A DNA stretch of 64,000 nt from Branchinecta lynchi (taxonomy: Eukaryota > Arthropoda > Branchiopoda > Anostraca > Branchinectidae), in contig JAKZAP010000006.1 of NCBI GenBank assembly GCA_023053575.1, forward strand, positions 20,035,280-20,099,279, in the 5' to 3' direction. Made by a program: the position numbers and the translations under genes. The notes below the pieces were generated by a model. It did not search any database. It was not told the origin of the DNA and was given only the letters and a program-made list of their open reading frames with translations. How positions within the stretch are numbered: the stretch's first letter is position 1; each line of letters begins with the position of its first letter. Positions 1 to 64,000 of the stretch are shown here, in pieces.

Positions 1-545
1 AAACTGAGACTGGTTACATACCTAAATAGGGCCTTCTCCCTGTCCTAGATCAAAAGATACCTGATTTTACTTTCTATCCAACCTCATTTTCCAATTTACA
101 AAATGTTAGAGCACTTCCAAGATACATAGAGTTTTTTGGAGGCCACTTCTCTTCTAGTGGGCTTATCCTATCCTTTTCCAGAAAATTGCTGCTATGTAGC
201 ATGGATGAGGCAAGCTTTTCAATCTGTTCACTGGAGCAAATATTTCCTTTAGATTGTTTGCCTTTTATTGTATTTATTTTGAGTTATTGTTTTTTACCTG
301 TTTTTCCTCTGACTTTTGACAACATGGAAAAGGATTGAGTAACCTAGTGGCAACTACCTGTAAAAGAATAGGGTAAACCCATTGGGAAAGAAGTGGCCTC
401 CACAAAACTCTCTGTATCATGAAAGTGCTCTAACATTTTGGAAATTGAAAAATGAGGTTGGATATACAGTGAAATCAGGTATCTTTTGATCTAGGACAGG
501 AAGAAGGCCCTATTTAGGTATGTAGCCAGTGTCAGTTTAACCAAA
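1..545. repeat. Long fold-back (inverted-repeat) element
   Basis: The first ~180 bases reappear inverted at about 357-540 with scattered mismatches (roughly 85-90% identical by eye), around a ~175-base unrelated centre. Both arms share TACATACCTAAATAGGGCC near their outer ends. This is the form of a fold-back MITE. I see no coding sequence. The left edge may lie outside the window, so the target duplication cannot be judged. Confidence 0.75.
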
Positions 546-2269
546 CTTCACAGGGGTACCATGCCCATACTCCAGGGCATGGTGCCGTAACGTATGGGCA
601 CCATGCCCATACGTCCAGGCATGCCCAAACGTTGGGGCACCATGCCCAAAAATTGAGGATTTGTGTATGACTGGTTCGATACCCCTCCTGTTGTGGTCCC
701 AAATTTTATTTCTTGTAAGGTTTCCCGTTCTTGGCTGGAGAACCGTGAAAAAGGATACAACTCACAATTAAATTACAAAACATTAGGTAGGAAACTAGAA
801 GAAAACAATTTGGCTACACAATTCCTTTGGGGCTTTCTTACCTTGAAGCTTTCTAGAGGCAGCCATGTGTTTGCATAGTCATCCAGATCAAATCCAAAAA
901 ATGACTATCTAATACCAATGCTAGAAACAATCAAGTAAGATTAAAGTGAGCTAGGAGCACTTGTGAATTTTTCAAAATAATCACTGTAAACAATTGAAAG
1001 ATCGACGGATTTTTCTTCTTTTTTTCAACAAATCTTCGAAACTTCAACGGCGATCGTTTTGTGAGTTTTTTCAGTGGAAAGGGTAATGGGACGTTAATAT
1101 TCAATAGATAGCGTTGTTGCAAAGAACAATCGATTGCTATCCAGATGCTATCACTGATTCCAAAAATGTGGGAGCAGGGCTTTATATATGCTTTCTATAA
1201 AGCAGCAGAAGTGGAAATTAAAGATGACAGACAATTATCCAGTCCAAGTCCTCAAATCCTCTGTTTGTCTGAAAAATCTCTGATTGTGCCATCTAGCGTC
1301 CTTTTCTTGTTGCTACTTGCGTATGCGGCCACATGTGTGACCGGGAGTTGTTTACACAAATTTGTTTCAAGGTGCAAGATACGAGAGGATTGCTGTCCAG
1401 TTCAGTGAGGGATATTTTATTCTATGGTAAATCAGTTGTCCAGATAAGCTTGTTTTCTCAATCTTTGCAGTACATGTGCTTCTTTGAACACTTCTCTTAA
1501 ATTTTGGGGTAGATCAGGCATAGCCTACCTTGTTTTTTTTAGCCTCTAAAACAGTAAGTAGGCTAACGTTTGAAGCGAAGCTGACCAATCTGTAATGAGT
1601 TATATCATAGGCATTCCAGCACCTGCAACGGCTAGAACCCCCCCACCCCTACCCAAGAAGAGCTCAACATGAGGAGGCTGGGATCATAATTTGACTATGA
1701 ATCTAACATAATTTTTTTATTGTAGCAGGTATATCGACAATGTGTATAAAATCTAAATAATTATTTGCACAATCAATTTATTTAAGTATTTTGTTTTCTG
1801 TTTTTTCTTGTTAATTCCCGTAGGCTAAGCTAAGTCCAAAGAATTAAGGATCTAAACTAGATCACAATAAACAAATGCTGTACATTATACTCAGTTGGTT
1901 TTAGTGATTTCTTGAAGATACTGAAATTGAGCTAAATAATATTCAGCTTCTGAGACCCTAAAAATGTCCAACTGGCCAACAATTTCTTATTCCTAGATAT
2001 CGAAATGTCCACACGGGGATATACCTAGTTGTTTCAATCCTCTTACACACTGCTCGATCTTCTCAAAGGTTTTAGTAATCTTTTGACCACCAGCAGGAGA
2101 TCAATAAATAGTTAATCAGTAGTTGTGGACATGCTTTCAGGAGTGAATTGTGTTTAAGTAATTTGTGGATAATGTTGGCTACTGTGACGATTTTGGTGAA
2201 AACAAAGGTAAGAGTGTGTTCGTAAAAATCTGACCTATCGAGAAATGATGTGGCAACCAGAAACAGGTT
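546..2269. other. Non-coding flank, nothing recognised
   Basis: Positions 546-655 hold short inverted copies of GGCACCATGCCC. The rest is AT-rich with only short, shadow-like open frames. I see no gene, RNA or recognisable element. Confidence 0.5.
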
Positions 2270-2985
2270 TTGACATCTCATTATGTGATCGAATTGACAG
2301 ACAACTTTCTGTGTTTGACGGACAAGAAGGGGAGAGCTACAACAATTGTCTCAATTAACTTGGCTAAAGCTTTTGATCTGGTCGACCATAGCCTACCCTT
2401 CTACTTCAAAACCTTAGAGAACTCAAACATCAATACCTGGGTTAGAAGCTTCCTTTTAGAAAGAAAATATTATGTCAGGTTTGGAACTGAAGATGGGAAA
2501 GACATCTTATCGGAAGAGAACAGAGTCTATTGTGGTGTGCCTCAGGGAACCAGACTCGGACCACTTTTATTTGCTCTGTTTGTCAACAGTATTCCAGAAA
2601 TCATACAGAAACACACATGTTTCCAGTATGTTGACAACCTATCAATAAAAGTAACCTCTGATGACCCAGAAGGCTTCATCAGAGAACTTCTCAGTGTACT
2701 AGAAAACTGGGCATGCGAAAATAAAATGAAAATCAACAGAAATAAAACGCAAGCAATTGTTGTTGGCTTCGGACGAGAATCATCAGGCCACCTTAGGCAA
2801 GAAATAGAAGACTGTGGCATCCAGTGTGAAAAAACCCTGTCAATTCTCTGGGTTAGCCTTGAAGACTCTATCAAATGGTCCAGAAAAAGTTCCGTGTCAG
2901 CACTCATTCAGTGTAGTCGCAAAAATTTTGCAAGTGACGGACTATACGAGTTCTCACTGTGCATTCATGGTGAATGGTGGTGAAT
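2270..2985 (+). pseudogene. Older LINE reverse transcriptase, 5' part of a split copy
   Basis: The translation carries non-LTR reverse transcriptase landmarks in order: the LAKAFDLVDHS palm motif, the GVPQGTRLGPLLFALFVNSI block, and a degraded catalytic box FQYVDNLS where YADD is expected. Frame is lost near the thumb at about 2,820. Its C-terminal part resumes in the same orientation at about 7,107, after the young LINE. The degraded box and broken frame show that it is dead. The start coordinate is the open-frame edge, not a true start codon. Confidence 0.75.
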
Positions 2986-3115
2986 TCAAAGCTGGATTTA
3001 CTTCTGTCTGGATTACCTGCAACTACGCGCTGTCTGAAAGGAGGCCTTGGTATTTACGAATTCAAGGCCTTTATCCGTAAGTCCCCTTACGATTTATACT
3101 TTGGAGCTGTTTGGA

Positions 3116-4198
3116 ATGGCTGGTCCTGTCATTGATGAACTGCTATGTTTTCTGACGAATCGTATGGATTGCCTACCGAAGGATATTGCACTTAGCCTAT
3201 GTGATGGCATGTATTCGTTGGATGATGTTACTGCTAGTCGGAGTGTGCTCTGCAGGCTCATTTCTACTGAGGAGCGTGCGAAATTTGCTGATTTAATTAA
3301 CCCTACGAGGAGGTCTAAGAATTTAGCGCTTAATGACCTGTACTTAATCCTGCAGCAGTGCGACAGATCGAAACTGCCGGTTTTTGCGGCTGGTAACTTA
3401 AACAAGCTGCCATCGCAATCGATTGCGAACTTTGATCTTGCAGCGATTGTTGCCTCGTACTCTATCCTTGAGAAGGAACTGAGATCTCTGCGAGCCGAAG
3501 TAATCCTACTGAAATCTGCTGTCGAAGACAAATCCGCACCAGCAGCCTCTGCTTGCGCCAACTGTTTTCCTGTTACTGGCGATAAAAATCTTTTACAGCG
3601 CGAGATCGTTCCGTGCCAAATCCTGAGCAAACTAGGGCATTGCTCTCAAGTGAATGACGTCACTCTGACACCACCAAATCTCGACGAGAGCGTAGCCGAG
3701 GTGTTAGGAAATGGTAATACGCCGGCGGGGACTGGCAAATCCTACTCTGCGGTGGTAAAGAAGGGAGTTGGAGCTGGAGCAAGAAATCCGAGTGGAACCT
3801 GGTCTAACGGCAGTAAGGTTCGTGCTCCCCCCAGGTATGTCAACCCTAAGGTAACGATAGGGTCTAATGTTAAAAGCAGCTCTAGCTGTAAATCTGTGCT
3901 TCAAACTAAAGTTTGTCGATTATTTGCTAGTCGATTTGTGCCAAGCACTGACCCTACCATTCTCGCTAAAGAGTTAGCTAACCGACTGAAGTGCCGTGTA
4001 ACATGTGAAAAGGTTGATACAAAAAGCACAAACAGTGCATCATTCAAGATTACTACGCCGGCGACTATGCGCCCGACGTTAATGGATCCAGAATTTTGGC
4101 CTGCGGGCATATATGTGCGTAATTACTACGAGTCGACAAAGCCAACTAGTAACCCCCATCCTGAGCCCATAGCAACTGGGAGTGGTATTTGTACGTAA
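3116..4198 (+). CDS. LINE ORF1 protein
   Basis: This 360-aa ORF lies directly upstream of ORF2. The N-terminal ~70 residues form a helical region (it begins MAGPVIDELLCFL) of the kind common in invertebrate LINE ORF1 proteins. A short coiled-coil-like segment with regularly spaced leucines follows (SILEKELRSLRAEVILLK). The C-terminal third is basic and Ser/Asn-rich and may bind RNA, but I see no CCHC knuckles. The frame stays open upstream to 3047 without an ATG, so 3116 is the first plausible start. Its TAA stop overlaps the ORF2 ATG in the pentamer TAATG. By family knowledge it should package the element's RNA; that role is inferred. Confidence 0.75.
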   Translation: MAGPVIDELLCFLTNRMDCLPKDIALSLCDGMYSLDDVTASRSVLCRLISTEERAKFADLINPTRRSKNLALNDLYLILQQCDRSKLPVFAAGNLNKLPSQSIANFDLAAIVASYSILEKELRSLRAEVILLKSAVEDKSAPAASACANCFPVTGDKNLLQREIVPCQILSKLGHCSQVNDVTLTPPNLDESVAEVLGNGNTPAGTGKSYSAVVKKGVGAGARNPSGTWSNGSKVRAPPRYVNPKVTIGSNVKSSSSCKSVLQTKVCRLFASRFVPSTDPTILAKELANRLKCRVTCEKVDTKSTNSASFKITTPATMRPTLMDPEFWPAGIYVRNYYESTKPTSNPHPEPIATGSGICT

Positions 4199-7017
4199 TG
4201 GCTAATATTCGTGTTGCGTCATTTAATTGCCATTCAATTAAGCGTAACGTGATGGCAGTGAGAGCCCTATGTGATGATAATGACATTATTTTCCTACAAG
4301 AAACGATGCTGTTTGATTTTGATCAACCGTACTTAAGCTCCATACATCCTGAGTTTATTGCTTTTGGAATGTGTGCCACACGTGCTGCAGATGGGTTGTT
4401 ACGTGGCAGGCCTAAAGGAGGGCTGGCCTGTTTGTGTCGGAAGGGGTTAAGTTCGTCCGTGTCGTTCCCTATACCGGCAGATGACAGGTTACAGCCAGTG
4501 TGTTTGGATCTTGGTGGTATTAAATATTTATTTGTTAATGTGTATATGCCTGTATGCTCTGAAGGGAGCCTTCCTGAGTTCTCTTTGTATTTAGGTAAGC
4601 TCCTTGCGTTAACATTTGATTTCGGAAACGTGTGCTTCCTTGGTGATTTCAATGCGAATTTATCTAAAGAGACGCTCTTTAGTAATGAACTGGTGGAATA
4701 TACGGCTGTGAATGATATAATGATTTCTGACCAAGCGCTTCTTGAAAGTTCGACTTTCACTTACATGGGTCCGTCTGGTAATACGTCTTGGTTGGATCAC
4801 GTGTTAAGTTCTAATTCTTTTCATCTATTGTTGAGTAATATGAGTGTGAGATATGATATTTTCGGGTCTGACCACTTCCCGATTAGTTTTGATATGTCTT
4901 GCCGGATGTCTACCATCCCTGTTGCGGTTACGTTGCCACTTTCTACACTGAAGGCTGTACCCCGTGTGGATTGGGATGCGGCTGGAAAGGCGCAGCTTGC
5001 GTCGTATACAGCTTATGTAGAGCGGAGAATTTGTGGTTTGGATATCCCTTCCATCTTCTCTTGTAAATCCCTTGCATGTAATAACCCTGTCCATCGTAGT
5101 AGTCTTGAAAAGTTGTATTTGATTGTTCTGTCGATACTAATACTGGCTGCGTGTGAAAGCCTTCCATTGATCCCTCGTGCGCGTAGTCGAGTTCAGGATT
5201 ACGGCGTCATTCCGGGATGGAATCGGTTTGTGCGGCCCCTTTATGGAGCTGCCAAGAGAGCTTTTATATCGTGGGTCGGGAATGGTAGAATTCCTGGGGA
5301 TCATTTTGATACACTTAGAAAGTCGTTAAATAGTAAATACCGGAATGCGCTTCGGTGGTGTAAGAAAAATACGGACATGCTGAAGTCGACTGCGCTTGCC
5401 GAAAAACTCGGATCGTCAAAGTTTAGGTTGTTTTGGAGACTTGTTTCGAAGTCCCAAAATGCGCCAAAAGCAACGAACCGAGTGGGTTGTGCTATTGGGC
5501 CAGTTGCTATTGCTGAACTGTGGCGTGGTCATTTTTGTGATGTATTTTCTTCTGTTAAATCTGATGTTGGTAGTGTTAGAGTGGAGGCATTTTCCCAGTC
5601 CCTTCAGACTCCTGGAGAGCAGCTGATCTCGCTTGAGTCCGTGAGTCGTGCGATATCTGGGCTTTCTGGTAGTAAGTCTGGAGGTTTAGACGGAATTACG
5701 GCAAACCATCTAAAGTTTGGAGGAGCATCCTTGACCTGTATCCTGTCGCTGCTCTTTAATGGTTTTCTTAACCATCATTTTGTACCGCAGGCTCTTGTTA
5801 AGGTATGTCTTGTCCCTGTGCCGAAGTCTAGTTCTGGGGACATGACGTCACTCAGTAACTATCGACCCATCGCTTTAGCTGCTACGGTATCAAAGGTTTT
5901 TGAGCGATGTATGCATGCGGCACTGCAGCAGCAACTGGAGTCATCGTACTTCCAATTCGGGTTTAAAGAGAAATCGTCGACTGAATTTTGTGTTTTTGTC
6001 CTTAAAGCAGTTATCCAGTATTTTTGGCTGTTTGCAACCCCTGTGTTTGTTTGCTTTCTGGATGCTAAGGCTGCTTTTGACAGGGTTAACCATGAGAAGC
6101 TTCTGAAAAAAATGGTCTCGCGGGGTATTGACTCACGTTTTATTGGCACCCTTGGTGCATGGTTTGATACCCAAAGGTTTCAAGTTAGATGGAGCGGTGT
6201 TCTTAGCCATCCTTTTCCTGTCCTTAACGGTGTTAGGCAAGGTGGGGTTCTTTCTCCATTATTGTATAATTTATATGTTGATGAGTTGAATGAGCGGTTG
6301 GCTAGCCTTGGAGTGGGTTGTTTCGTACAAGGTGTGTGTTTCAACAACTTAAGTTACGCTGATGACCTAGCCATACTAGCCCCCACAGTATTCGCGCTCA
6401 ATAAGCTTCTTCAAGTGTGTGATGAATTCGCGAAAGCAAATGATATTCTTTTCAACACGAAAAAGACGGTTTGTATGGCGTTTATCCCGAAAAGTCTTCA
6501 ACTACGTTACATCCCCGATGTTATTTTGTCTGGTGAGGTACTAGTTTTTGTGCAAACTTTCAAGTATTTGGGCTTTACTTTTATTCCTTCTATGTCTGAT
6601 GAGCCTCACATTGCTGCGCTCTCCAGATCACTGTCTGTGAGGGCCAATATATTAATTCGGAGGTTTGGTAGATGCGAGGCTTCTGTTAAGACCTTTCTTT
6701 TCAGAGCTTACTGTACTCCGCTGTACTGTTTGTCACTGGTGTGTAACACGAGAGTTAAGTGTCTAGATACATTTCGGGTTTTGTATAACAACTCTTTCCG
6801 GTGGCTACACGGACTTGCATGGAACTGTAGTGCGTCTGGCATGTTTGTGGGTGAGGGCCTTCCTTCTTTCGGGGAACTTCGGCGTCGGGCTATCTTTTCT
6901 CTCCAGACCCGAATTTTCGAGTCCCCATATGAGACTGACGTTGCCTGTGTGGTTAGTCTGGAACCGCGAACTTTACATGTGTTGCGTAGAAGGTCCGCAA
7001 TCTTAAATAAAAGGTAA
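4198..7017 (+). CDS. LINE ORF2: endonuclease-reverse transcriptase
   Basis: This uninterrupted 939-aa polyprotein drives target-primed reverse transcription. The N-terminal apurinic-like endonuclease shows VASFNCHS, FLQETML, FLGDFNANL and SDHFPISF in order. The reverse transcriptase follows with NYRPIALAATVSKVFE, FLDAKAAFDRVNH, GVRQGGVLSPLLYNLYVDEL and the catalytic SYADDLAIL. A thumb/C-terminal region follows without an obvious RNase H. The ATG at 4198-4200 shares its A with the ORF1 stop (TAATG), which suggests translation by termination-reinitiation. The open frame extends nine bases upstream only through a TTG. Complete domains and no stops suggest recent activity. Confidence 0.9.
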   Translation: MANIRVASFNCHSIKRNVMAVRALCDDNDIIFLQETMLFDFDQPYLSSIHPEFIAFGMCATRAADGLLRGRPKGGLACLCRKGLSSSVSFPIPADDRLQPVCLDLGGIKYLFVNVYMPVCSEGSLPEFSLYLGKLLALTFDFGNVCFLGDFNANLSKETLFSNELVEYTAVNDIMISDQALLESSTFTYMGPSGNTSWLDHVLSSNSFHLLLSNMSVRYDIFGSDHFPISFDMSCRMSTIPVAVTLPLSTLKAVPRVDWDAAGKAQLASYTAYVERRICGLDIPSIFSCKSLACNNPVHRSSLEKLYLIVLSILILAACESLPLIPRARSRVQDYGVIPGWNRFVRPLYGAAKRAFISWVGNGRIPGDHFDTLRKSLNSKYRNALRWCKKNTDMLKSTALAEKLGSSKFRLFWRLVSKSQNAPKATNRVGCAIGPVAIAELWRGHFCDVFSSVKSDVGSVRVEAFSQSLQTPGEQLISLESVSRAISGLSGSKSGGLDGITANHLKFGGASLTCILSLLFNGFLNHHFVPQALVKVCLVPVPKSSSGDMTSLSNYRPIALAATVSKVFERCMHAALQQQLESSYFQFGFKEKSSTEFCVFVLKAVIQYFWLFATPVFVCFLDAKAAFDRVNHEKLLKKMVSRGIDSRFIGTLGAWFDTQRFQVRWSGVLSHPFPVLNGVRQGGVLSPLLYNLYVDELNERLASLGVGCFVQGVCFNNLSYADDLAILAPTVFALNKLLQVCDEFAKANDILFNTKKTVCMAFIPKSLQLRYIPDVILSGEVLVFVQTFKYLGFTFIPSMSDEPHIAALSRSLSVRANILIRRFGRCEASVKTFLFRAYCTPLYCLSLVCNTRVKCLDTFRVLYNNSFRWLHGLAWNCSASGMFVGEGLPSFGELRRRAIFSLQTRIFESPYETDVACVVSLEPRTLHVLRRRSAILNKR

Positions 7018-7106
7018 ATGTATTTTGTTGTTGTTTTTATGTATTGTATGTGTAATGGCTCTAGAAGCCGTAGTCGAAGTTAAATAAATAAATAAATAAA
7101 TAGAAA

Positions 7107-7512
7107 TAACCAAGAATGGTCTAGACGGTTATTCATGCTGCACACCCTTCGCAAGGTAGGGCTGGAGCGAGAAGTTAAGTTCAACGCTTATGTATCCTAT
7201 GTTGGCCCAGTCTTGGAATACATGTCTGTTGTTTGGTACTCATCCCTCGACAACCAGCAGTCACAGGCCATTGAGAAAATCCAAAAGAGAGCCTGGAAAC
7301 TGATCATCATAAGCGGTTATCGTGGGTACAAGCAGGCACTACTGGAAATAAAACTGGAAAGACTCGATGGTAGAAGACTTCTGGCCTGTATAAAATTTGG
7401 TCAAAGTCTATTTCGGTCAGCCCGGTTCCGCTCCCTACTCCCAAAACTCTCCGAAGAAATCCATCCGTACAAAACTCGCCAGCGGGCAGGCTTTGTACTA
7501 GTGAAATGTAAC
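7107..7512 (+). pseudogene. Older LINE reverse transcriptase, 3' part of the split copy
   Basis: The translation includes LHTLRKVGLEREVKFNAYVS and AIEKIQKRAWKLIIISGY, the typical region after the thumb domain in non-LTR reverse transcriptases. It continues the fragment that ends near 2,985 and is separated from it by the young LINE. The coding match stops just before a hAT-like terminus at 7,513, so the old LINE was probably interrupted twice. Confidence 0.7.
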
Positions 7513-7695
7513 CAGTGTTGGGAAGTACTTCAAGTACTACTAAAGTACAAAAGCAAGCTACTTGAATTTTACTTAAGTATATTTTTCCTGGAGTACTTAA
7601 TACTTAATACTTAAGTCAAATAAATAGGTACTTGAAGCTCTCAAGTACCAATAAATTCTTAAGTACTTTCAAGTACTCTCACAAGTACATTCCTC
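7513..7695 (+). mobile_element. hAT-like transposon end
   Basis: The sequence begins CAGTGTTGGGAAGTACTT, the classic terminus of one hAT group. It continues with many copies of AAGTACTT/CAAGTACT subterminal motifs over ~180 bases. I found no matching inverted end downstream, so this may be a solo end or a truncated non-autonomous copy. No transposase frame is visible. Confidence 0.5.
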
Positions 7696-8384
7696 TTCGA
7701 TCGAATGATTTTTTTTTACCAGCAAAGGGCATTTCAAGACTCAAAAGCAGTTCGATGTTAGGATTGGGAAAAAAAAAATGCTAAAAGCAGATTCTCAGTA
7801 CCAGCATCTACACCAGAAGACAAATCCTTAGTCTTCAGCAAGGCTCACTTCTTTGAATGTTTTTGACCTAGAACAGTGCAGTTTGGACTAAATGGAAAAA
7901 GAAGAAAACACCCGTTGTGAAATTCCTAGAAGCCCGTAATTATTTACTTTGGTAGACTGACAGATGACTTTCATCAAGTGGATACAACTGGCACTGTTCA
8001 AGACTAACTAACGTTCAAAGAGGCGTAGGTATCTTTTCGTGGTATTTAATTCTTTGTTTAATCTGCCAAATGCCTTAATTTATCTGACTTTCTTTTAGAG
8101 AGAGATAGGTGAGAGAGATAGGTTTATTTAAAACAACATCGTAGCTGACAGCTAATTTGCGTTGCTTCACTATACTAAATAACAAACTAACACGAAAAAA
8201 AAAAAGAAGAAAATATCACTCGGTTTTGTTTAACAAATCTGTAAAAAAAGGTACAAACGAATTTGCGTGGCGGTTCGTTCGCGAAGCTACTGGAAGCAGT
8301 TTATTTTTGCTGATGCGTACGGTTGTTGGGCGGTGCAGTGGGTGGTAAGATGTCTCGATGCTGGGGTTTGGAGAGAAGAAACTT
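7696..8384. other. Non-coding, nothing recognised
   Basis: AT-rich sequence with short open frames only. I see no conserved domain, repeat or RNA. Confidence 0.5.
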
Positions 8385-9545
8385 CCCAAACCTCATGATG
8401 GGATCCCAAAAATCTAAGATTTGATCCAGACAATTCGGTCTTGTCTTCGCCAGGCTAATAATCAGAGAAAACCGAGTTCAGATATTCTATCTACCTATCT
8501 ATACCTGTATAAGCCATATCTATTTTGACGATATTGACCGAAACTTCCTGCTTTACTACTGCCGAATTCGCAGTTTCGCCGGAATTCCGAGCGAACTACT
8601 AGTCCAGCAAAAAAAGAAAAATTCAAAAACGAAGCCAGTGTATCTCATTTTGACTTATAAAAAATGCAGGTACAACCGGATTCCGGACTAATTATATGTC
8701 CGGGTAAAAAATGATCATTATATACAGACTCAGCGTCTCTTCTTACCCCTAAATATATCATCCAATCAACTTCAGATAAAGCTTTTACTTTTAACATATT
8801 TTCCGGTTTTGGCCGGATTACAGGCGAACTAGTTGTCCGGCGAGAAAATGGTTTTCACCATCGGGTTCAGCATGTCTTCTTACCCACAAATCAAACATTT
8901 AATCAACTTCAAATGAAACCGTTACTTTTAACCAACTTTCCGGTTTTGGCCGGATTCTGTACGAACTGCTTGTCCGGCGACAAAATGATTTTCACCATCA
9001 TGCTCAGCAAGTTTTCTTACCCCTAAATCAAACATTTAATCAACTTCAAATGAAACTTTTACTTTTAACCAACTTTCCGGTTTTTGACGGATTCCGGACG
9101 AACTACTCTTCCAGCGAGAAAATGGTTTTCACCATCGTGCTCAGCATGTCTTCTTACCCCTAAATTAAACATTTAATCAACTTCAAATGAAACTTTTACT
9201 TTTAACAAACTTTCCGGTTTTTGCCGGATTCCGGACGAACTGTCCGGCGAGAAAATGATTGTCACCATCGTTCTAAGCATGTCTTCTTACCCCATAATCG
9301 ACTATCACATTAGCTGTTTAAAATATTTTGTTTGTCCCTTAAACTGAACCCCCACCCCGAAATATAGGGCTACAGAGCCCATCTACGAACTCGACCTTAC
9401 CCTTGATCCAAACAATCCTCGTACCAAGTTTCATCAAAATATCTCATTCCCTTTGAGAGTTATCGTGCTTACAGACGGACGGACGGACAACTTGTGCGAT
9501 GTCATAGGTATCCCTCCACTTACGTTTTGGGATCCCAAAAAGAAG
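8385..9545 (+). mobile_element. Repeat family F1, copy 1 (tandem ~137-bp monomers, GGATCC palindrome ends)
   Basis: The copy starts with TGGGATCCCAAAAA and ends with TTTTGGGATCCCAAAAA. Between them lie about five degenerate monomers spaced ~137 bases apart, each with a block like CCGGATTCCGGACGAACT followed by TGTCCGGCGAGAAAATG. The last ~200 bases carry AAGTTTCATCAAAATATCTC and an ACGGACGGACGGAC run. No ORF is credible. It is non-autonomous and its superfamily is unknown. Other copies lie at 12,615, 36,215, 43,308 and 46,617. Confidence 0.75.
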
Positions 9546-11300
9546 GTCAGGTACCCCTCCTGTAGTTTACCCTCCCAAGTTGTTAGACAAGGAATAAACT
9601 TAAATGTTGGATATTTCAGTTGCACTTCCGCAACCATTTTAAATGACTAACAACTGAACAAACTAACTAACATATTCCAAAGCTAAAACAAAATAAGAAC
9701 AATGCAGACTGAAATAATAGTTCAGTTTCAGAAACAATCAATTTCAGCCGAATTCGTGATGAACCATTTGTCAAGCAAGAAAGCTAAGTTCAGATAGAAA
9801 TTCAGCGGACCTCCTTACCCCCTCAATGAATATCTTATTGGCTTATAAAACATACATCTTTTTACCGGAAATTTGAAACTACTCTTCTACATTACCTCTA
9901 AAGATAGGACTAAAGGACCCATCTACGAACTTGACCTGTACTTTATCAGTGAATCCTCATTGAACGACATCGTCGCTTGAACAACATATTTCCTCGTTTG
10001 AACAGTATATATCAACCCTTTCGACGTTCGATTATACTGGATCTCTCCGACGTCCATAGAATAAATAAATGAATGTCGTCATCCACGCGCAGAGCTATAC
10101 TGGTTTGAGAAAAAAGGGGTAGGGACTGCTGTAGCCGAAAATTGGACGAAACCCTCTTAGACACCGAACTGAGCCACGAAAAGAGGCTCGCAGAATACGA
10201 ACAGGATATCGACCACGCCCTTTCCAATGGAAAGCGTCCAAACGATGTCGACACTGGCAGAACACATTTTCGATAACCCATCCCACGTACGGTCGTACAT
10301 TTCGAAAATGCTTCAGCAAACTATGAGAGAAGCTGTTCAGATTAAGAGAAACTGTCGAGGTGTAAACCAAGACACAGGAGCCACTAGAAACATGGAACAT
10401 CATCATCACTGACAGAAGTTCAGACCCCCAGCCTCCTACAATAAAACCAGAGTTAACCCAAATGCAGACAAGTTTCTACCCTACCAACGACCCAATCGAG
10501 CAGCAAAAACAGCAGCCGTGTCCAAAATAAAGTTACAGTACCAACTTTGACTCCAAGCAACTCCCACAAAAGCATTCACCAAATGAGATACTTAAGGCTA
10601 AGCTAGAATCTTTAGTTCTTTCTTCATTTTCGAGATTGAGTGGCTTGAGCCTGAAGAGCCAAGAATGACCGAAATATAGCTCTAATAAAATTCAGCTGGG
10701 TTACTGTCAAGTATGAAGGTGCTGAAGCTTTCGCTCGGAAATAAGCGACTTCTTGACACAGCGGAATGAAAACTAGTGATGGATGTTATATTCTGTAAAT
10801 TTGAAAGCTGACCAGTCTTCCCATCAGTTACAGGAACTTGGACAGTTCCTTCAAGGTTTCTTCAGGTACATATATCGTGATTGTCTCCACCCCAAGCAGA
10901 TAAGCCCAGCGTCAGCAGCCCCTCTTTTAGTTCTTTCTGATTGTATATTGTTTCATGTGGGACTGAAAAAAGTTGCTTAGTACCCTAAATTTAGCATATA
11001 TTCTGGCCTGGTGGGTGTAATATCAAGAACAAATAATCCGATAGAACCTCCGTCTTTGGTCCCATGCAGTGGCTATGGATACCCCGACAAGACTGAGCTG
11101 AGCTAGAGGTCACTGCTGAGCAGTGAGCGCGCCTACCTTCCTGTTCGCCGTTGTTAATATCAGACGAGTTAATGCAGGAGGCGCACTGACCCGCTCTGCA
11201 GCGTATCAAGAAAACCAATCAGCTTTTACTTTGGAGATTTCATTTTTGAGACATTACTGCGATATAGCTGTTTTATAAGTAGTGAACTGAGAGACAAAAA
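9546..11300. other. Non-coding; degenerate F1-like and SINE-tail fragments
   Basis: Positions 9,690-9,960 resemble a decayed F1 monomer (GCCGAATTCGTGATGAACC, then TACCCCCTCAATGAATATC). Positions 10,640-10,705 carry CCGAAATATAGCTCTAATAAAA, also seen at about 54,465-54,490, so it is a dispersed repeat. No gene is supported. Confidence 0.45.
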
Positions 11301-11304
11301 TGCT

Positions 11305-11374
11305 CCTCGGCCGAGATTTGAACCCAGGACCCTCTGTTTACACGGCAGGCGCTCTACCAACTGAGCTACCGAGG
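11305..11374 (-). tRNA. tRNA-Thr(UGU)-like pseudogene or SINE head
   Basis: Read on the minus strand, a near-complete cloverleaf is visible: a 7-bp acceptor stem (CCTCGGT with GCCGAGG, one G-U pair), a 4-bp D stem GCTC/GAGC around AGTTGGTA, and box B GTTCAAATC in the T arm. The anticodon loop reads CGTGTAA, so the anticodon would be TGT, but position 33 is G instead of T and two of five anticodon-stem pairs are mismatched. That argues for a tRNA-derived pseudogene or SINE promoter rather than a working tRNA. Confidence 0.5.
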
Positions 11375-11497
11375 GGCTTGAGAACAGAGTTCGCAAACCA
11401 CTACATAGTCTGGTAGAAGCCGGCCATGGGAACAGTGATCCCGCCCGAAGGCAAATCCATCTAAACAGTTCACATGCTCATGTCACGCAAATTTGTA

Positions 11498-11600
11498 ATA
11501 ATACATAGATGGCACTTTACACAAGGGACTTGTACCATGACCAATAAACCGGACAAGTCCAGGTACAAGTCCCTTGTGTAAAGTGCCATCTATGTATTAT
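11498..11600. repeat. Perfect 39-bp inverted repeat (hairpin)
   Basis: Arms at 11,498-11,536 and 11,562-11,600 are exact reverse complements, separated by a 25-base loop. The outer end reads ATAATACATAGATGG on both arms. It could be a short MITE or a miRNA-precursor-like hairpin. No mismatch is seen in either arm, which suggests recent origin or selection on pairing. Confidence 0.8.
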
Positions 11601-11939
11601 GATATAGCTGTTTGTAGAGGTAACGACTTGTGATGTTCCGCGTAGCTCCTACCTTCGCTCGGCAGGGTTTAGGGATTTATTCGACATCGTATGGTCGTAC
11701 TCGTATGACAGAATAGGGAGACGGAGGCTCTGGTTCTTGTTTGTTCTTAGTAAAAGCCCGTGAGGCCATTATGATTTACCAGTCTATTTTTTCTGTTTCA
11801 AGATTCTAAGATAACTACTTTCACAGTTAAGCAGTTTTCCAAAAACTGCACATGCCGTCGTCATGGGACAGTAACGTTTGTATGACTGTTAGATAGGAAG
11901 CAATGCAAGAGCTATCCACAATGCTAGAAGGAAGAATTG

Positions 11940-12011
11940 AAAGAGAGATGGATCCATAAAAGTGAAACTTTATTCTGACAGGCTAGAAAGGGCAACTGCA
12001 GCAAACCTCAG
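11940..12011 (+). other. EIF3D: Possible 5' UTR exon end of eIF3d
   Basis: The first coding exon of eIF3d is preceded by a good 3' splice site (TTTTTTCTTTTTGCTAG, ending at 12,093), so a non-coding exon should lie upstream. A donor CTCA/GTAAGTA follows position 12,011, which would leave an 82-base intron. The exon's 5' limit and promoter cannot be seen. Confidence 0.3.
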
Positions 12012-12100
12012 TAAGTATATCATCCACACCTCATCCAATCTAGCTAAACAAAAATTCAATATTTCTTCTAACTGATTTTTTTCTTTTTGCTAGATTTAAA

Positions 12101-12244
12101 ATGGTTGACATAGAAGAGACTGTTCCAAGATTCGTCCTACCTGATGTAAATGATACACCAAATGGATGGGGACCCAATGCCATCCCCGAGCAATACAGAG
12201 ACATGCCATACCAGCCTTTTGCCAAAGGAGACAGGCTTGGAAAG
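12101..12244 (+). CDS. EIF3D: eIF3d coding exon 1
   Basis: 48 codons from ATG to a phase-0 donor AAG/GTAACT. The segment [20 protein letters not shown] identifies the eIF3d N-terminus. An acceptor seven bases before the ATG implies an upstream non-coding exon. Confidence 0.95.
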
Positions 12245-15200
12245 GTAACTGAACTTCATGACTGATTTGAGTTTTTACATTGTTTAGTTCTTCAAGTTCT
12301 CTTACTGCCATGTGATTTTGTTTGTAAAAAAAAGTTCTTTTCTCTAGATATTTAGAGATTCCTGGAGAGATTACCATCCTGACATTCGTGCCATTATAAG
12401 AATAATAGTTTTATAGATTTTTCTTTTAAGGTGGCAGATTGGACTGGCAATTCATACCAAGATAGAAGAAACCAAAGTAAGTAGCTTTTACAATTTAGAT
12501 TATATTCAATATCCTCAGTATGTGCTAGGAAATAAAATCAAAGAGGGCAACTAAAGCCTCTAGTGAAGTTCTCAGTTTCTGAAAAAGGAACAAGGAATAA
12601 ATCAAAGGGAATTTAAAAGTTGTTCGCGCGTCACACGATGACCCTCGAAGGAATCGGAATATTGTGTTGAAACATGGTGTGAGGCAGGTGTGAGATTCTT
12701 TGGGTCGAAGTATAGGTCGAGTTGTAAATTGGCTCTGTAGTCCTGTATTTAGGGGTGGGGAGGGGTTTTCAGATGAGGCCTAAGTTTAAAAAAAAAATAA
12801 GTTTTCAAAAGCTAATGAAATAGTCAATTTAGAGGTAGGCCTAGCGAGAGATGCAGAAGCTGTATGTGAAATTATTTACTTGCCCGGAACTGGTCCAAAC
12901 TGGTAATTTGGTGAAAGTAGGCTAAATATTTGTTTCTAAAGTTTATTGACATAGAGGTAAGGAGACGTGCCGAATATGTTTTGGTACTTCATATTTAGAC
13001 CGGACACATAGTTCGCTCGCGGTCCGTTTAAAGCCGGAGATTTGATAAAAGTAAAAGTTCTATTTGAAGTTGATTAAAGGTTCACTGTAGGGTAAACATG
13101 CCGAATGCTTATCCGAAGCTTATTTTATGATCAAAGAAGTAGCCTAGCAAAACGGAAATTTTTTAGAAGGGAAGAATTTTTCTGAAGTCGACTGATGCTT
13201 TGAAATGGGGCTTAACATTCATGTCGAATAAATCTGTTCCTAGTTTTCTCAGCGGATTAGTGGTTGGGTCGTAATCCGCCAAAACACCGCTATCATGCTT
13301 TTACATTTCGAAGTGGTTGATTAAGGATAAATATCATGTTTAGCTTACTGGGTCTGGCGAAGACCGGAGTTGTCTTGATAAAGCAATCCAGTCAGTATTT
13401 CACTTCCTATCAAATGTTTTGCCTTGTCGTTTTCACACTAGCGGCCTTCTGCTCAAGTGCTATTTAGCGCTCGTAATGTATGTCTGACCTCTGTACCCGT
13501 ATAAAGGATCCGACCCACTGCTCAAGAAAACCTCCCTATCTCGGGTCCGGTCATTGTTGGAAGGGTGGGAGGGAATCCGGGGTCTTGTGAATCGCGTAAG
13601 TGATGAAGGTGTGGATGGTAGGAACAGATGCTCGAGTTTAGGGACCAAATTGGTGGAGGGAATATTATGCAAACTGGAAGATACGAAGGTCTTGGGACCT
13701 AGATGTGCAATTTGTAGGTCTTGATCGGATACGACCTGTTTAGGGTGGGCGTGGGGGGGATAAAGGAGGTTACCGGGAATCTTTGAGGTGCTCTAATTTG
13801 AGAAGAAATGCCCTAGGCATGACATTAATTTCTGTGTCAGAAAAAAAACGAGGACGGATTTCTTCTTCCTTATGACAGGAGCTGATTCGATCGAAACTTA
13901 AGGTGCGTTCTTTTGGTTGTAGTTTCACTGTATTTTGACATCCTTTTGTTTCAGTTATGAAAGTACAGTGTACCGTTTATGTGTCTATTCCATATACTGT
14001 AATTTTATAACTAATACAGTGTCAAACTACACCGAAACTACATAAAAAAAACGCACCTTTAATGGATGATAGGAATAGGTGCCCTAGATGGGCCTTCGTG
14101 GATGTGAGGACCACATATTGGCCCCAATTAGGATATGTTGAGTGCTGTCCCGGAAATTGGGTCGTCTCGTCTCCAGAAATTCCCAATGTTTTATGTCACT
14201 TGTCCGTAAGAGTGCCAAATGAGCTCACAGCAGCACACGCTATCGAAAGCTTGTAGTGACATTTTTCTTTCTTTAATGCACTATCTTCATGTGAGAGTAA
14301 GGAAAACACCTTGTTAATAACTAGTTAATTTCTTACTTTTAGATAAATATGCCTCTCAGTTTGGAGCTGGCTCTAGTCAATACGCATACTACCATGAAGA
14401 TGATGAGACAAGCTTCCAACTGGTCGACACAACTCGAGTTCAGAAACCAATTTACGCCAGGGGCAGATACATGAGAAACCAGAGAGGTGGCATGAGAGGT
14501 CGGGGCGGAAATATGCAGAGAGGCACTGGCCAAATGCAAGTCTTGTCAAATCGTGGAAAGTAAGTATCGCCATACTGACTTTTGAGCCTATTTTCATCGA
14601 GAAAATAAATTAAAGAACTTCAAGTATGAGGGCAATCAAGCGTATGTCCGGCTACAACCACCTGGTTTCCTAAGCCATTCTTCCGTAAGGTGGCATAATT
14701 CCCTCACGGCTTAGGAGATATCCGTGAATATCTTTTTGGCCAGATTGACTTCGCCGTCAGTTTTCCTCTCGTTGAAATCCGTCGTTTGTTTCCATTTTGT
14801 ACTACGAGAGGGGGGGGGGGGGGCTCACTTCTCCTTACTTTTGATGTATGTTTGGTTGTATGTATTGGAGTGCGGATGCGTAGAGCTTCCGGTGTTGAGG
14901 ATGGGAAATTTTTGAATCACGCTTCCGATCAAGAGTTAATGTTTTCTTTTTATTGTATCGGAAGAAATCTCAGACTTTGATTAAAGCACCAGCCTGTTGT
15001 TTATACAATAGTGGTTTAGCAAGAAGTGTCAATGTAATATTTTTTTTTTTTTTTTTAATGTTCGCTAGTAGTATATAATCGCCGCTCCCACTCCACCCTC
15101 CCCCCAATTTCAAAACCCCATTTTAACATCAACTTCTTAAATTTTAACATCCTTTTTACCAAATTATCCCCCTTTTTAAGAACATTTTTATTTTCTTACT

Positions 15201-18200
15201 TCCAAAATAAAGGATACAAGAAATGAGAATATTACCCTTTACTACATATAAAATACTACAATATACTACTACTTCTTTTTTTTTTACATTTTTCATTTTT
15301 TACTGAGTAAACAGTTCTAAATCCACATATGTTTCTTTGTTCTTGTTTTCGCGTACAATCGGTTGCAAAACCAGATTTTTCTTTAAAAGTAATTCGTTAG
15401 CAATGGCATTATATTTCTGTGTTATAAACAAATCACAGGGTTTGTCATTATGATTAATAACTACAACCAACTTATCACCATATTTTGTCTTAGCAATTCT
15501 CATTTTAACAATAGTATATTTCAAACCTAACACTAGTTCTTCTTTCCTGATTGTCTCATTGTATTTATTCATTCTGATTGTATTCAAGACTTCCTTTGCG
15601 GACTCCATTTATTAGGGGATGATTTTATTAAATAAAAATCCAGACTCACAAACTCACATACATATTTTTGTTAATAATACCTAATGTAGCTTTTCTTTCA
15701 TAATATATAACACAGTAAATATTATATGGTACAGGCTGAGCGTGTTTTAATGTTAAACTTATTTCAATATCAGCAGTTGTTCCATTATATATACTTGATT
15801 CGTGTTTGGAAACATCGAAACAGAATAGTGGATATACTTCTTTAAATTCTTCTATACTAACAACACTACCAGTATCAAATGCTAATTGCTTATAGCCCAA
15901 ATGTATGAACCTATTGTAAAGATTTGAGTATTTACATTTCTCATCGCTAAAGTCGCATTTGAGTGGTTCTTCAGGATATTTATCCCCATTAATTCTAAGT
16001 TCTATGTCTGTTAAATTCATATGATCAAACACCATATTATTCATTAATTGATTGTTATGCTTTTCATTTTTCTGTAACATCACAACGATTTTTGTAGGAC
16101 TATTTCTCTCAGACACAACTTTCCAGGTGTGCTCCTTATTCTGACTAACATCACTTTTATAACTATTACATGCTTCCCACATCAGATTATGCTTTTTATC
16201 CTTAGCAAGATCCTTTTCTAATTCACTCATCATTTCGATACTAGGAGCTACAATAGGGATCTTCCAGGATAAATACTCGATTACTACTTTGAAATTAGTA
16301 TTTCCATTTCTTATAATCATGTTGTTATCATCATTTCTTCTTAGAAATAATTTATGCGATGCACCTCTGAAGAATCGTTTGTTTCCTTTCAGAAATCCAA
16401 ACAATTCTGATAATGGTAAATACATATTTACTAATTTACTGCTCTTTGTTCTGTTATATCTTTTTTCAAATCCTTTATTATAATTATTATTATTTCTCAA
16501 ACTGACTGTTCCACCCCCTGCTGCAGCCCCTGCTACTACTGGAGTTGCAGTAAACGAAGCAATAACAGGATTAATTTCTTTTCCTTGATTATAATCCTTA
16601 TACCAGAAATGATTTCTTGCTGCACTTCTAGAATAATCATCAGAGTATTCAATCAACTTTGTAACGGTAGTTGTAATACCAACATGATTAATTTTTTCAA
16701 CCGATTCATCGTTTATTACATACTCAGCGGTACTGAATAAATTAAATCCATTATTCGTTAAAGTAGCAACATCGGTTGCAGCTATAGGAGTCCCATCTTC
16801 GTTTACTATTCTTACACTGACATCAAGATAACTTTCACTTGGATAAAACCAAGAATCTAATTTCTTTGTTACGAATTCAAACTCTGATTTATTAGATACA
16901 TTCACATCTGTTTCTCGAATTTCTTTAAATTCATATTTAACCACTGTATCATCCACAAGCGGTTCGTCAAATATGTTCCATTGAGGACTGATAACTTTAT
17001 TTACTGCCATTTATATAAGAAAGAAATTATTAAATAAAACTTATTTCAGAATCTTTAATCCATTTCCAGTCATTAACGTTTTGATCAAGTCCTGACTTCT
17101 TTGATTTAAAATCCTTTTATTTGTACCGATAAGATCCTTCATCGATTTTTTGTTTCCAATTACATCAATGAGTTCCTTCTTGTTTACATTGATCAGATCT
17201 TTCCCATATTCTATTGCTCTGTTTTTCAACAACTCAAATCTCGGTTTAATAATATTATTATACATTGACATAGCCCCATCTTTTATTTGTTTTGCTGACG
17301 TTTGAAATAACTGGGAATTAACAATGTTTTTGAATACACTACCGATTCCACTTCCATACTGCTTTTTATAAAGTAATCGCTTATTATTAATCAACATTTA
17401 TAGGTAAATAATTTTATTTCACTAATCCTTTAAGCTTTTCTTAAATGCAGCACGTATCCAACGTTATCACCATTCAAATCGATAGGTCTTCCCAACTGAT
17501 CAGTAATTGTCACTCTCAAGGAGTAAATAAAGTCTTTTGTATTAATAGGAAGGTAGATTAATTGTCTAGGATTCTCAACAATTTGACAACCCGGTTCTGT
17601 ATTCGGAACAAATGTCCAAATGACATCTGATTTACTTTTGTTTACGATAGAACTGTTTACAAGAGAGCAGTGAATTTGAATTTTATCAACGCTTCTTGTT
17701 ATATTCGGAAGCTTTGTACCTTCATTGATTTTCTTAGATATCTCACTATCCTTCTCAAATCCTAAAATCTGACACAAGTCACTATTAAATCTAAACACAT
17801 ATTTTTCTTGTAATAGTATGACAAATCTCATAGATGCTGGATTGGATGAAATTACAATAGGACATTTATCTTTTGGGGTATCAAAATACTGACACAAAAA
17901 ATAATTCAAACAATCATCGTTATACATCCCATTAGGAATAGTAACATTCATCCATTCTGTTGCATTATTATCTTCATCTTTCCTGTATTTAAATGTATTA
18001 TTTCCAAATTTATCACTTATATTATGCCATGAATACCACAAAGTACACTGATTCAAACCTATTTCATAATCCCAATTACGATTCAATTCGATTGGTTGAC
18101 TAAATGTTATATCAATGATACTTTCATTACCTTCAATGTTTAACAACACCATTTATTAGAAATATTTTTTATATATTGAATTGTAATTTCTCTTCGTAAG

Positions 18201-21200
18201 AAATTTATTTCGCATTAACGAATCCAAAATATCAATAGCTTCATTTCTCACCTCATCAGATGTATTTCCGTTTACTCTGCTACCTATCAAAGTGTATAAT
18301 TTTGAAATCATTTCATCACAATTCATAAATATTCCAGTTCCTTGTTGTCTGATAAAGGGTATACTAGATTGAATTTTTCTTAATCTATCCTTATAGTCTT
18401 GTATAAATAAAATAATTTTATCATACTTACTAGAACTATAACTTTTACTTTTCAGACCACCATAACTTTGACTTATAGGTGTTAATTCAGCCAAAGCATC
18501 TTCTATATTCTCTGGGTTATCATAATAAAAATGAGGCATCTCAAAATATTCCCCTTCATATCTTCTATGATTATCTCTATATTTCACATTAAGTGTTTTT
18601 AATAACTCTTTATCAATACCTTCATTCAGATCAACAACTTTTATACTTGTTGGAGATGCTTCTAAAGCGGTTGACTGCATTTCTACCCCTGAAACTGGAA
18701 GCTGATATGGTTGAATCGTTTCACCTAGCTGGAGAAGCCTTGTTCTTGAACTATCATCACCTTCCTGTAGTTTATTTATGATCATTTCAGTGTTTTCTTG
18801 TAATTTTTTGATGGTATCTTTAGTGTTTTCTTTTTGTGCTATAATAACTGGAGCGTTTAATTCTGAAGCATATTCCCGAAATCCTGCCTTCTCCATCTCA
18901 TTTTGCTGAACCTTTCTTCTCTGAATTTCTCTGTTCTTCACTATATCCGATAAAATATCACTCAAGCGTCTTGAATCCATTTATATACAAGTAATTTTAT
19001 TTCATAATAAATTTTGAAAGTTCTTTTTCATAAAACCCTCCTTGAATTAATTCCCCACTTTTGTCAGATATTTCATAAGTAATGGGAATGGTAGGTCTGA
19101 TGGTTGCTATCTGAAATACTTCATCCGTATAATTAGGTAAATATCCTTTATCGAAAATACTTTTTTCTTTTTTAATTCTGACTAAATTCCCTACTTTGAC
19201 GTTTCCTGTGATTTTGTAGTCATCTACTGGAGGAAACAGAGCACTAAAAACCTTTTTCTGATTAACCTTTTTACTAGCATCAACTGGTTTCATTTGTATT
19301 GATCGGTGATACGAGTTATTATAATTATTTACGAATACAGGTAAAATATCAATCCAATTAGTAGTGTTATTGTGAGTGAAATATTTCCATAACTTTTCTT
19401 TTAGCGTTCTGTTGAATCGTTCTACAATTTGCGCTTTCAATTCGCTTTCAGATGCAAACCAGTGTATGCCGCTATTTTTCAAAAAAGATTGAACATTTCT
19501 CATCACAAATTCTTTACCTTTATCAGTTTGTAGTTTCTTAGGAATTCTTTCTTTAAATATAACACTGAATGCTTTTATTATTTCAGCACCCGTTTTGTCT
19601 TTCAGAGGGATACACCAAGCATATTTACTAAAGCAATCAATAACAGTTAAAATGTAATTTGTTTTATTATTTTCTTTTTTATATTTCTGCATGTCAACTA
19701 AATCAGCTTGCCATTGCTCATCAACATAGTGAACATACACTCGCCTCCTTTCAAAGTTATGATAGGAAGGTTTGTGTAACGTATACACATTCTCATTTTG
19801 CAACACATTTTTTATTGTATCTTTAGACACGTTCACTCCATTTTCTTTTAATTTTCTGTGAATATCATCAACACCTGAATAATTAGAATAATACGTCTTT
19901 AAAATATCTGTTTCTGCGTTGAGGTTTTTTTTAAAAAGCGATTTTTCCTCGATCCGCAAATAACACAATTCCCTTTCAGCATTGGAACATTATTTTTTTG
20001 TGACACTGCCTTAAACATTGATTCAGTGTCAGTGCTCTTTTTACATTTCATACAATAAATCTCCATTTATTAGAAAACAATTTTTATAAACGAAAAGCTA
20101 CCAACTTCATTTTGCGCTTAATGTAGGAAATACAGTGAAGTCCACAGTTTAATTCATCTATATTTTGAACAGCAAGATTTTCATAAGCTATTTTTTTCTT
20201 TGAAGTTCTTAGATATTTAATTATTTCTTTTCCTGGGGGAATACCGAAAGAATCGAAAAATTCTACATAGGGGGATTCAGATAGATTACAATAGGCAACC
20301 CAGTGAGTTCCAGGCATTCCGAGTTTATCATAATTAATGACACCGCATTCCGAATCGTTTATATGTTTGGGTAGCGTATCTAAAGAGAAAACACCTCGAA
20401 ACTGTGGTATACTCCCTAATGCATCCATAATATCAAAATTAGTTAGAGGTCCTACTTTACTTTTGCTTCTTTTTTGATGTCCCCGTTTTTTGACTTCCTA
20501 GGCCTTCCACGTACCCCATTACCCACAACTTTTTGTGTTCCAGGGAGTGTAAGCGCGCCACCTGTGTTGACATCATCTTTTTTTTCCTTCCTAGGCCTTC
20601 CACGTACCCCATTACCGGTAACTTTTTGTGTTCCAGGAAGTTTTAGCGCACCACCTGTGTTGGTCATTTTATCCATAATTTTCTTACCAGCGAATGTACC
20701 CAAAGCAGCAGCACCACTTGTTAAAGCTGCCTTACCAAGGGTAATTGCTAGCGGTATTAAAAATGGAAGTAATCCACCTTTTTGAATCGCTTCTCTCATC
20801 TGCTTGTATGATACATCAATATCACAACCCTTATTATTCATTTTACATGTTTCAATTTTATCAATTTGTCGTTTACTTAAAAGTAACTTGACTGGTTCTC
20901 GTTCATTTTGTCTACTATGACTAACACGTATCTGACATTTTTGTTTAGCATCAAAACATTTCTTCAGCTTTCCTTTCTGAAGCTTTGACAAATAAACTGT
21001 ATACTCCGTTGTTTCAACCATTTATTAGGGAATTAATTTATCTTATAAAATTTATTTACCAGCCATCATTTTTTCTATTCTGGTAACGAATGGTTTGTCA
21101 ACAGGTTTTAGCTCTAGCTCTAGAAGCCTTTTTAAAATATTTACTACTGCTCTTTCAATATTATCGATACGAGTTTTTTGACCAGCAATCTTTCCTTCAA

Positions 21201-24200
21201 TTATACCGTTATGGGTGTGTTGCCCCAGAAGCTTTTTGTCATAATCTAAAAGATTCATAGTTAACGTTGCTAAATTAACAGCATCATTTTTGTTTCTAGG
21301 GTTTTGAACATTTGTTATCAACTTGTTTTCAGCGTTAATCTCTTTATCATTAACTCGAACTATTTCTTTTACAAATAACCCTTTATCTTTGTTCCTTACC
21401 AACGAATTATCAGGAGAATCATCTATCGCAGTTAATCTGTTGATATCTTCGCTAAAGTATTGGTTGGCTTGCACTTGTCCTGCAGTCATTTGTTCTTTAA
21501 ATTGATTCATAATCACAGTCATAGATCTTAAGCTAATAGCATCCTTGTCTGCCTTGGCATCACCTAAATTTATAATTCGTCTATCATGTAGGTTAATGTT
21601 ACCATTTTCGTCAGTAACTTTCGATTCGTTACTAACCTTTTTTCCAACACTACCAAATTTATTCATTTATTATAGAAATAAATTATCCGGTAAATTTTTC
21701 AAAGTTTTTCCTGTACTTAAGGGTTTTATCTTTTATTTTTAAATCTATGAAGAAAAAACCGTAGCCCTTGGTTGCAGTCTCGAATTGTTTGAGAAATTTT
21801 TCATCGTCTATACTGGATACATGGCTTTGTCTTATTAATTTTACTTCTTTTGGATTAGAACACTGAAAGAATGCAAAATAATTGCATTGGAGCCTTACCA
21901 CCTTTGGCGTTTTATGATAGCTTTGAGACAAGTAAATAATTGAGGCATTTTTCTTTCTTCCTCTTATGAATAAATCTTCTATTTTCTTCTGGTCTTTTTC
22001 AGTGACAAAATCGTCAAAGATAATCAAGTTTTGGTACTCAGGGTCTAAGTCGTCAACATCGACAATATCATCAAGATTGTTACTTACTGTTAAGACTTTC
22101 GATTTGCATTGTGACTCCAAAGTGGTTAAATTGGTTATAAGGTCTTGATACTTATCTTCTTCAAGATCTTTTGCATACAAGTATATTCGGTTGAAACAAA
22201 GATATTCATAAATTAAATTCAAAAGAAGGTTAGTTTTCCCTGTTCCAGAACTACCACAAATTAAGAGTCTAAATGGCCACTGAGGTGCAAGGTCGTGCTT
22301 ATTCTGATAAGTGTTCTTTTCACTAAAGTCATAGACTTTGATTGGAGCCTTTTCATTCATTTATTTAGGAAGAATTTTTCATTATAAGATTTACTTGAGT
22401 ATTTTAAGTATATACCTGAAGTTTTGAAGTAGGTACTTGAAGTTTTGAAGTAGGTACTTGAATTTTTGAAGTAGGTACTTGAATTTTGTAAGTAGGTACT
22501 TGAAGTTTTTAAGTAGGTACTTGATTTTTTTAAGTAGGTACTTGAAGTTTTGAAGTAGGTACTTGAATTTTTTAAGTAGGTACTTGAAGTTTTGAAGTAG
22601 GTACTTGAATTTAATGTTTATAACCTAAAGGTAAAGTGTGTATTTTATCGCTTGTTACTATCCTTTTATCATCCTTAGGATCTAACGCTTTTTTATTCTG
22701 TTCTTCTAGAAACATATTGTGCTTGTATGATCTTAAGTTATACTGGGTTATAGAAAGGTTTTCCGTTTTACCAAACAGTACATCCTTATAGTTTTGAATG
22801 GTAATTTTATCTTTAACGATATTGGTTTTTATTCCTTTCAGTTTTTTGCTAGCTTTTGAAGGGTCTTGGTTGTCCTTTAAATAAGCATATACTTTTGATC
22901 GTAATCCAACAAATTCTGTCATAACTTGCCCACCTAATTCATCTTTCATCATTCCTATCACTTTCTTATTTACATTAGGAAACCCATATGGATTATCTTT
23001 CGCATAATCAGATGTATCGAACCTCTCATTCAAATCCTGTTTGATATCTTGATAAAAATCTTCAGTTCTAATATCATATATGAAAGAATCAGTGTCCATA
23101 TAACACAAATCAATTTTATCTCCATATTTAGGCTTCATATAATCATAATGGAATTCATACATCAATAACTTAGATAGTTCCAATACAGCAAAGCCGATAT
23201 ACATTGGTTTGTCTAATTTTATCTTTTCCTTTGACATTCTTGCTACTGAAAAGTTTTCACTGAATATTATTTCAGATTTAAAGTTGGGTTTCTTTATTAT
23301 TTTTTCTCTTGTTGTATCATCCGTTATTATTTCCATATCCGCTCGCTTCCTTACGTTTTCCATGGTTTTTCCAAAGCAAGCATTATTCATCAGTTTAAAG
23401 AAGTCCTTTTCAAAGTCATTTGTACCCTTAGTTCTAAGTGCTGTGTTGTGGTCTATATATCCTTTTAAGTAAGCACTTTCAGTGAATCCTAGTATTCTGT
23501 GTACTCTCTTCAATATCATACCTTTTTGTAAATAAAATTCTAGATTCCTGTGGTGAACTACATAGTTTGTTTTATCTAATACTGTAGTACATAGCTTACC
23601 GTTAAAGTGTTCGGGTGCTAATGGTAAATCCTTGTGTAATTCGTGTAGTTCTTTTGGATATTCTAAATCTACCTCATATATAGCACCCACATCTTGTCTC
23701 ACCGACTTAATCGTAATCACCGACTTGATATGACTTTTCAGATGGTTGTAATACTCGATTGATTCATATTCATTCCTTTCTTTCAAATCATCCGGTATGG
23801 AAATGAATTGGAAATCATTCGCTGGTAAATTCTGCGACATCGCCCACCCATATAAATTATTAGCGTCCAAATACATTAAATAATTAGATGGTTTATTCTC
23901 ATTATAATCACTTGTATATTTATTATTTGCTTTTGCGTATCTTTTTATACATTGGGATACACCACCTCTTATTCCTTTTTCTATAAAGGTATACATGTCT
24001 TCCTTTGAGAATAACGGTAAGTCTACTTTCGAATGTTTTAGGAAAGCATCCCATGTTAGTCCTGGAGCTGAGAAGTAATGAAGTGGATCCAGATCATAAT
24101 TATGTATACACACATTTCTGAAATTCTCCACAACGTCTGATAGAATTAACACATCACTTTTTAGGTACAACTTGGTATAATCAAGTAAAGTTTCACAGTT

Positions 24201-27200
24201 AAATTGCTTCCATATAGATACCGCTCTTTTATAATCACTTTTGTCAATACCTTTCCCCGTCAACCTAGAATAAAAGCTTTCTATTGGTGGTAACTTTGTA
24301 CATTTCATTTTATCGAAACTATCTACGAATTCATAGGGATACACCCCTTTTTTAATTATTTCTTTGAATTCATCTTCATTTTTGAAGCTGTTAGATGTGT
24401 ACTTGAAATTCTGTCTTAGATGATTACAAGGTACTTTGCAATCACATGTTGCTAAATTTGCTGATAGTTTGTCTAAAGATGAAGCCATAAATCTAATTGA
24501 ATCTATAAACCGCATCTCATATTTTATTTCCGTATCCGCTTTTGTAATACTTATTGATTTCGAGAATGATATGAAACTTTCTGCACTTTCAAAAATTCCG
24601 TTATTAGGTATCAATTCTCTAACAAATAAATGAGAATCATATTTTGATAAATTATGCATTACTACCGGGATATGCCTAGGAATCCTGTATTTCATATTGC
24701 ATTCAGCATGAGCAAATCCCCTATCTTCTCCTGTCATGTGGTCGTGATCAAAGTGAGGATTTTCAGTAATTTCAGTTGTACAGATGTGACAAGTCTTATT
24801 CATTAGATTTTTCCATTTTTCGGTAATTTCTGCATTGGTATAAGTGTGGTTTCTTTGTCTGCTTTCATATTTGTTTGCAATTTCTGTGGATACTTTTGTA
24901 ACGGTTTTAACAAAATGTTCTGCAGCGTCTTCACCGAAATAGTCATAGTATTTGTTCTGGTTTGTATCAAAGGAACAGCATACCTGAAACCCGTAAGCAA
25001 ATGGTTTCTGTTTGGCCACTTTTATTGTTTTCTTCCCGTTTACCTGATTGTATTCTTCGTTATAAGACTCAAAGTCTGCTATTATGCAATAAGGTACTTT
25101 CATTTGTTTTGCAATATTTTTATATTGTATACTTGAACCTTCAGGAGGCATTATAATATCAGGATCTTCGCAATTATTTTTACTCTCATGTTTTTCATAT
25201 TGTTCTTCTTTTGTAAAATGCCTTCCGCAAAAAGTGCAGAGGTATGTCTTTTTTTGTCTTGTAGATATTTGAGGACCAACTAATCTGCTCAGATCCTTTA
25301 CCAGTACATAGTGATTATCGAAATATAATAAATTAATAACATGTTTAGCTGTTTTGCCATTGATTGTACTTTTTAGTATATGACTTCTGATAATTTTCTC
25401 TTTTTCAATTTGAAATAAACAAATTTTAATGTTGTATCTATTTTCAAATTTGTGTATATCTTTAGTATCCATTGGGAAGTTGGTAACCCCTTCGAAATCA
25501 AATTCGTTCTCATATTGCTTATATTTCGAAATTCTTTCCGGATGATCCTTAGCTGGATGTAGATTTGCTAAGATAGACCAAAGGAAACATTTCTGGTCGT
25601 TATTTTCAATATTCAAGCAAGCTCTTTTATTTTTTACGAAATTTGGCAGTATTTTAAACGTTCCTCCCATGTAAGATTCTATTCGTGTCATCCTATAATC
25701 AATTCCTTCATACCGACTAAATTGTAGCCCAGATCGAGGGGTATTACTTAAAGAACTCAGTCTCTTGTTATTATCATCCAAATGACTATGAGTTAGTATG
25801 CTATTTTTATTTAAAATCCAAGAAGTACTGTTGTAATATACTACTACTTCTTCATCATTCTCCTGTCGATGGAAAATAACCCGAGTTACAAACTGAACTC
25901 TATATTGATTTATTTCGTTCATTCGCCGCTGTATATCTGCGAAAGTAAAAGCAATAAGAGTATGCTCGTCAACTCCATTACCTTGAACTGAAACGTTTAC
26001 AGTGAATATATTCTCACTTTCGCTAAAAATAGTAGGCTGCTGTTCTTCTTCCGTTCTAAATACATGATCAGGAATTAATTTTTCTTCTTTAATTTTTTTC
26101 TTATTTATGAAGAGAGTTGATAAATCGACTACTTTCTGTCTACTGTTATCACGTCTTTCTGTTTGATCTCTTATGATATCTCTATTTTTCTGTACGGAAT
26201 CTTTATGTTTGGTAATAATATTATTATAGTATTCTTCAACCTTTTGTATGACTTCTTCTCGGTTTCCGCGAGTTGATAGGTTCTTGTTTTTCAGAAATTT
26301 CTTTAATTCGCTTGTCTCTTTTTCTTTGTTATCATCGTATTCTTGTTTTAGTTTTGTAATGGTGATATTATTTTCTCTTATCTCATCTTCCAGAATGGTT
26401 CGTAATCTCGGTTCTGGTTTGTAGTTGGATGGTCTGTTCTTATTATGAGTTCTTTCGTTTCTGCGTTCAATTTTAATTTTATCTTCAGCTATCAAAATAT
26501 ACTTATTAAGATGGTTTATTATATTATTTGTTATTTCATGTTTCTTAGCTCCATTTGTTTTGATTTTATTAATTTTCGCATAAGTCCGCAGTTCATTATA
26601 TGTGTATAGCGATAATCTTTGTATAACCGATTTGTTGTTCGATATAACCTTTTTACAAAGCTGAATAACCTCTGCAGTATTCATCATTTAATAGGGGAAC
26701 ATTTTTATTAATAAATTTCTCCCGACTGCGTTTTCTTAGTCGTAAAGAAAAGCACTGGTTTCAGTATGCGTTTCACAGAGCAAGCGCTGTCTATATTCTC
26801 TCCAATCAGTCAAGAAAGTTTCAGTAGAGTTCCGTAGATAGCATATGTGTTTTGTGTTTCACGGAGCAAGCGCTGTCTATATTCTCTCCAATCAGTCAAG
26901 AAAGTTTCAGTAGAGTTCCGTAGATAGCATATGTGTTTTGTGTTTCACGGAGCAAGCGCTATCTAGATTCTCTCCGATCAGTCAAGAAAGTTTCAGTAGA
27001 GTTCCGTAGATAGCAGATGTGTTTTGTGTTTCAAGGAGCAAGCGCTATCTAGGTTCTCTCCGATCAGTCAAGAAAGATTCCATACAGTTTAGCAGGTGGC
27101 GGATGTGTTCCGAATCGCGAACCTTTCATTCAATCAAATAATTTCTGAAACAATTTTATTACATAATAAATGGAAGAATTAGAAAAGAAAATGTATGTTT

Positions 27201-30200
27201 ACCGTCGCAGTTACAAGTACTACAATCGTATAAGTAACAGCTTACTTGTATCCAAATTCCTCTTTTCGGCAGCAGGAATGTCTGCGTTTCTAGTGCTACC
27301 TTTAGCTTCTTTAAGTTTGGGTGCTGTTATCATCGAAATAATTGAAAAGCAGTTAAGCATTGCTGATAGAAAAGCAGAATTTAGGACAAATTACAATTTT
27401 TATACTGAGTTGTTCTCAATGCTAAAATGCGGACAATTAACAATTGAGGAGGTAATTCAGAGAGAAACAGAGATGCGTAAAACCTTTCGATTTTTTCCTC
27501 GCGAAAAATACATGAAACAGGTTCGCTTGAACGGTTATAAATATTGTAAGAACGAAACTATCAAAATACAAGAAAATTTACCAAAAATATAAATTTTTTG
27601 CAAAACCTCCCACCCCAGACTTTGAAGATTGAAGATGTTTATTTGTCGTCTTATTATTTTTTATGGTGTGTCTGGGGTGCCCCGTGAGGGGAGGAAACCC
27701 TCTGAGTTTTTTGTTCGCCATCCTCACCATTAACCTCAAGTTGATGGCGGGATTCGATCTCACGACATCATTGATGAAGTGGTTGATCTAAGACGTTGCA
27801 ACATCTTAGACCACTACACCAACGGGGCCTGCAGAATCTCCGCAACGAAATGTTTTGTGATGTGAATACTAATGCGCAATGAGATTTTCTGTTTTTTGTT
27901 GCCCTAAGAGCTTTATCAGTACTAGAGGCAGAATTGTGGGTACGTCGAGGAGATTTTAATTTGATGATGTGATGAATATCGATTTGGATTTTTTTTTTTT
28001 TACATTAGATATTATCAATAAAAATATGTATGTGAGTTTGTGAGTCTGGATTTTTATTTAATAAAATCATCCCCTAATAAATGGAGTCCGCAAAGGAAGT
28101 CTTGAATACAATCAGAATGAATAAATACAATGAGACAATCAGGAAAGAAGAACTAGTGTTAGGTTTGAAATATACTATTGTTAAAATGAGAATTGCTAAG
28201 ACAAAATATGGTGATAAGTTGGTTGTAGTTATTAATCATAATGACAAACCCTGTGATTTGTTTATAACACAGAAATATAATGCCATTGCTAACGAATTAC
28301 TTTTAAAGAAAAATCTGGTTTTGCAACCGATTGTACGCGAAAACAAGAACAAAGAAACATATGTGGATTTAGAACTGTTTACTCAGTAAAAAATGAAAAA
28401 TGTAAAAAAAAAAGAAGTAGTAGTATATTGTAGTATTTTATATGTAGTAAAGGGTAATATTCTCATTTCTTGTATCCTTTATTTTGGAAGTAAGAAAATA
28501 AAAATGTTCTTAAAAAGGGGGATAATTTGGTAAAAAGGATGTTAAAATTTAAGAAGTTGATGTTAAAATGGGGTTTTGAAATTGGGGGGAGGGTGGAGTG
28601 GGAGCGGCGATTATATACTACTTTCGCTCCAGATTATCGAGAATAGAGCCCTATTAAATTTCCTGAAAAGTCTTGGGACGAAACGTATTATGTTCTTCTT
28701 ACTATCGCACCAGCTCGCTCAACTTCTTCTGTCTCTGCAGGTGTTCATTTTCGAAACAAATTTGTATCGCCATCTACTCGCATCATATTTTTCAAATATG
28801 GACCTGATACCTTTACCATGACTATCTCATAATGTTAAAGAGATCGAAGACCAAACCCAAAATTTAAGTGTGAAAGATCTAAATTCTCCCTACGTTATAC
28901 AGTGCGATCTGCATGGGAAAAATTTAAGAATACTGTATCGAAATTGTTGGAAGGGAACGCAAAGCTTTTTGGTGTTGACGAAACTTTAGCCGATTATCTA
29001 TGGCTCGTGACGTTACACGAAAAGTCTATATTTTCCATTTACTAACGGAATTGATTGTCCGTAGAACGGTTTATAAGTGTAAACGCGTCTGGCGCCTCGC
29101 TGACCGCTCTGCTCTGTATATATAGATACAAATATATATTCTGCAACATTAATTTAATCGGATTTCCCCTATTTCTTTCATGACATCACGAAAACGTCAC
29201 GGGCGGAAGATAATAAGCTAAGGTTTTGTTTCCACCAGCTTTTCACGTTCCAACTTACAGGATCGCTAATAGTTAATTTCAGAAAATAATACCAAGATCC
29301 CACCGAGCCAAGCACTGCTGTTCAGGCAAGCTTTGCCGATCTCGCAAATCGTGGTTACAGCGTCAGTTACTGCCGACCTTGTGATGACGTCATTAATGAG
29401 AATATTCTGAGTTTATCATAATTTCCAGGAAACAGCGAAGCACTCAGCCGAAATGGCAGCGACAGCAGTCCGGCCGCGGACGATTCGATAATAGGGGCCA
29501 GCAGCAGACGAAAAATCGTGAATCATCCGTGACAGTTCAGCCCTCCTGGATCGTTATCGAGGAGATGGATTTCCCACGTCTTGGCAAACTTAGCTTGCCC
29601 AGTATTAAGGAAGGGGAAGACCTTTACAAGTGTGGCGAGTTGGAGTACTATGACAAGGCTTACGATAGAGTTAATGTGAAAACAGAAAAGAAGCTGCTCA
29701 GAATTGACAGAGAGCTGCACAGGGTTACTACTACTGATGACCCTATTATTAGAAAGGTAAGATCCCGTAGCAAGGCCGCATTACTCTGTCTTTTTCTCTC
29801 TGCCTCGACGATTCCCTTACTCCCGTCTCATCCGAAACAAGTTTGGAGACCACCATAGATCCTGGTTTGTTGAAAATCTAAAAGCCGACCTCACTTAAAC
29901 TGAATGACGCGTCTTGAAAAGTTTCAGTGATTGAATAGATACGAAGCCCGCGTGTTCGGATTTACCAGAACTTACAGAGGGCCATTGAAGAATTTAATAC
30001 TGATGAAAAAAAAGAAGAAAAAAAAGGCCAAGTGAGACGTTTCTTGCTCCGATTGAGGACAGGATTATGCTCTCCGATCGCAGTTGCTTGGCTTAAGGTT
30101 CAAGGTTCATCTCCTTGCTTTCACGCAAGGAGATGTTCAACGGCCTTGTGAATTTCTGCTGGGTTTGTGTGCTAATAGGCGGCGATGATTAGCCAAAGTT

Positions 30201-33200
30201 ACTTCGCCATGGAGATCTGGAATTTGTGAGTTACCCAGAAGAATCACAAGTAGAATGCACTAGGGAACATTCGCCGTTTCTGCGATATTAAGTCGTCTTT
30301 CTCCACAGCTTGCTAAGACCGAGGGCAACGTTTACGCAACTGACCTAATATTGGCCACCTTGATGTGCTGTACAAGGAGTAACTACAGCTGGGATATCGT
30401 GGTACAGAAGATCGGAGACAAGCTCTTCTTCGACAAGAGAGACGCCTCCGATCTAGGTAAGATACAATTACAGTTAGCCTCATACATGTCATAACTATTT
30501 TAACGTCGACTCATCTTTAAACGAGGAGCTTCAGCCTGTAGTCCGCTCGAGTAGGTAGATTTATCCCTGAGAACGAAGACGTAATAGGCTGACTGCACAA
30601 TGACAGTAGGAGTCTTCGCTTGTTCATCATCGGTTGCCGTATGGTGGCCGTTAGACAACACAATAGAATTAACCGTCGGCATGAAGCCAAGGCCCCTCCG
30701 CCACATTGCTAATTCCAGTCGGTATTTTGGTTTCTATCAATCTATCAATCTTTATTATTCGAAATATATTCCTTACGGTATAAACAAAAAACCGAACGTT
30801 TCTTACCAATGCCCGATTTTATCAGTCGGTTTCATAATTTCTTTTTTCTTTTCATATTGTATTCTTTTATTTTTAACTCTGTCTTCGTGCCTTGTGTCAT
30901 TTTAAAGTTAGACAACACGGTAGAATTGTCCGTCGGCATGAAGCCAAGGCCCCTCCGCCACATTACTAATTCCAGTCGGTATTTTGGTTTCTTAACAATG
31001 CGCGATTTTATCGGTCGGTTTCATAATTTCTTTTTTCTTTTCATATTGTACTATTTTCTTTTTAACTTCTTCGTGCCTTGTGTCATTTTTAAAGTGTGAA
31101 AACAAAATTCAGTAGGCCTATATGCCTATATGACCATAACAATCTTCATGCATCGGTTAGGTCTACCGATCCTGGGAAGTTCGCACATTTCGCAGACGAT
31201 TGCCAACCATGTGAAGTGGCTTTACATGTGAGAAAGAGGGAGATCGGTATATTTCGAAACTACCGTAGCAGAACTAAATTCAATTTCTTACAAATAATAA
31301 ATAACAGACATATAAATAACAAGCAAACGGTACGATTCAGCATTTAAACTGAAGTAAAAAGGGCAGAAACGAGTTTCCGTAATGGTTTGTCCGGACTTAA
31401 GGGGGTTGTAGTTTATTTAGCAACCGGGTTCGATTATAGGGAGGTGCTGTTTCTGGTAGCAGGGACCGTAGGCTCGTACTGGCGAGGACAGATTTGCCCA
31501 ACTGCAAAAATCGGGTGTTCAAGCCGGACTTTAAGCGGTGATAAATTCAGTTTCGCAAGGGCTTGTTCGCAGAGTATGTCGCGGCTTCGGAGTTTGATCC
31601 TTGTTGCTCTTTTCTAGACGGACTCGATGTCCTGGAATAGGTACGCTGTGCAGATTGCGGATGGACCCCAGACCGGTCGCGCGTACTCGCCTGTCCTGGG
31701 AGGGCGCTACCCACTTTATTCTTTCCACTAGAGTCTGTCCACTTTAGTCTTTCCACTTTAGTCTTTCCACTTTAGTCTTTCCACTTTAGTCTTTCCACTT
31801 TAGTCTGTCCACTTAAGTCTGTCCACTTTATTCTGTAGCTCCATTGCATCTAGCGTGGGAGTGAAGACCAAATACTCGACATGTGCGTTGAATTGATATA
31901 AATACATTATCGTCTCTTGCAGACTTGCTCACCGTTAGTGAGACCTCAAACGAGCCTCCTGTGGAAGAAGGAGCACACATCAATGCCCCCCAGAGCCTTT
32001 CCCTGGAAGCGACGTTTATTAACCACAATTTCACACAACAAGTCTTGAAACAGGTCAGTCATGAGTGCATCTTCTATCATTTGCATAGATTTTTTGGCTC
32101 GCGTTCTCTGCAGGCATAATAGCTAGGCGAAGTTCTCCAAGGAGAAGTCAAAGTAGACACACTGCCCCTTCCAGTATCCTGACATTCCTCTCAGTTGAAC
32201 AAAACAAACCACTTCGATTTTGTTTATCCCAGTTCTGCAGGAACTGCTGGGATTTTCATAGCCGACCTCCTCTGACGAACGAGCTCATCCTAAACAGCAA
32301 TTAAGAACTCCATCTCTCACGAAAACAGCAAATAGCACAAATGAAATTGGGGTGAATCAAAACGACATCCGAAATTCAGTGTTGCAGAAATTAGTAGCGT
32401 TAGAGGCTTGCTTAGTAGGACGACGGATCCTGGAAAGTATATCTTTTCTTGTGAACTTTTTTGCGCCGGATTGTTAAAATTGTTGCTTAGCAGTACTAAT
32501 CGAGTGGGTGGGGTGGCGCACGGACTTGGATCAGCCTTGGCCCTGTGTGGGTCATTGGTTATATAACGAAGCAATAGTATATCACTAGGTGAAGCTTAAA
32601 GCTGTGACTCCGTTAGTTATCGGTATTATGCCAGCTAGCAACAGGCGCCTTGTCGTTCTGATTATTTCAGTCTTTCTATAAAAAAAAAATTGCCAGCCAT
32701 GTTGTGTTTAAAGTTACAAGGGCGTCTTCTGGCATGATTGTCGACAATGATCTTCCCCTATTGCTTTCCTGTGTTTCCGCTAGATTCGGGGGGGGGGGGG
32801 GGGCAAGTAATCAATTTATGCTCTGTACGTTCTGCTTTACACAGATAGAAAATGATTTTTATCGTTTTGAAAATAAATTAAAGACATGGGGCTTCCGCGA
32901 CTGATCTTCGTCTGACCAAAAAAGGCCCTTTTCAACGACATACTGCAGAGCGACCAAAAGTTACTGTGAATAAAGTGGGGAAGAGGATTAGGCAGCTGTC
33001 TAGGGCCCTGTCCTCGAAAGGTGTTACCATTGGTAAGACAGTGTGGCGACGCTCTAACCTTCCAAGATTTTGCTTATCTTCTGATTTTGCTAAACTGATT
33101 TTTATCGTGTTGAAAATAAAATTTTGAAATTGCAATGTTTAAAAAAGTATAGTTGGTACTTGCCTATTTCATTTCCAAGTCTGCTTGTCTATTTGCTAGT

Positions 33201-36118
33201 CAAAAGTATAAGTTTTTTATTAATTAACAAAAAGTGTGGCCCCTAGGCCCCTGGCCCCTAGGGGGCCTGGGTGGTTCTGACCACGTCTGTGAAGATGTAG
33301 TGGGAGGCCCTTGCGTATAGCTCCTTCAGCCTACTCAGAATCCTGCCAACCTGTCGCCGAGTCCGCTGTGGACTAAATGTAGCCGTGCCTTGAATCTCAA
33401 CTTTCTCCTAGGATTCGGAGAAATACAAGTTCGAGAACCAAAATCCATTCGCTTCAGACGAAGATAGAGAAAGCCTCGGATCTATTGCCTACAGGTACAG
33501 AAAATGGGACTTGGGCAACTCAATCTCCCTTGTCGTCAGAACGGAACATGACGCCGTCATGACCAACCCCAATGGCGACGTTCAGTTCATCAACATCAAA
33601 GCTTTGAACGAGTGGGATTCAAGGGTAAGTTTGACCTTAACACCATGAAACTACTCGAATGTTGCGTGACACTAGCCACAAAGTAGGCAGGTTTAGAAAA
33701 ACGAACGGAAAGAAAAGGATATATTACAGAACAGTGTCATACGTAATCATAAAGGAATGCACCCGTTTAATCTTCTTGTTTTGTGTTCAGTTCAAGAAGT
33801 TTTGTTTGTCAATTTTAGGTCTATAAGTGACCATCTGGTTTTGAACGCGACTATTACCCGTACAGCATCATTCTAGTCGATATCCTAGGATGGGTGACCC
33901 GACGGAGTCTGCTCTGGCGTTCTCTTTTCAACAGAGGCGGTTCGTGTAATACTGTGAACATCGATTTCTGTTAAAAAGTCTTAGAGAAAATTTTCTATTT
34001 TTGACGCTTTATTCCAGTTCTCAGGCGGAGTTGACTGGAGACAAAAGCTGGACTCTCAGCGAGGTGCCGTACTGGCACAGGAGCTGAAAAACAATGCCAA
34101 TAAGCTGGCTAAATGGACCGTTCAGGCGCTGCTTGCAAGCTCTGACCAGATGAAGTTCGGGTGAGTTTTATAACAGTACTATCTAGAAGCGATGCACTGC
34201 TGTAATTGTAATTGATGCGAGACTCAAACGTTTTCGTCTCGTCCCTTATATATTATACCTCGAAAGTCGAAAGCTCTTGTTCCGTGATCGTCGGTCGGCA
34301 GAGAGGGTTTGGGCGAACCGCAACCACTGGTGTCTCAGCGGTCGCTGAAGGAAGAGGCTTTACTTCTGACGTGGCCAGATATCTGTCGGGGCTCGGATGT
34401 CATGTAGAAAAAGATCCATCCAATCTTTTGAAAAGCCAACAGGTCTCGATTAAAAAGCCGCGGTTCGTTCCTCCTTTCGTTTAGTTTCAGGATTTGCGAC
34501 TGTAATGTCCCATTCAGCATATCCCACGTTATTACACAAACAACTTTTCCATCCGATTCTTCCTTATTTCAAATCCAACGCAGCGAATATTCTATTCTAG
34601 GTAAAGAACCCGGTCTCGCAGCTGTTTAAGCGGCGTGAGTATAAACTCATGCCTCTGGCCTCTGCGTAGAAGTGCGGGAAACCTTAGTTGTGTTTTTGCA
34701 GAAACCATGTTATTTGTTACCACGGTAGCTGGATTTGCAAGTAGTCGTTTTTGCAGTTACCGACTTACCGTGGTATCTGGTATACGGTTGCTGGACAAAA
34801 CCGACAAATGCCGAAGTTGCGCTTTTCAAAGTCATCACAAAAGAAAAACTGATATCCAGTCGCATCACTAAGTGCCTAACTTCTTTCCCACCAATTTGAC
34901 AAAAATTGATGAGAGTGAGATGACTTTTTCAGATACCACGATCAGTTACCACGGTAACATGGCCAGATACCACGATAACTGCGAAAAGGACTTCAGACCG
35001 TGGTATCAGATACCATGGTATCTGCAAAAACGCAATTCTTGAATTTTCTACTCCATTTTCTGAAGAATCATTTTCGTGGCGGATGCGTTTGTTTCCAGCG
35101 GAAGTTCGCCGGTGTTTGTACGAGGCTTCCTAGAGCTTGCATTAAACGAATATCTCTATCTTGTAGCTACGTATCCCGCCGGAACGTTCGGGACCCTGCC
35201 GCCCATGTGATCCTGGGAATCCAGCAGTTCAAGCCTTCCGAGTTCGCAAACCAGATTAACTTGAACATGGATAATTCCTGGGGCATTCTTCGGTGTCTGA
35301 TCGACATCTGTATGAAGCAGGAGAACGGAAAATACCTGATTGTGAAAGATCCAAATAAGGTAGGTTCCGCTTTAGAACGTTCTTAAGGAGATTTTGCATG
35401 ACGTCGTAGCTATATAAGACAGGCATTTGAACGTAGCAAAATCTACACTTGCATTGAAATATCACCAGTAAGAATTCAAGTGACAAATCCGTTTATCAAC
35501 ACTCAAGCACGATTCTGAGTCGGCTTGGGGGGGGGGGGGGGGCGCAGTACCTATCATCTGAAGAGGTTGAAGCGTCCATGGGAAAGAACTTAATCCTTCC
35601 TTTTTTTTCTTTTTTTTTATCAAGGGGATATTCTGCTCAATATTACTGCAACCTAAGTATCAACCCCATGGAATTTCTGCGGGCAAAAATGGAGGGGGGG
35701 GGGGGGGTCTACACCCAACATGTGACATCTAGGGATGTTTTTTTTCTTCCGAAATATGGACTTTCTTAACTGTTCTGTTCCCCAGCGCTCCCAGTGCGCA
35801 AAAGACGCTGGAAAGCATACACGTATTGTGCTTTATCGGTATGAAAAGTGCCCATGAGTATCGAATAGAAATGGATTAGACCTTGGCCAACTTGGGATGC
35901 GCAGGCGATTCCGTCAAGTGGAAAAGATGTGGAAACAGAACATAAGTTATAAAAAAGTGATGCAGCAAGTCGTGTGGGATAAACATTTCGAAGTTTACGG
36001 CTAAGCGAGTCAATCTGCTTTTCTATTCCAGCCAATGATCCGTCTATACAAAGTGCCGGACAACGCCTTTGAATCAGAAGAGGAAGAAGGAAGCGACGAA
36101 TACGGTAACTATCTATAG
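12101..36118 (+). CDS. EIF3D: Eukaryotic translation initiation factor 3 subunit d (eIF3d), whole gene
   Basis: Ten coding exons join in frame to 1,650 nt (549 aa plus stop); animal eIF3d is about 550 aa. Exons: 12101-12244, 12431-12476, 14343-14559, 29429-29756, 30309-30456, 31923-32053, 33412-33624, 34018-34160, 35167-35359, 36032-36118. All introns are GT-AG and phases agree. eIF3d is the eIF3 subunit that binds the mRNA 5' cap for specialised initiation in the cytoplasm. Recognisable blocks include [86 protein letters not shown] and [15 protein letters not shown]. Residues ~100-165 are RG/Q-rich and variable; the C-terminal tail is acidic. Intron 3 contains the 13.6-kb Polinton, but every splice site is intact. 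Confidence 0.97.
12431..12476 (+). CDS. EIF3D: eIF3d coding exon 2
   Basis: 46 nt, [15 protein letters not shown] plus one base. The acceptor is TTTTAAG and the donor A/GTAAGT. The preceding intron is only 186 bases. Confidence 0.93.
12615..13410 (-). mobile_element. Old degenerate F1 copy in eIF3d intron 2
   Basis: In reverse orientation it shows F1 landmarks: the ATTTAGGGGTGGGG block near 12,750, monomer pieces such as GGACACATAGTTCGCTCG near 13,010, and the TCTGGCGAAGACCGG start region near 13,355. It is more diverged than the other copies and its palindromic ends are lost. Confidence 0.55.
13901..14058. mobile_element. 158-bp MITE, PIF/Harbinger-like
   Basis: The termini AGGTGCGTT and AACGCACCT are inverted repeats and are flanked on both sides by TTA (13,898-13,900 and 14,059-14,061). 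Three-base TWA target duplications are typical of PIF/Harbinger. Inner sequence is also partly inverted (TGTAGTTTC near both ends). It lies in eIF3d intron 2 and does not affect splice sites. Confidence 0.75.
14343..14559 (+). CDS. EIF3D: eIF3d coding exon 3
   Basis: 217 nt, starting in phase 1 and leaving two bases. It encodes the conserved [19 protein letters not shown] block and then an RG/G-rich stretch. This is the last exon before the intron that holds the Polinton. The donor is AA/GTAAGTATC. Confidence 0.95.
14560..15066 (+). other. eIF3d intron 3, left remnant
   Basis: About 500 bases of host intron before the Polinton. A run of about fifteen G lies at 14,811 and a T-run near 15,041. 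I see no gene. The last six bases (TTCGCT, 15,061-15,066) are the left target-site duplication. Confidence 0.8.
15061..15066. repeat. Polinton target-site duplication, left copy
   Basis: TTCGCT directly abuts the first base of the left terminal repeat and is repeated at 28,623-28,628. Six bases is the length expected for Maverick/Polinton integration. Confidence 0.95.
15067..15669. repeat. Polinton left terminal inverted repeat
   Basis: 603 bases, the inverse of 28,020-28,622 with the same length and no difference in the stretches I compared. It contains a complete 102-codon gene and ends inside the last eight codons (stop included) of the major capsid gene. Imperfect similarity (16 of 19 bases) continues inward for one more short stretch. 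Confidence 0.93.
15300..15608 (-). CDS. 102-aa TIR-encoded protein, left copy (possible OB-fold/ssDNA-binding)
   Basis: A small basic protein identical to the one encoded in the right terminal repeat. The centre [20 protein letters not shown] followed by a short acidic/polar strand and LFITQKYN looks like successive beta strands. The 'tkyGdklvv' pattern is reminiscent of small OB-fold nucleic-acid-binding proteins. That assignment is inference; I do not recognise a named family with certainty. It starts in the TAAATG motif shared by the other genes. Sitting at both ends of a linear protein-primed genome would suit an end-binding or replication role. Confidence 0.8.
   Translation of the reverse strand: MESAKEVLNTIRMNKYNETIRKEELVLGLKYTIVKMRIAKTKYGDKLVVVINHNDKPCDLFITQKYNAIANELLLKKNLVLQPIVRENKNKETYVDLELFTQ
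15646..17010 (-). CDS. MCP: Major capsid protein (double jelly-roll)
   Basis: 454 aa, in the size range of Polinton/adintovirus major capsid proteins. The N-terminal part has beta-rich segments [17 protein letters not shown] and [16 protein letters not shown] Gly/Ala/Asn-rich loop lies at ~165-180, and a second beta-rich half begins at about residue 200 ([20 protein letters not shown]). By family knowledge it forms the hexon-like trimers of an icosahedral shell. Start: ATG in TATATAAATG, 28 bases after the next gene's stop. Its final codons lie inside the left terminal repeat. The call rests on length, gene order next to the minor capsid and penton-like genes, and sequence pattern, not on a database search. 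Confidence 0.85.
   Translation of the reverse strand: MAVNKVISPQWNIFDEPLVDDTVVKYEFKEIRETDVNVSNKSEFEFVTKKLDSWFYPSESYLDVSVRIVNEDGTPIAATDVATLTNNGFNLFSTAEYVINDESVEKINHVGITTTVTKLIEYSDDYSRSAARNHFWYKDYNQGKEINPVIASFTATPVVAGAAAGGGTVSLRNNNNYNKGFEKRYNRTKSSKLVNMYLPLSELFGFLKGNKRFFRGASHKLFLRRNDDNNMIIRNGNTNFKVVIEYLSWKIPIVAPSIEMMSELEKDLAKDKKHNLMWEACNSYKSDVSQNKEHTWKVVSERNSPTKIVVMLQKNEKHNNQLMNNMVFDHMNLTDIELRINGDKYPEEPLKCDFSDEKCKYSNLYNRFIHLGYKQLAFDTGSVVSIEEFKEVYPLFCFDVSKHESSIYNGTTADIEISLTLKHAQPVPYNIYCVIYYERKATLGIINKNMYVSL
17041..17397 (-). CDS. Small pVI-like capsid/core protein with an adenain-type cleavage site
   Basis: 118 aa, basic. The N-terminus contains [13 protein letters not shown], a Gly-rich amphipathic segment. 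The middle is helical and Lys-rich. Near the C-terminus [10 protein letters not shown] contains MTGN/G, which fits the adenovirus protease consensus (M/I/L)-X-G-X/G. Its position between the penton-like and major capsid genes, and that site, suggest a cement or membrane-lytic protein matured by the element's own protease. The function is inferred. It starts at CCTATAAATG. Confidence 0.7.
   Translation of the reverse strand: MLINNKRLLYKKQYGSGIGSVFKNIVNSQLFQTSAKQIKDGAMSMYNNIIKPRFELLKNRAIEYGKDLINVNKKELIDVIGNKKSMKDLIGTNKRILNQRSQDLIKTLMTGNGLKILK
17430..18152 (-). CDS. Minor capsid (penton-like) protein
   Basis: 240 aa, beta-rich, of the size of Polinton minor capsid proteins with a single jelly-roll. 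The C-terminal block [20 protein letters not shown] followed by a short V-L-H-L-R strand is the most characteristic part of this family. It would occupy the icosahedral vertices. Only three bases separate its start from the 274-aa gene's stop, so the two are tightly packed. It starts at TCTAATAAATG. Confidence 0.85.
   Translation of the reverse strand: MVLLNIEGNESIIDITFSQPIELNRNWDYEIGLNQCTLWYSWHNISDKFGNNTFKYRKDEDNNATEWMNVTIPNGMYNDDCLNYFLCQYFDTPKDKCPIVISSNPASMRFVILLQEKYVFRFNSDLCQILGFEKDSEISKKINEGTKLPNITRSVDKIQIHCSLVNSSIVNKSKSDVIWTFVPNTEPGCQIVENPRQLIYLPINTKDFIYSLRVTITDQLGRPIDLNGDNVGYVLHLRKA
18156..18980 (-). CDS. 274-aa conserved Polinton-type protein, function unknown
   Basis: The N-terminal ~90 residues are charged and predicted coiled coil ([20 protein letters not shown] and [17 protein letters not shown]). 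The middle (~135-160) is aromatic-rich ([17 protein letters not shown]). The C-terminal third is helical and ends in a basic YNSIYKKYF tail. I do not recognise a catalytic motif. Its place between integrase and penton-like genes suggests a virion or assembly role. It starts at GTATATAAATG and no frame damage is seen. Confidence 0.75.
   Translation of the reverse strand: MDSRRLSDILSDIVKNREIQRRKVQQNEMEKAGFREYASELNAPVIIAQKENTKDTIKKLQENTEMIINKLQEGDDSSRTRLLQLGETIQPYQLPVSGVEMQSTALEASPTSIKVVDLNEGIDKELLKTLNVKYRDNHRRYEGEYFEMPHFYYDNPENIEDALAELTPISQSYGGLKSKSYSSSKYDKIILFIQDYKDRLRKIQSSIPFIRQQGTGIFMNCDEMISKLYTLIGSRVNGNTSDEVRNEAIDILDSLMRNKFLTKRNYNSIYKKYF
18997..19968 (-). CDS. INT: Retroviral-type DDE integrase, -1 frame of an upstream mini-ORF
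   Basis: A 323-codon open frame. Catalytic residues in its numbering: D89 in WQADLVDM, D149 in [10 protein letters not shown]183 in [12 protein letters not shown] (D-x33-E). The C-terminal part has a short SH3-like region ending [10 protein letters not shown]. It inserts the element's linear DNA into the host genome, consistent with the 6-bp duplication. The frame has no ATG before M93, beyond the first catalytic Asp; it opens after a TAA near 19,992. It overlaps in -1 a 55-codon zinc-ribbon ORF, with slippery T_TTA_AAA at 19,935-19,929. A frameshift product would be ~356 aa. Non-AUG initiation or splicing are alternatives. Confidence 0.9.
   Translation of the reverse strand: MCYLRIEEKSLFKKNLNAETDILKTYYSNYSGVDDIHRKLKENGVNVSKDTIKNVLQNENVYTLHKPSYHNFERRRVYVHYVDEQWQADLVDMQKYKKENNKTNYILTVIDCFSKYAWCIPLKDKTGAEIIKAFSVIFKERIPKKLQTDKGKEFVMRNVQSFLKNSGIHWFASESELKAQIVERFNRTLKEKLWKYFTHNNTTNWIDILPVFVNNYNNSYHRSIQMKPVDASKKVNQKKVFSALFPPVDDYKITGNVKVGNLVRIKKEKSIFDKGYLPNYTDEVFQIATIRPTIPITYEISDKSGELIQGGFYEKELSKFIMK
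19899..20066 (-). CDS. 55-aa zinc-ribbon protein, zero frame for the integrase frameshift
   Basis: It has two CxxC pairs, YCMKCKK at residues 4-10 and CVICGSRK at 34-41, and a basic C-terminus. This spacing resembles a small zinc ribbon seen in viral and phage proteins. The gene has the standard TCTAATAAATG start and ends with TAA at 19,899-19,901. Its last ~23 codons overlap the start of the integrase frame, which has no ATG of its own. The most economical reading is that it is both a short protein and the N-terminal leader of the integrase made by -1 frameshifting. Confidence 0.75.
   Translation of the reverse strand: MEIYCMKCKKSTDTESMFKAVSQKNNVPMLKGNCVICGSRKNRFLKKTSTQKQIF
19929..19935 (-). 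promoter_or_regulatory. Putative -1 ribosomal frameshift heptamer (zinc ribbon to integrase)
   Basis: In the zinc-ribbon frame the codons read TTT TTA AAA AAA ACC. This gives T_TTA_AAA, a canonical X_XXY_YYZ heptamer, overlapped by a second possible one, A_AAA_AAA. The integrase frame is exactly -1 and is open through the site. Downstream RNA structure was not evaluated. Confidence 0.65.
20084..20485 (-). CDS. PRO: Adenain-like cysteine protease, -1 frame of the core-protein gene
   Basis: Counted from the only in-frame ATG (20,428), the adenain-type catalytic set is H42 (GTHWVAYC), D59 (FFDSFG), Q88 and C95 (LNCGLHC). Such proteases mature capsid and core proteins. The conserved leader GPLTNFDI lies upstream of that ATG, so ATG initiation would drop family sequence. 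The frame runs back to a slippery A_AAA_AAC at 20,491-20,485 in the preceding 189-aa gene, just after a TAG that closes it upstream. Given here is the -1 frame from that site (133 codons plus stop). A frameshift fusion would be about 312 aa. It has no TAAATG start. Confidence 0.88.
   Translation of the reverse strand, partial: RGHQKRSKSKVGPLTNFDIMDALGSIPQFRGVFSLDTLPKHINDSECGVINYDKLGMPGTHWVAYCNLSESPYVEFFDSFGIPPGKEIIKYLRTSKKKIAYENLAVQNIDELNCGLHCISYIKRKMKLVAFRL
20452..21021 (-). CDS. Core-like protein with hydrophobic segment and two AT-hooks
   Basis: 189 aa. Residues ~8-75 hold two imperfect copies of a basic unit ([14 protein letters not shown] and [14 protein letters not shown]). Residues ~80-115 form a Gly/Ala-rich hydrophobic stretch starting [20 protein letters not shown]. 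The C-terminal part has two copies of a ~30-residue repeat, each with [12 protein letters not shown] or VGNGV, and RGRPRK, an AT-hook core. It probably binds viral DNA inside the virion, like adenovirus core proteins (inference). It begins at CCCTAATAAATG and carries the A_AAA_AAC site ten codons before the stop, giving access to the protease frame. Confidence 0.8.
   Translation of the reverse strand: MVETTEYTVYLSKLQKGKLKKCFDAKQKCQIRVSHSRQNEREPVKLLLSKRQIDKIETCKMNNKGCDIDVSYKQMREAIQKGGLLPFLIPLAITLGKAALTSGAAALGTFAGKKIMDKMTNTGGALKLPGTQKVTGNGVRGRPRKEKKDDVNTGGALTLPGTQKVVGNGVRGRPRKSKNGDIKKEAKVK
20485..20491 (-). promoter_or_regulatory. Putative -1 ribosomal frameshift heptamer (core protein to protease)
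   Basis: Codons TCA AAA AAC GGG in the 189-aa frame contain A_AAA_AAC, a textbook -1 slippery heptamer, directly followed by GGGG. The protease frame is exactly -1 and becomes open only a few codons upstream of this site. Downstream structure was not evaluated. Confidence 0.7.
21052..21666 (-). CDS. Fibre/attachment-like protein
   Basis: 204 aa. Two short repeats, [19 protein letters not shown] (~29-47) and [20 protein letters not shown] (~115-134), match the pattern 'h-x-N-(l/v)-x-x-(P/A)-x-x-x-x-DA-(v/i)-(n/s)-L' found in bacteriophage tail fibres and other trimeric receptor-binding proteins. The C-terminal ~50 residues look like a coiled coil ([19 protein letters not shown]). By analogy it may be a trimeric vertex fibre that contacts the host. 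That role is inferred from the pattern. It starts at TCTATAATAAATG. Confidence 0.75.
   Translation of the reverse strand: MNKFGSVGKKVSNESKVTDENGNINLHDRRIINLGDAKADKDAISLRSMTVIMNQFKEQMTAGQVQANQYFSEDINRLTAIDDSPDNSLVRNKDKGLFVKEIVRVNDKEINAENKLITNVQNPRNKNDAVNLATLTMNLLDYDKKLLGQHTHNGIIEGKIAGQKTRIDNIERAVVNILKRLLELELKPVDKPFVTRIEKMMAGK
21683..22360 (-). CDS. ATP: HerA/FtsK-superfamily genome-packaging ATPase (A32-like)
   Basis: 225 aa. Walker A GSSGTGKT at residues 36-43 and Walker B LIIFDD at 112-117, followed by the arginine/sensor region [19 protein letters not shown]. The length is typical for the Polinton/adintovirus packaging ATPase. It would pump the linear genome into the capsid. It starts at CCTAAATAAATG and lies 17 bases upstream of the fibre-like gene's start. 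Together with polymerase, protease and capsid genes it defines the viral side of this element. Confidence 0.95.
   Translation of the reverse strand: MNEKAPIKVYDFSEKNTYQNKHDLAPQWPFRLLICGSSGTGKTNLLLNLIYEYLCFNRIYLYAKDLEEDKYQDLITNLTTLESQCKSKVLTVSNNLDDIVDVDDLDPEYQNLIIFDDFVTEKDQKKIEDLFIRGRKKNASIIYLSQSYHKTPKVVRLQCNYFAFFQCSNPKEVKLIRQSHVSSIDDEKFLKQFETATKGYGFFFIDLKIKDKTLKYRKNFEKFTG
22427..22615. repeat. 21-bp tandem repeat, nine units
   Basis: AAGTAGGTACTTG recurs at exact 21-base steps from 22,427 to 22,595, with the remaining eight bases T/A-rich and slightly variable. The array begins just past the DNA polymerase stop codon and fills most of the gap before the ATPase gene. It is too regular to be chance. 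It could be a 3'-end/terminator region or simply a minisatellite. No open frame runs through it. Confidence 0.9.
22611..26687 (-). CDS. POLB: Protein-primed family B DNA polymerase with extra N-terminal domains
   Basis: 1,358 aa, copying the linear genome from a terminal protein. In order: SAP-like DNA-binding helices (~26-60, ~124-155); a cysteine-protease-like domain (~356-470, KCFLWSILA to HYVLVKD); a C2H2 zinc finger (C484, C487, H500); exonuclease motifs ADFE (~537-540), [10 protein letters not shown] (~679) and YTKLYLKSD (~837-845); an endonuclease VII-like HNH insert between Exo I and II ([18 protein letters not shown], ~633-663); polymerase motifs A DANNLYG (~941), [11 protein letters not shown] (~1098) and C YMDTDS (~1196). 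All catalytic motifs are present. The ATG lies in CCCTATTAAATG. It is divergent from the 140-aa gene across a 482-base spacer with 86-bp repeats. Confidence 0.97.
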   Translation of the reverse strand: MMNTAEVIQLCKKVISNNKSVIQRLSLYTYNELRTYAKINKIKTNGAKKHEITNNIINHLNKYILIAEDKIKIERRNERTHNKNRPSNYKPEPRLRTILEDEIRENNITITKLKQEYDDNKEKETSELKKFLKNKNLSTRGNREEVIQKVEEYYNNIITKHKDSVQKNRDIIRDQTERRDNSRQKVVDLSTLFINKKKIKEEKLIPDHVFRTEEEQQPTIFSESENIFTVNVSVQGNGVDEHTLIAFTFADIQRRMNEINQYRVQFVTRVIFHRQENDEEVVVYYNSTSWILNKNSILTHSHLDDNNKRLSSLSNTPRSGLQFSRYEGIDYRMTRIESYMGGTFKILPNFVKNKRACLNIENNDQKCFLWSILANLHPAKDHPERISKYKQYENEFDFEGVTNFPMDTKDIHKFENRYNIKICLFQIEKEKIIRSHILKSTINGKTAKHVINLLYFDNHYVLVKDLSRLVGPQISTRQKKTYLCTFCGRHFTKEEQYEKHESKNNCEDPDIIMPPEGSSIQYKNIAKQMKVPYCIIADFESYNEEYNQVNGKKTIKVAKQKPFAYGFQVCCSFDTNQNKYYDYFGEDAAEHFVKTVTKVSTEIANKYESRQRNHTYTNAEITEKWKNLMNKTCHICTTEITENPHFDHDHMTGEDRGFAHAECNMKYRIPRHIPVVMHNLSKYDSHLFVRELIPNNGIFESAESFISFSKSISITKADTEIKYEMRFIDSIRFMASSLDKLSANLATCDCKVPCNHLRQNFKYTSNSFKNEDEFKEIIKKGVYPYEFVDSFDKMKCTKLPPIESFYSRLTGKGIDKSDYKRAVSIWKQFNCETLLDYTKLYLKSDVLILSDVVENFRNVCIHNYDLDPLHYFSAPGLTWDAFLKHSKVDLPLFSKEDMYTFIEKGIRGGVSQCIKRYAKANNKYTSDYNENKPSNYLMYLDANNLYGWAMSQNLPANDFQFISIPDDLKERNEYESIEYYNHLKSHIKSVITIKSVRQDVGAIYEVDLEYPKELHELHKDLPLAPEHFNGKLCTTVLDKTNYVVHHRNLEFYLQKGMILKRVHRILGFTESAYLKGYIDHNTALRTKGTNDFEKDFFKLMNNACFGKTMENVRKRADMEIITDDTTREKIIKKPNFKSEIIFSENFSVARMSKEKIKLDKPMYIGFAVLELSKLLMYEFHYDYMKPKYGDKIDLCYMDTDSFIYDIRTEDFYQDIKQDLNERFDTSDYAKDNPYGFPNVNKKVIGMMKDELGGQVMTEFVGLRSKVYAYLKDNQDPSKASKKLKGIKTNIVKDKITIQNYKDVLFGKTENLSITQYNLRSYKHNMFLEEQNKKALDPKDDKRIVTSDKIHTLPLGYKH
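26688..27169. promoter_or_regulatory. Divergent intergenic region between POLB and the 140-aa gene
   Basis: The only long non-coding stretch inside the element with genes leaving on both sides. It contains four 86-bp tandem repeats and, at each edge, the ATAAAAAT/ACAATTTTAT plus TAAATG start module. It is the natural place for a shared promoter, enhancer or packaging/replication signal (inference). Confidence 0.6.
26770..27113. repeat. 86-bp tandem repeats, four units
   Basis: Units start at 26,770, 26,856, 26,942 and 27,028 at exact 86-base steps. Each contains GAGCAAGCGCT, TCAGTCAAGAAAG and a GATAGCATATGTG-like end. The fourth unit is the most diverged. No tRNA or ORF is seen. Confidence 0.92.
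27170..27592 (+). CDS. 140-aa protein with a two-helix hydrophobic hairpin
   Basis: The basic N-terminus ([20 protein letters not shown]) is followed by a hydrophobic stretch at ~28-58 that could form two short membrane helices ([20 protein letters not shown] then VIIEI). A charged helical C-terminal half follows. The layout resembles small two-TM proteins such as the SLATT type, but I do not claim membership. It is the only unique plus-strand gene of the element. It starts in ACATAATAAATG. A membrane role (entry, exit or pore) is possible but unproven. Confidence 0.75.
   Translation: MEELEKKMYVYRRSYKYYNRISNSLLVSKFLFSAAGMSAFLVLPLASLSLGAVIIEIIEKQLSIADRKAEFRTNYNFYTELFSMLKCGQLTIEEVIQRETEMRKTFRFFPREKYMKQVRLNGYKYCKNETIKIQENLPKI
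27600..27835 (-). ncRNA. Candidate Pol III transcript (VA-RNA-like or embedded SINE)
   Basis: On the minus strand, TGGTGTAGTGG near 27,820-27,810 fits the box A consensus TRGYNNARNNG, and GATCGAATC at 27,759-27,751 fits box B GWTCRANNC. They are spaced ~50 bases apart as in tRNA-type promoters. A TTTT terminator lies near 27,605. The predicted RNA has a 10-bp stem between 27,611-27,620 and 27,670-27,679. It could be a tRNA-derived SINE inserted into the element, or an element-encoded small RNA analogous to adenovirus VA RNA. No full cloverleaf is seen. Confidence 0.5.
28001..28019 (+). pseudogene. Vestige of the major capsid gene 3' end beside the right TIR
   Basis: Just inside the perfect right repeat, 19 bases match the 3' end of the capsid gene at 16 positions and continue its reading frame into the terminal repeat. 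Of three changes, two are synonymous and one swaps Gly for Asp. A 12-T run abuts it. It shows that the terminal repeat was once longer here. Confidence 0.7.
28020..28622. repeat. Polinton right terminal inverted repeat
   Basis: 603 bases, the inverse of 15,067-15,669. It ends GATTATATACTACT and is followed by the TTCGCT target duplication. It contains the second copy of the 102-aa gene and, at its inner edge, the last seven sense codons of the capsid gene. Confidence 0.93.
28081..28389 (+). CDS. 102-aa TIR-encoded protein, right copy
   Basis: Its translation is identical to that of the left copy, with the same TAAATG start module (ATAAAATCATCCCCTAATAA before the ATG). Both copies therefore remain expressible. 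Identity of the two copies is expected if the terminal repeats are homogenised during protein-primed replication (inference). Confidence 0.8.
   Translation: MESAKEVLNTIRMNKYNETIRKEELVLGLKYTIVKMRIAKTKYGDKLVVVINHNDKPCDLFITQKYNAIANELLLKKNLVLQPIVRENKNKETYVDLELFTQ
28623..28628. repeat. Polinton target-site duplication, right copy
   Basis: TTCGCT immediately follows the last base of the element and matches 15,061-15,066. Confidence 0.95.
28629..29428 (+). other. eIF3d intron 3, right remnant
   Basis: 800 bases of host intron, ending in the acceptor AATTTCCAG. No further gene or repeat is recognised. Together with 14,560-15,066, the pre-insertion intron would have been ~1.3 kb. Confidence 0.8.
29429..29756 (+). 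CDS. EIF3D: eIF3d coding exon 4
   Basis: 328 nt. The first base completes the codon split by the Polinton-bearing intron. It encodes a Q/R-rich linker, then [38 protein letters not shown] and [11 protein letters not shown]. The donor is AAG/GTAAGA. The phase fit with exon 3 shows that intron 3 is still spliceable in principle. Confidence 0.96.
30309..30456 (+). CDS. EIF3D: eIF3d coding exon 5
   Basis: 148 nt encoding [20 protein letters not shown] and [20 protein letters not shown]. Acceptor CTCCACAG, donor CTAG/GTAAGA. Confidence 0.97.
30654..31100. repeat. Two diverged direct copies of a ~200-bp repeat in eIF3d intron 5
   Basis: GGCATGAAGCCAAGGCCCCT begins a block at about 30,680 and again at about 30,938. 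Both continue to a shared TCGGTTTCATAATTTCTTTT stretch. The first copy carries an extra ~70-base insert with CAATCTTTATTATTCGAA, which matches inverted sequence near 56,050-56,075, so a small retroelement tail is nested in it. Confidence 0.7.
31716..31832. repeat. 14-bp minisatellite in eIF3d intron 5
   Basis: About eight units of CTTTCCACTTTAGT in tandem, with outer units varying (CTGTCC for CTTTCC). It lies ~90 bases before the next exon. No function is evident. Confidence 0.85.
31923..32053 (+). CDS. EIF3D: eIF3d coding exon 6
   Basis: 131 nt encoding [19 protein letters not shown] and [18 protein letters not shown]. The acceptor is TCTCTTGCAG and the donor CAG/GTCAGT. Confidence 0.96.
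32054..33411 (+). other. eIF3d intron 6
   Basis: 1,358 bases with a ~16-G run near 32,790 and the T-rich acceptor CTTTCTCCTAG. No gene or clear element is seen. Confidence 0.7.
33412..33624 (+). CDS. EIF3D: eIF3d coding exon 7
   Basis: 213 nt (71 codons, both ends phase 0). It includes [20 protein letters not shown] and [15 protein letters not shown], conserved in the cap-binding domain. Confidence 0.97.
34018..34160 (+). CDS. EIF3D: eIF3d coding exon 8
   Basis: 143 nt encoding [20 protein letters not shown] and a helix of the cap-binding domain. Acceptor TTTATTCCAG, donor CGG/GTGAGT. Confidence 0.97.
34687..35037. mobile_element. Quasi-palindromic MITE in eIF3d intron 8
   Basis: The ends TGTTTTTGCAGAAACCATG and GATACCATGGTATCTGC with AAAAACGC are inverted. 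Inside are many copies of TACCACGGTAAC/GATACCACG. A second copy in opposite orientation lies at about 60,461-60,830 and shares the middle segment around CCACCAATTTGA. No ORF is present. Confidence 0.7.
35167..35359 (+). CDS. EIF3D: eIF3d coding exon 9
   Basis: 193 nt encoding [20 protein letters not shown] and [20 protein letters not shown]. The acceptor is TCTTGTAG and the donor AAG/GTAGGT. Confidence 0.97.
35360..36031 (+). other. eIF3d intron 9
   Basis: 672 bases with two long G runs (near 35,527 and 35,694). No element or gene is recognised. Confidence 0.7.
36032..36118 (+). CDS. EIF3D: eIF3d coding exon 10 (last)
   Basis: 28 codons plus TAG. It encodes [20 protein letters not shown] and the short acidic C-terminus. 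The acceptor is TTCTATTCCAG. The polyadenylation site was not identified. Confidence 0.95.
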   Translation, partial: PMIRLYKVPDNAFESEEEEGSDEYGNYL

Positions 36119-37399
36119 CAACATAGGCTTCTTTTCTGGCTTCTGGAACAACGTTCAGTAGTCCCAAAACCACACCTAGAATCTTTTGCCTAGCTTCTTC
36201 GGTGCTTCAACAACAAGACCAAATGTTTCGATGGGATCCTGAAATTTAATATTTGCTCCCGACAATTCGGTCTTGTAGATATTCGGTCTTCAACAGACTT
36301 CGTAAACATTTTTACTTTTAAAATTTACAAACAGGTTAAAGCCAATGGTAATAATCGGAGAAGTTATTTAGTGTTTACTTTTATATATGACATTGACATA
36401 TTTATATATGAGTGTCTACATGTATATATGAAGATTTCGACAAATTTGGATTTCACCACGATAGCTCGAAAAGAATAAAAGCGATATCTATCCATCTATC
36501 TACAGTAGAGGTATGCTTATTTGAACACTTTTTTAACTGTTCCACTACCTTGGCTTTCTTACTTGCATATCAAAAAGTAGAATGGAAAAGAAAAATGACA
36601 AACTTGATATCAGCTAACAGCCAACTATATCAGGGTTATCCTGGCACAAACTTGAAGCAGAAATTCAATTAAATTTCTTTGATTTTGAATTTATTAAAAA
36701 GGTCCTTCCTCGTTTGAAGGTATCTGACGGTTCGGACCGCCATCTTCTCCATTGAAGGTGCGTTCCTCCTGGCAAACTTTTCAAATTATAAAAAACAAAC
36801 AGAGGTGTCAGCTGAGTCACTCTCATAGGTGAGGTGAATTAGCAAAATATTCAAAAAGTGACAAAAGCGTGAGTGATTATTACTAGTATTTATAGGGAAA
36901 AATGTCTGGTTTGGGTTTTAGTTTTGTCTTCGGCGATCGTTCACTGTTAGCAAACGTTATAGCCTACGTCGTATCTCCTTCCATACTTACTTCTGCCCAG
37001 CTTCCGGTTTCGGTCGGATTCCGGACAAACTTCTATCTGGCAAAAAACTAAAGCTCAAAAACGAATTCAACATGTTTCCTTACCCCTACATGCAACCTCT
37101 AATCAACTTCAGATTAAACTTTTAACAAATTTTGCGGTTTCAGCCGGATTCCGAGCGATCTATACGTCCGGTGAGAAAATGATTGTCATACGCGAATTCA
37201 AGATGTCTTCTTACCCTCAAATGGAACATCTTATAAAAATTTAATTGAACTTACTTTTAACAAAGTCTCCGGTTTTGACTGGATTCCGGACGAACTAATT
37301 GTCCGGCGAGAAAATAAATTTCATATTCGGACTCAGAACGCCTCCTAAGCTTGCCCTAAATCGAATCTCGAATCAACTTCACATTAAACTTTAATGTGA

Positions 37400-38435
37400 A
37401 AATTGCGGAGTATCAGACGTACCAGAAACTGACATTGTTGCTACTTTACAATCCCGAATTGAAAAACTGAACAAACTGATAGAGGCAAAGGAAAAAATGA
37501 TAACAGCTTTAGAAGGAAAGGTACGCATGCTTGAAGATGGTTCTGCTGATTTACCGGATAATATATCACAAGCTGTGATTACTCTAGACGACGAGACGAC
37601 AAATCCGCAGTCAACTTCGTCGGCTAGCAGATGGAGTGAGGACGAAGGAGACCCCCCTCCCGCAGGCTCAGATCAACGAGCCGAGATCAACCGAAACCGA
37701 AAAACGAACACACATGACCCTAGGAGAATCCAGGCATGTATACACTTTCTCCAAAACAGATGCAGGAAAGACAATTGCAGGTTCCGCCACATCTGTCCCC
37801 AGTTTATCTCAGGCAACTGCGAAAAGCAGCTATGCAATGCCCCCCACAAGCCCATTTGTCCGAAGTACTCACACGGACTGTGCTTCAATCCTAGCTGCTC
37901 TGATATTCATCCCAACAAAATAGTTAACCGGACACTTGCTCGTCTTGCCAACCAGCGAAATTCAAAAAACTTGTGGGGAGTCCACCACTACCATCGTCCG
38001 TCGAGTCCATTAGTTCAGGGACAAGACAAGACACACTGGAACCAGGAACCAAGGGCAACTTTGCAGCACGACAGAAGAAGCTCCAGGCCGACGCCACTGA
38101 TGGAAATCGATTTAAGACGCTCAGAAACTCGCCTATATCGGTTCCAGCCCAACGCAGAACCACTTCAGCCTCCACCGATGAACCGATTTTACAGAACCTC
38201 GGTGATCCCCGACAGACAAAACACGGGAGCTCAACAGCAAACTGCAAGATCAGCCAACGTCTGGGGACCCATGCACCGAACACGGCAAGAAGCTCAACCA
38301 GCCCATTTTTGTCAGCCACCTGCATTTCTGACGCTACCAAAACCAAAACAGCAACATCTGATCCCCGACAATCGAGTATCTTTCACAGAAATCGGTCTAG
38401 GGGGTCGCCAAATAAGGTGGGAGACGGTAGTCTAA
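37400..38435 (+). CDS. LINE ORF1, 5'-truncated, with three CCCH zinc fingers
   Basis: The frame opens with a CxxC (CENCG), then a leucine-rich coiled coil (LQSRIEKLNKLIEAKEKMI). Three consecutive fingers follow, each with spacing C-x7-C-x4-C-x3-H: CIHFLQNRCRKDNCRFRH, CPQFISGNCEKQLCNAPH and CPKYSHGLCFNPSCSDIH. The remainder is Pro/Gln/Arg-rich. CCCH fingers normally bind single-stranded RNA, so this is the likely RNA-packaging protein. The first in-frame ATG is at 37,497; the true start is lost with the 5' end. Its 3' part overlaps the ORF2 frame. Confidence 0.75.
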
Positions 38436-41400
38436 ATAATCCATTGTCGGTAAATATCGAAGTCCACAGTCAACCACAACCAGTAGTGTCCAGAGGCACA
38501 GAAAATTCTACAGGATGTACTGAAACAAGAGACGCGTCCCGATCAGATTTAAACGGTGGAAGACTAAGTTCTTCTCTCACTTCCCTAGACGAGGCAGGTG
38601 GAGCTTCTCAGTTTCAGAAGCAGCAGCAATCTTCCAGACCATTGAAAGTACTGTATTTCAATGCAGATACGCTGCTGAACAAATTTCAAGAAGCCAAAAA
38701 CTTAATTGACTCTGATCCGCCAGACATTGTAGCTATTGTGGAAGTGAAGCCGAAGAACAGTCGATACCAGCCGCTTGTATCAGAATTCAACTTAAATGGT
38801 TACTCCACATACTCGAAGAACATTGAATCTTCTGACGGTAGAGGCATATTATGCTATGTCAAAAGTGATCTTTCAGTCGAAGAGCTTCATACCAGCGGGG
38901 GCATAGGAACTGAGAGTATTTGGCTTCGATTCCGTGGATCTGGAGACAACATAGTCAATTTTGGTGTTGTTTATCGTAGTCCAAATAGTTCGCTTGAAAA
39001 TAATTCTAAAATTCTGAATGAATTTCGAAGTTACATAGAAGAAAGAAAAGGATCAACTGTTGTTGTGGGAGACTTCAACTTTCCGACCATTAACTGGAAT
39101 TTTACTCATACACAAGAGATTGCGCTAACAAGCGGCCCAGTTGAAGAATTCCTGTCATTTGTTAACGAAAACTGTCTTGAGCAGTTAGTAACCGTACCGA
39201 CTAGACAGAGAGGCCAAGACCGACCAAGCCTCTTAGACCTAGTACTGACAGATGACCCTGACACAACTGATAATCTTCGCGTAATAGCTCCTGTAGGGAA
39301 GTCTGACCATTCGTGCATCATGTTCAGTTTAGCCTTAAATTGTCCAAAGAGTACGAGTCCTAAAAAACCAAGGTTGGATTACTACAGAGGAAATTATGTT
39401 GGTTTGCGGGACGCGCTGATGGATACTGATTGAGATGCTGAGTTTCATGAGTCTTCGACTGTCGAAGAAATGTACACAGCATTTGTCTCTAGACTTACCT
39501 CTCTTGTGCACTCTTTTGTTCCAGTTGCCCAGCATAAAAACCGACCTCGTGTTAGCCGCCCAACTCTGCTTCTTATAAAAGAAAAGCAGCAAGCTTGGAG
39601 GCAATTACAAGCAAACCCAGACGCCGATAACTTAAAGAAGAGTTACAGACGAATTTCAAACAAAGTTCGTAAGGCAACACGTGTACAGGCCAATGAAAGA
39701 GAAAAGAAAGTGGCAATGTCTTCAAAATCTAATCCAAAAGCTTTTTGGAAATATGTGAACTCCAAGAGAAAGGTAATAGCAAACGCAAGCAAGATGAAGG
39801 ACCCTTCAACCGGAAAGACTGCCCAGGATCCAGTTGCTGTTGCTGACATTTTAAATCACCATTTTTCTACTGTATATACTGACGAAGACCCATCTACTCT
39901 ACCTGATAGCGATGCCTCCCAGCAAGATTTTCCAGACCTCATAATTGACCCTGCGCTAGTTTGCAAAAAGCTTAAGGAATTGGACCCAAACAAGTCTGAG
40001 GGCCCAGATGGTTTACACCCAAGAATTTTGAAAGAGACTGCTGAGCTTATCGCTGAACCTTTGACTGGGATTTTTAGGAAGAGCTTGTCATCTGGCCAAT
40101 TGCCAAAGCTTTGGAAGCAAGCTGTCGTTACCCCAGTGTTTAAAGGTGGTGCTTCGAAAGAAGATCCAAACAACTATCGGCCAATTACCCTTACTTGCGT
40201 AACATCCAAATTTTTTGAAAGAATCGCCTCTGATCACCTTCTCTTTCATCTACTGGATAGGAAGCTTATAACAAAGAAGCAGTTTGGATTTATCAAGGGA
40301 AGGTCCGCCGAATCCCAGTTATTACTGACAACCGAACAGTGGAGGAAGTACATCGACTCTGGATTCCAAGTAGATGTCCTTTACCTTGACCTTCGAAAAG
40401 CCTTCGACAAAGTTCCCCATAAGAGACTCTTGGTGAAACTCGAGAAGCTAGGCATACGTGGGAGCTTGAATAGATGGATTTCCGGCTTCCTCTCCGAACG
40501 GACACAGAGAGTCAAAGTAAACGGGCAGCTAAGTAATTCTTCCGTCTCTGTAACAAGTGGAGTGCCCCAGGGTAGTGTATTGGGACCATTACTATTCAAT
40601 ATCTATATTAATGATTTAGTGTCCGACATTGATTCTGATATCGTGTTGTATGCGGATGACACCAAGATGTACAGAGTCATCAGGAGTTCCCAAGATTCAC
40701 AGATACTCCAAAATGATCTTCACAAAATTGAACTTTGGATGCAAGTGTGGCTGATGGAAGTCAACGTCGAGAAAAGTCACCATCTTCGCCTGGGACCCTC
40801 TCACTTTAAAACTTTCTATAGTTTCAACAGCCAAACCATACCCGAATGCATGACCCAACGGGATCTAGGGATCCTGATCGATGGGGATCTGCGTTTCTCG
40901 CAACATTACAACCTTACCATGAAAAAGTGTAATAGAATCCTGGGTGTAATACGAAGAAACTTTACTTTTAAGCAGGATGGTTTGTTCTCACTTCTTTTCA
41001 AGTCGATGGTTCGCCCGATCATTGAATATGGCCACACCACAGTGCGGCCATATTACAATTGTGACATTGAGGCTTATGAAAAAATCCAACGAAGAGCTAC
41101 GAAGTTCGTACCAGATCTGCGCGATCTCCCCTACCAAGTGAGATTAGCCAAGTTGTGCCTTCCCTCCATTGCATACAGATTTTTTAGAGGAGACCTGATT
41201 GAAACATTCAAATTAATCAATGGAAGTTATGACAATTTTGAAGTGACTGATTTAGTAAGATTCAGCATCAACCGTCATCATCGGGGGCACGCGTACAAGC
41301 TTACAAAGTCGAGATTCCACAAGGACGTTTTTAAGTGGGGTTTTGGCAACAGAATTGTTGATCCTTGGAACAGCCTTACCGAAGATGCGGTTAATGCTGA

Positions 41401-41485
41401 ATCGATCAATAGTTTTAAGTGCATTGTTGATGAGATTTTTAACTCTGATCAGTTCGACTACTCAAAATTTCTTAGAGTTATTTAG
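38435..41485 (+). pseudogene. LINE ORF2 endonuclease-reverse transcriptase with one in-frame TGA
   Basis: The endonuclease region shows VLYFNADTL, VVVGDFNFPTINW and GKSDHSCIMF. The reverse transcriptase shows NNYRPITLTCVTSKFFERI, LYLDLRKAFDKVPHKRLL, SGVPQGSVLGPLLFNIYIND and the catalytic LYADDTKMY. A single TGA at 39,431-39,433 interrupts the linker between the domains, and the frame continues unchanged to 41,485. It is probably a tryptophan codon mutated. The upstream limit is approximate, because the frame is open from 37,973 in overlap with ORF1. It is otherwise well preserved, so this is a recent insertion. Confidence 0.85.
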
Positions 41486-41845
41486 AGGCGAAAGCCTTTT
41501 CTCTTGCTTTGTATTATTATTATTATTATTATTATTTACTTTTCACAAGTTTTCCGGTTTTCGCCGGATTCTGGGGGAACTATTTGTCCGGCGAGAAAAT
41601 AAATTTCATATTCGAATTCAGCATGTCTCCTTACCCCCAAATCAACTATCTCGATAGCTTTCAAAAAATATTTGTTTGCCCCTTAATTTGAAACCCGTCC
41701 CCCACCCTCAAATATAGGGCTACAGAGCCCATCTTCGAGCTCCAACTGTACTTTGACCCATAGGATGCTCCCACCTTTCATCAAAATATCTCAATCCCCT
41801 CGAGAGTTATCGTGCGTCCACTAACGTTTTGGGATCCCAAAAAGC

Positions 41846-43230
41846 CGCAATTCTTTCAGAGGGAAAATTAATTGTGACCCTCTTGAACACCCGAAGTAAC
41901 CCTTGAAACGCTGCGTTTAAATGGCACCTAAAAGTTCATAACACGAATATCCCAAAGGTCATAAAGGATAGCATCCGTAATAATGTTTGTTAAAATTGTT
42001 CATCCTTGTTTGCTTGACTTCTGACAGTGTGAGAAACACGCTTGAATACTTAAAGGACTCGTCGCACTTGTAATGCCCATACAACCTACTTCCGTAACCG
42101 CTCCATTAAATCTTCCCGAATTCCATGCGGTACTTTATAAGCCCCCTAACTCACTGGTTTTCACACTTGCCTTTTTTCACCATTTTCGATGCGTATAGTG
42201 TTTCTGATGGTTGTTTCAGATAAGCTTCGCCGTCAGAAAAACCGTCGTAAATAATGACCTTTTTTGCTAGAAATTACCCAGGCGGGACGAACGGCTTAAA
42301 ACAGCCAAAGCTGTGGGTAATTTATTAAAAGCAGAGCCTTGTTTAGGAGGATTTAACTATCATGAAATACATAAACAACTCGTTTTAAATCTTTTTTTCA
42401 CATTTTTATTGGTTCCCATTCTTTATCTAGTTTGGTAATTCACCGAACTTCTGTCCAGCTTGCATCGATTTCAGTGCATTCGGTCCGTCCCTTCGTAAAT
42501 TTGATGATATAACGTGTTTATGTGGTCTCATTCGTAACCGAATTCGGTAATTCACCGGACTTTTCTCAAGTCCCTACTCCGTATCTGTTAAAGTTTAACC
42601 GAAAAGGGCTAGGATACGACAGTCTAGTTACCCATCACTTATTCGCTTAAATAATCTTGAAAACCCGATGAAAAAGCGTTAGTTTGTTTTTCTGATATTT
42701 CCAAATAAGCGATTATCCCATTGTGCTTGCCGCTCTTCCCGTTTTTGTGATATCTCTATGGTGCCTGGAACATTTGGCAACAACACCAGCAGCAAACGAG
42801 TAAATAAATTGTGTATCAAATAAACAAAGAAGTGTCTGCAGTGCCAAAAACTAGTGCTAGCTAGTGAGGTGTCTTGTGTAGTGATAGTGCAGTGAGTTTC
42901 GCGGGCGAATTGTGGACGGATTCACCATGGGAAAGCGTCCACATTCCCAACGTCCCTACTGAAGACTACTGTGGACAGAATGAAAATCCCCAATAGGTGT
43001 TGTAATAATTCAATGTATTTGAATCTAAGATGTAAAAATAAGTTGCCTGTTCAGTTAAACTTTAAAGGCACAGAAAACTTGACTACGCAACTTTCGGCAA
43101 TCAAACCGATCTGGGGGCTTATATAAAGATACAGGGACTTGTTGTCGAACCCCCTCCTTAGTGTTCCCAAAGCTAGCTGGCAGGCCCTTGCCCCTTATGC
43201 ACTGTAAAAGTTCGCCTTTGGCCGTGTTTC
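41846..43230. other. Non-coding, nothing recognised
   Basis: AT-rich intergenic sequence with several short repeated phrases (GAATTCGGTAATTCACCG). No gene is supported on either strand. Confidence 0.5.
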
Positions 43231-43234
43231 GGCC

Positions 43235-43295
43235 ATGGTATCGGGATAGTAGTCAAGAGGTCGTGCGTTCGATTCCTACTCCCGGCACACAAACC
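43235..43295 (+). tRNA. tRNA-like 3' half (SINE fragment)
   Basis: GTTCGATTC fits the Pol III box B consensus and lies in a T-arm-like context (CGTGCGTTCGATTCCTACTC) followed by CCCGGCAC. The D-arm side is degenerate, so this is at best a tRNA-derived remnant. Confidence 0.3.
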
Positions 43296-43307
43296 TTTTT
43301 CTTTTTG

Positions 43308-46300
43308 GGATCCCAAAACGTAAGTTGAGGGATACCTATGACATCGTAAAGTTGTCCGTCTGTCCGTCTTTTAGCACGATAACTCTCGAAGGGGTTGAGA
43401 TATTTTGATCAAACTTGGCATGAGGAGTCTTTAGGTCAAAGTATAGGTCAAGTTCGAATATGGGCTATGTAGCTCTATATTTAGGGGTGGGGTTTAAAAT
43501 TAAGGGGAACAAATTTTTTTTTTAAAAAGCTAATGAAATAGTGGAATTATGGGTATGCTGAATCCGAATATGAATTTTTTTTTCTCGCCGGACAAATAGT
43601 TCACCCGGAATCCGGCGAAAACCGGAATATTTGTGAAAAGTAATATAAAAGTAAAAATTAATTGGAGGTTCGATTTAGGGGCAAGGAAACGTGATGATTC
43701 CGAATATGAAAATTATTTTCTCGCCGGACAATTATTTCGGCCGGAATCCGGCCAAAACCTGAGAATTTTTTTAAAGTAAAAGTTTTATGATTTGCGGGTA
43801 AGTAGACATGCTGAATTCGCATATGACAACCATTTTCTCACCGGACGTATAGAACGAATCCACCGGAAAATTTGTTAAAAGTAAAAGTTTAATTGGAAGT
43901 TGATTAGAGGTTGGATGTAGGGGTAAGGAGACATGCTGAATTCGTTTTTATGGCACTTCAGCTTACTCAAGTTCCAGATAGCGATTGTAATTTATGTCCG
44001 TCAGTCGGTCTGTCGGTCCCGGTTTTGCTAGTTCGGGCACTTCCAGATAAGCTAGGACGATGAAACTTGGCAGGCATATCAGGAACTGGACCAGAATAAA
44101 TTAGAAATTGTCGCTTCCTCGATCCGACCATCTGGAGGGGAGGGGAGGGAGGGGGAATCCGGAAAAAATAGGAAAAATGAGATATTTTTAGCTTACGAAC
44201 GGGTGATCGGATCTTAATGAAACTTGATATATGGAAGGACTTCGTGTCTCAGACCCTCCATTTTAAATCCAGACCGGATCCGGTGACACTGGGGGGAGTT
44301 GGAGGGGGAATCCAGAAATCTTGGAAAACACTTAGAGTGGAGGGATCCGGATGAAACTTGGTGGAAAGTACAAGCAAAAGTCCTAGATACGTAACTGATA
44401 TAACGGGAACGGATCCGCTCACTTTGGGGGAGTTGGGGGGGGGGGGGGGGAAGAAGTCCGAATTTGTAGTGATCCCGCGAGTTCCGTGCTTCCTGATGTG
44501 CTGGGACGATGGAAATTGACAGGGATGTCTGGGACCCGACCAGATTAAATAGGAAATCGTCAATTCCCCCGATTCGACCATCTGGTGGGGGGGGGAGTGG
44601 AGGGAGGGTGAAGCCAAAATATGAGGTATTTTTAGCTTGCGAACGGGTGATCGGATCTTGATGAAAATTGATATTTGGGATGACCTCGTTTCTCAGACAT
44701 CTCACTTTAAATCCGGGCAGGATCCGATGACACTGGGGGGAGTAAGAGGAGGGAACCGGAAATTTTGAGAAACGCTTAAAGTGGAGGGATCGGGATGAAA
44801 CTTGGTGGGAAAAACAAGCACAGGTCCTAGACACGTCATTGACATAACCGGACCGGATCAGGGCACTGTGGGGGAGTTGGGGTGGGGGTCCGGATTTCTA
44901 GCGATTCCGCGAGTTCGGCATACTTCCTGATGTCCTAGGGCGATGAAACTTGGCAGGTATGTCAGGGATCCGAACAGATTGACTTGAGAACAGCCGTTTC
45001 CCCGACCCGACCATCGTGGGGGGAGTGGGTGGATGGGGAGTCCGGAATCTAGTGGCGTGCATAACTTTTGAACGGGTGATCGGATTTGAATGAAACTTGT
45101 CTGGTGAGCTATCGCCTCGGACGTTCAGTGTCACGTCCGGGTCGGGTCTGATACCTGTGGGGATGGGGGGGGGGGGGTGGAAAATTCAAGAAACTCTAAA
45201 AGCAGAGGGATTTGGACGAAACTTAATGGATGGAACAAACATTAGGCCTAGATGAAATTGACGGAGCCAGATGGTTTCGGGGCTCTGTGGGGGGAGTTGG
45301 AGGGGGTTTCCTGGAATTCCGGTAGTCGTGAGTTAGAATAGTTCCAGATGTAAAACGACAAGGAAACTTTGCAGGCATATTAGCGACCCGAATCATCTTG
45401 GCTTAAGAACCTGACACAACATACCCCCGGAAACTTCCGTTCCTAGATCCGAGCATTTTTTGGGGAGCAAGAGAAGAGAAATATGGAAATTGACTTCTAT
45501 AAATTGCGAACGAGTGGTCTGATTCGAGTGAAACTTCATGGGTGATACGAATCGATGGCCTCGACATGTAAAACATGCGTTCGAACCATATGCGACCACG
45601 ATTAGGGGAATTGGGGTGGGGGGACTTTTGACATGCACAAAAACCAAACGGATGGACCGAATGAGATGCAATTCGACAGTGCCGAGCTTATGCGGCCTAG
45701 ATTTGTTATTTGGCGTCCGGGCCGGATTCCGCCAAGGTAGGGGGGGGAGGGGACTGGAAACTTGCAGATAGGCTATGCTCCAATTCCAGTCAAACTTGAT
45801 GGACAGGAACTGGGAATTAAGAGATTGGGCCCGAACCGGCTCCGACAACGTTGGTGGGAGGGGGGGGGGGGGTACCGGAACTTTCCAAAAATGCTCAGAT
45901 TCGAGTGAAACTTGATAGATGGTATAAACGAAGATGCTTTAGGTTGTCGATTTTTTTTTGTTCCGAACCAGATTCGGCCACGGTAGGTGGAGATAGAGTG
46001 AGTACCGGAAATCGTGTAGCACGTCTAGGGATCAAACAAATGGATTTATTGGGATGAAAGTTTGAACAGTCATGTGCATTTGCTACAGACAATCGAGACG
46101 ATGCCGAAACTGCTCAGAAACGAGTGAAACTAAATATCCTATTTCTATTTCCGAACCGCATTTTTGGATGGCGGGTGTATTTTGTGACGTTCTCATCTAC
46201 TTTCTTGTACAGCCTACTCGTACAAGTGCCATATGAGCTCGTAGCTCTTGTTGAGCTTTATTTTTTCGCCGGACAAGTAGTTCCGGAATTCCGCCAAAAC

Positions 46301-46545
46301 CGGAAAATTGGCAGAAGTAAGGCAGGAAGTTTCGATCTGCTTCGTCAAAATAGATATGACTTAAAGGGGTAAACACACATGCTGAATCCATATCTGAACT
46401 TGGTTTTCTCATATGATTAGCTATGTTGCCTTAATCTTTTTCTAAATTTTAATAGTAAAAGTGTTCAAGGAGTCTGGCGAAGACTGGATCTGGCGAAGAC
46501 AAGAACCAATTGTCTGGATCAAATTTGAACTTTTGGGATCCCATC
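43308..46545 (-). mobile_element. F1 copy 3 (reverse), split by an F2 element
   Basis: It starts at TTTTTGGGATCCCAAAACG and ends at TTTTGGGATCCCATCG, with F1 monomers between 43,560 and 43,945 and again from 46,254. Comparison with the uninterrupted copy 4 places the interruption exactly within CGTTTTT/GAGCTTTA. Confidence 0.8.
43950..46253 (-). mobile_element. Repeat family F2, copy A (hairpin-ended, tandem TTTCATC monomers)
   Basis: Bounded by comparison with F1 copy 4. One end reads AACAAGAGCTACGAGCTC; the other carries the hairpin GGCACTT..AAGTGCC followed by ATAAAAA. The inside is ~17 degenerate ~130-bp monomers, each with GATGAAACTTGG on the plus strand and G-rich runs next to GGGGGAGTTGG. 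An ACGGACGGAC-like run sits near the hairpin end. No ORF is real. No long target duplication is visible and insertion is within a T run. Confidence 0.75.
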
Positions 46546-46616
46546 GAAACCTTCTTTTTGTTCTTCCTCTTTTTTGAAAAAGTATATGGAATTAATGTAT
46601 AGTGAAGTTCTTTTTG

Positions 46617-47600
46617 TTTTTGGGATCCCAAAACGTAAGTGGAGGGATTCCTATGACATCGTAAAGTTGTCCGTCCGTCCGTCTGTTAGCACGATAACTC
46701 TCGAAGGGGTTGAGATATTTTGATCAAACTTGGCATGCGGACTCTTTAGGTCAAAGCACAGGTCAAGTTCGAAGATGGGCTATGTAGCTCTATATTTAGG
46801 GGTGGGGTTTAAAATTAAGGGGAACAAATTTTTTTTTTTAAAAGCTAATGAACAGTCAAATTAGGGATAAGGAGACATGCTGAATCCGAATATGTGATTT
46901 ATTTTTTCGCCGGACAAATAGTTCACCCGGAATCCGGTGAAAACCGGAATATTTTTGAAAAGTAATATGAAGTTGATTGGAGGTTCGATTTAGGGGCAAG
47001 GAAACGTGCCGAGTCCGAATATGAAAATTATTTTCTCGCCGGACAAGTAGTTCGGCCGGAATCCGGCCACCGGAGAATTTATTTAAAGTAAAAGTTTTAT
47101 TTACATTTGATAAGATGTTCGATTTGCTGGTAAAGTAGACGTGCTGAATTCGCATATGACAACCATTTTCTCACCGGATGTATAGATCGCTCGGAATCCG
47201 GCTGAAACCGGACAATTTGTTAAAAGTAAAAGTTTAATTGGAAGTTGATTAGAGGTTGGAGGTAGGGGTAAGGAGACATGCTGAAATCGTTTTTGAGCTT
47301 TATTTTTTCGCCAGACAAGTAGTTCCGGAATTCCGCCGAAACCGGAAAATTGGCAGAAGTAAGGCAGGAAGTTTCGATCTGCTTCGTCAGAATAGATATG
47401 ACTTAAAGGGGTCAACACACATGCTGAATCCATATCTGAACTTGGTTTTCTCGTATGATTAGCTATTTTGCCTTAATCTTTTTCTAAATTTTAATAGTAA
47501 AAGTGTTCAAGGAGTCTGGCGAAGACTGGATCTTGCGAAGAGAAGAGCCAATTGTCTGGATCAAATTTGAACTTTTGGGATCCCATCGAAACCTTTGGTC
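46617..47600 (-). mobile_element. F1 copy 4 (reverse, uninterrupted)
   Basis: Runs from TTTTTGGGATCCCAAAACG at 46,617 to TTTTGGGATCCCATCG near 47,590 with about five monomers. It is nearly identical in layout to copy 3 without the F2 insertion, and so serves as the empty site. Confidence 0.85.
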
Positions 47601-49740
47601 TTGTTTTTCTACTAACTCAAAAGTCGAATTCTCGGAAATTGCCCGGAATCTGCAATGGTCATAACGAGAATTTTTCTTACTCTCAATATCGACTCAGGGT
47701 ACATTCTTGATATGTCAGCCAGCTCCCCGAGTCATGTTTGAGTCAAGTTTTCAGTTCCTTTAGAGTTCAATGGGCACATCAAACTACCCCAATCCCACTC
47801 TGTAGCAACCTAGGAACAATGCTTACCCCCTAGATCAGCAGCTTTTTCAACAGTTTCTTCTTTGGGCCAGTACATGCTCAATTTACTAGCTTGGACAAAG
47901 ATAAAAGTGATGTTTCTTATAATACTTAGTAGATCTTTATTTTATGCATAAACCAGCTTGTATAATTCAGATTGGAATAGGTTATTTGTTTTTGAATGAT
48001 TTTTGTAGCTATGTTATTTTTTATAAGCTTATTATATATTCTGGTACATTTTATAAAGCAAGCTAATCAAGCTTCACAACACTATTCCACAAAGAAAAAC
48101 TTTGAATAGGCACTTTAAGCCATGGAACTTCTGATGAAATACAAGAACAATCAGGTAAACTGCATCTGCGGCTTGACTTTGGTGACATCTCAAATATATC
48201 CTTTTATGTCAAGCATTGCTGGGAGTTTTGAATTTCCTGCCACGATATCTCAGCTCCTAAGATTTGGATCGCCGAAATGCCAGAGAGGTAAAGACAAGGG
48301 ATAACAAGAAAACGGCCGATTTTTGTAGTGCCTTCTAAAGGAAGTCCGAAATGTTTATTTCTGAAGCATTAAATACAAAGTAAAGCGTTAGAAGTGTCCA
48401 TTGGGCTTTAAAGGAAGTTTCGTTGGCATAGGCACTGAAACGTACGACATTTCTTTTGTCACGAACGCTTGTAAACTGTTTCTATTCGGAGAAGCGGTGG
48501 GCAAACCATCTCTCAACCTAGCTGACTCGCCTTTTCCCATCTTAAATGACCTTCTTTGTATTTTTCAGAAGAGGATTGAGAAGAGCGAAGAAGAATTCTA
48601 TGGGACACTTTCCTGTTCATTTCGGTCTAGGTGTTGATTTTTATGTTGCTGGAAGTGAATGGAATACACCAGTTTCCATGTGAACTTCACGTCTAAAGCA
48701 GCACTAGAATGAAGGAACAGCATCCCGCACAATCGGCTAAGCTCATCCACGTTCTCACCGGAAAAGCAGAAAAATGTCAGTTGTGTTGTGGTTTTCCTGT
48801 AGCGTTCGAGCATACACTTTAGTATATCTCATCTGCTGATAAGTTTGGTTCTTTGGCGGTATGTATGATCAAATGGCGGCATGTATGGTAAAAATGTACG
48901 ATAGAGCCACTACTTATCTTGCACAAAAAGCTGCTAATCGGAATGTGTTCGTTTCTGTTTATGTGTGTTCTAAAATTGACAACATAATCTTCAGTGTGTC
49001 AGCTTAAACAAGGCTTCCAGAAGAAAATTATGCTACTGCGTAGACGTCATTGCCTTCCGGATTCTCGAACGTTAGATTCCTGATCTGGACAAAAATTCTG
49101 CCAAAAATGTGCATGGTATAGTAAGAAAGACTGACGCGTCTCTAGACAGATGACTTAAGGGGACTTAAAATACACAGTCGGTATGACGACACATAATGGG
49201 TGGACGAAGTAACTGGAACGGCTGCTTTTAATTCCTTTTGGAGGGGGGTATAAACGACCTGGGCTCAACTGCTTCTTATTTGAAAGTGGGTAAAGCGTCG
49301 GGAATACAACTCGACATTTTTGGCTTGTCAGTTCTTTCCAGGATCGTACACGCTTGATAATGGAAACAGATTTCATTTGGTATGGTTCGCTGACGGACCT
49401 CGCGTATACATTCGGCCCGGTACCGACTGGAAATCCACCCGGCGCGGTCTGTAGGCAATATCTCGAGTCGGCCAACGCCCCGAGCGTGGAACCCAGTACT
49501 GGCTAAGATATGCTTTTCAAACTGTTCTGGTATTCGACGAGACCTGCGTCGCGTTCGGAGAAACCAGCTCGACTCGGGAACAATGTCTTGATCGAAATAC
49601 GTTGAATGAAAATTTGTTATCTCAAACACTGTTAGTAACTGTATATTTATGCCTCAACTTTCCCATGTGGTAAAACAGATCGTTGTTTATGTTCGAACCG
49701 AATAACAAAACAACATTATAGACGCATATTACAGTAACAA
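47601..49740. other. Intergenic, nothing recognised
   Basis: AT-rich sequence between F1 copy 4 and the end of the threonine aldolase gene. It may include that gene's 3' UTR near 49,740. Short open frames (for example 49,155-49,629) lack recognisable domains. Confidence 0.5.
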
Positions 49741-49905
49741 TTATTTACTCAACTCGCCAATGACGTACTTTACTTTACGGATGGCAGCGTCGATACTATT
49801 TGATGGCAGATTAGCATGAGTCACCATGCGCATGCGGGTCCTGGTCATCCCAAAGCACCGAATGACGACTTTCTCGCCAAGAGCCTTTTCCTCTTCTGGG
49901 GTTAC
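49741..49905 (-). CDS. tha1: Threonine aldolase terminal exon
   Basis: 54 codons plus TAA, preceded by an acceptor TCTATCTAG. It includes VVIRCFGMTRTRMRMVTHAN, the expected C-terminal domain with its 'mRmvtH' strand. Confidence 0.9.
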   Translation of the reverse strand, partial: VTPEEEKALGEKVVIRCFGMTRTRMRMVTHANLPSNSIDAAIRKVKYVIGELSK

Positions 49906-52900
49906 CTAGATAGAAAATTTTCGATTGTCAATATGCAACCATGAACGTGTCCGAAACGAACGAAAATGTTGAATTAATTCAGCATTTTATGCAGCATTTC
50001 GCTTTCGGACTTAAATTTTCGCTCAATGAACGCAGCATTAATTCAGCATAAAATTTATCGAAAAATTCAGCACAAATGCTAACTTTTATGCTGAATTTTC
50101 AAGAAGAAACTGGTGAGTACGGCGATTCTCTCAGTGTTTTCGGCGGCAAACATCAAATTCAAAAAGACAACTGACAATTCGGCAAACATTCCGAATTCTA
50201 AGACAACTGGCGATCATGGCCAACGAAGAAAGGTAAGATAAGAAGATAAGAGGTTGGATTTCAATAACTGATCCATTTTGTCGGCTTTATAAAGCTAATT
50301 CTTTTTTCTTCTTCCGGACTTAAATTTTGGTATTCTAGAAGTGTCAGAGAAGAAAAAAAGGTGACAGCTTTCGGACAAAAAAGAAAAGAAAATGCAGCAT
50401 TTACAGCACCAAAAAGCTTTCGGACACGTTCCATAAAGATCCATCATTCCGAGTTTACGGCTGCAGCACTTCGTCGAACTTGAATACTTCCGCCAATTCG
50501 GAGTATGTCGAAGTATTGGCAACGCGGCCTCCGACCCAAAGATTTGACGAAACGTCGGGAAATCTTTCATTCCCAGTTCTCACACGTGTCTATAGTAACG
50601 CCCAAATCATGGAGAAGGCAGGAAAGCCAAACTACTGCAGATGTGGTCGTCCCTCTCGGTGACCTGGAGCTAAAACCACAAATCCTAACCTACGAAAAAC
50701 AAGAGCTACGAGCTCATATGGGCCTTTTCACGAGTAGGTGGTACAAGAAAGCAGATGAGAACGTCACAAAATACCCCAGCAACCAAAAATATGGTTCGGA
50801 CCTAGGGACAGGATATATAGTTTCACTCAAGTCTGAGCATTTCCAGCATCGCCTCGGAAGATCTAGGGCAAATGACTCTTCTACATTCTAAGTTCCAACC
50901 AAATAGATCCACTCGTTTGGTCCCTATGCGTGCCACACGATTTACGGTACCACCTCCTACTCACTCTACCGCAGCCGAATCTGGTTCGGACGCCTAAATT
51001 GATCATCTAAAGCATTTTAACTTACCAACTATCAAGTTTCACTTGAATCTGGGCATTTTGGGGAACTTCCAGTAATCGAACCCCAAAATAAGTCGTCTAG
51101 GGAATATGATCTCTCTACATTCCAAGCTTCATTCAAATCTTTCCACGTGTTTAACTTCTATGCGAGACACAACATTTCCGAGACTCCCCTTCCAACTTCC
51201 CCCACTGTGGCTGAATACGACTCAGAAATACAAATGTCGCGTCTCTGACACAACCTCGTCCTGTCCGTCAGGTTTCACTGGAGTCTGAGCATAGTCTATC
51301 TGCAAATATCCGGCTCCCGCTTGACCCCCCCCCCCCCCTACCTTGGTTGGATCCGGTCCGAGCCGGCAAGGAGCATGGGGCCAGTCTAACGAGCTCGTAT
51401 CCCTGCCGGCCCCCAGTGATCGACATATATTGTTATGAAGTGCTTTTGAAATTAAAGAACCTGAACCGGACGCAAAATAACACTTCAAGGCTGCATAAAC
51501 TCGGTACTGTCCAACTTCCATCCCATTCTGTCCATCCCTTTGGTTTTTGTGCATGTCAAAAGTTTCCGCCTCCCCCAACCGTTGCTGCATGTGGTTCGGA
51601 TGCATGTTTTGCTTGTCTAGGTCATCAGTTCTTATCACCCATAAAGTTTCATTCGAATCGGACCACCCGTTCGCAACTTCGGAAGTCAGTAATTTCCGGA
51701 TTCGTACCCCAACTCCCCAGAGACGGTCGGATCCAGGAACACAAGTTTTCTAAGGCATTGTGTCGGGTCTTTAAGTCACTAGTATGCCTGCAAAGTTTCT
51801 TCGTCCTTAGAACATCTGAAACTGTCCTAATTAGCGATCAGCGAAATTCCGGCAAAGATCCTCCAACTCCCCCCACAAAGCACCGATACGATCTGGTTCT
51901 GAGAATTACGTAAATCACTATCCTCAAATCAATTTGTTCGGGTCTCTGACACGCCTGCCAAGTTTCATCGTCCTAGCATATCAGAACGTACCGAACCCGC
52001 GGGATCACTAGAATTTCGCCCCCCCCCCCCCCCTCAACTCCCCCACAGTGAATGGATACGGTCCGGCTATGTCAATGACGTATCTACGACTTGTTCTTGT
52101 TCTTTCCACCAAGTTTCATCCCGATCTCTCCACTCTGAGCTTTTCCCAAGATTTCCGGTTCCCCCTCCAGCTCCCCCCAATATCACCGGATCGGAAGAAA
52201 TGGGAAGTCTGAGACACGAGTTCTTTTTGTATATCAAGCTTCATCACGATCCGATTACTCGGTCGTAAGTTAAAAATACCCCATTCTTCCGGATTAGCCC
52301 TCCCTCCACTCCCCCCCCCCCCTAGATGGTCGGATCTGGGAATCAACGATTTCTAATTTAATCTGGTTGGGTCCCTGATACGCCTGCCAAGTTTCATCGT
52401 CCTAGCTTATGTGGAAGTGCCCGAACTAGCAAAACCGGGACTGACAGACCGACGGACGGACATAAATTACGATCGCTATATGGCACTTGGCCAAAGGGCA
52501 AGTTCCATAAAAAAAATGCCGTGTCTCACCTGTGCCAGACGCGCAGACAGCGCCTCGGGGGTTAGAGGTTTCTTGGTGTCCACCATCAGAATGTTTGTTT
52601 CAATGCCTGACATGTCCACGAAGACATGCTCACTATTGGCTTTGTTTATGGCTGAAAAGACGAGTAAGTAAGTTAGTAATTTATTTATAACCCGTCATTT
52701 TGGAAAAGCGGAGTAAATGAAATAAAGTAAATAAAACACATAACACACACTAAAGCCATATTCTCGCCGTTCCCCGAGGACTCCTCGGGAATCGAAGGGA
52801 ATGGCAAGAATAGAGGAGTCACTCCATACGGACTCCACATACAGAAACAGCGAGAACACGGGGAATGCTCCCAAAACGGATTTTGTTCGAAAAAAAATAA

Positions 52901-55900
52901 TACAGTTGACGACATTAGACTGGATCCACTTTGTTTTTGGTTTTGTTTATTCTGATTGTTTCTAATTAATTTTACATTGCACCAATACCAGCAAAAACTG
53001 ATTCCCCTCCGAATCTGAAAGGGAGTCCTTTTTGGTGATAGTAAAGATAATCGGAGCATTCCCTGTCCGTGGGAACTCGCGAGAATATGGGGAGTGAGTC
53101 CCCGGGACAAACAAAAACGCGGAGACTCCTCAAGTCGAGTCCTCGGGGAACGGCGAGAATACGCCTTAAGTCGCCCAGTCAATGCCGTAACTATTCAGTA
53201 CTCTAGCGCGGCAACCCTACCGGCCCAGCCTAGATTGTAATTGGGCGTTTAGTTCTGCGCCTAAAGGCTGCATTTTCCACAGGTTTGGTAAGGTTTTTGA
53301 GTCTCTCAGGTCCCGTTCAGAAGCACGTGAGGCGAAGCCAGGCACCGAGTTCTAGAACCTGGAACTCCGTGCCTGGTCCAAAATTTGTGCCTAGGCATTG
53401 GTGTGAACGAGGCTTTAACGCAAGAATCAACAATTTCATAGAGGCGTCATTCCGCGAAAACCTAGGGGCGATTCGAAGTGCTTGGGCATGAGGAGGGGGG
53501 GGGGGGGGGGACGTAGCTAGTCTGACGTACCTAGGAGTGCCGATCGGAGATTCAATGAGAAAATTACTGATAGCCCATTTTCTGAAGCGCATCAGTGGAG
53601 CTCATGCCCATTTCGTTTCTGGAAAGTTGCGGATTAACCGAGATTCTTGCCTACTCCTACAATGCCACTGCTCTTTCACGCGTTCTGTATCTTTCTCCTT
53701 TCTGGACCATCTTCAGTAAGAAAATCTTCGTCAAATTCGTTCCATTTTCTTTCGGTTTTCCAGATATTTGCTACGCCTCCCCCCCCCCCCCCCCCCCCAC
53801 CTGGACAAAGAACAGGAACAAGGACGAAGGAAATTGTAACCACCGGTGTAGCTCCCTGATATTCCGGTTTACTGAGTTTTAACTATGTTGGTTGTTGTTG
53901 TGTTCTTTACCTAGACGGGTTATAAATAAAATTTAATTTTATATGCAATAACAGGAATACGCTGGCCCCTGCACCAGCTGACTGTTGAGACAAAATGGCA
54001 ATGAGTGCCACATTTTTTTTAAATCTGCCTTCTTGTAACAAAACTAGCTACTTCCAGTACACATTCTAAAAACTCGAAGTTCCAAGCCTAAACCCCAGCA
54101 AAATAACGCGCCCTCCAGCAAAAAGAGCGCAAGCCAAAAAGCTCCGCAAGCGAAATTCTTGGAACATTCGTTGTCAGCGTATTTTAGTATAAAAAAATGA
54201 AAGTAACAACAACCTATCATAGGTCTGCCCGTCTGTCTTTCGTCGTGGCAACGCCTCAAGCAGTGTGAGACCTTTTGCTGGAAGTTCATACATGAAAAAT
54301 AATAAAATGTTGGTACAAAGAAGTAATATAACCATCCGTACCTTATATCTGATAGTGCAAAACGGATACGTCAGCTGAATTTTATTAGAGCTTGTGGTTT
54401 TTCCCCAAGTTCCTTTTTCCAACTTCAGCGGCTTTGAGCCTGAAGCTGACCCTTGCCAAGAAGGGCCGAAATATGGCTCTAATAAAATTCAGCTGACGTA
54501 TCCGTTTGCACTATCAAACATTATGGCTGAAGAAATATATACATGCTTACCTTCGGCTATCATTTTGGCGTGTCGATGATCGTCCGCCAGTCGGTCCACC
54601 ATTCTGTCGACAGCAATCAGTCCAGCTGCAGCGACGATTCCTACTTGGCGCATTCCGCCACCCAGGGCTTTCCTGAGACGAAGGGCCCTGCGAATCATAG
54701 TTTTATCATTAAGCAGAGAAAAAATCATCGCCTCTGGTCTGATATCAAAAAGGTAAGTATGCTTATCGATATCATGCGACATCAAACAGTAAAATTTTAT
54801 ACTACCTTTTTTTTTCCTAAACAGACAAATGGGGATGATATATACTCCATATATATATATATATTGTGTTTTATATTAAACACAATATCTGCTAAGGCGA
54901 GGTATTTCGGGTTTGACACATAGTGAAATCAGATTCGTTATATTTCGTCTGCTGCATATTTTTGAATTTCTATTTCTTCTTTTCGGATGCCTCGAGAATA
55001 TAATGAAAGTAATGCAAAACTGTTGCAGTATTAACGACGCCGTAATTTTCCAGTTTGAGCGTGCAAAAGCCACGTAAAGCAAAAGGCCCTGCGAATACAA
55101 TTTTGTCATTAAAAATACAACAAAAATCATCACCTGAAATCTGAAGAACCTGGGATCAGGGGCGTCACATGGGGGGGGGAGGGGAGGGGGTGCGGCCCCC
55201 TCCAACTTTTTGAGATTCAGTAATATTTTTGGGCGATAAATTTTACGAATATCGTTCGGTACTTGTCCGGTACCAAAACTATTCCGTATATTTACGGGGA
55301 TTCGGTAGTTGTACAGAATCTAAAATATGCTATAGGTACAAATCTATTCGGTATAATGATCGGGATTCGTTATAATTGCCAGGATTTGGTATAGTTTATC
55401 ACAAATTCGATTTTGTAATTTTTCGATGCCAGAACTATTCGGTATATTCGGCAGTTAAAAAGAATCCCCAATAGGCTATCGGTCCAAAATAATTCGATAT
55501 CGTGGCTGGAATTCAGTAATTTATTCGGTTTAATTTTCAGGCTTCGACGAAATTATACCTAATAATTATTATTCGATAGTTTTTCGAGACTAAGAGAATT
55601 CGGTATACCAGGATTCGGTAGTTATACAGAAACCCGAATAGGCCGTCAGTCTAAACTTATTCGGTATAATGACTGGGATTCGGTAATTGTAAGAATTCGG
55701 GAGTTACCACGAACCTCGAAGAGGTCGAGTGAAGCACTGGTCGCAGACAAAAGGACAGATCTACGATCTCAACGATCTCAAGCCTGACCAGTTCCTAAGA
55801 TCCAACCCATTCGGGCAATTCGTGCGCGGTACGAAAGAAGTTTTGTCCCCTCCTTTGTGAGTTTTTTCAACGCGAAATTTTGAATTCCTTTCATATTTCT

Positions 55901-58900
55901 TATGTTAATTATTGAAGTTTTGCGCTTAAATTTGTTACAATTCTTGTACTTCTGTAGTTATTGAATATTTGATTATGTAAAAGCGCAATTGTATAAAGTT
56001 ATGTTTGACAAGACAACAAATATTCGGTTTTTTGTTAATACCGTAAGAATGTTTTTCGAATAATAAAGATTGATTGATTGATTGATTGATCTCATTAGTT
56101 ACTTCTATTTTGGATCCCAAAAAGACACATTAATCATAAATATTTCGAAACTTCCACCTGCGGCGCTTTTCGTAATATTTTCTATTCTGTGGGAAGGCGC
56201 GACATTTAACTGGGGTTTTAAGCCAGTTTTTGGATTAGGATTTGAGAAACATTAAAAGCTAGAATCTGCATGGAAATGGTTAAGTTTGGCAGGAAAAAGC
56301 TAACTTAAAAAAAAATCTCGCATGCGGCGCTCACTTTATGCGACCATGGTTAGTATTGACTAGCCTACAGTAGCTATTGCTGCAGGCAGGAGTCTTCCCC
56401 CAACGGAGTTTCGCCTTCGGAGAAAATTTGACCCGAATACCCAAGACGTAGGAGGGGCACTGCGCCTCTCCTCCCTCGGGACGCCCCTGGTTGCCGGAGT
56501 TGTTCCATCTGGTTTCTGGAAATTCTTAGGATCTCGGTGTTTATTCCACGGTAAATGATAGAATTTGTAAGAGAAGCAGTTAAATTTTAGCCTACCGGAA
56601 AACAAAAGTCGGATTTAGAAAAGTTATTGTCTGTTATTTATCATTTAATTGTATATTTACCGGCAATATATTGTGCAAGTGAGCTTTGCCTAAACGCCGC
56701 CTAGTAGCTGGCTTATCGTGTTTCATGCCGCCTAGTAGCCACGCCGCGCCGCCTAGTAGCTGGCTTATCGTGTTTCATGCTGCCGCCACGCCGCCTAGTA
56801 GCTGGCTTATCGTGTTTCATGCTGCCCTTTAGTGTTACTCTTTGTGCGTAATCCTTTCTGTTCAACAACTTAAAGATCGAATTCTCCTTTCTAGGATTTT
56901 GAGAGATTCGGTAAAAGTTTAGCTCTACACCCCCCCCCCCCCCCCTAACGAAAATGACACAACGAAACGAAACGAAAACAAGAGCTACGAGCTCATATGG
57001 CACTTGTACGAGTAGGCTGTACAAGAAAGTAGATGAAAACGTCACAAAATACACCCGCCATCCAAAAAGGCGGTTCGGAAATAGAAATAGGATATTTAGT
57101 TTCACTCATTTCTGAGCAGTTCCGGCATCGTCTCGATTGCAAATGCACATGACTGTTCAAACTTTCATCCCAATAAATCCATTTGTTTGATCCCTAGACG
57201 TGCTACACGATTTCCGGTACTCACTCTATTTCCACCTACCGTGGCCGAATCTGGTTTGGAATAAAAAAAAAATCGACCACCTAAAGCATCTTCGTTTATA
57301 CCATCTACCAAGTTTCACTCGAATCTGAGCATTTTTGGAAAGTTCCGGTACCAACGTTGGTACCGACAACGTCCCTTCCCACCAACGTTGTCGGAGCCGG
57401 TTCGGGCCCAATCTCTTAATTCCCTCATCAAGTTTGACTGAAATTGGAGCATAGCCTATCTGCAAGTTTCCAGTATTCCCCCCCCTACCTCGGCCGAATC
57501 CGGCCCAGACGCCAAATAACAAATCTAGGCCGCATAAACTCGGCACTGTCGAATTGCATCTCATTCGGTCCATCCGTTTGGTTTTTGTGCATGTCAAAAG
57601 TCCCCCCACCCCCAATTCCCCTAATCGTGGTCGCATATGGTTCGAACGCATGTTTTACATGTCGAGGCCATCGATTCGTATCACCCATGAAGTTTCACTC
57701 GAATTATACCACTCGTTCGCAATTTATAGAAGTCCATATTTCTCTTCTCTTGCTCCCCCAAAAATGCTCGGATCTAGGAACGGAAGTTTCCGGGGGTATG
57801 TTGTGTCAGGTTTTTAAGTCTAGATAATTCGGGTCGCTAATATGCCTGCAAAGTTTCGTTGTCGTTTTACATCTGGAACTATTCTAACTCACGACTACCG
57901 GAATTCCAGGAAACCCCCTCCAACTCCCCCCACAGAGCCTCGAAACCATCTGGCTCCGTCAATTTCATCTAGGCCTAATGCTTGTTCCATCCATTAAGTA
58001 TCGTCCCAATCCCTCTGCTTTTAGACTTTCTTGAGTTTTCCACCCCCCACCCCCCCCCATCCCCACAGGTATCGGAGCCGACTCACTGAACGTCCCGAGG
58101 CGATAGCTCACCAGACAAGTTTCATTCAAATCCGATCACCCGTTCAAAAATTATGCACGCCACTAGATTCCGGACTCCCCATCCACCCACTCCCCCCACG
58201 ATGGTTGGGTCGGGGAAACGGCTGTTCTCAAGTCAATCTGTTCGGATCCCTGACATACCTGCCAAGTTTCATCGCCCTAGGACATCAGGGAGTATGCCGA
58301 ACTCGCGGGATCGCTAGAAATCCGGACCCCCACCCCAACTCCCCCACAGTGCCCTGATCCGGTCCGGTTATGTCAATGACGTGTCGAGGACCTGTGCTTG
58401 TTTTTCCCACCAAGTTTCATCCCGATCCCTCAACTTTAAGCGTTTCTCAAAATTTCCGGTTCCCTCCTCCAACTCCCCCCAGTGTCATCGGATCCGGTCC
58501 GGTTATATCAATGACGTGTCTAGGACCTGTGTTTGTTTTTCCCACCAAGTTTCATCCCGATCCCTCCACTTTAAGCGTTTCTCAAAATTTCCGGTTCCCT
58601 CCTCCAACTCCCCCCAGTGTCATCGGATCCGGCCCGGATTTAAAGTGAGGTGTCTGAGACACAAGGTCATCCTAAATATCAATTTTCATCAAGATCCGAT
58701 CACCCGTTCAAAAGTTATGCACGCCACTAGATTCCGGACTCCCAATCCACCCACTCCCCCCACGATGGTCGGGTCGGAGAAACGGCTGTTCTCAAGTCAA
58801 TCTGTTCGGATCCCTGACATACCTGCCAAGTTTCATCGCCCTAGGACACCAGGAAGTATGCCGAACTCGCGGGATCGCTAGAAATCACGACCCCCACCCC

Positions 58901-61900
58901 AACTCCCCCACAGTGCCCTGATCCGGTCCGGTTATGTCAATGACGTGTCTAGGACCTGTGCTTGTTTTTCCCACCAAGTTTCATCCCGATCCCTCCACTT
59001 TAAGCGTTTCTCAAAATTTCCGGTTCCCCACCCCAACTCCCCCACAGTGCCCTGATCCGGTCCGGTTATGTCAATGACGTTTCTAGGACCTGTGCTTGTT
59101 TTTCCCACCAAGTTTCATCCCGATCCCTCCACTTTAAGCGTTTCTCAAAATTTCCGGTTCCCTCCTCCAACTCCCCCCAGTGTCATCGGATCCGGCCCGG
59201 ATTTAAAGTGAGGTGTCTGAGACACGAGGTCATCCTAAATATCAACTTTCATCAAGATCCGACCACCCGTTCGCAAGCTAAAAATACCTCAAATTTTGGC
59301 TTCACCCTCCCTCCACTCCCCCCCCCCCCCCAGATGGTCGAATCGGGGAATTGATGATTTCCTATTTAAGCTGGTCGGGTCCCAGACATGCCTGTCAATT
59401 TCCATCATCCCAGCACATCAGGAAGCACGGAACTCGCGGGATCACTACAAATTCGGACTTCTCCCCCCCCCCCCCCCAACTCCCCCAAAGTGAGCGGATC
59501 CGTTCCGGTTATATCAGTCACGTATCTAGGACTTTTGCTTGTACTTTCCACCAAGTTTCATTCGGATCCCTCCACTCTAAGTGTTTTCCAAGATTTCCGG
59601 TTTCCCCCTCTAACTCCCCCCAGTGTCTCCGGATCCGGTCTGGATTTAAAATGGAGGGTCTGAGACACGAAGTCCTTCCATGTATTAAGTTTCATTAAGA
59701 TCCGATCACCCGTTCGTAAGCTAAAAATATCTAATTTTTCCTATTTTTTCCGGATTCCCCCTCCCTCCACTCCCCTCCAGATGCTCGGATCGAAGAAGCG
59801 ACAATTTCTAATTTAATCTGGTCCAGTTCCTGGTATGCTTGCCAAGTTTCATCGTCCTAGCTTATCTGGAAGTGCCCGAACTAGCAAAACCGGGACCGAC
59901 AGACCGACAGACCGACTGACGGACAGAAATAACAATCGCTATATGGCACTTGAGTAAGCTCAAGTGCCATAAAAACACTTCTTTGAATACCTCTCAATTT
60001 TAGACTACCTTTTTTTTTCTCAAATACACAAATATTATATATGAAAAACAATATCTGCTAAGAGCGAAGTGTTTATGTTTCTGGGTTGACATAAAATAAT
60101 CAAAACAGATTCGTTTTATTAAGTCTTCTGTTTATTTTATATTTCTTCTTCTGCGATACTTCCGACAATCAGGAAAGTAGTGCAAAACAGTAACAATACC
60201 ATCGACGCCGTAATTTTGCCGTTTGAGGGTGGAACTGAGTAAAAATAACAGAAGGAAAAAAAATAGAGTATGTTGCTATAATTTACTTTATCTTACTTGA
60301 ATTACTGTTTGTACTCACGATTGTGCATTAATGTTTGCTAAATCTCAATTTAACCGGCACCGTTCAAAGTTAGGCGACGTTCTTCTGAACTTTGGGTTCC
60401 CTCCTATTCTTCTATTACAAGTTACCTTCTGGCCAGCCGATTTGCAGTAAATTAATAGCTGTGTTTTCGCAGATAAAATGGTATCTGACACCGCGGTCTA
60501 AAGTCGTTTTTTCAGTTATCGTGGTATCTGGCTAGTTATCGGGGTATTTCATATTTAGATACCACGGTCCGACCGTGGTAACTGGTCGTGGTATCTGAAA
60601 ATGTCATCTCACTTTCGTCAGTTTTTTTCAAATTGGTGGGAAAGAAGTTGGCACTTAGTGATGTGACTGAATATCAGTTTTTCTTTTGGGATGACTTCGA
60701 AAAGTGCAATTTCGGCAAATTGTCGTTTTTGCAGAGCAACGTATATCAGATAACACGGTTACTGTAAAAACGACCAATTGCAGATCCAGTTACCGTGGTA
60801 ACAGATACCATGGTATCTGCAAAAACGCAACTAATGGCACCAAAGGCCAATGATGTTTTCGTATTTTTATGAGTGATACTTAAGTCAAGCAGCTCGCCAG
60901 AACTACATGTCACCTCGAGCCGTGACGTGGCAGTCACGTGAAAGCAGCGGCAGTCCACGGCATGTAAAGCCGCTTTCACACTGACGCGTTTAGGCTTTCA
61001 CACTGAGCTACGCAACCTCTGCATCGCGCTTCCGGTGACGCAACGCAGAGCTTACGCAGACAAATAAAACGCAATACATTAGATTTTTCAGTGAAAAATG
61101 GAACTTTCTGAAGAGAAACTGGAGAAAACCTACTAACGGTGAAGAAAAACTTAAGGCGTATTCTCGCCGTTCCCCGAGGACTCCACTTGAGGAGTCCCCG
61201 CGTTTTTGTTTGTCCCGGGGACTCACTCCCCGTATTCTCGCGAGTCCCCACGGACGGGGAATGCTCCGATTATCATCCCCGTCATCAAAACGGACTCCCT
61301 TTCAGATTTGGAGGGGAATCAACTTTTGCTGGTACTGGTGCAATGTAAAATTAATTAAAAATAATCAGAATAAACAAAACCAAAAATAAAGTGGATCCAG
61401 ACTAATCTCGTCAACTGCATATTTCTTATTCGAACAAATCGATTTTGGAAGCATTCCCTGTGTTCTCGCTGTTTCTGTACGCTGAGTCCGCGTGGAGTGA
61501 CTCCCTCTATTCTCGCCGTTCCCTTCGATTCCCCAAGGAGTCCTCGGGGAACGGCGAGAATACGCCTTTAGCAATGATGAACGAAACGAGAATTCGGCAT
61601 AAGAAACCGAGAAAGGAAAACGTAAATACACATCCATCGTGAAAGCTTGTCGCGCGGGTATGAAAGATACGCTACGCAACCTGTACGCAGCGCAAGATAA
61701 ACGCATACGCAGCGGAACGACGCGTCAATGTGAAAGCGGCTTAAATCTCTTGTTTAACCAAAGCGGTCTTACCGCTCAATGAAGGTTCTGGAGCCAGCTA
61801 TCACGGAGCCGACAGGTGCTCCTAGGCCTTTGCTTAAGCACACACTCACGGACGAACAACCCTGGAGAAGCCGCGAAGCAGGTACGTTCAGGTGGACCGC

Positions 61901-61966
61901 GGCATTCATCAAGCGTGCCCCATCAACGTGCACTGGAATATTGCGGACTGCCGCAGCTTCAACCAG
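49741..61966 (-). CDS. tha1: L-threonine aldolase, 3' part of the gene (four exons)
   Basis: Four exons on the minus strand join in frame: 61966-61773, 54687-54551, 52651-52530, 49905-49741, ending at TAA. The fold-type I PLP enzyme cleaves L-threonine to glycine and acetaldehyde. VHVDGARLMNAA contains the Asp that contacts the PLP ring nitrogen, SVCLSKGLGAPVGS the Schiff-base Lys, and KALGGGMRQVGIVAAAGL is a family hallmark. The small C-terminal domain is in the last two exons. The N-terminal half (including the ENTHN region) is not visible and should lie beyond 64,000, or between 62,000 and 64,000 in exons I did not detect. All four splice junctions keep phase. Confidence 0.92.
50690..52515 (+). 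mobile_element. F2 copy B in a threonine aldolase intron
   Basis: Starts AAAACAAGAGCTACGAGCTC and ends near ATATGGCACTTGG with an imperfect hairpin and A-run (CCATAAAAAAAA). The inside has TTTCATC monomers with C runs (near 51,325, 52,020 and 52,310) and the CAGACCGACGGACGGAC run at ~52,446. Confidence 0.75.
52530..52651 (-). CDS. tha1: Threonine aldolase penultimate exon
   Basis: 122 nt encoding (A)INKANSEHVFVDMSGIETN and VDTKKPLTPEALSARLAQ. Acceptor GTCTTTTCAG, donor CAG/GTGAGA. Confidence 0.92.
52754..53166. mobile_element. 413-bp MITE, PIF/Harbinger-like, copy 1
   Basis: The inverted termini AGCCATATTCTCGCCGTTCC and GGAACGGCGAGAATACGCCT are flanked by TAA on both sides (52,751-52,753 and 53,167-53,169). 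A second, inverted copy is at 61,154-61,567. Confidence 0.85.
53170..54345. other. Threonine aldolase intron sequence
   Basis: Contains a ~16-G run near 53,497 and a ~20-C run near 53,779, but no recognised gene or bounded element. Confidence 0.5.
54350..54516. mobile_element. 167-bp palindromic MITE
   Basis: Arms TGATAGTGCAAAACGGATAC (54,350 on) and its inverse ending at 54,516 pair over ~41 bases with one mismatch or gap. The inner sequence contains the CCGAAATATGGCTCTAATAAA phrase also found near 10,670. It lies ~35 bases downstream (lower coordinate) of a donor site of the threonine aldolase gene. Confidence 0.7.
54551..54687 (-). CDS. tha1: Threonine aldolase exon with the GGGMRQ motif
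   Basis: 137 nt encoding ALRLRKALGGGMRQVGIVAA and the following helix. The donor is GAAG/GTAAGC. The acceptor (GATTCGCAG) has a poor pyrimidine tract, but the phase fits both neighbours. Confidence 0.9.
55205..55720. repeat. Degenerate TATTCGGTA-type repeat region
   Basis: ATTCGGTA, GGGATTCGGTA and related phrases recur more than ten times with irregular spacing. It is an old tandem or clustered repeat in the intron, with no coding content. Confidence 0.5.
56020..56095 (-). mobile_element. Retroelement tail with (GATT)n
   Basis: Sequence around CGAATAATAAAGATTG is followed by tandem GATT units. The inverse (CAATCTTTATTATTCGAA) is found near 30,745-30,765 in an eIF3d intron, so this is a dispersed SINE/LINE 3' end. 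Confidence 0.5.
56693..56826. repeat. ~35-60-bp minisatellite, three units
   Basis: GCCTAGTAGCTGGCTTATCG with TGTTTCATGC occurs three times with variable linkers (CGCCGC or GCCACGCCGC). No function is evident. Confidence 0.8.
56975..59975 (+). mobile_element. F2 copy C, the longest copy
   Basis: Starts AAAACAAGAGCTACGAGCTC and ends with the clean hairpin GGCACTTGAG/CTCAAGTGCC followed by ATAAAAA. About 22 monomers of ~110-140 bp carry AAGTTTCATC. Between ~58,330 and ~59,200 nearly identical units (ACCAAGTTTCATCCCGATCC) repeat, indicating recent tandem amplification inside the element. The ACAGACCGAC run lies at ~59,900. Confidence 0.8.
60461..60830. mobile_element. Quasi-palindromic MITE, second copy
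   Basis: Inverted relative to the copy at 34,687-35,037. It shares the ACCATGGTATCTGCAAAAACG end, TACCACGGTAAC-type internal motifs and the CAAATTGGTGGGAAAGAAG middle segment. Confidence 0.7.
60968..61741. mobile_element. MITE with TAA duplication, itself interrupted by another MITE
   Basis: The termini AGCCGCTTTCACACTGACGC and GCGTCAATGTGAAAGCGGCT are inverted and flanked by TAA (60,965-60,967 and 61,742-61,744). A 414-bp MITE occupies 61,154-61,567 inside it. Confidence 0.85.
61154..61567. mobile_element. 414-bp MITE, PIF/Harbinger-like, copy 2 (nested)
   Basis: AGGCGTATTCTCGCC and GGCGAGAATACGCCT are inverted ends, flanked by TTA (61,151-61,153 and 61,568-61,570). It matches 52,754-53,166 in inverse orientation and is nested in the 60,968-61,741 element. 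Confidence 0.88.
61773..61966 (-). CDS. tha1: Threonine aldolase exon with the PLP-lysine
   Basis: 194 nt encoding IPVHVDGARLMNAAVHLNVP and SVSVCLSKGLGAPVGSVIAG. Acceptor TTCTTTTAG, donor GAGCG/GTAAGA. This is the most upstream exon I can identify. Confidence 0.94.
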
Positions 61967-63240
61967 CTAAAAGAATTGAAAGATAATAAAAACCCTCACG
62001 AACCAAGATCACGGAGGCTTTCCAGAACTTCAATGAAGCGGAACTGAAGGCCTAAATCTTTTTTCTCAACAACTTGAGCCATCCTTCTTCTTTCGTGGTT
62101 GCACGGTCTCAATGAGGAGAAAGTAGTTCGAGCTGAGATACGTCAATTATGTGCTCATATTGCAGAAGTGTGGTAACCTTGGCGCATCCTTCCGCCAAAC
62201 ATTATGAGAATATATCTGTATTCGTAAAGCAGTATAATGATTTTTAGCATTTTTCTGCCCTGTTATTTTTTTTCTGTTGACAACTTATTTTGTTTTTGTT
62301 TATGACTAAAAAACATCGTCTTTGGGTCTGCTCACGAGAGATATGTTTTGCTTTATTATCAAATAAATTTAAAAGCGTTCTTTCGAGACAACATTTGACT
62401 CTTTCTAGTGTTAAGTTTCGCGAAAAGGAGTCGTAATTGATACATTCCCACAGCATTTAACGAAAGAATGCGTAAACATGTGTTATCTGTTTCCAAGCAT
62501 CTGAAGTGCGTGCCACAAAAATGGCTTGCAAGCCTACGGTAAGCTTTAAGTAAGTAAATAATTTCTTTAGATCAGATAAAGTGATATTTAACCGAGTCCA
62601 GAGCTCCTGAGCTCCAAGTTCCTGCAACGGTTAAAGGCGCCCTCCCACCATCAGTACTAATCCACTCTGCTTCCATAACCTTCCCATTTATTCTTATCCC
62701 CAGATTCTGCAGTTCCTACGGAGCATCATATTCCCCCTACCGACACACGTCCGTTTTACGCTTTTCGTATTGGCTCTCTTCCGAGACTTTTCAGGCTCCC
62801 CCCCCCCCCCCACACTATTAGGTCAGGAAGCTTATTGGTCGGAAAGACCGGCAATCGGTTACATTTGATCATACAAGCAGAGGTGTCTGGGAAGAGGCTA
62901 ATAACATCCGAAGCCGTATTTGATTTTTGGGAGCAGGGCTAAGTTTTAAAGTAGCCAATTGCCTGGGAATATCGAAGACGAGACACTACGTGGTGCGAGG
63001 TGTCCTTTAATAAAAGCTACAGCCATTGTTACAGCCTTACATCCCTTCATGCAGGTTGAAACGACAAAGGTAGCCTTAGTAAATATTAGGATAGGAGGTT
63101 GGAACGCACCCTGAAAATTTTACTGAAAACCAATCCTCCCTGTTTATCTGATTCATCAAAAAAATATTCCGACTTAAATTCCCTTTTCCACTGAGGATCT
63201 TCTATTCTCGTTGTAAAATTCCTCCTTTGACTGGCTACCA
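61967..63240. other. Non-coding, probably threonine aldolase intron
   Basis: I searched by eye on the minus strand for the preceding conserved exon and did not find it. The stretch has a C run near 62,800 and nothing else recognisable. Confidence 0.45.
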
Positions 63241-63248
63241 ACACAGCC

Positions 63249-63449
63249 CAGGGTTGGTCACCAAGAACCAGAGTGTACGAGTTACTTCATTACTTCAGGA
63301 TACTTTGGGTTACTTTTGGTTACATTGGGTTACTCTGGGTTACATTGCATTGGGTTACTTTAGATTACATTAGGTTACATTGGGTTACTTTGAGATACTT
63401 TCGGGTTACTTTCCAGGGAGTACGAAGTTACTTTTGGTGACCAGCCCTG
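63249..63449. mobile_element. 201-bp MITE with CAGGG..TGGTCACCAA ends
   Basis: CAGGGTTGGTCACCAA at the left and TTTTGGTGACCAGCCCTG at the right are inverted repeats. ACACAGC occurs at 63,241-63,247 and again at 63,452-63,458, a plausible 7-8-bp hAT-type duplication offset by two bases. The interior repeats GGTTACTTTGGGTTACAT units. Confidence 0.7.
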
Positions 63450-64000
63450 AGACACAGCTATAGGCCTATAGCGACTTGAACCTGCAAGACTATGACGAGG
63501 AAAAGTCGAGCTGTAAAACAGGTGCTTCTGACCAGCTAGCGAGCGAAATCTCTATTTTTTGTCAGAAATTCTCCCCAAAACTATGAGCATAATCTTTCAT
63601 ACAGTAGTAACTATTAGTTACTATTTTCGTTCCATCACTTCCAACCTTCTCGAAACAGTAACTATTTGCTTACCATGCTCGGGAGCGTAGTAAGCGTGGT
63701 AGCTACGATCTCTGTGACTCAAGTGGCAGGATTATCGCATAGCGCGATATTTACCAAACGTAAAAAAAAATAGTTCAGATTTTACTTCAACAAGCCGTGA
63801 CGTCAAGCGTAGTTCCTACGGTAAGTAGTGTGTAACACAGCCTACATCGTTCTCTCTCTGCCATAATCTAAGATCCAGGACCAAGAGCTCACACACGAAG
63901 CTGTAACACGATTCAATTCGATTTTCAGTAGCGGGCAAAGCTTGTTTGAGAGTCGGAAAGCAAAACGAGAAACCAATCTTGAAGCCACGGTGAATTCGGG
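63450..64000. other. Non-coding window end
   Basis: No gene, element or RNA is recognised on either strand. Confidence 0.45.

Follow-up and report, generated by a model that had tools for sequence, protein, structure and literature searches.

Integrase and protease frames lie –1 to small upstream genes in a Branchinecta lynchi Polinton, an arrangement suggestive of ribosomal frameshifting

The analysed stretch of Branchinecta lynchi DNA (hereinafter the window, 64,000 nt of contig JAKZAP010000006.1) contains a complete Polinton/Maverick-type element (Table 1). The element starts with AGTAGTATATAATC, is bounded by 622-nt terminal inverted repeats (TIRs) that are 100% identical (15067–15688 and 28001–28622) and is flanked on both sides by the 6-bp target-site duplication (TSD) TTCGCT. 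Exons of eIF-3_zeta lie on either side of it (open frames at 12044–12265, 14321–14563 and 29400–29858), placing the element within an intron of the host eIF3d gene. The copy looks intact, and its identical repeats and open frames suggest that it is young. In common with Polintons/Mavericks and adintoviruses (Eupolintoviridae), it has TIRs, a 6-bp TSD, an rve integrase, an adenain-like protease, an A32-type ATPase and a double jelly roll (DJR) capsid protein. Unlike theirs, its integrase and protease lack a start of their own, and their frames lie –1 to a zinc-ribbon ORF and a core ORF, respectively.

Table 1. Features of the element, with positions in the window
Feature	Positions	Strand	Remarks
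Complete Polinton/Maverick-type element	15067..28622	.	Main genes on – strand; inside eIF3d intron
Major capsid protein, double jelly roll (PF21738)	15646..17010	–	DJR-like, E=2.8e-27; own TAAATG
118-aa ORF	17041..17397	–	Own TAAATG
240-aa ORF	17430..18152	–	By position, in the place of the minor capsid (penton) gene; own TAAATG
274-aa ORF	18156..18980	–	No family (Pfam); own TAAATG
rve integrase open frame	18997..19989	–	–1 to zinc ribbon; PF00665, E=1.7e-14
Possible stimulatory stem UCAACGC/GUGUUGA	19868..19922	–	Perfect 7 bp, 41-nt loop, 6 nt past TTTAAAA; weak evidence
Zinc-ribbon ORF, DUF5679 (PF18930), 55 aa	19899..20066	–	0-frame gene before integrase; starts TAATAAATGG; ATG 20066, stop ends 19899
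Slippery heptamer T_TTA_AAA	19929..19935	–	In phase (X_XXY_YYZ), inside overlap, past last –1 stop
Adenain-like cysteine protease open frame	20084..20497	–	–1 to core; internal ATG 20428 preceded by leader PLTNFDI
Core protein ORF, 189 aa	20452..21021	–	0-frame gene before protease; starts TAATAAATGG; ATG 21021, stop ends 20452
Slippery heptamer A_AAA_AAC	20485..20491	–	In phase, inside overlap, past last –1 stop; A6 run
204-aa ORF	21052..21666	–	Phage_T7_tail similarity just below Pfam cut-off; own TAAATG
Packaging ATPase (Pox_A32)	21683..22360	–	E=2.1e-13; own TAAATG
1358-aa ORF, putative PolB	22611..26687	–	SAP and endonuclease VII domains; own TAAATG

The 1358-aa ORF is taken as PolB, the protein-primed family B DNA polymerase of Polintons, from its size, its place and its similarity to a stretch of the Polinton-like locus L012 (1109 aligned columns, 35% identical); it gave no DNA_pol_B match in Pfam at E≤0.1. 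Pfam likewise returned no OTU family in the element at E≤0.1, a search that could miss a diverged domain, and no family for the 240-aa ORF, and an Rfam search of the element found nothing. Many of the listed relatives carry a chromodomain in their integrase (Chromo is present in P0014, P0038, P0072 and P0081), whereas the integrase of the element has no Chromo match at E≤0.1. In PMC11071296, adintoviruses are defined by an integrase with a C-terminal chromodomain, a PolB with an N-terminal OTU-like domain and a hexon recognized by reciprocal BLASTP; as its integrase gave no chromodomain match, the element is filed here as a Polinton and not as an adintovirus in that sense.

Start signals set the two enzyme frames apart from the other genes. 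On its minus strand the element has 11 copies of TAAATG, and each of the 10 ORFs annotated on that strand begins at one of them; of seven copies on the plus strand, two are the starts of the two plus-strand ORFs. All 12 other annotated ORFs thus begin with TAAATG, and the integrase and protease frames are without it. A sequence-only reading of the window had proposed that both enzymes are made by –1 ribosomal frameshifting out of small upstream genes that themselves have the TAAATG start and carry a slippery heptamer inside the overlap, after the last –1 stop. This layout is borne out: the zinc-ribbon and core ORFs are among the 12 ORFs that start in this way, both enzyme frames are –1 to them, and TTTAAAA and AAAAAAC lie in phase as described.

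At the zinc-ribbon/integrase junction, the two frames share 91 nt, the integrase frame being open from 19989 to 18997. The upstream ORF matches PF18930 over the whole profile (E=6.4e-11, profile positions 1–40 of 40, residues 4–44), and TTTAAAA begins at the last base of codon 44, where the DUF5679 match ends. A second in-phase heptamer, A_AAA_AAA (19932–19926), overlaps TTTAAAA and is part of a run of eight A that follows five T. In the integrase frame, the first ATG (19692) comes at codon 100, counted along the stop-to-stop ORF, and not at residue 93 as read earlier; it does lie past the first catalytic Asp (QAD, residues 94–96), as that reading held. The catalytic D and E columns are invariant among 13 aligned proteins.

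At the core/protease junction, the overlap is 46 nt and the protease frame is open from 20497 to 20084. The core protein has a basic C-terminus and a duplicated 93-nt unit in its gene, and has no family match above the Pfam cut-off; the name core is provisional and follows its position and a general likeness. By sequence, the protease matches Peptidase_C5 at E=0.097 only. Its AlphaFold model has a mean pLDDT of 83, and the six best PDB matches of that model in Foldseek are adenovirus proteases (4piq_A, E=1.8e-6). The protease frame contains three ATGs (residues 24, 61 and 130) instead of the single one reported before, and only that at residue 24 (20428) would give a near-complete enzyme. A helix is predicted at residues 20–27, with a pLDDT of 93 for the block 21–30 and only 64 for the block 11–20, and initiation at Met24 would truncate this helix.

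In-phase heptamers number 15 across the 3126 codons of the annotated ORFs, a count that does not change when the ORF in the TIR brings the total to 3228 codons. Long –1 frames follow only those at the two sites (AAAAAAC; TTTAAAA and the overlapping AAAAAAA), with 135 aa and 312/311 aa against 26 for the next longest. We recoded the amino acids of each overlap with the codon usage of the element, 20,000 times per overlap. An in-phase heptamer arises in 72% of these synonymous recodings for the zinc ribbon and in 33% for the core, and a heptamer together with a –1 frame open to the end of the overlap in 40% and 8.5%, respectively. The heptamers alone are therefore not beyond chance, and what carries the case is the offset between the frames, the lack of starts and the evidence from relatives.

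Programmed –1 frameshifting is expected to have a stimulatory structure 5–9 nt past the heptamer, and the sequence-only reading suggested folding the downstream RNA in search of a stem-loop or pseudoknot. Minimum free energy folding is ordinary at both sites, with z scores between –0.19 and 1.01 for the six stretches folded. The 7-bp stem past the zinc-ribbon heptamer is equalled by 6 of 1000 shuffles, and by 1.9% (spacers of 3–10) or 1.0% (spacers of 5–8) of 3634 positions of the element, whereas the stem at the core site does not stand out (matched by 272 of 1000 shuffles; 26% and 15% of element positions). The stem scan was post hoc and used crude energies without a loop penalty, and is given little weight.

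A protein search with the integrase returned 6139 matches, 120 of which are listed. Among these, P0001 (87% identical) has its predicted start at a Met that falls within the region of homology. P0002 (70%) begins MWLQEKSFFKK and P0072 (51%) begins MWLKKESFFKK. Enumeration of codons indicates that the end of the zinc ribbon, C-G-x-x-K-x-R-F-L, is encodable at both N-termini in the frame to which the integrase is –1, and that the other shifted frame cannot encode it there. Scanning 131 proteins (44,078 positions) for the same ribbon end gave four places in that frame and none in the other shifted frame; the two places other than these N-termini are internal, in P0074 and P0115, and are taken as background. 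Back-translation from protein thus lets the N-termini of P0002 and P0072 be interpreted as a zinc ribbon read in –1, as in the element. Among the 120 listed integrases, seven (P0038, P0079, P0081, P0090, P0100, P0107 and P0117) join PF18930 and rve in one protein and one frame. These have the same two domains in the same order as the element but need no frameshift, and the linker from the last Phe of the ribbon to the YY of the integrase spans 12 to 73 residues in them, compared with 14 in the B. lynchi element. P0079 reads CAICGSKKCTFIKKKKIDLEQVYY in one frame, and P0072 has a –1 version of the same junction. Because the N-termini of P0002 and P0072 fit and one-frame proteins exist among the listed relatives, a –1 recoding origin of the integrase is well supported, and we consider –1 recoding of one kind or another very probable for this enzyme.

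In a quick tree with SH-aLRT support only, the B. lynchi integrase groups with P0001 and P0002 at full support. P0072 is placed elsewhere, within a group of four (SH-aLRT 99) that includes P0079, itself on a long branch. As P0072 stands apart from the B. lynchi group, the offset would be old and often lost, or would have arisen at least twice. More distant DNA was searched as well. Scans of viral contigs with the integrase, an integrase alignment, the capsid protein, the 1358-aa ORF and a protease alignment gave a single distant locus (L001, 29%), and the phage records scanned gave none. A scan of genome contigs gave 32 loci, of which the best 15 (L002–L016) were examined and 17, with E of 7e-9 or worse, were dropped. 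The 15 are 29–47% identical and lie on Polinton-like contigs binned with bacteria. At the DNA level, a zinc ribbon in –1 upstream of the integrase was seen in none of them, and two ribbon queries found no match in L001–L016. Of the 15 integrase frames, 14 contain a Met of their own before the conserved portion; the frame is broken in its N-terminal part in L007 and carries a long one-frame N-terminal extension in L012. The offset is deduced from protein in P0002 and P0072, and these 15 distant loci lack it.

For the protease, nine protein matches were found. Residues 16–22 (GPLTNFD), just before I23 and Met24, align without gaps to the N-termini of seven homologues; depending on the homologue, 0 to 58 of 200,000 uniform random 7-mers match as well. 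These seven are the members of a 13-homologue alignment (A4) with residues at this place, the other six beginning after the leader, and four of the seven start with MK[PL]L[TS]N. In L008 and L009, the protease frame carries an ATG of its own at leader residue 18. As the leader aligns to homologues and these two loci keep an ATG there, the leader appears to have been kept in the B. lynchi element while the initiator was lost. Six of the nine matches (P0124–P0129) are called, leaderless, from a Met just before DTLPK, and P0122 from 7 residues or fewer before FRGVF; either their starts are miscalled or the leader is dispensable. Homologues with an own start, which had been named as counter-evidence to frameshifting, thus occur among the distant loci for both enzymes (integrase Met in 14 of 15; protease ATG in L008 and L009), so that the frameshift arrangement is a lineage feature at most.

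Relatives of the protease and the core protein at 87–88% identity were called as separate proteins. P0121 (87% identical to the protease) is a separate 112-aa protein beginning at a Met inside the homologous region, and P0130 (88% identical to the core) stands alone at 185 aa, unfused, with a tail of the same kind that ends SKNGETKKEAKVK. A search with the core, within length limits that admit a core–protease of ~310 aa, returned only P0130 and P0131 and no joined protein. P0131 is a more distant core (70% by alignment) with a different tail; its PKNV could be encoded as an A_AAA_AAY site, a back-translation that does not enter the count. Given the leader homology and the 87–88% relatives called as separate proteins, a –1 recoding origin of the protease is reasonably supported, and –1 recoding in whatever form seems likely here.

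We propose that ribosomes, in part, slip –1 at U_UUA_AAA and A_AAA_AAC shortly ahead of the 0-frame stop. The majority would then produce the zinc ribbon or the core protein alone and a minority the zinc ribbon–integrase or the core–protease, with the enzyme as a C-terminal extension. Such tethering could deliver the protease together with the core protein and provide the integrase with a nucleic-acid or protein contact through the ribbon. Both fusions are presumed to be made and packaged, and a minority frequency of slipping is likewise presumed. Of the earlier claim, it is the –1 recoding origin that is supported; a ribosomal slip, as opposed to a transcriptional one, is our inference, given that the core site has no evident stimulator, the zinc-ribbon site has one nominal stem, and an A8 run lies there. 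A single ribosomal mechanism covers both sites, and both fit X_XXY_YYZ in phase, and ribosomal –1 slippage at the two sites is, in our judgement, moderately likely.

The A8 run invites transcriptional slippage, in which RNA polymerase would insert an extra A into the T5A8 tract of the ribbon gene, joining the frames in part of the mRNA and yielding the same fusion protein. There is precedent for this in PMC6211511, where the IS3-family member IS1447 obtains its transposase through transcriptional slippage in a run of nine A and other IS3 members use –1 ribosomal frameshifting. The core–protease site, however, offers only A6 and would require a second mechanism, and both sites obey the ribosomal heptamer rule in phase; we regard transcriptional slippage as unlikely. 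Slightly less likely again is independent initiation, with the protease read from ATG 20428, by a new transcript start or by reinitiation ~24 nt past the core stop, and the integrase from a non-AUG codon. The context of ATG 20428 is fair by the Kozak rule (A at –3, G at +4), and this start could be used if some transcript began nearby; P0121 and P0122 are called from comparable points, and P0124–P0129 from a later Met. But initiation of this kind would dispense with the TAAATG found at every other annotated ORF, would leave out a conserved leader and cut the predicted helix in which it lies, and would have to do without any ATG ahead of the integrase's catalytic Asp, and it does not account for relatives that possess one-frame zinc ribbon–integrase proteins.

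Joining of the frames by splicing of nuclear transcripts could draw on donor-like GTAAGA (20687) and GTACGT (20607 and 20514) and on acceptor-like sites within 21021–19650, yet the frames already overlap without a stop, the overlap falls at a domain end, and a consensus scan found no donor-like match inside the zinc-ribbon ORF, all of which makes this route very improbable. Hardly credible, finally, are assembly indels at the A/T runs or decay of the copy. Homopolymer runs do occur at both sites and the distant relative L007 has a broken integrase frame, but here the TIRs are 100% identical and the other annotated ORFs open, the same offset fits P0002 and P0072, which come from separate data, and core and protease relatives at 87–88% identity are called as separate proteins.

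Recoding is not a new idea for this virus group, because the consulted part of PMC11071296, a 2024 preprint, already suspected it: KnotInFrame gave hints of –1 frameshifts towards the end of the Penton genes of adintoviruses, with a "similar relationship" for Hexon-Adenain. The latter also involves the protease, but the 0-frame partner there is a capsid gene and the basis is a computational prediction; a zinc ribbon–integrase or core–protease frameshift is not stated in that part. No paper among those searched combines Polintons with programmed ribosomal frameshifting, and a described case may exist elsewhere. The statement of the sequence-only reading that it knew of no described Polinton case needs qualifying for the group as a whole, and the present arrangement, with its comparative support, looks new.

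Two other kinds of element offer comparison. The catalytic part of IS3 transposases has an rve-type fold, and the ORF upstream of it encodes a DNA-binding helix-turn-helix protein. Retroviruses place protease and integrase behind structural proteins in Gag-Pro-Pol, with X_XXY_YYZ heptamers and control of the ratio. The B. lynchi element resembles the latter in having enzymes behind –1 heptamers of this form but differs in being a DNA element with two separate genes, two slips and an adenain-type cysteine protease; no reverse transcriptase is found among its annotated ORFs. IS3-family elements, in turn, are DNA transposons whose transposase is a –1 fusion of two ORFs, OrfA and OrfB (PMC6211511), but are bacterial and have neither capsid nor protease. 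We see the chances as evenly balanced that an animal Polinton lineage has arrived, independently of retroviruses and IS3, at a split Gag-Pro-Pol logic in which two –1 ribosomal frameshifts set the ratios of core to core–protease and of ribbon to ribbon–integrase.

If so, Polintons would use recoding to dose two enzymes that lie behind a frameshift in retroviruses as well, the protease would enter particles by fusion to the core, and the integrase would be coupled to its zinc-ribbon partner. Polintons are regarded as lying at the origin of several groups of eukaryotic DNA viruses. Gene calling would give such genes wrong starts, as in P0001 and P0121, or treat them as broken, and recognising the arrangement would alter which copies count as intact.

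The N-terminus of the integrase looks like a hot spot of partner exchange. Among the integrase matches listed (120 of 6139), PF08398, taken from precomputed domain annotation, is joined to an integrase in a single protein in P0034, P0040, P0055, P0061, P0079, P0096-P0098, P0106 and P0113. The integrase P0014 is fused to an adenain-like domain, and P0052, P0064, P0076, P0077 and P0083 align with P0014 over that domain.

All 12 annotated ORFs of the element (15067-28622) that have a start of their own begin at TAAATG, which takes the form CTAATAAATGG in several of them. This start resembles a late-promoter/start motif of poxviruses, and it may serve as a compact promoter plus start signal. The ORF lying inside both terminal inverted repeats (TIRs) is therefore a gene present in two identical copies per element. 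The 140-aa ORF, which matches no Pfam family, is the sole annotated plus-strand ORF of the element beyond the TIR. The slippery site of the core gene, the 0-frame gene preceding the protease, lies in the 93-nt copy closer to the 3′ end of that gene.

Repeats and additional ORFs of the element
Feature	Position	Strand	Location or detail
93-nt unit, tandem duplication	20469-20654		within core gene; copies 83% identical
21-nt tandem repeat	22350-22643		between ATPase and 1358-aa ORF; 10 in-register copies listed
86-nt repeat	26767-27109		upstream of 1358-aa ORF
140-aa ORF	27170-27592	+	own TAAATG; hydrophobic stretch
102-aa ORF	15300-15608 and 28081-28389		own TAAATG; one inside each TIR

The 15 best distant Polinton-like loci (L002-L016) are contigs found within bacterial metagenome-assembled genomes (MAGs) of the GTDB set, where their presence probably reflects binning contamination. 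In Branchinecta lynchi, the host's eIF3d gene carries the element inside one of its introns (window 14563-29400), and the main genes of the element run opposite to eIF3d.
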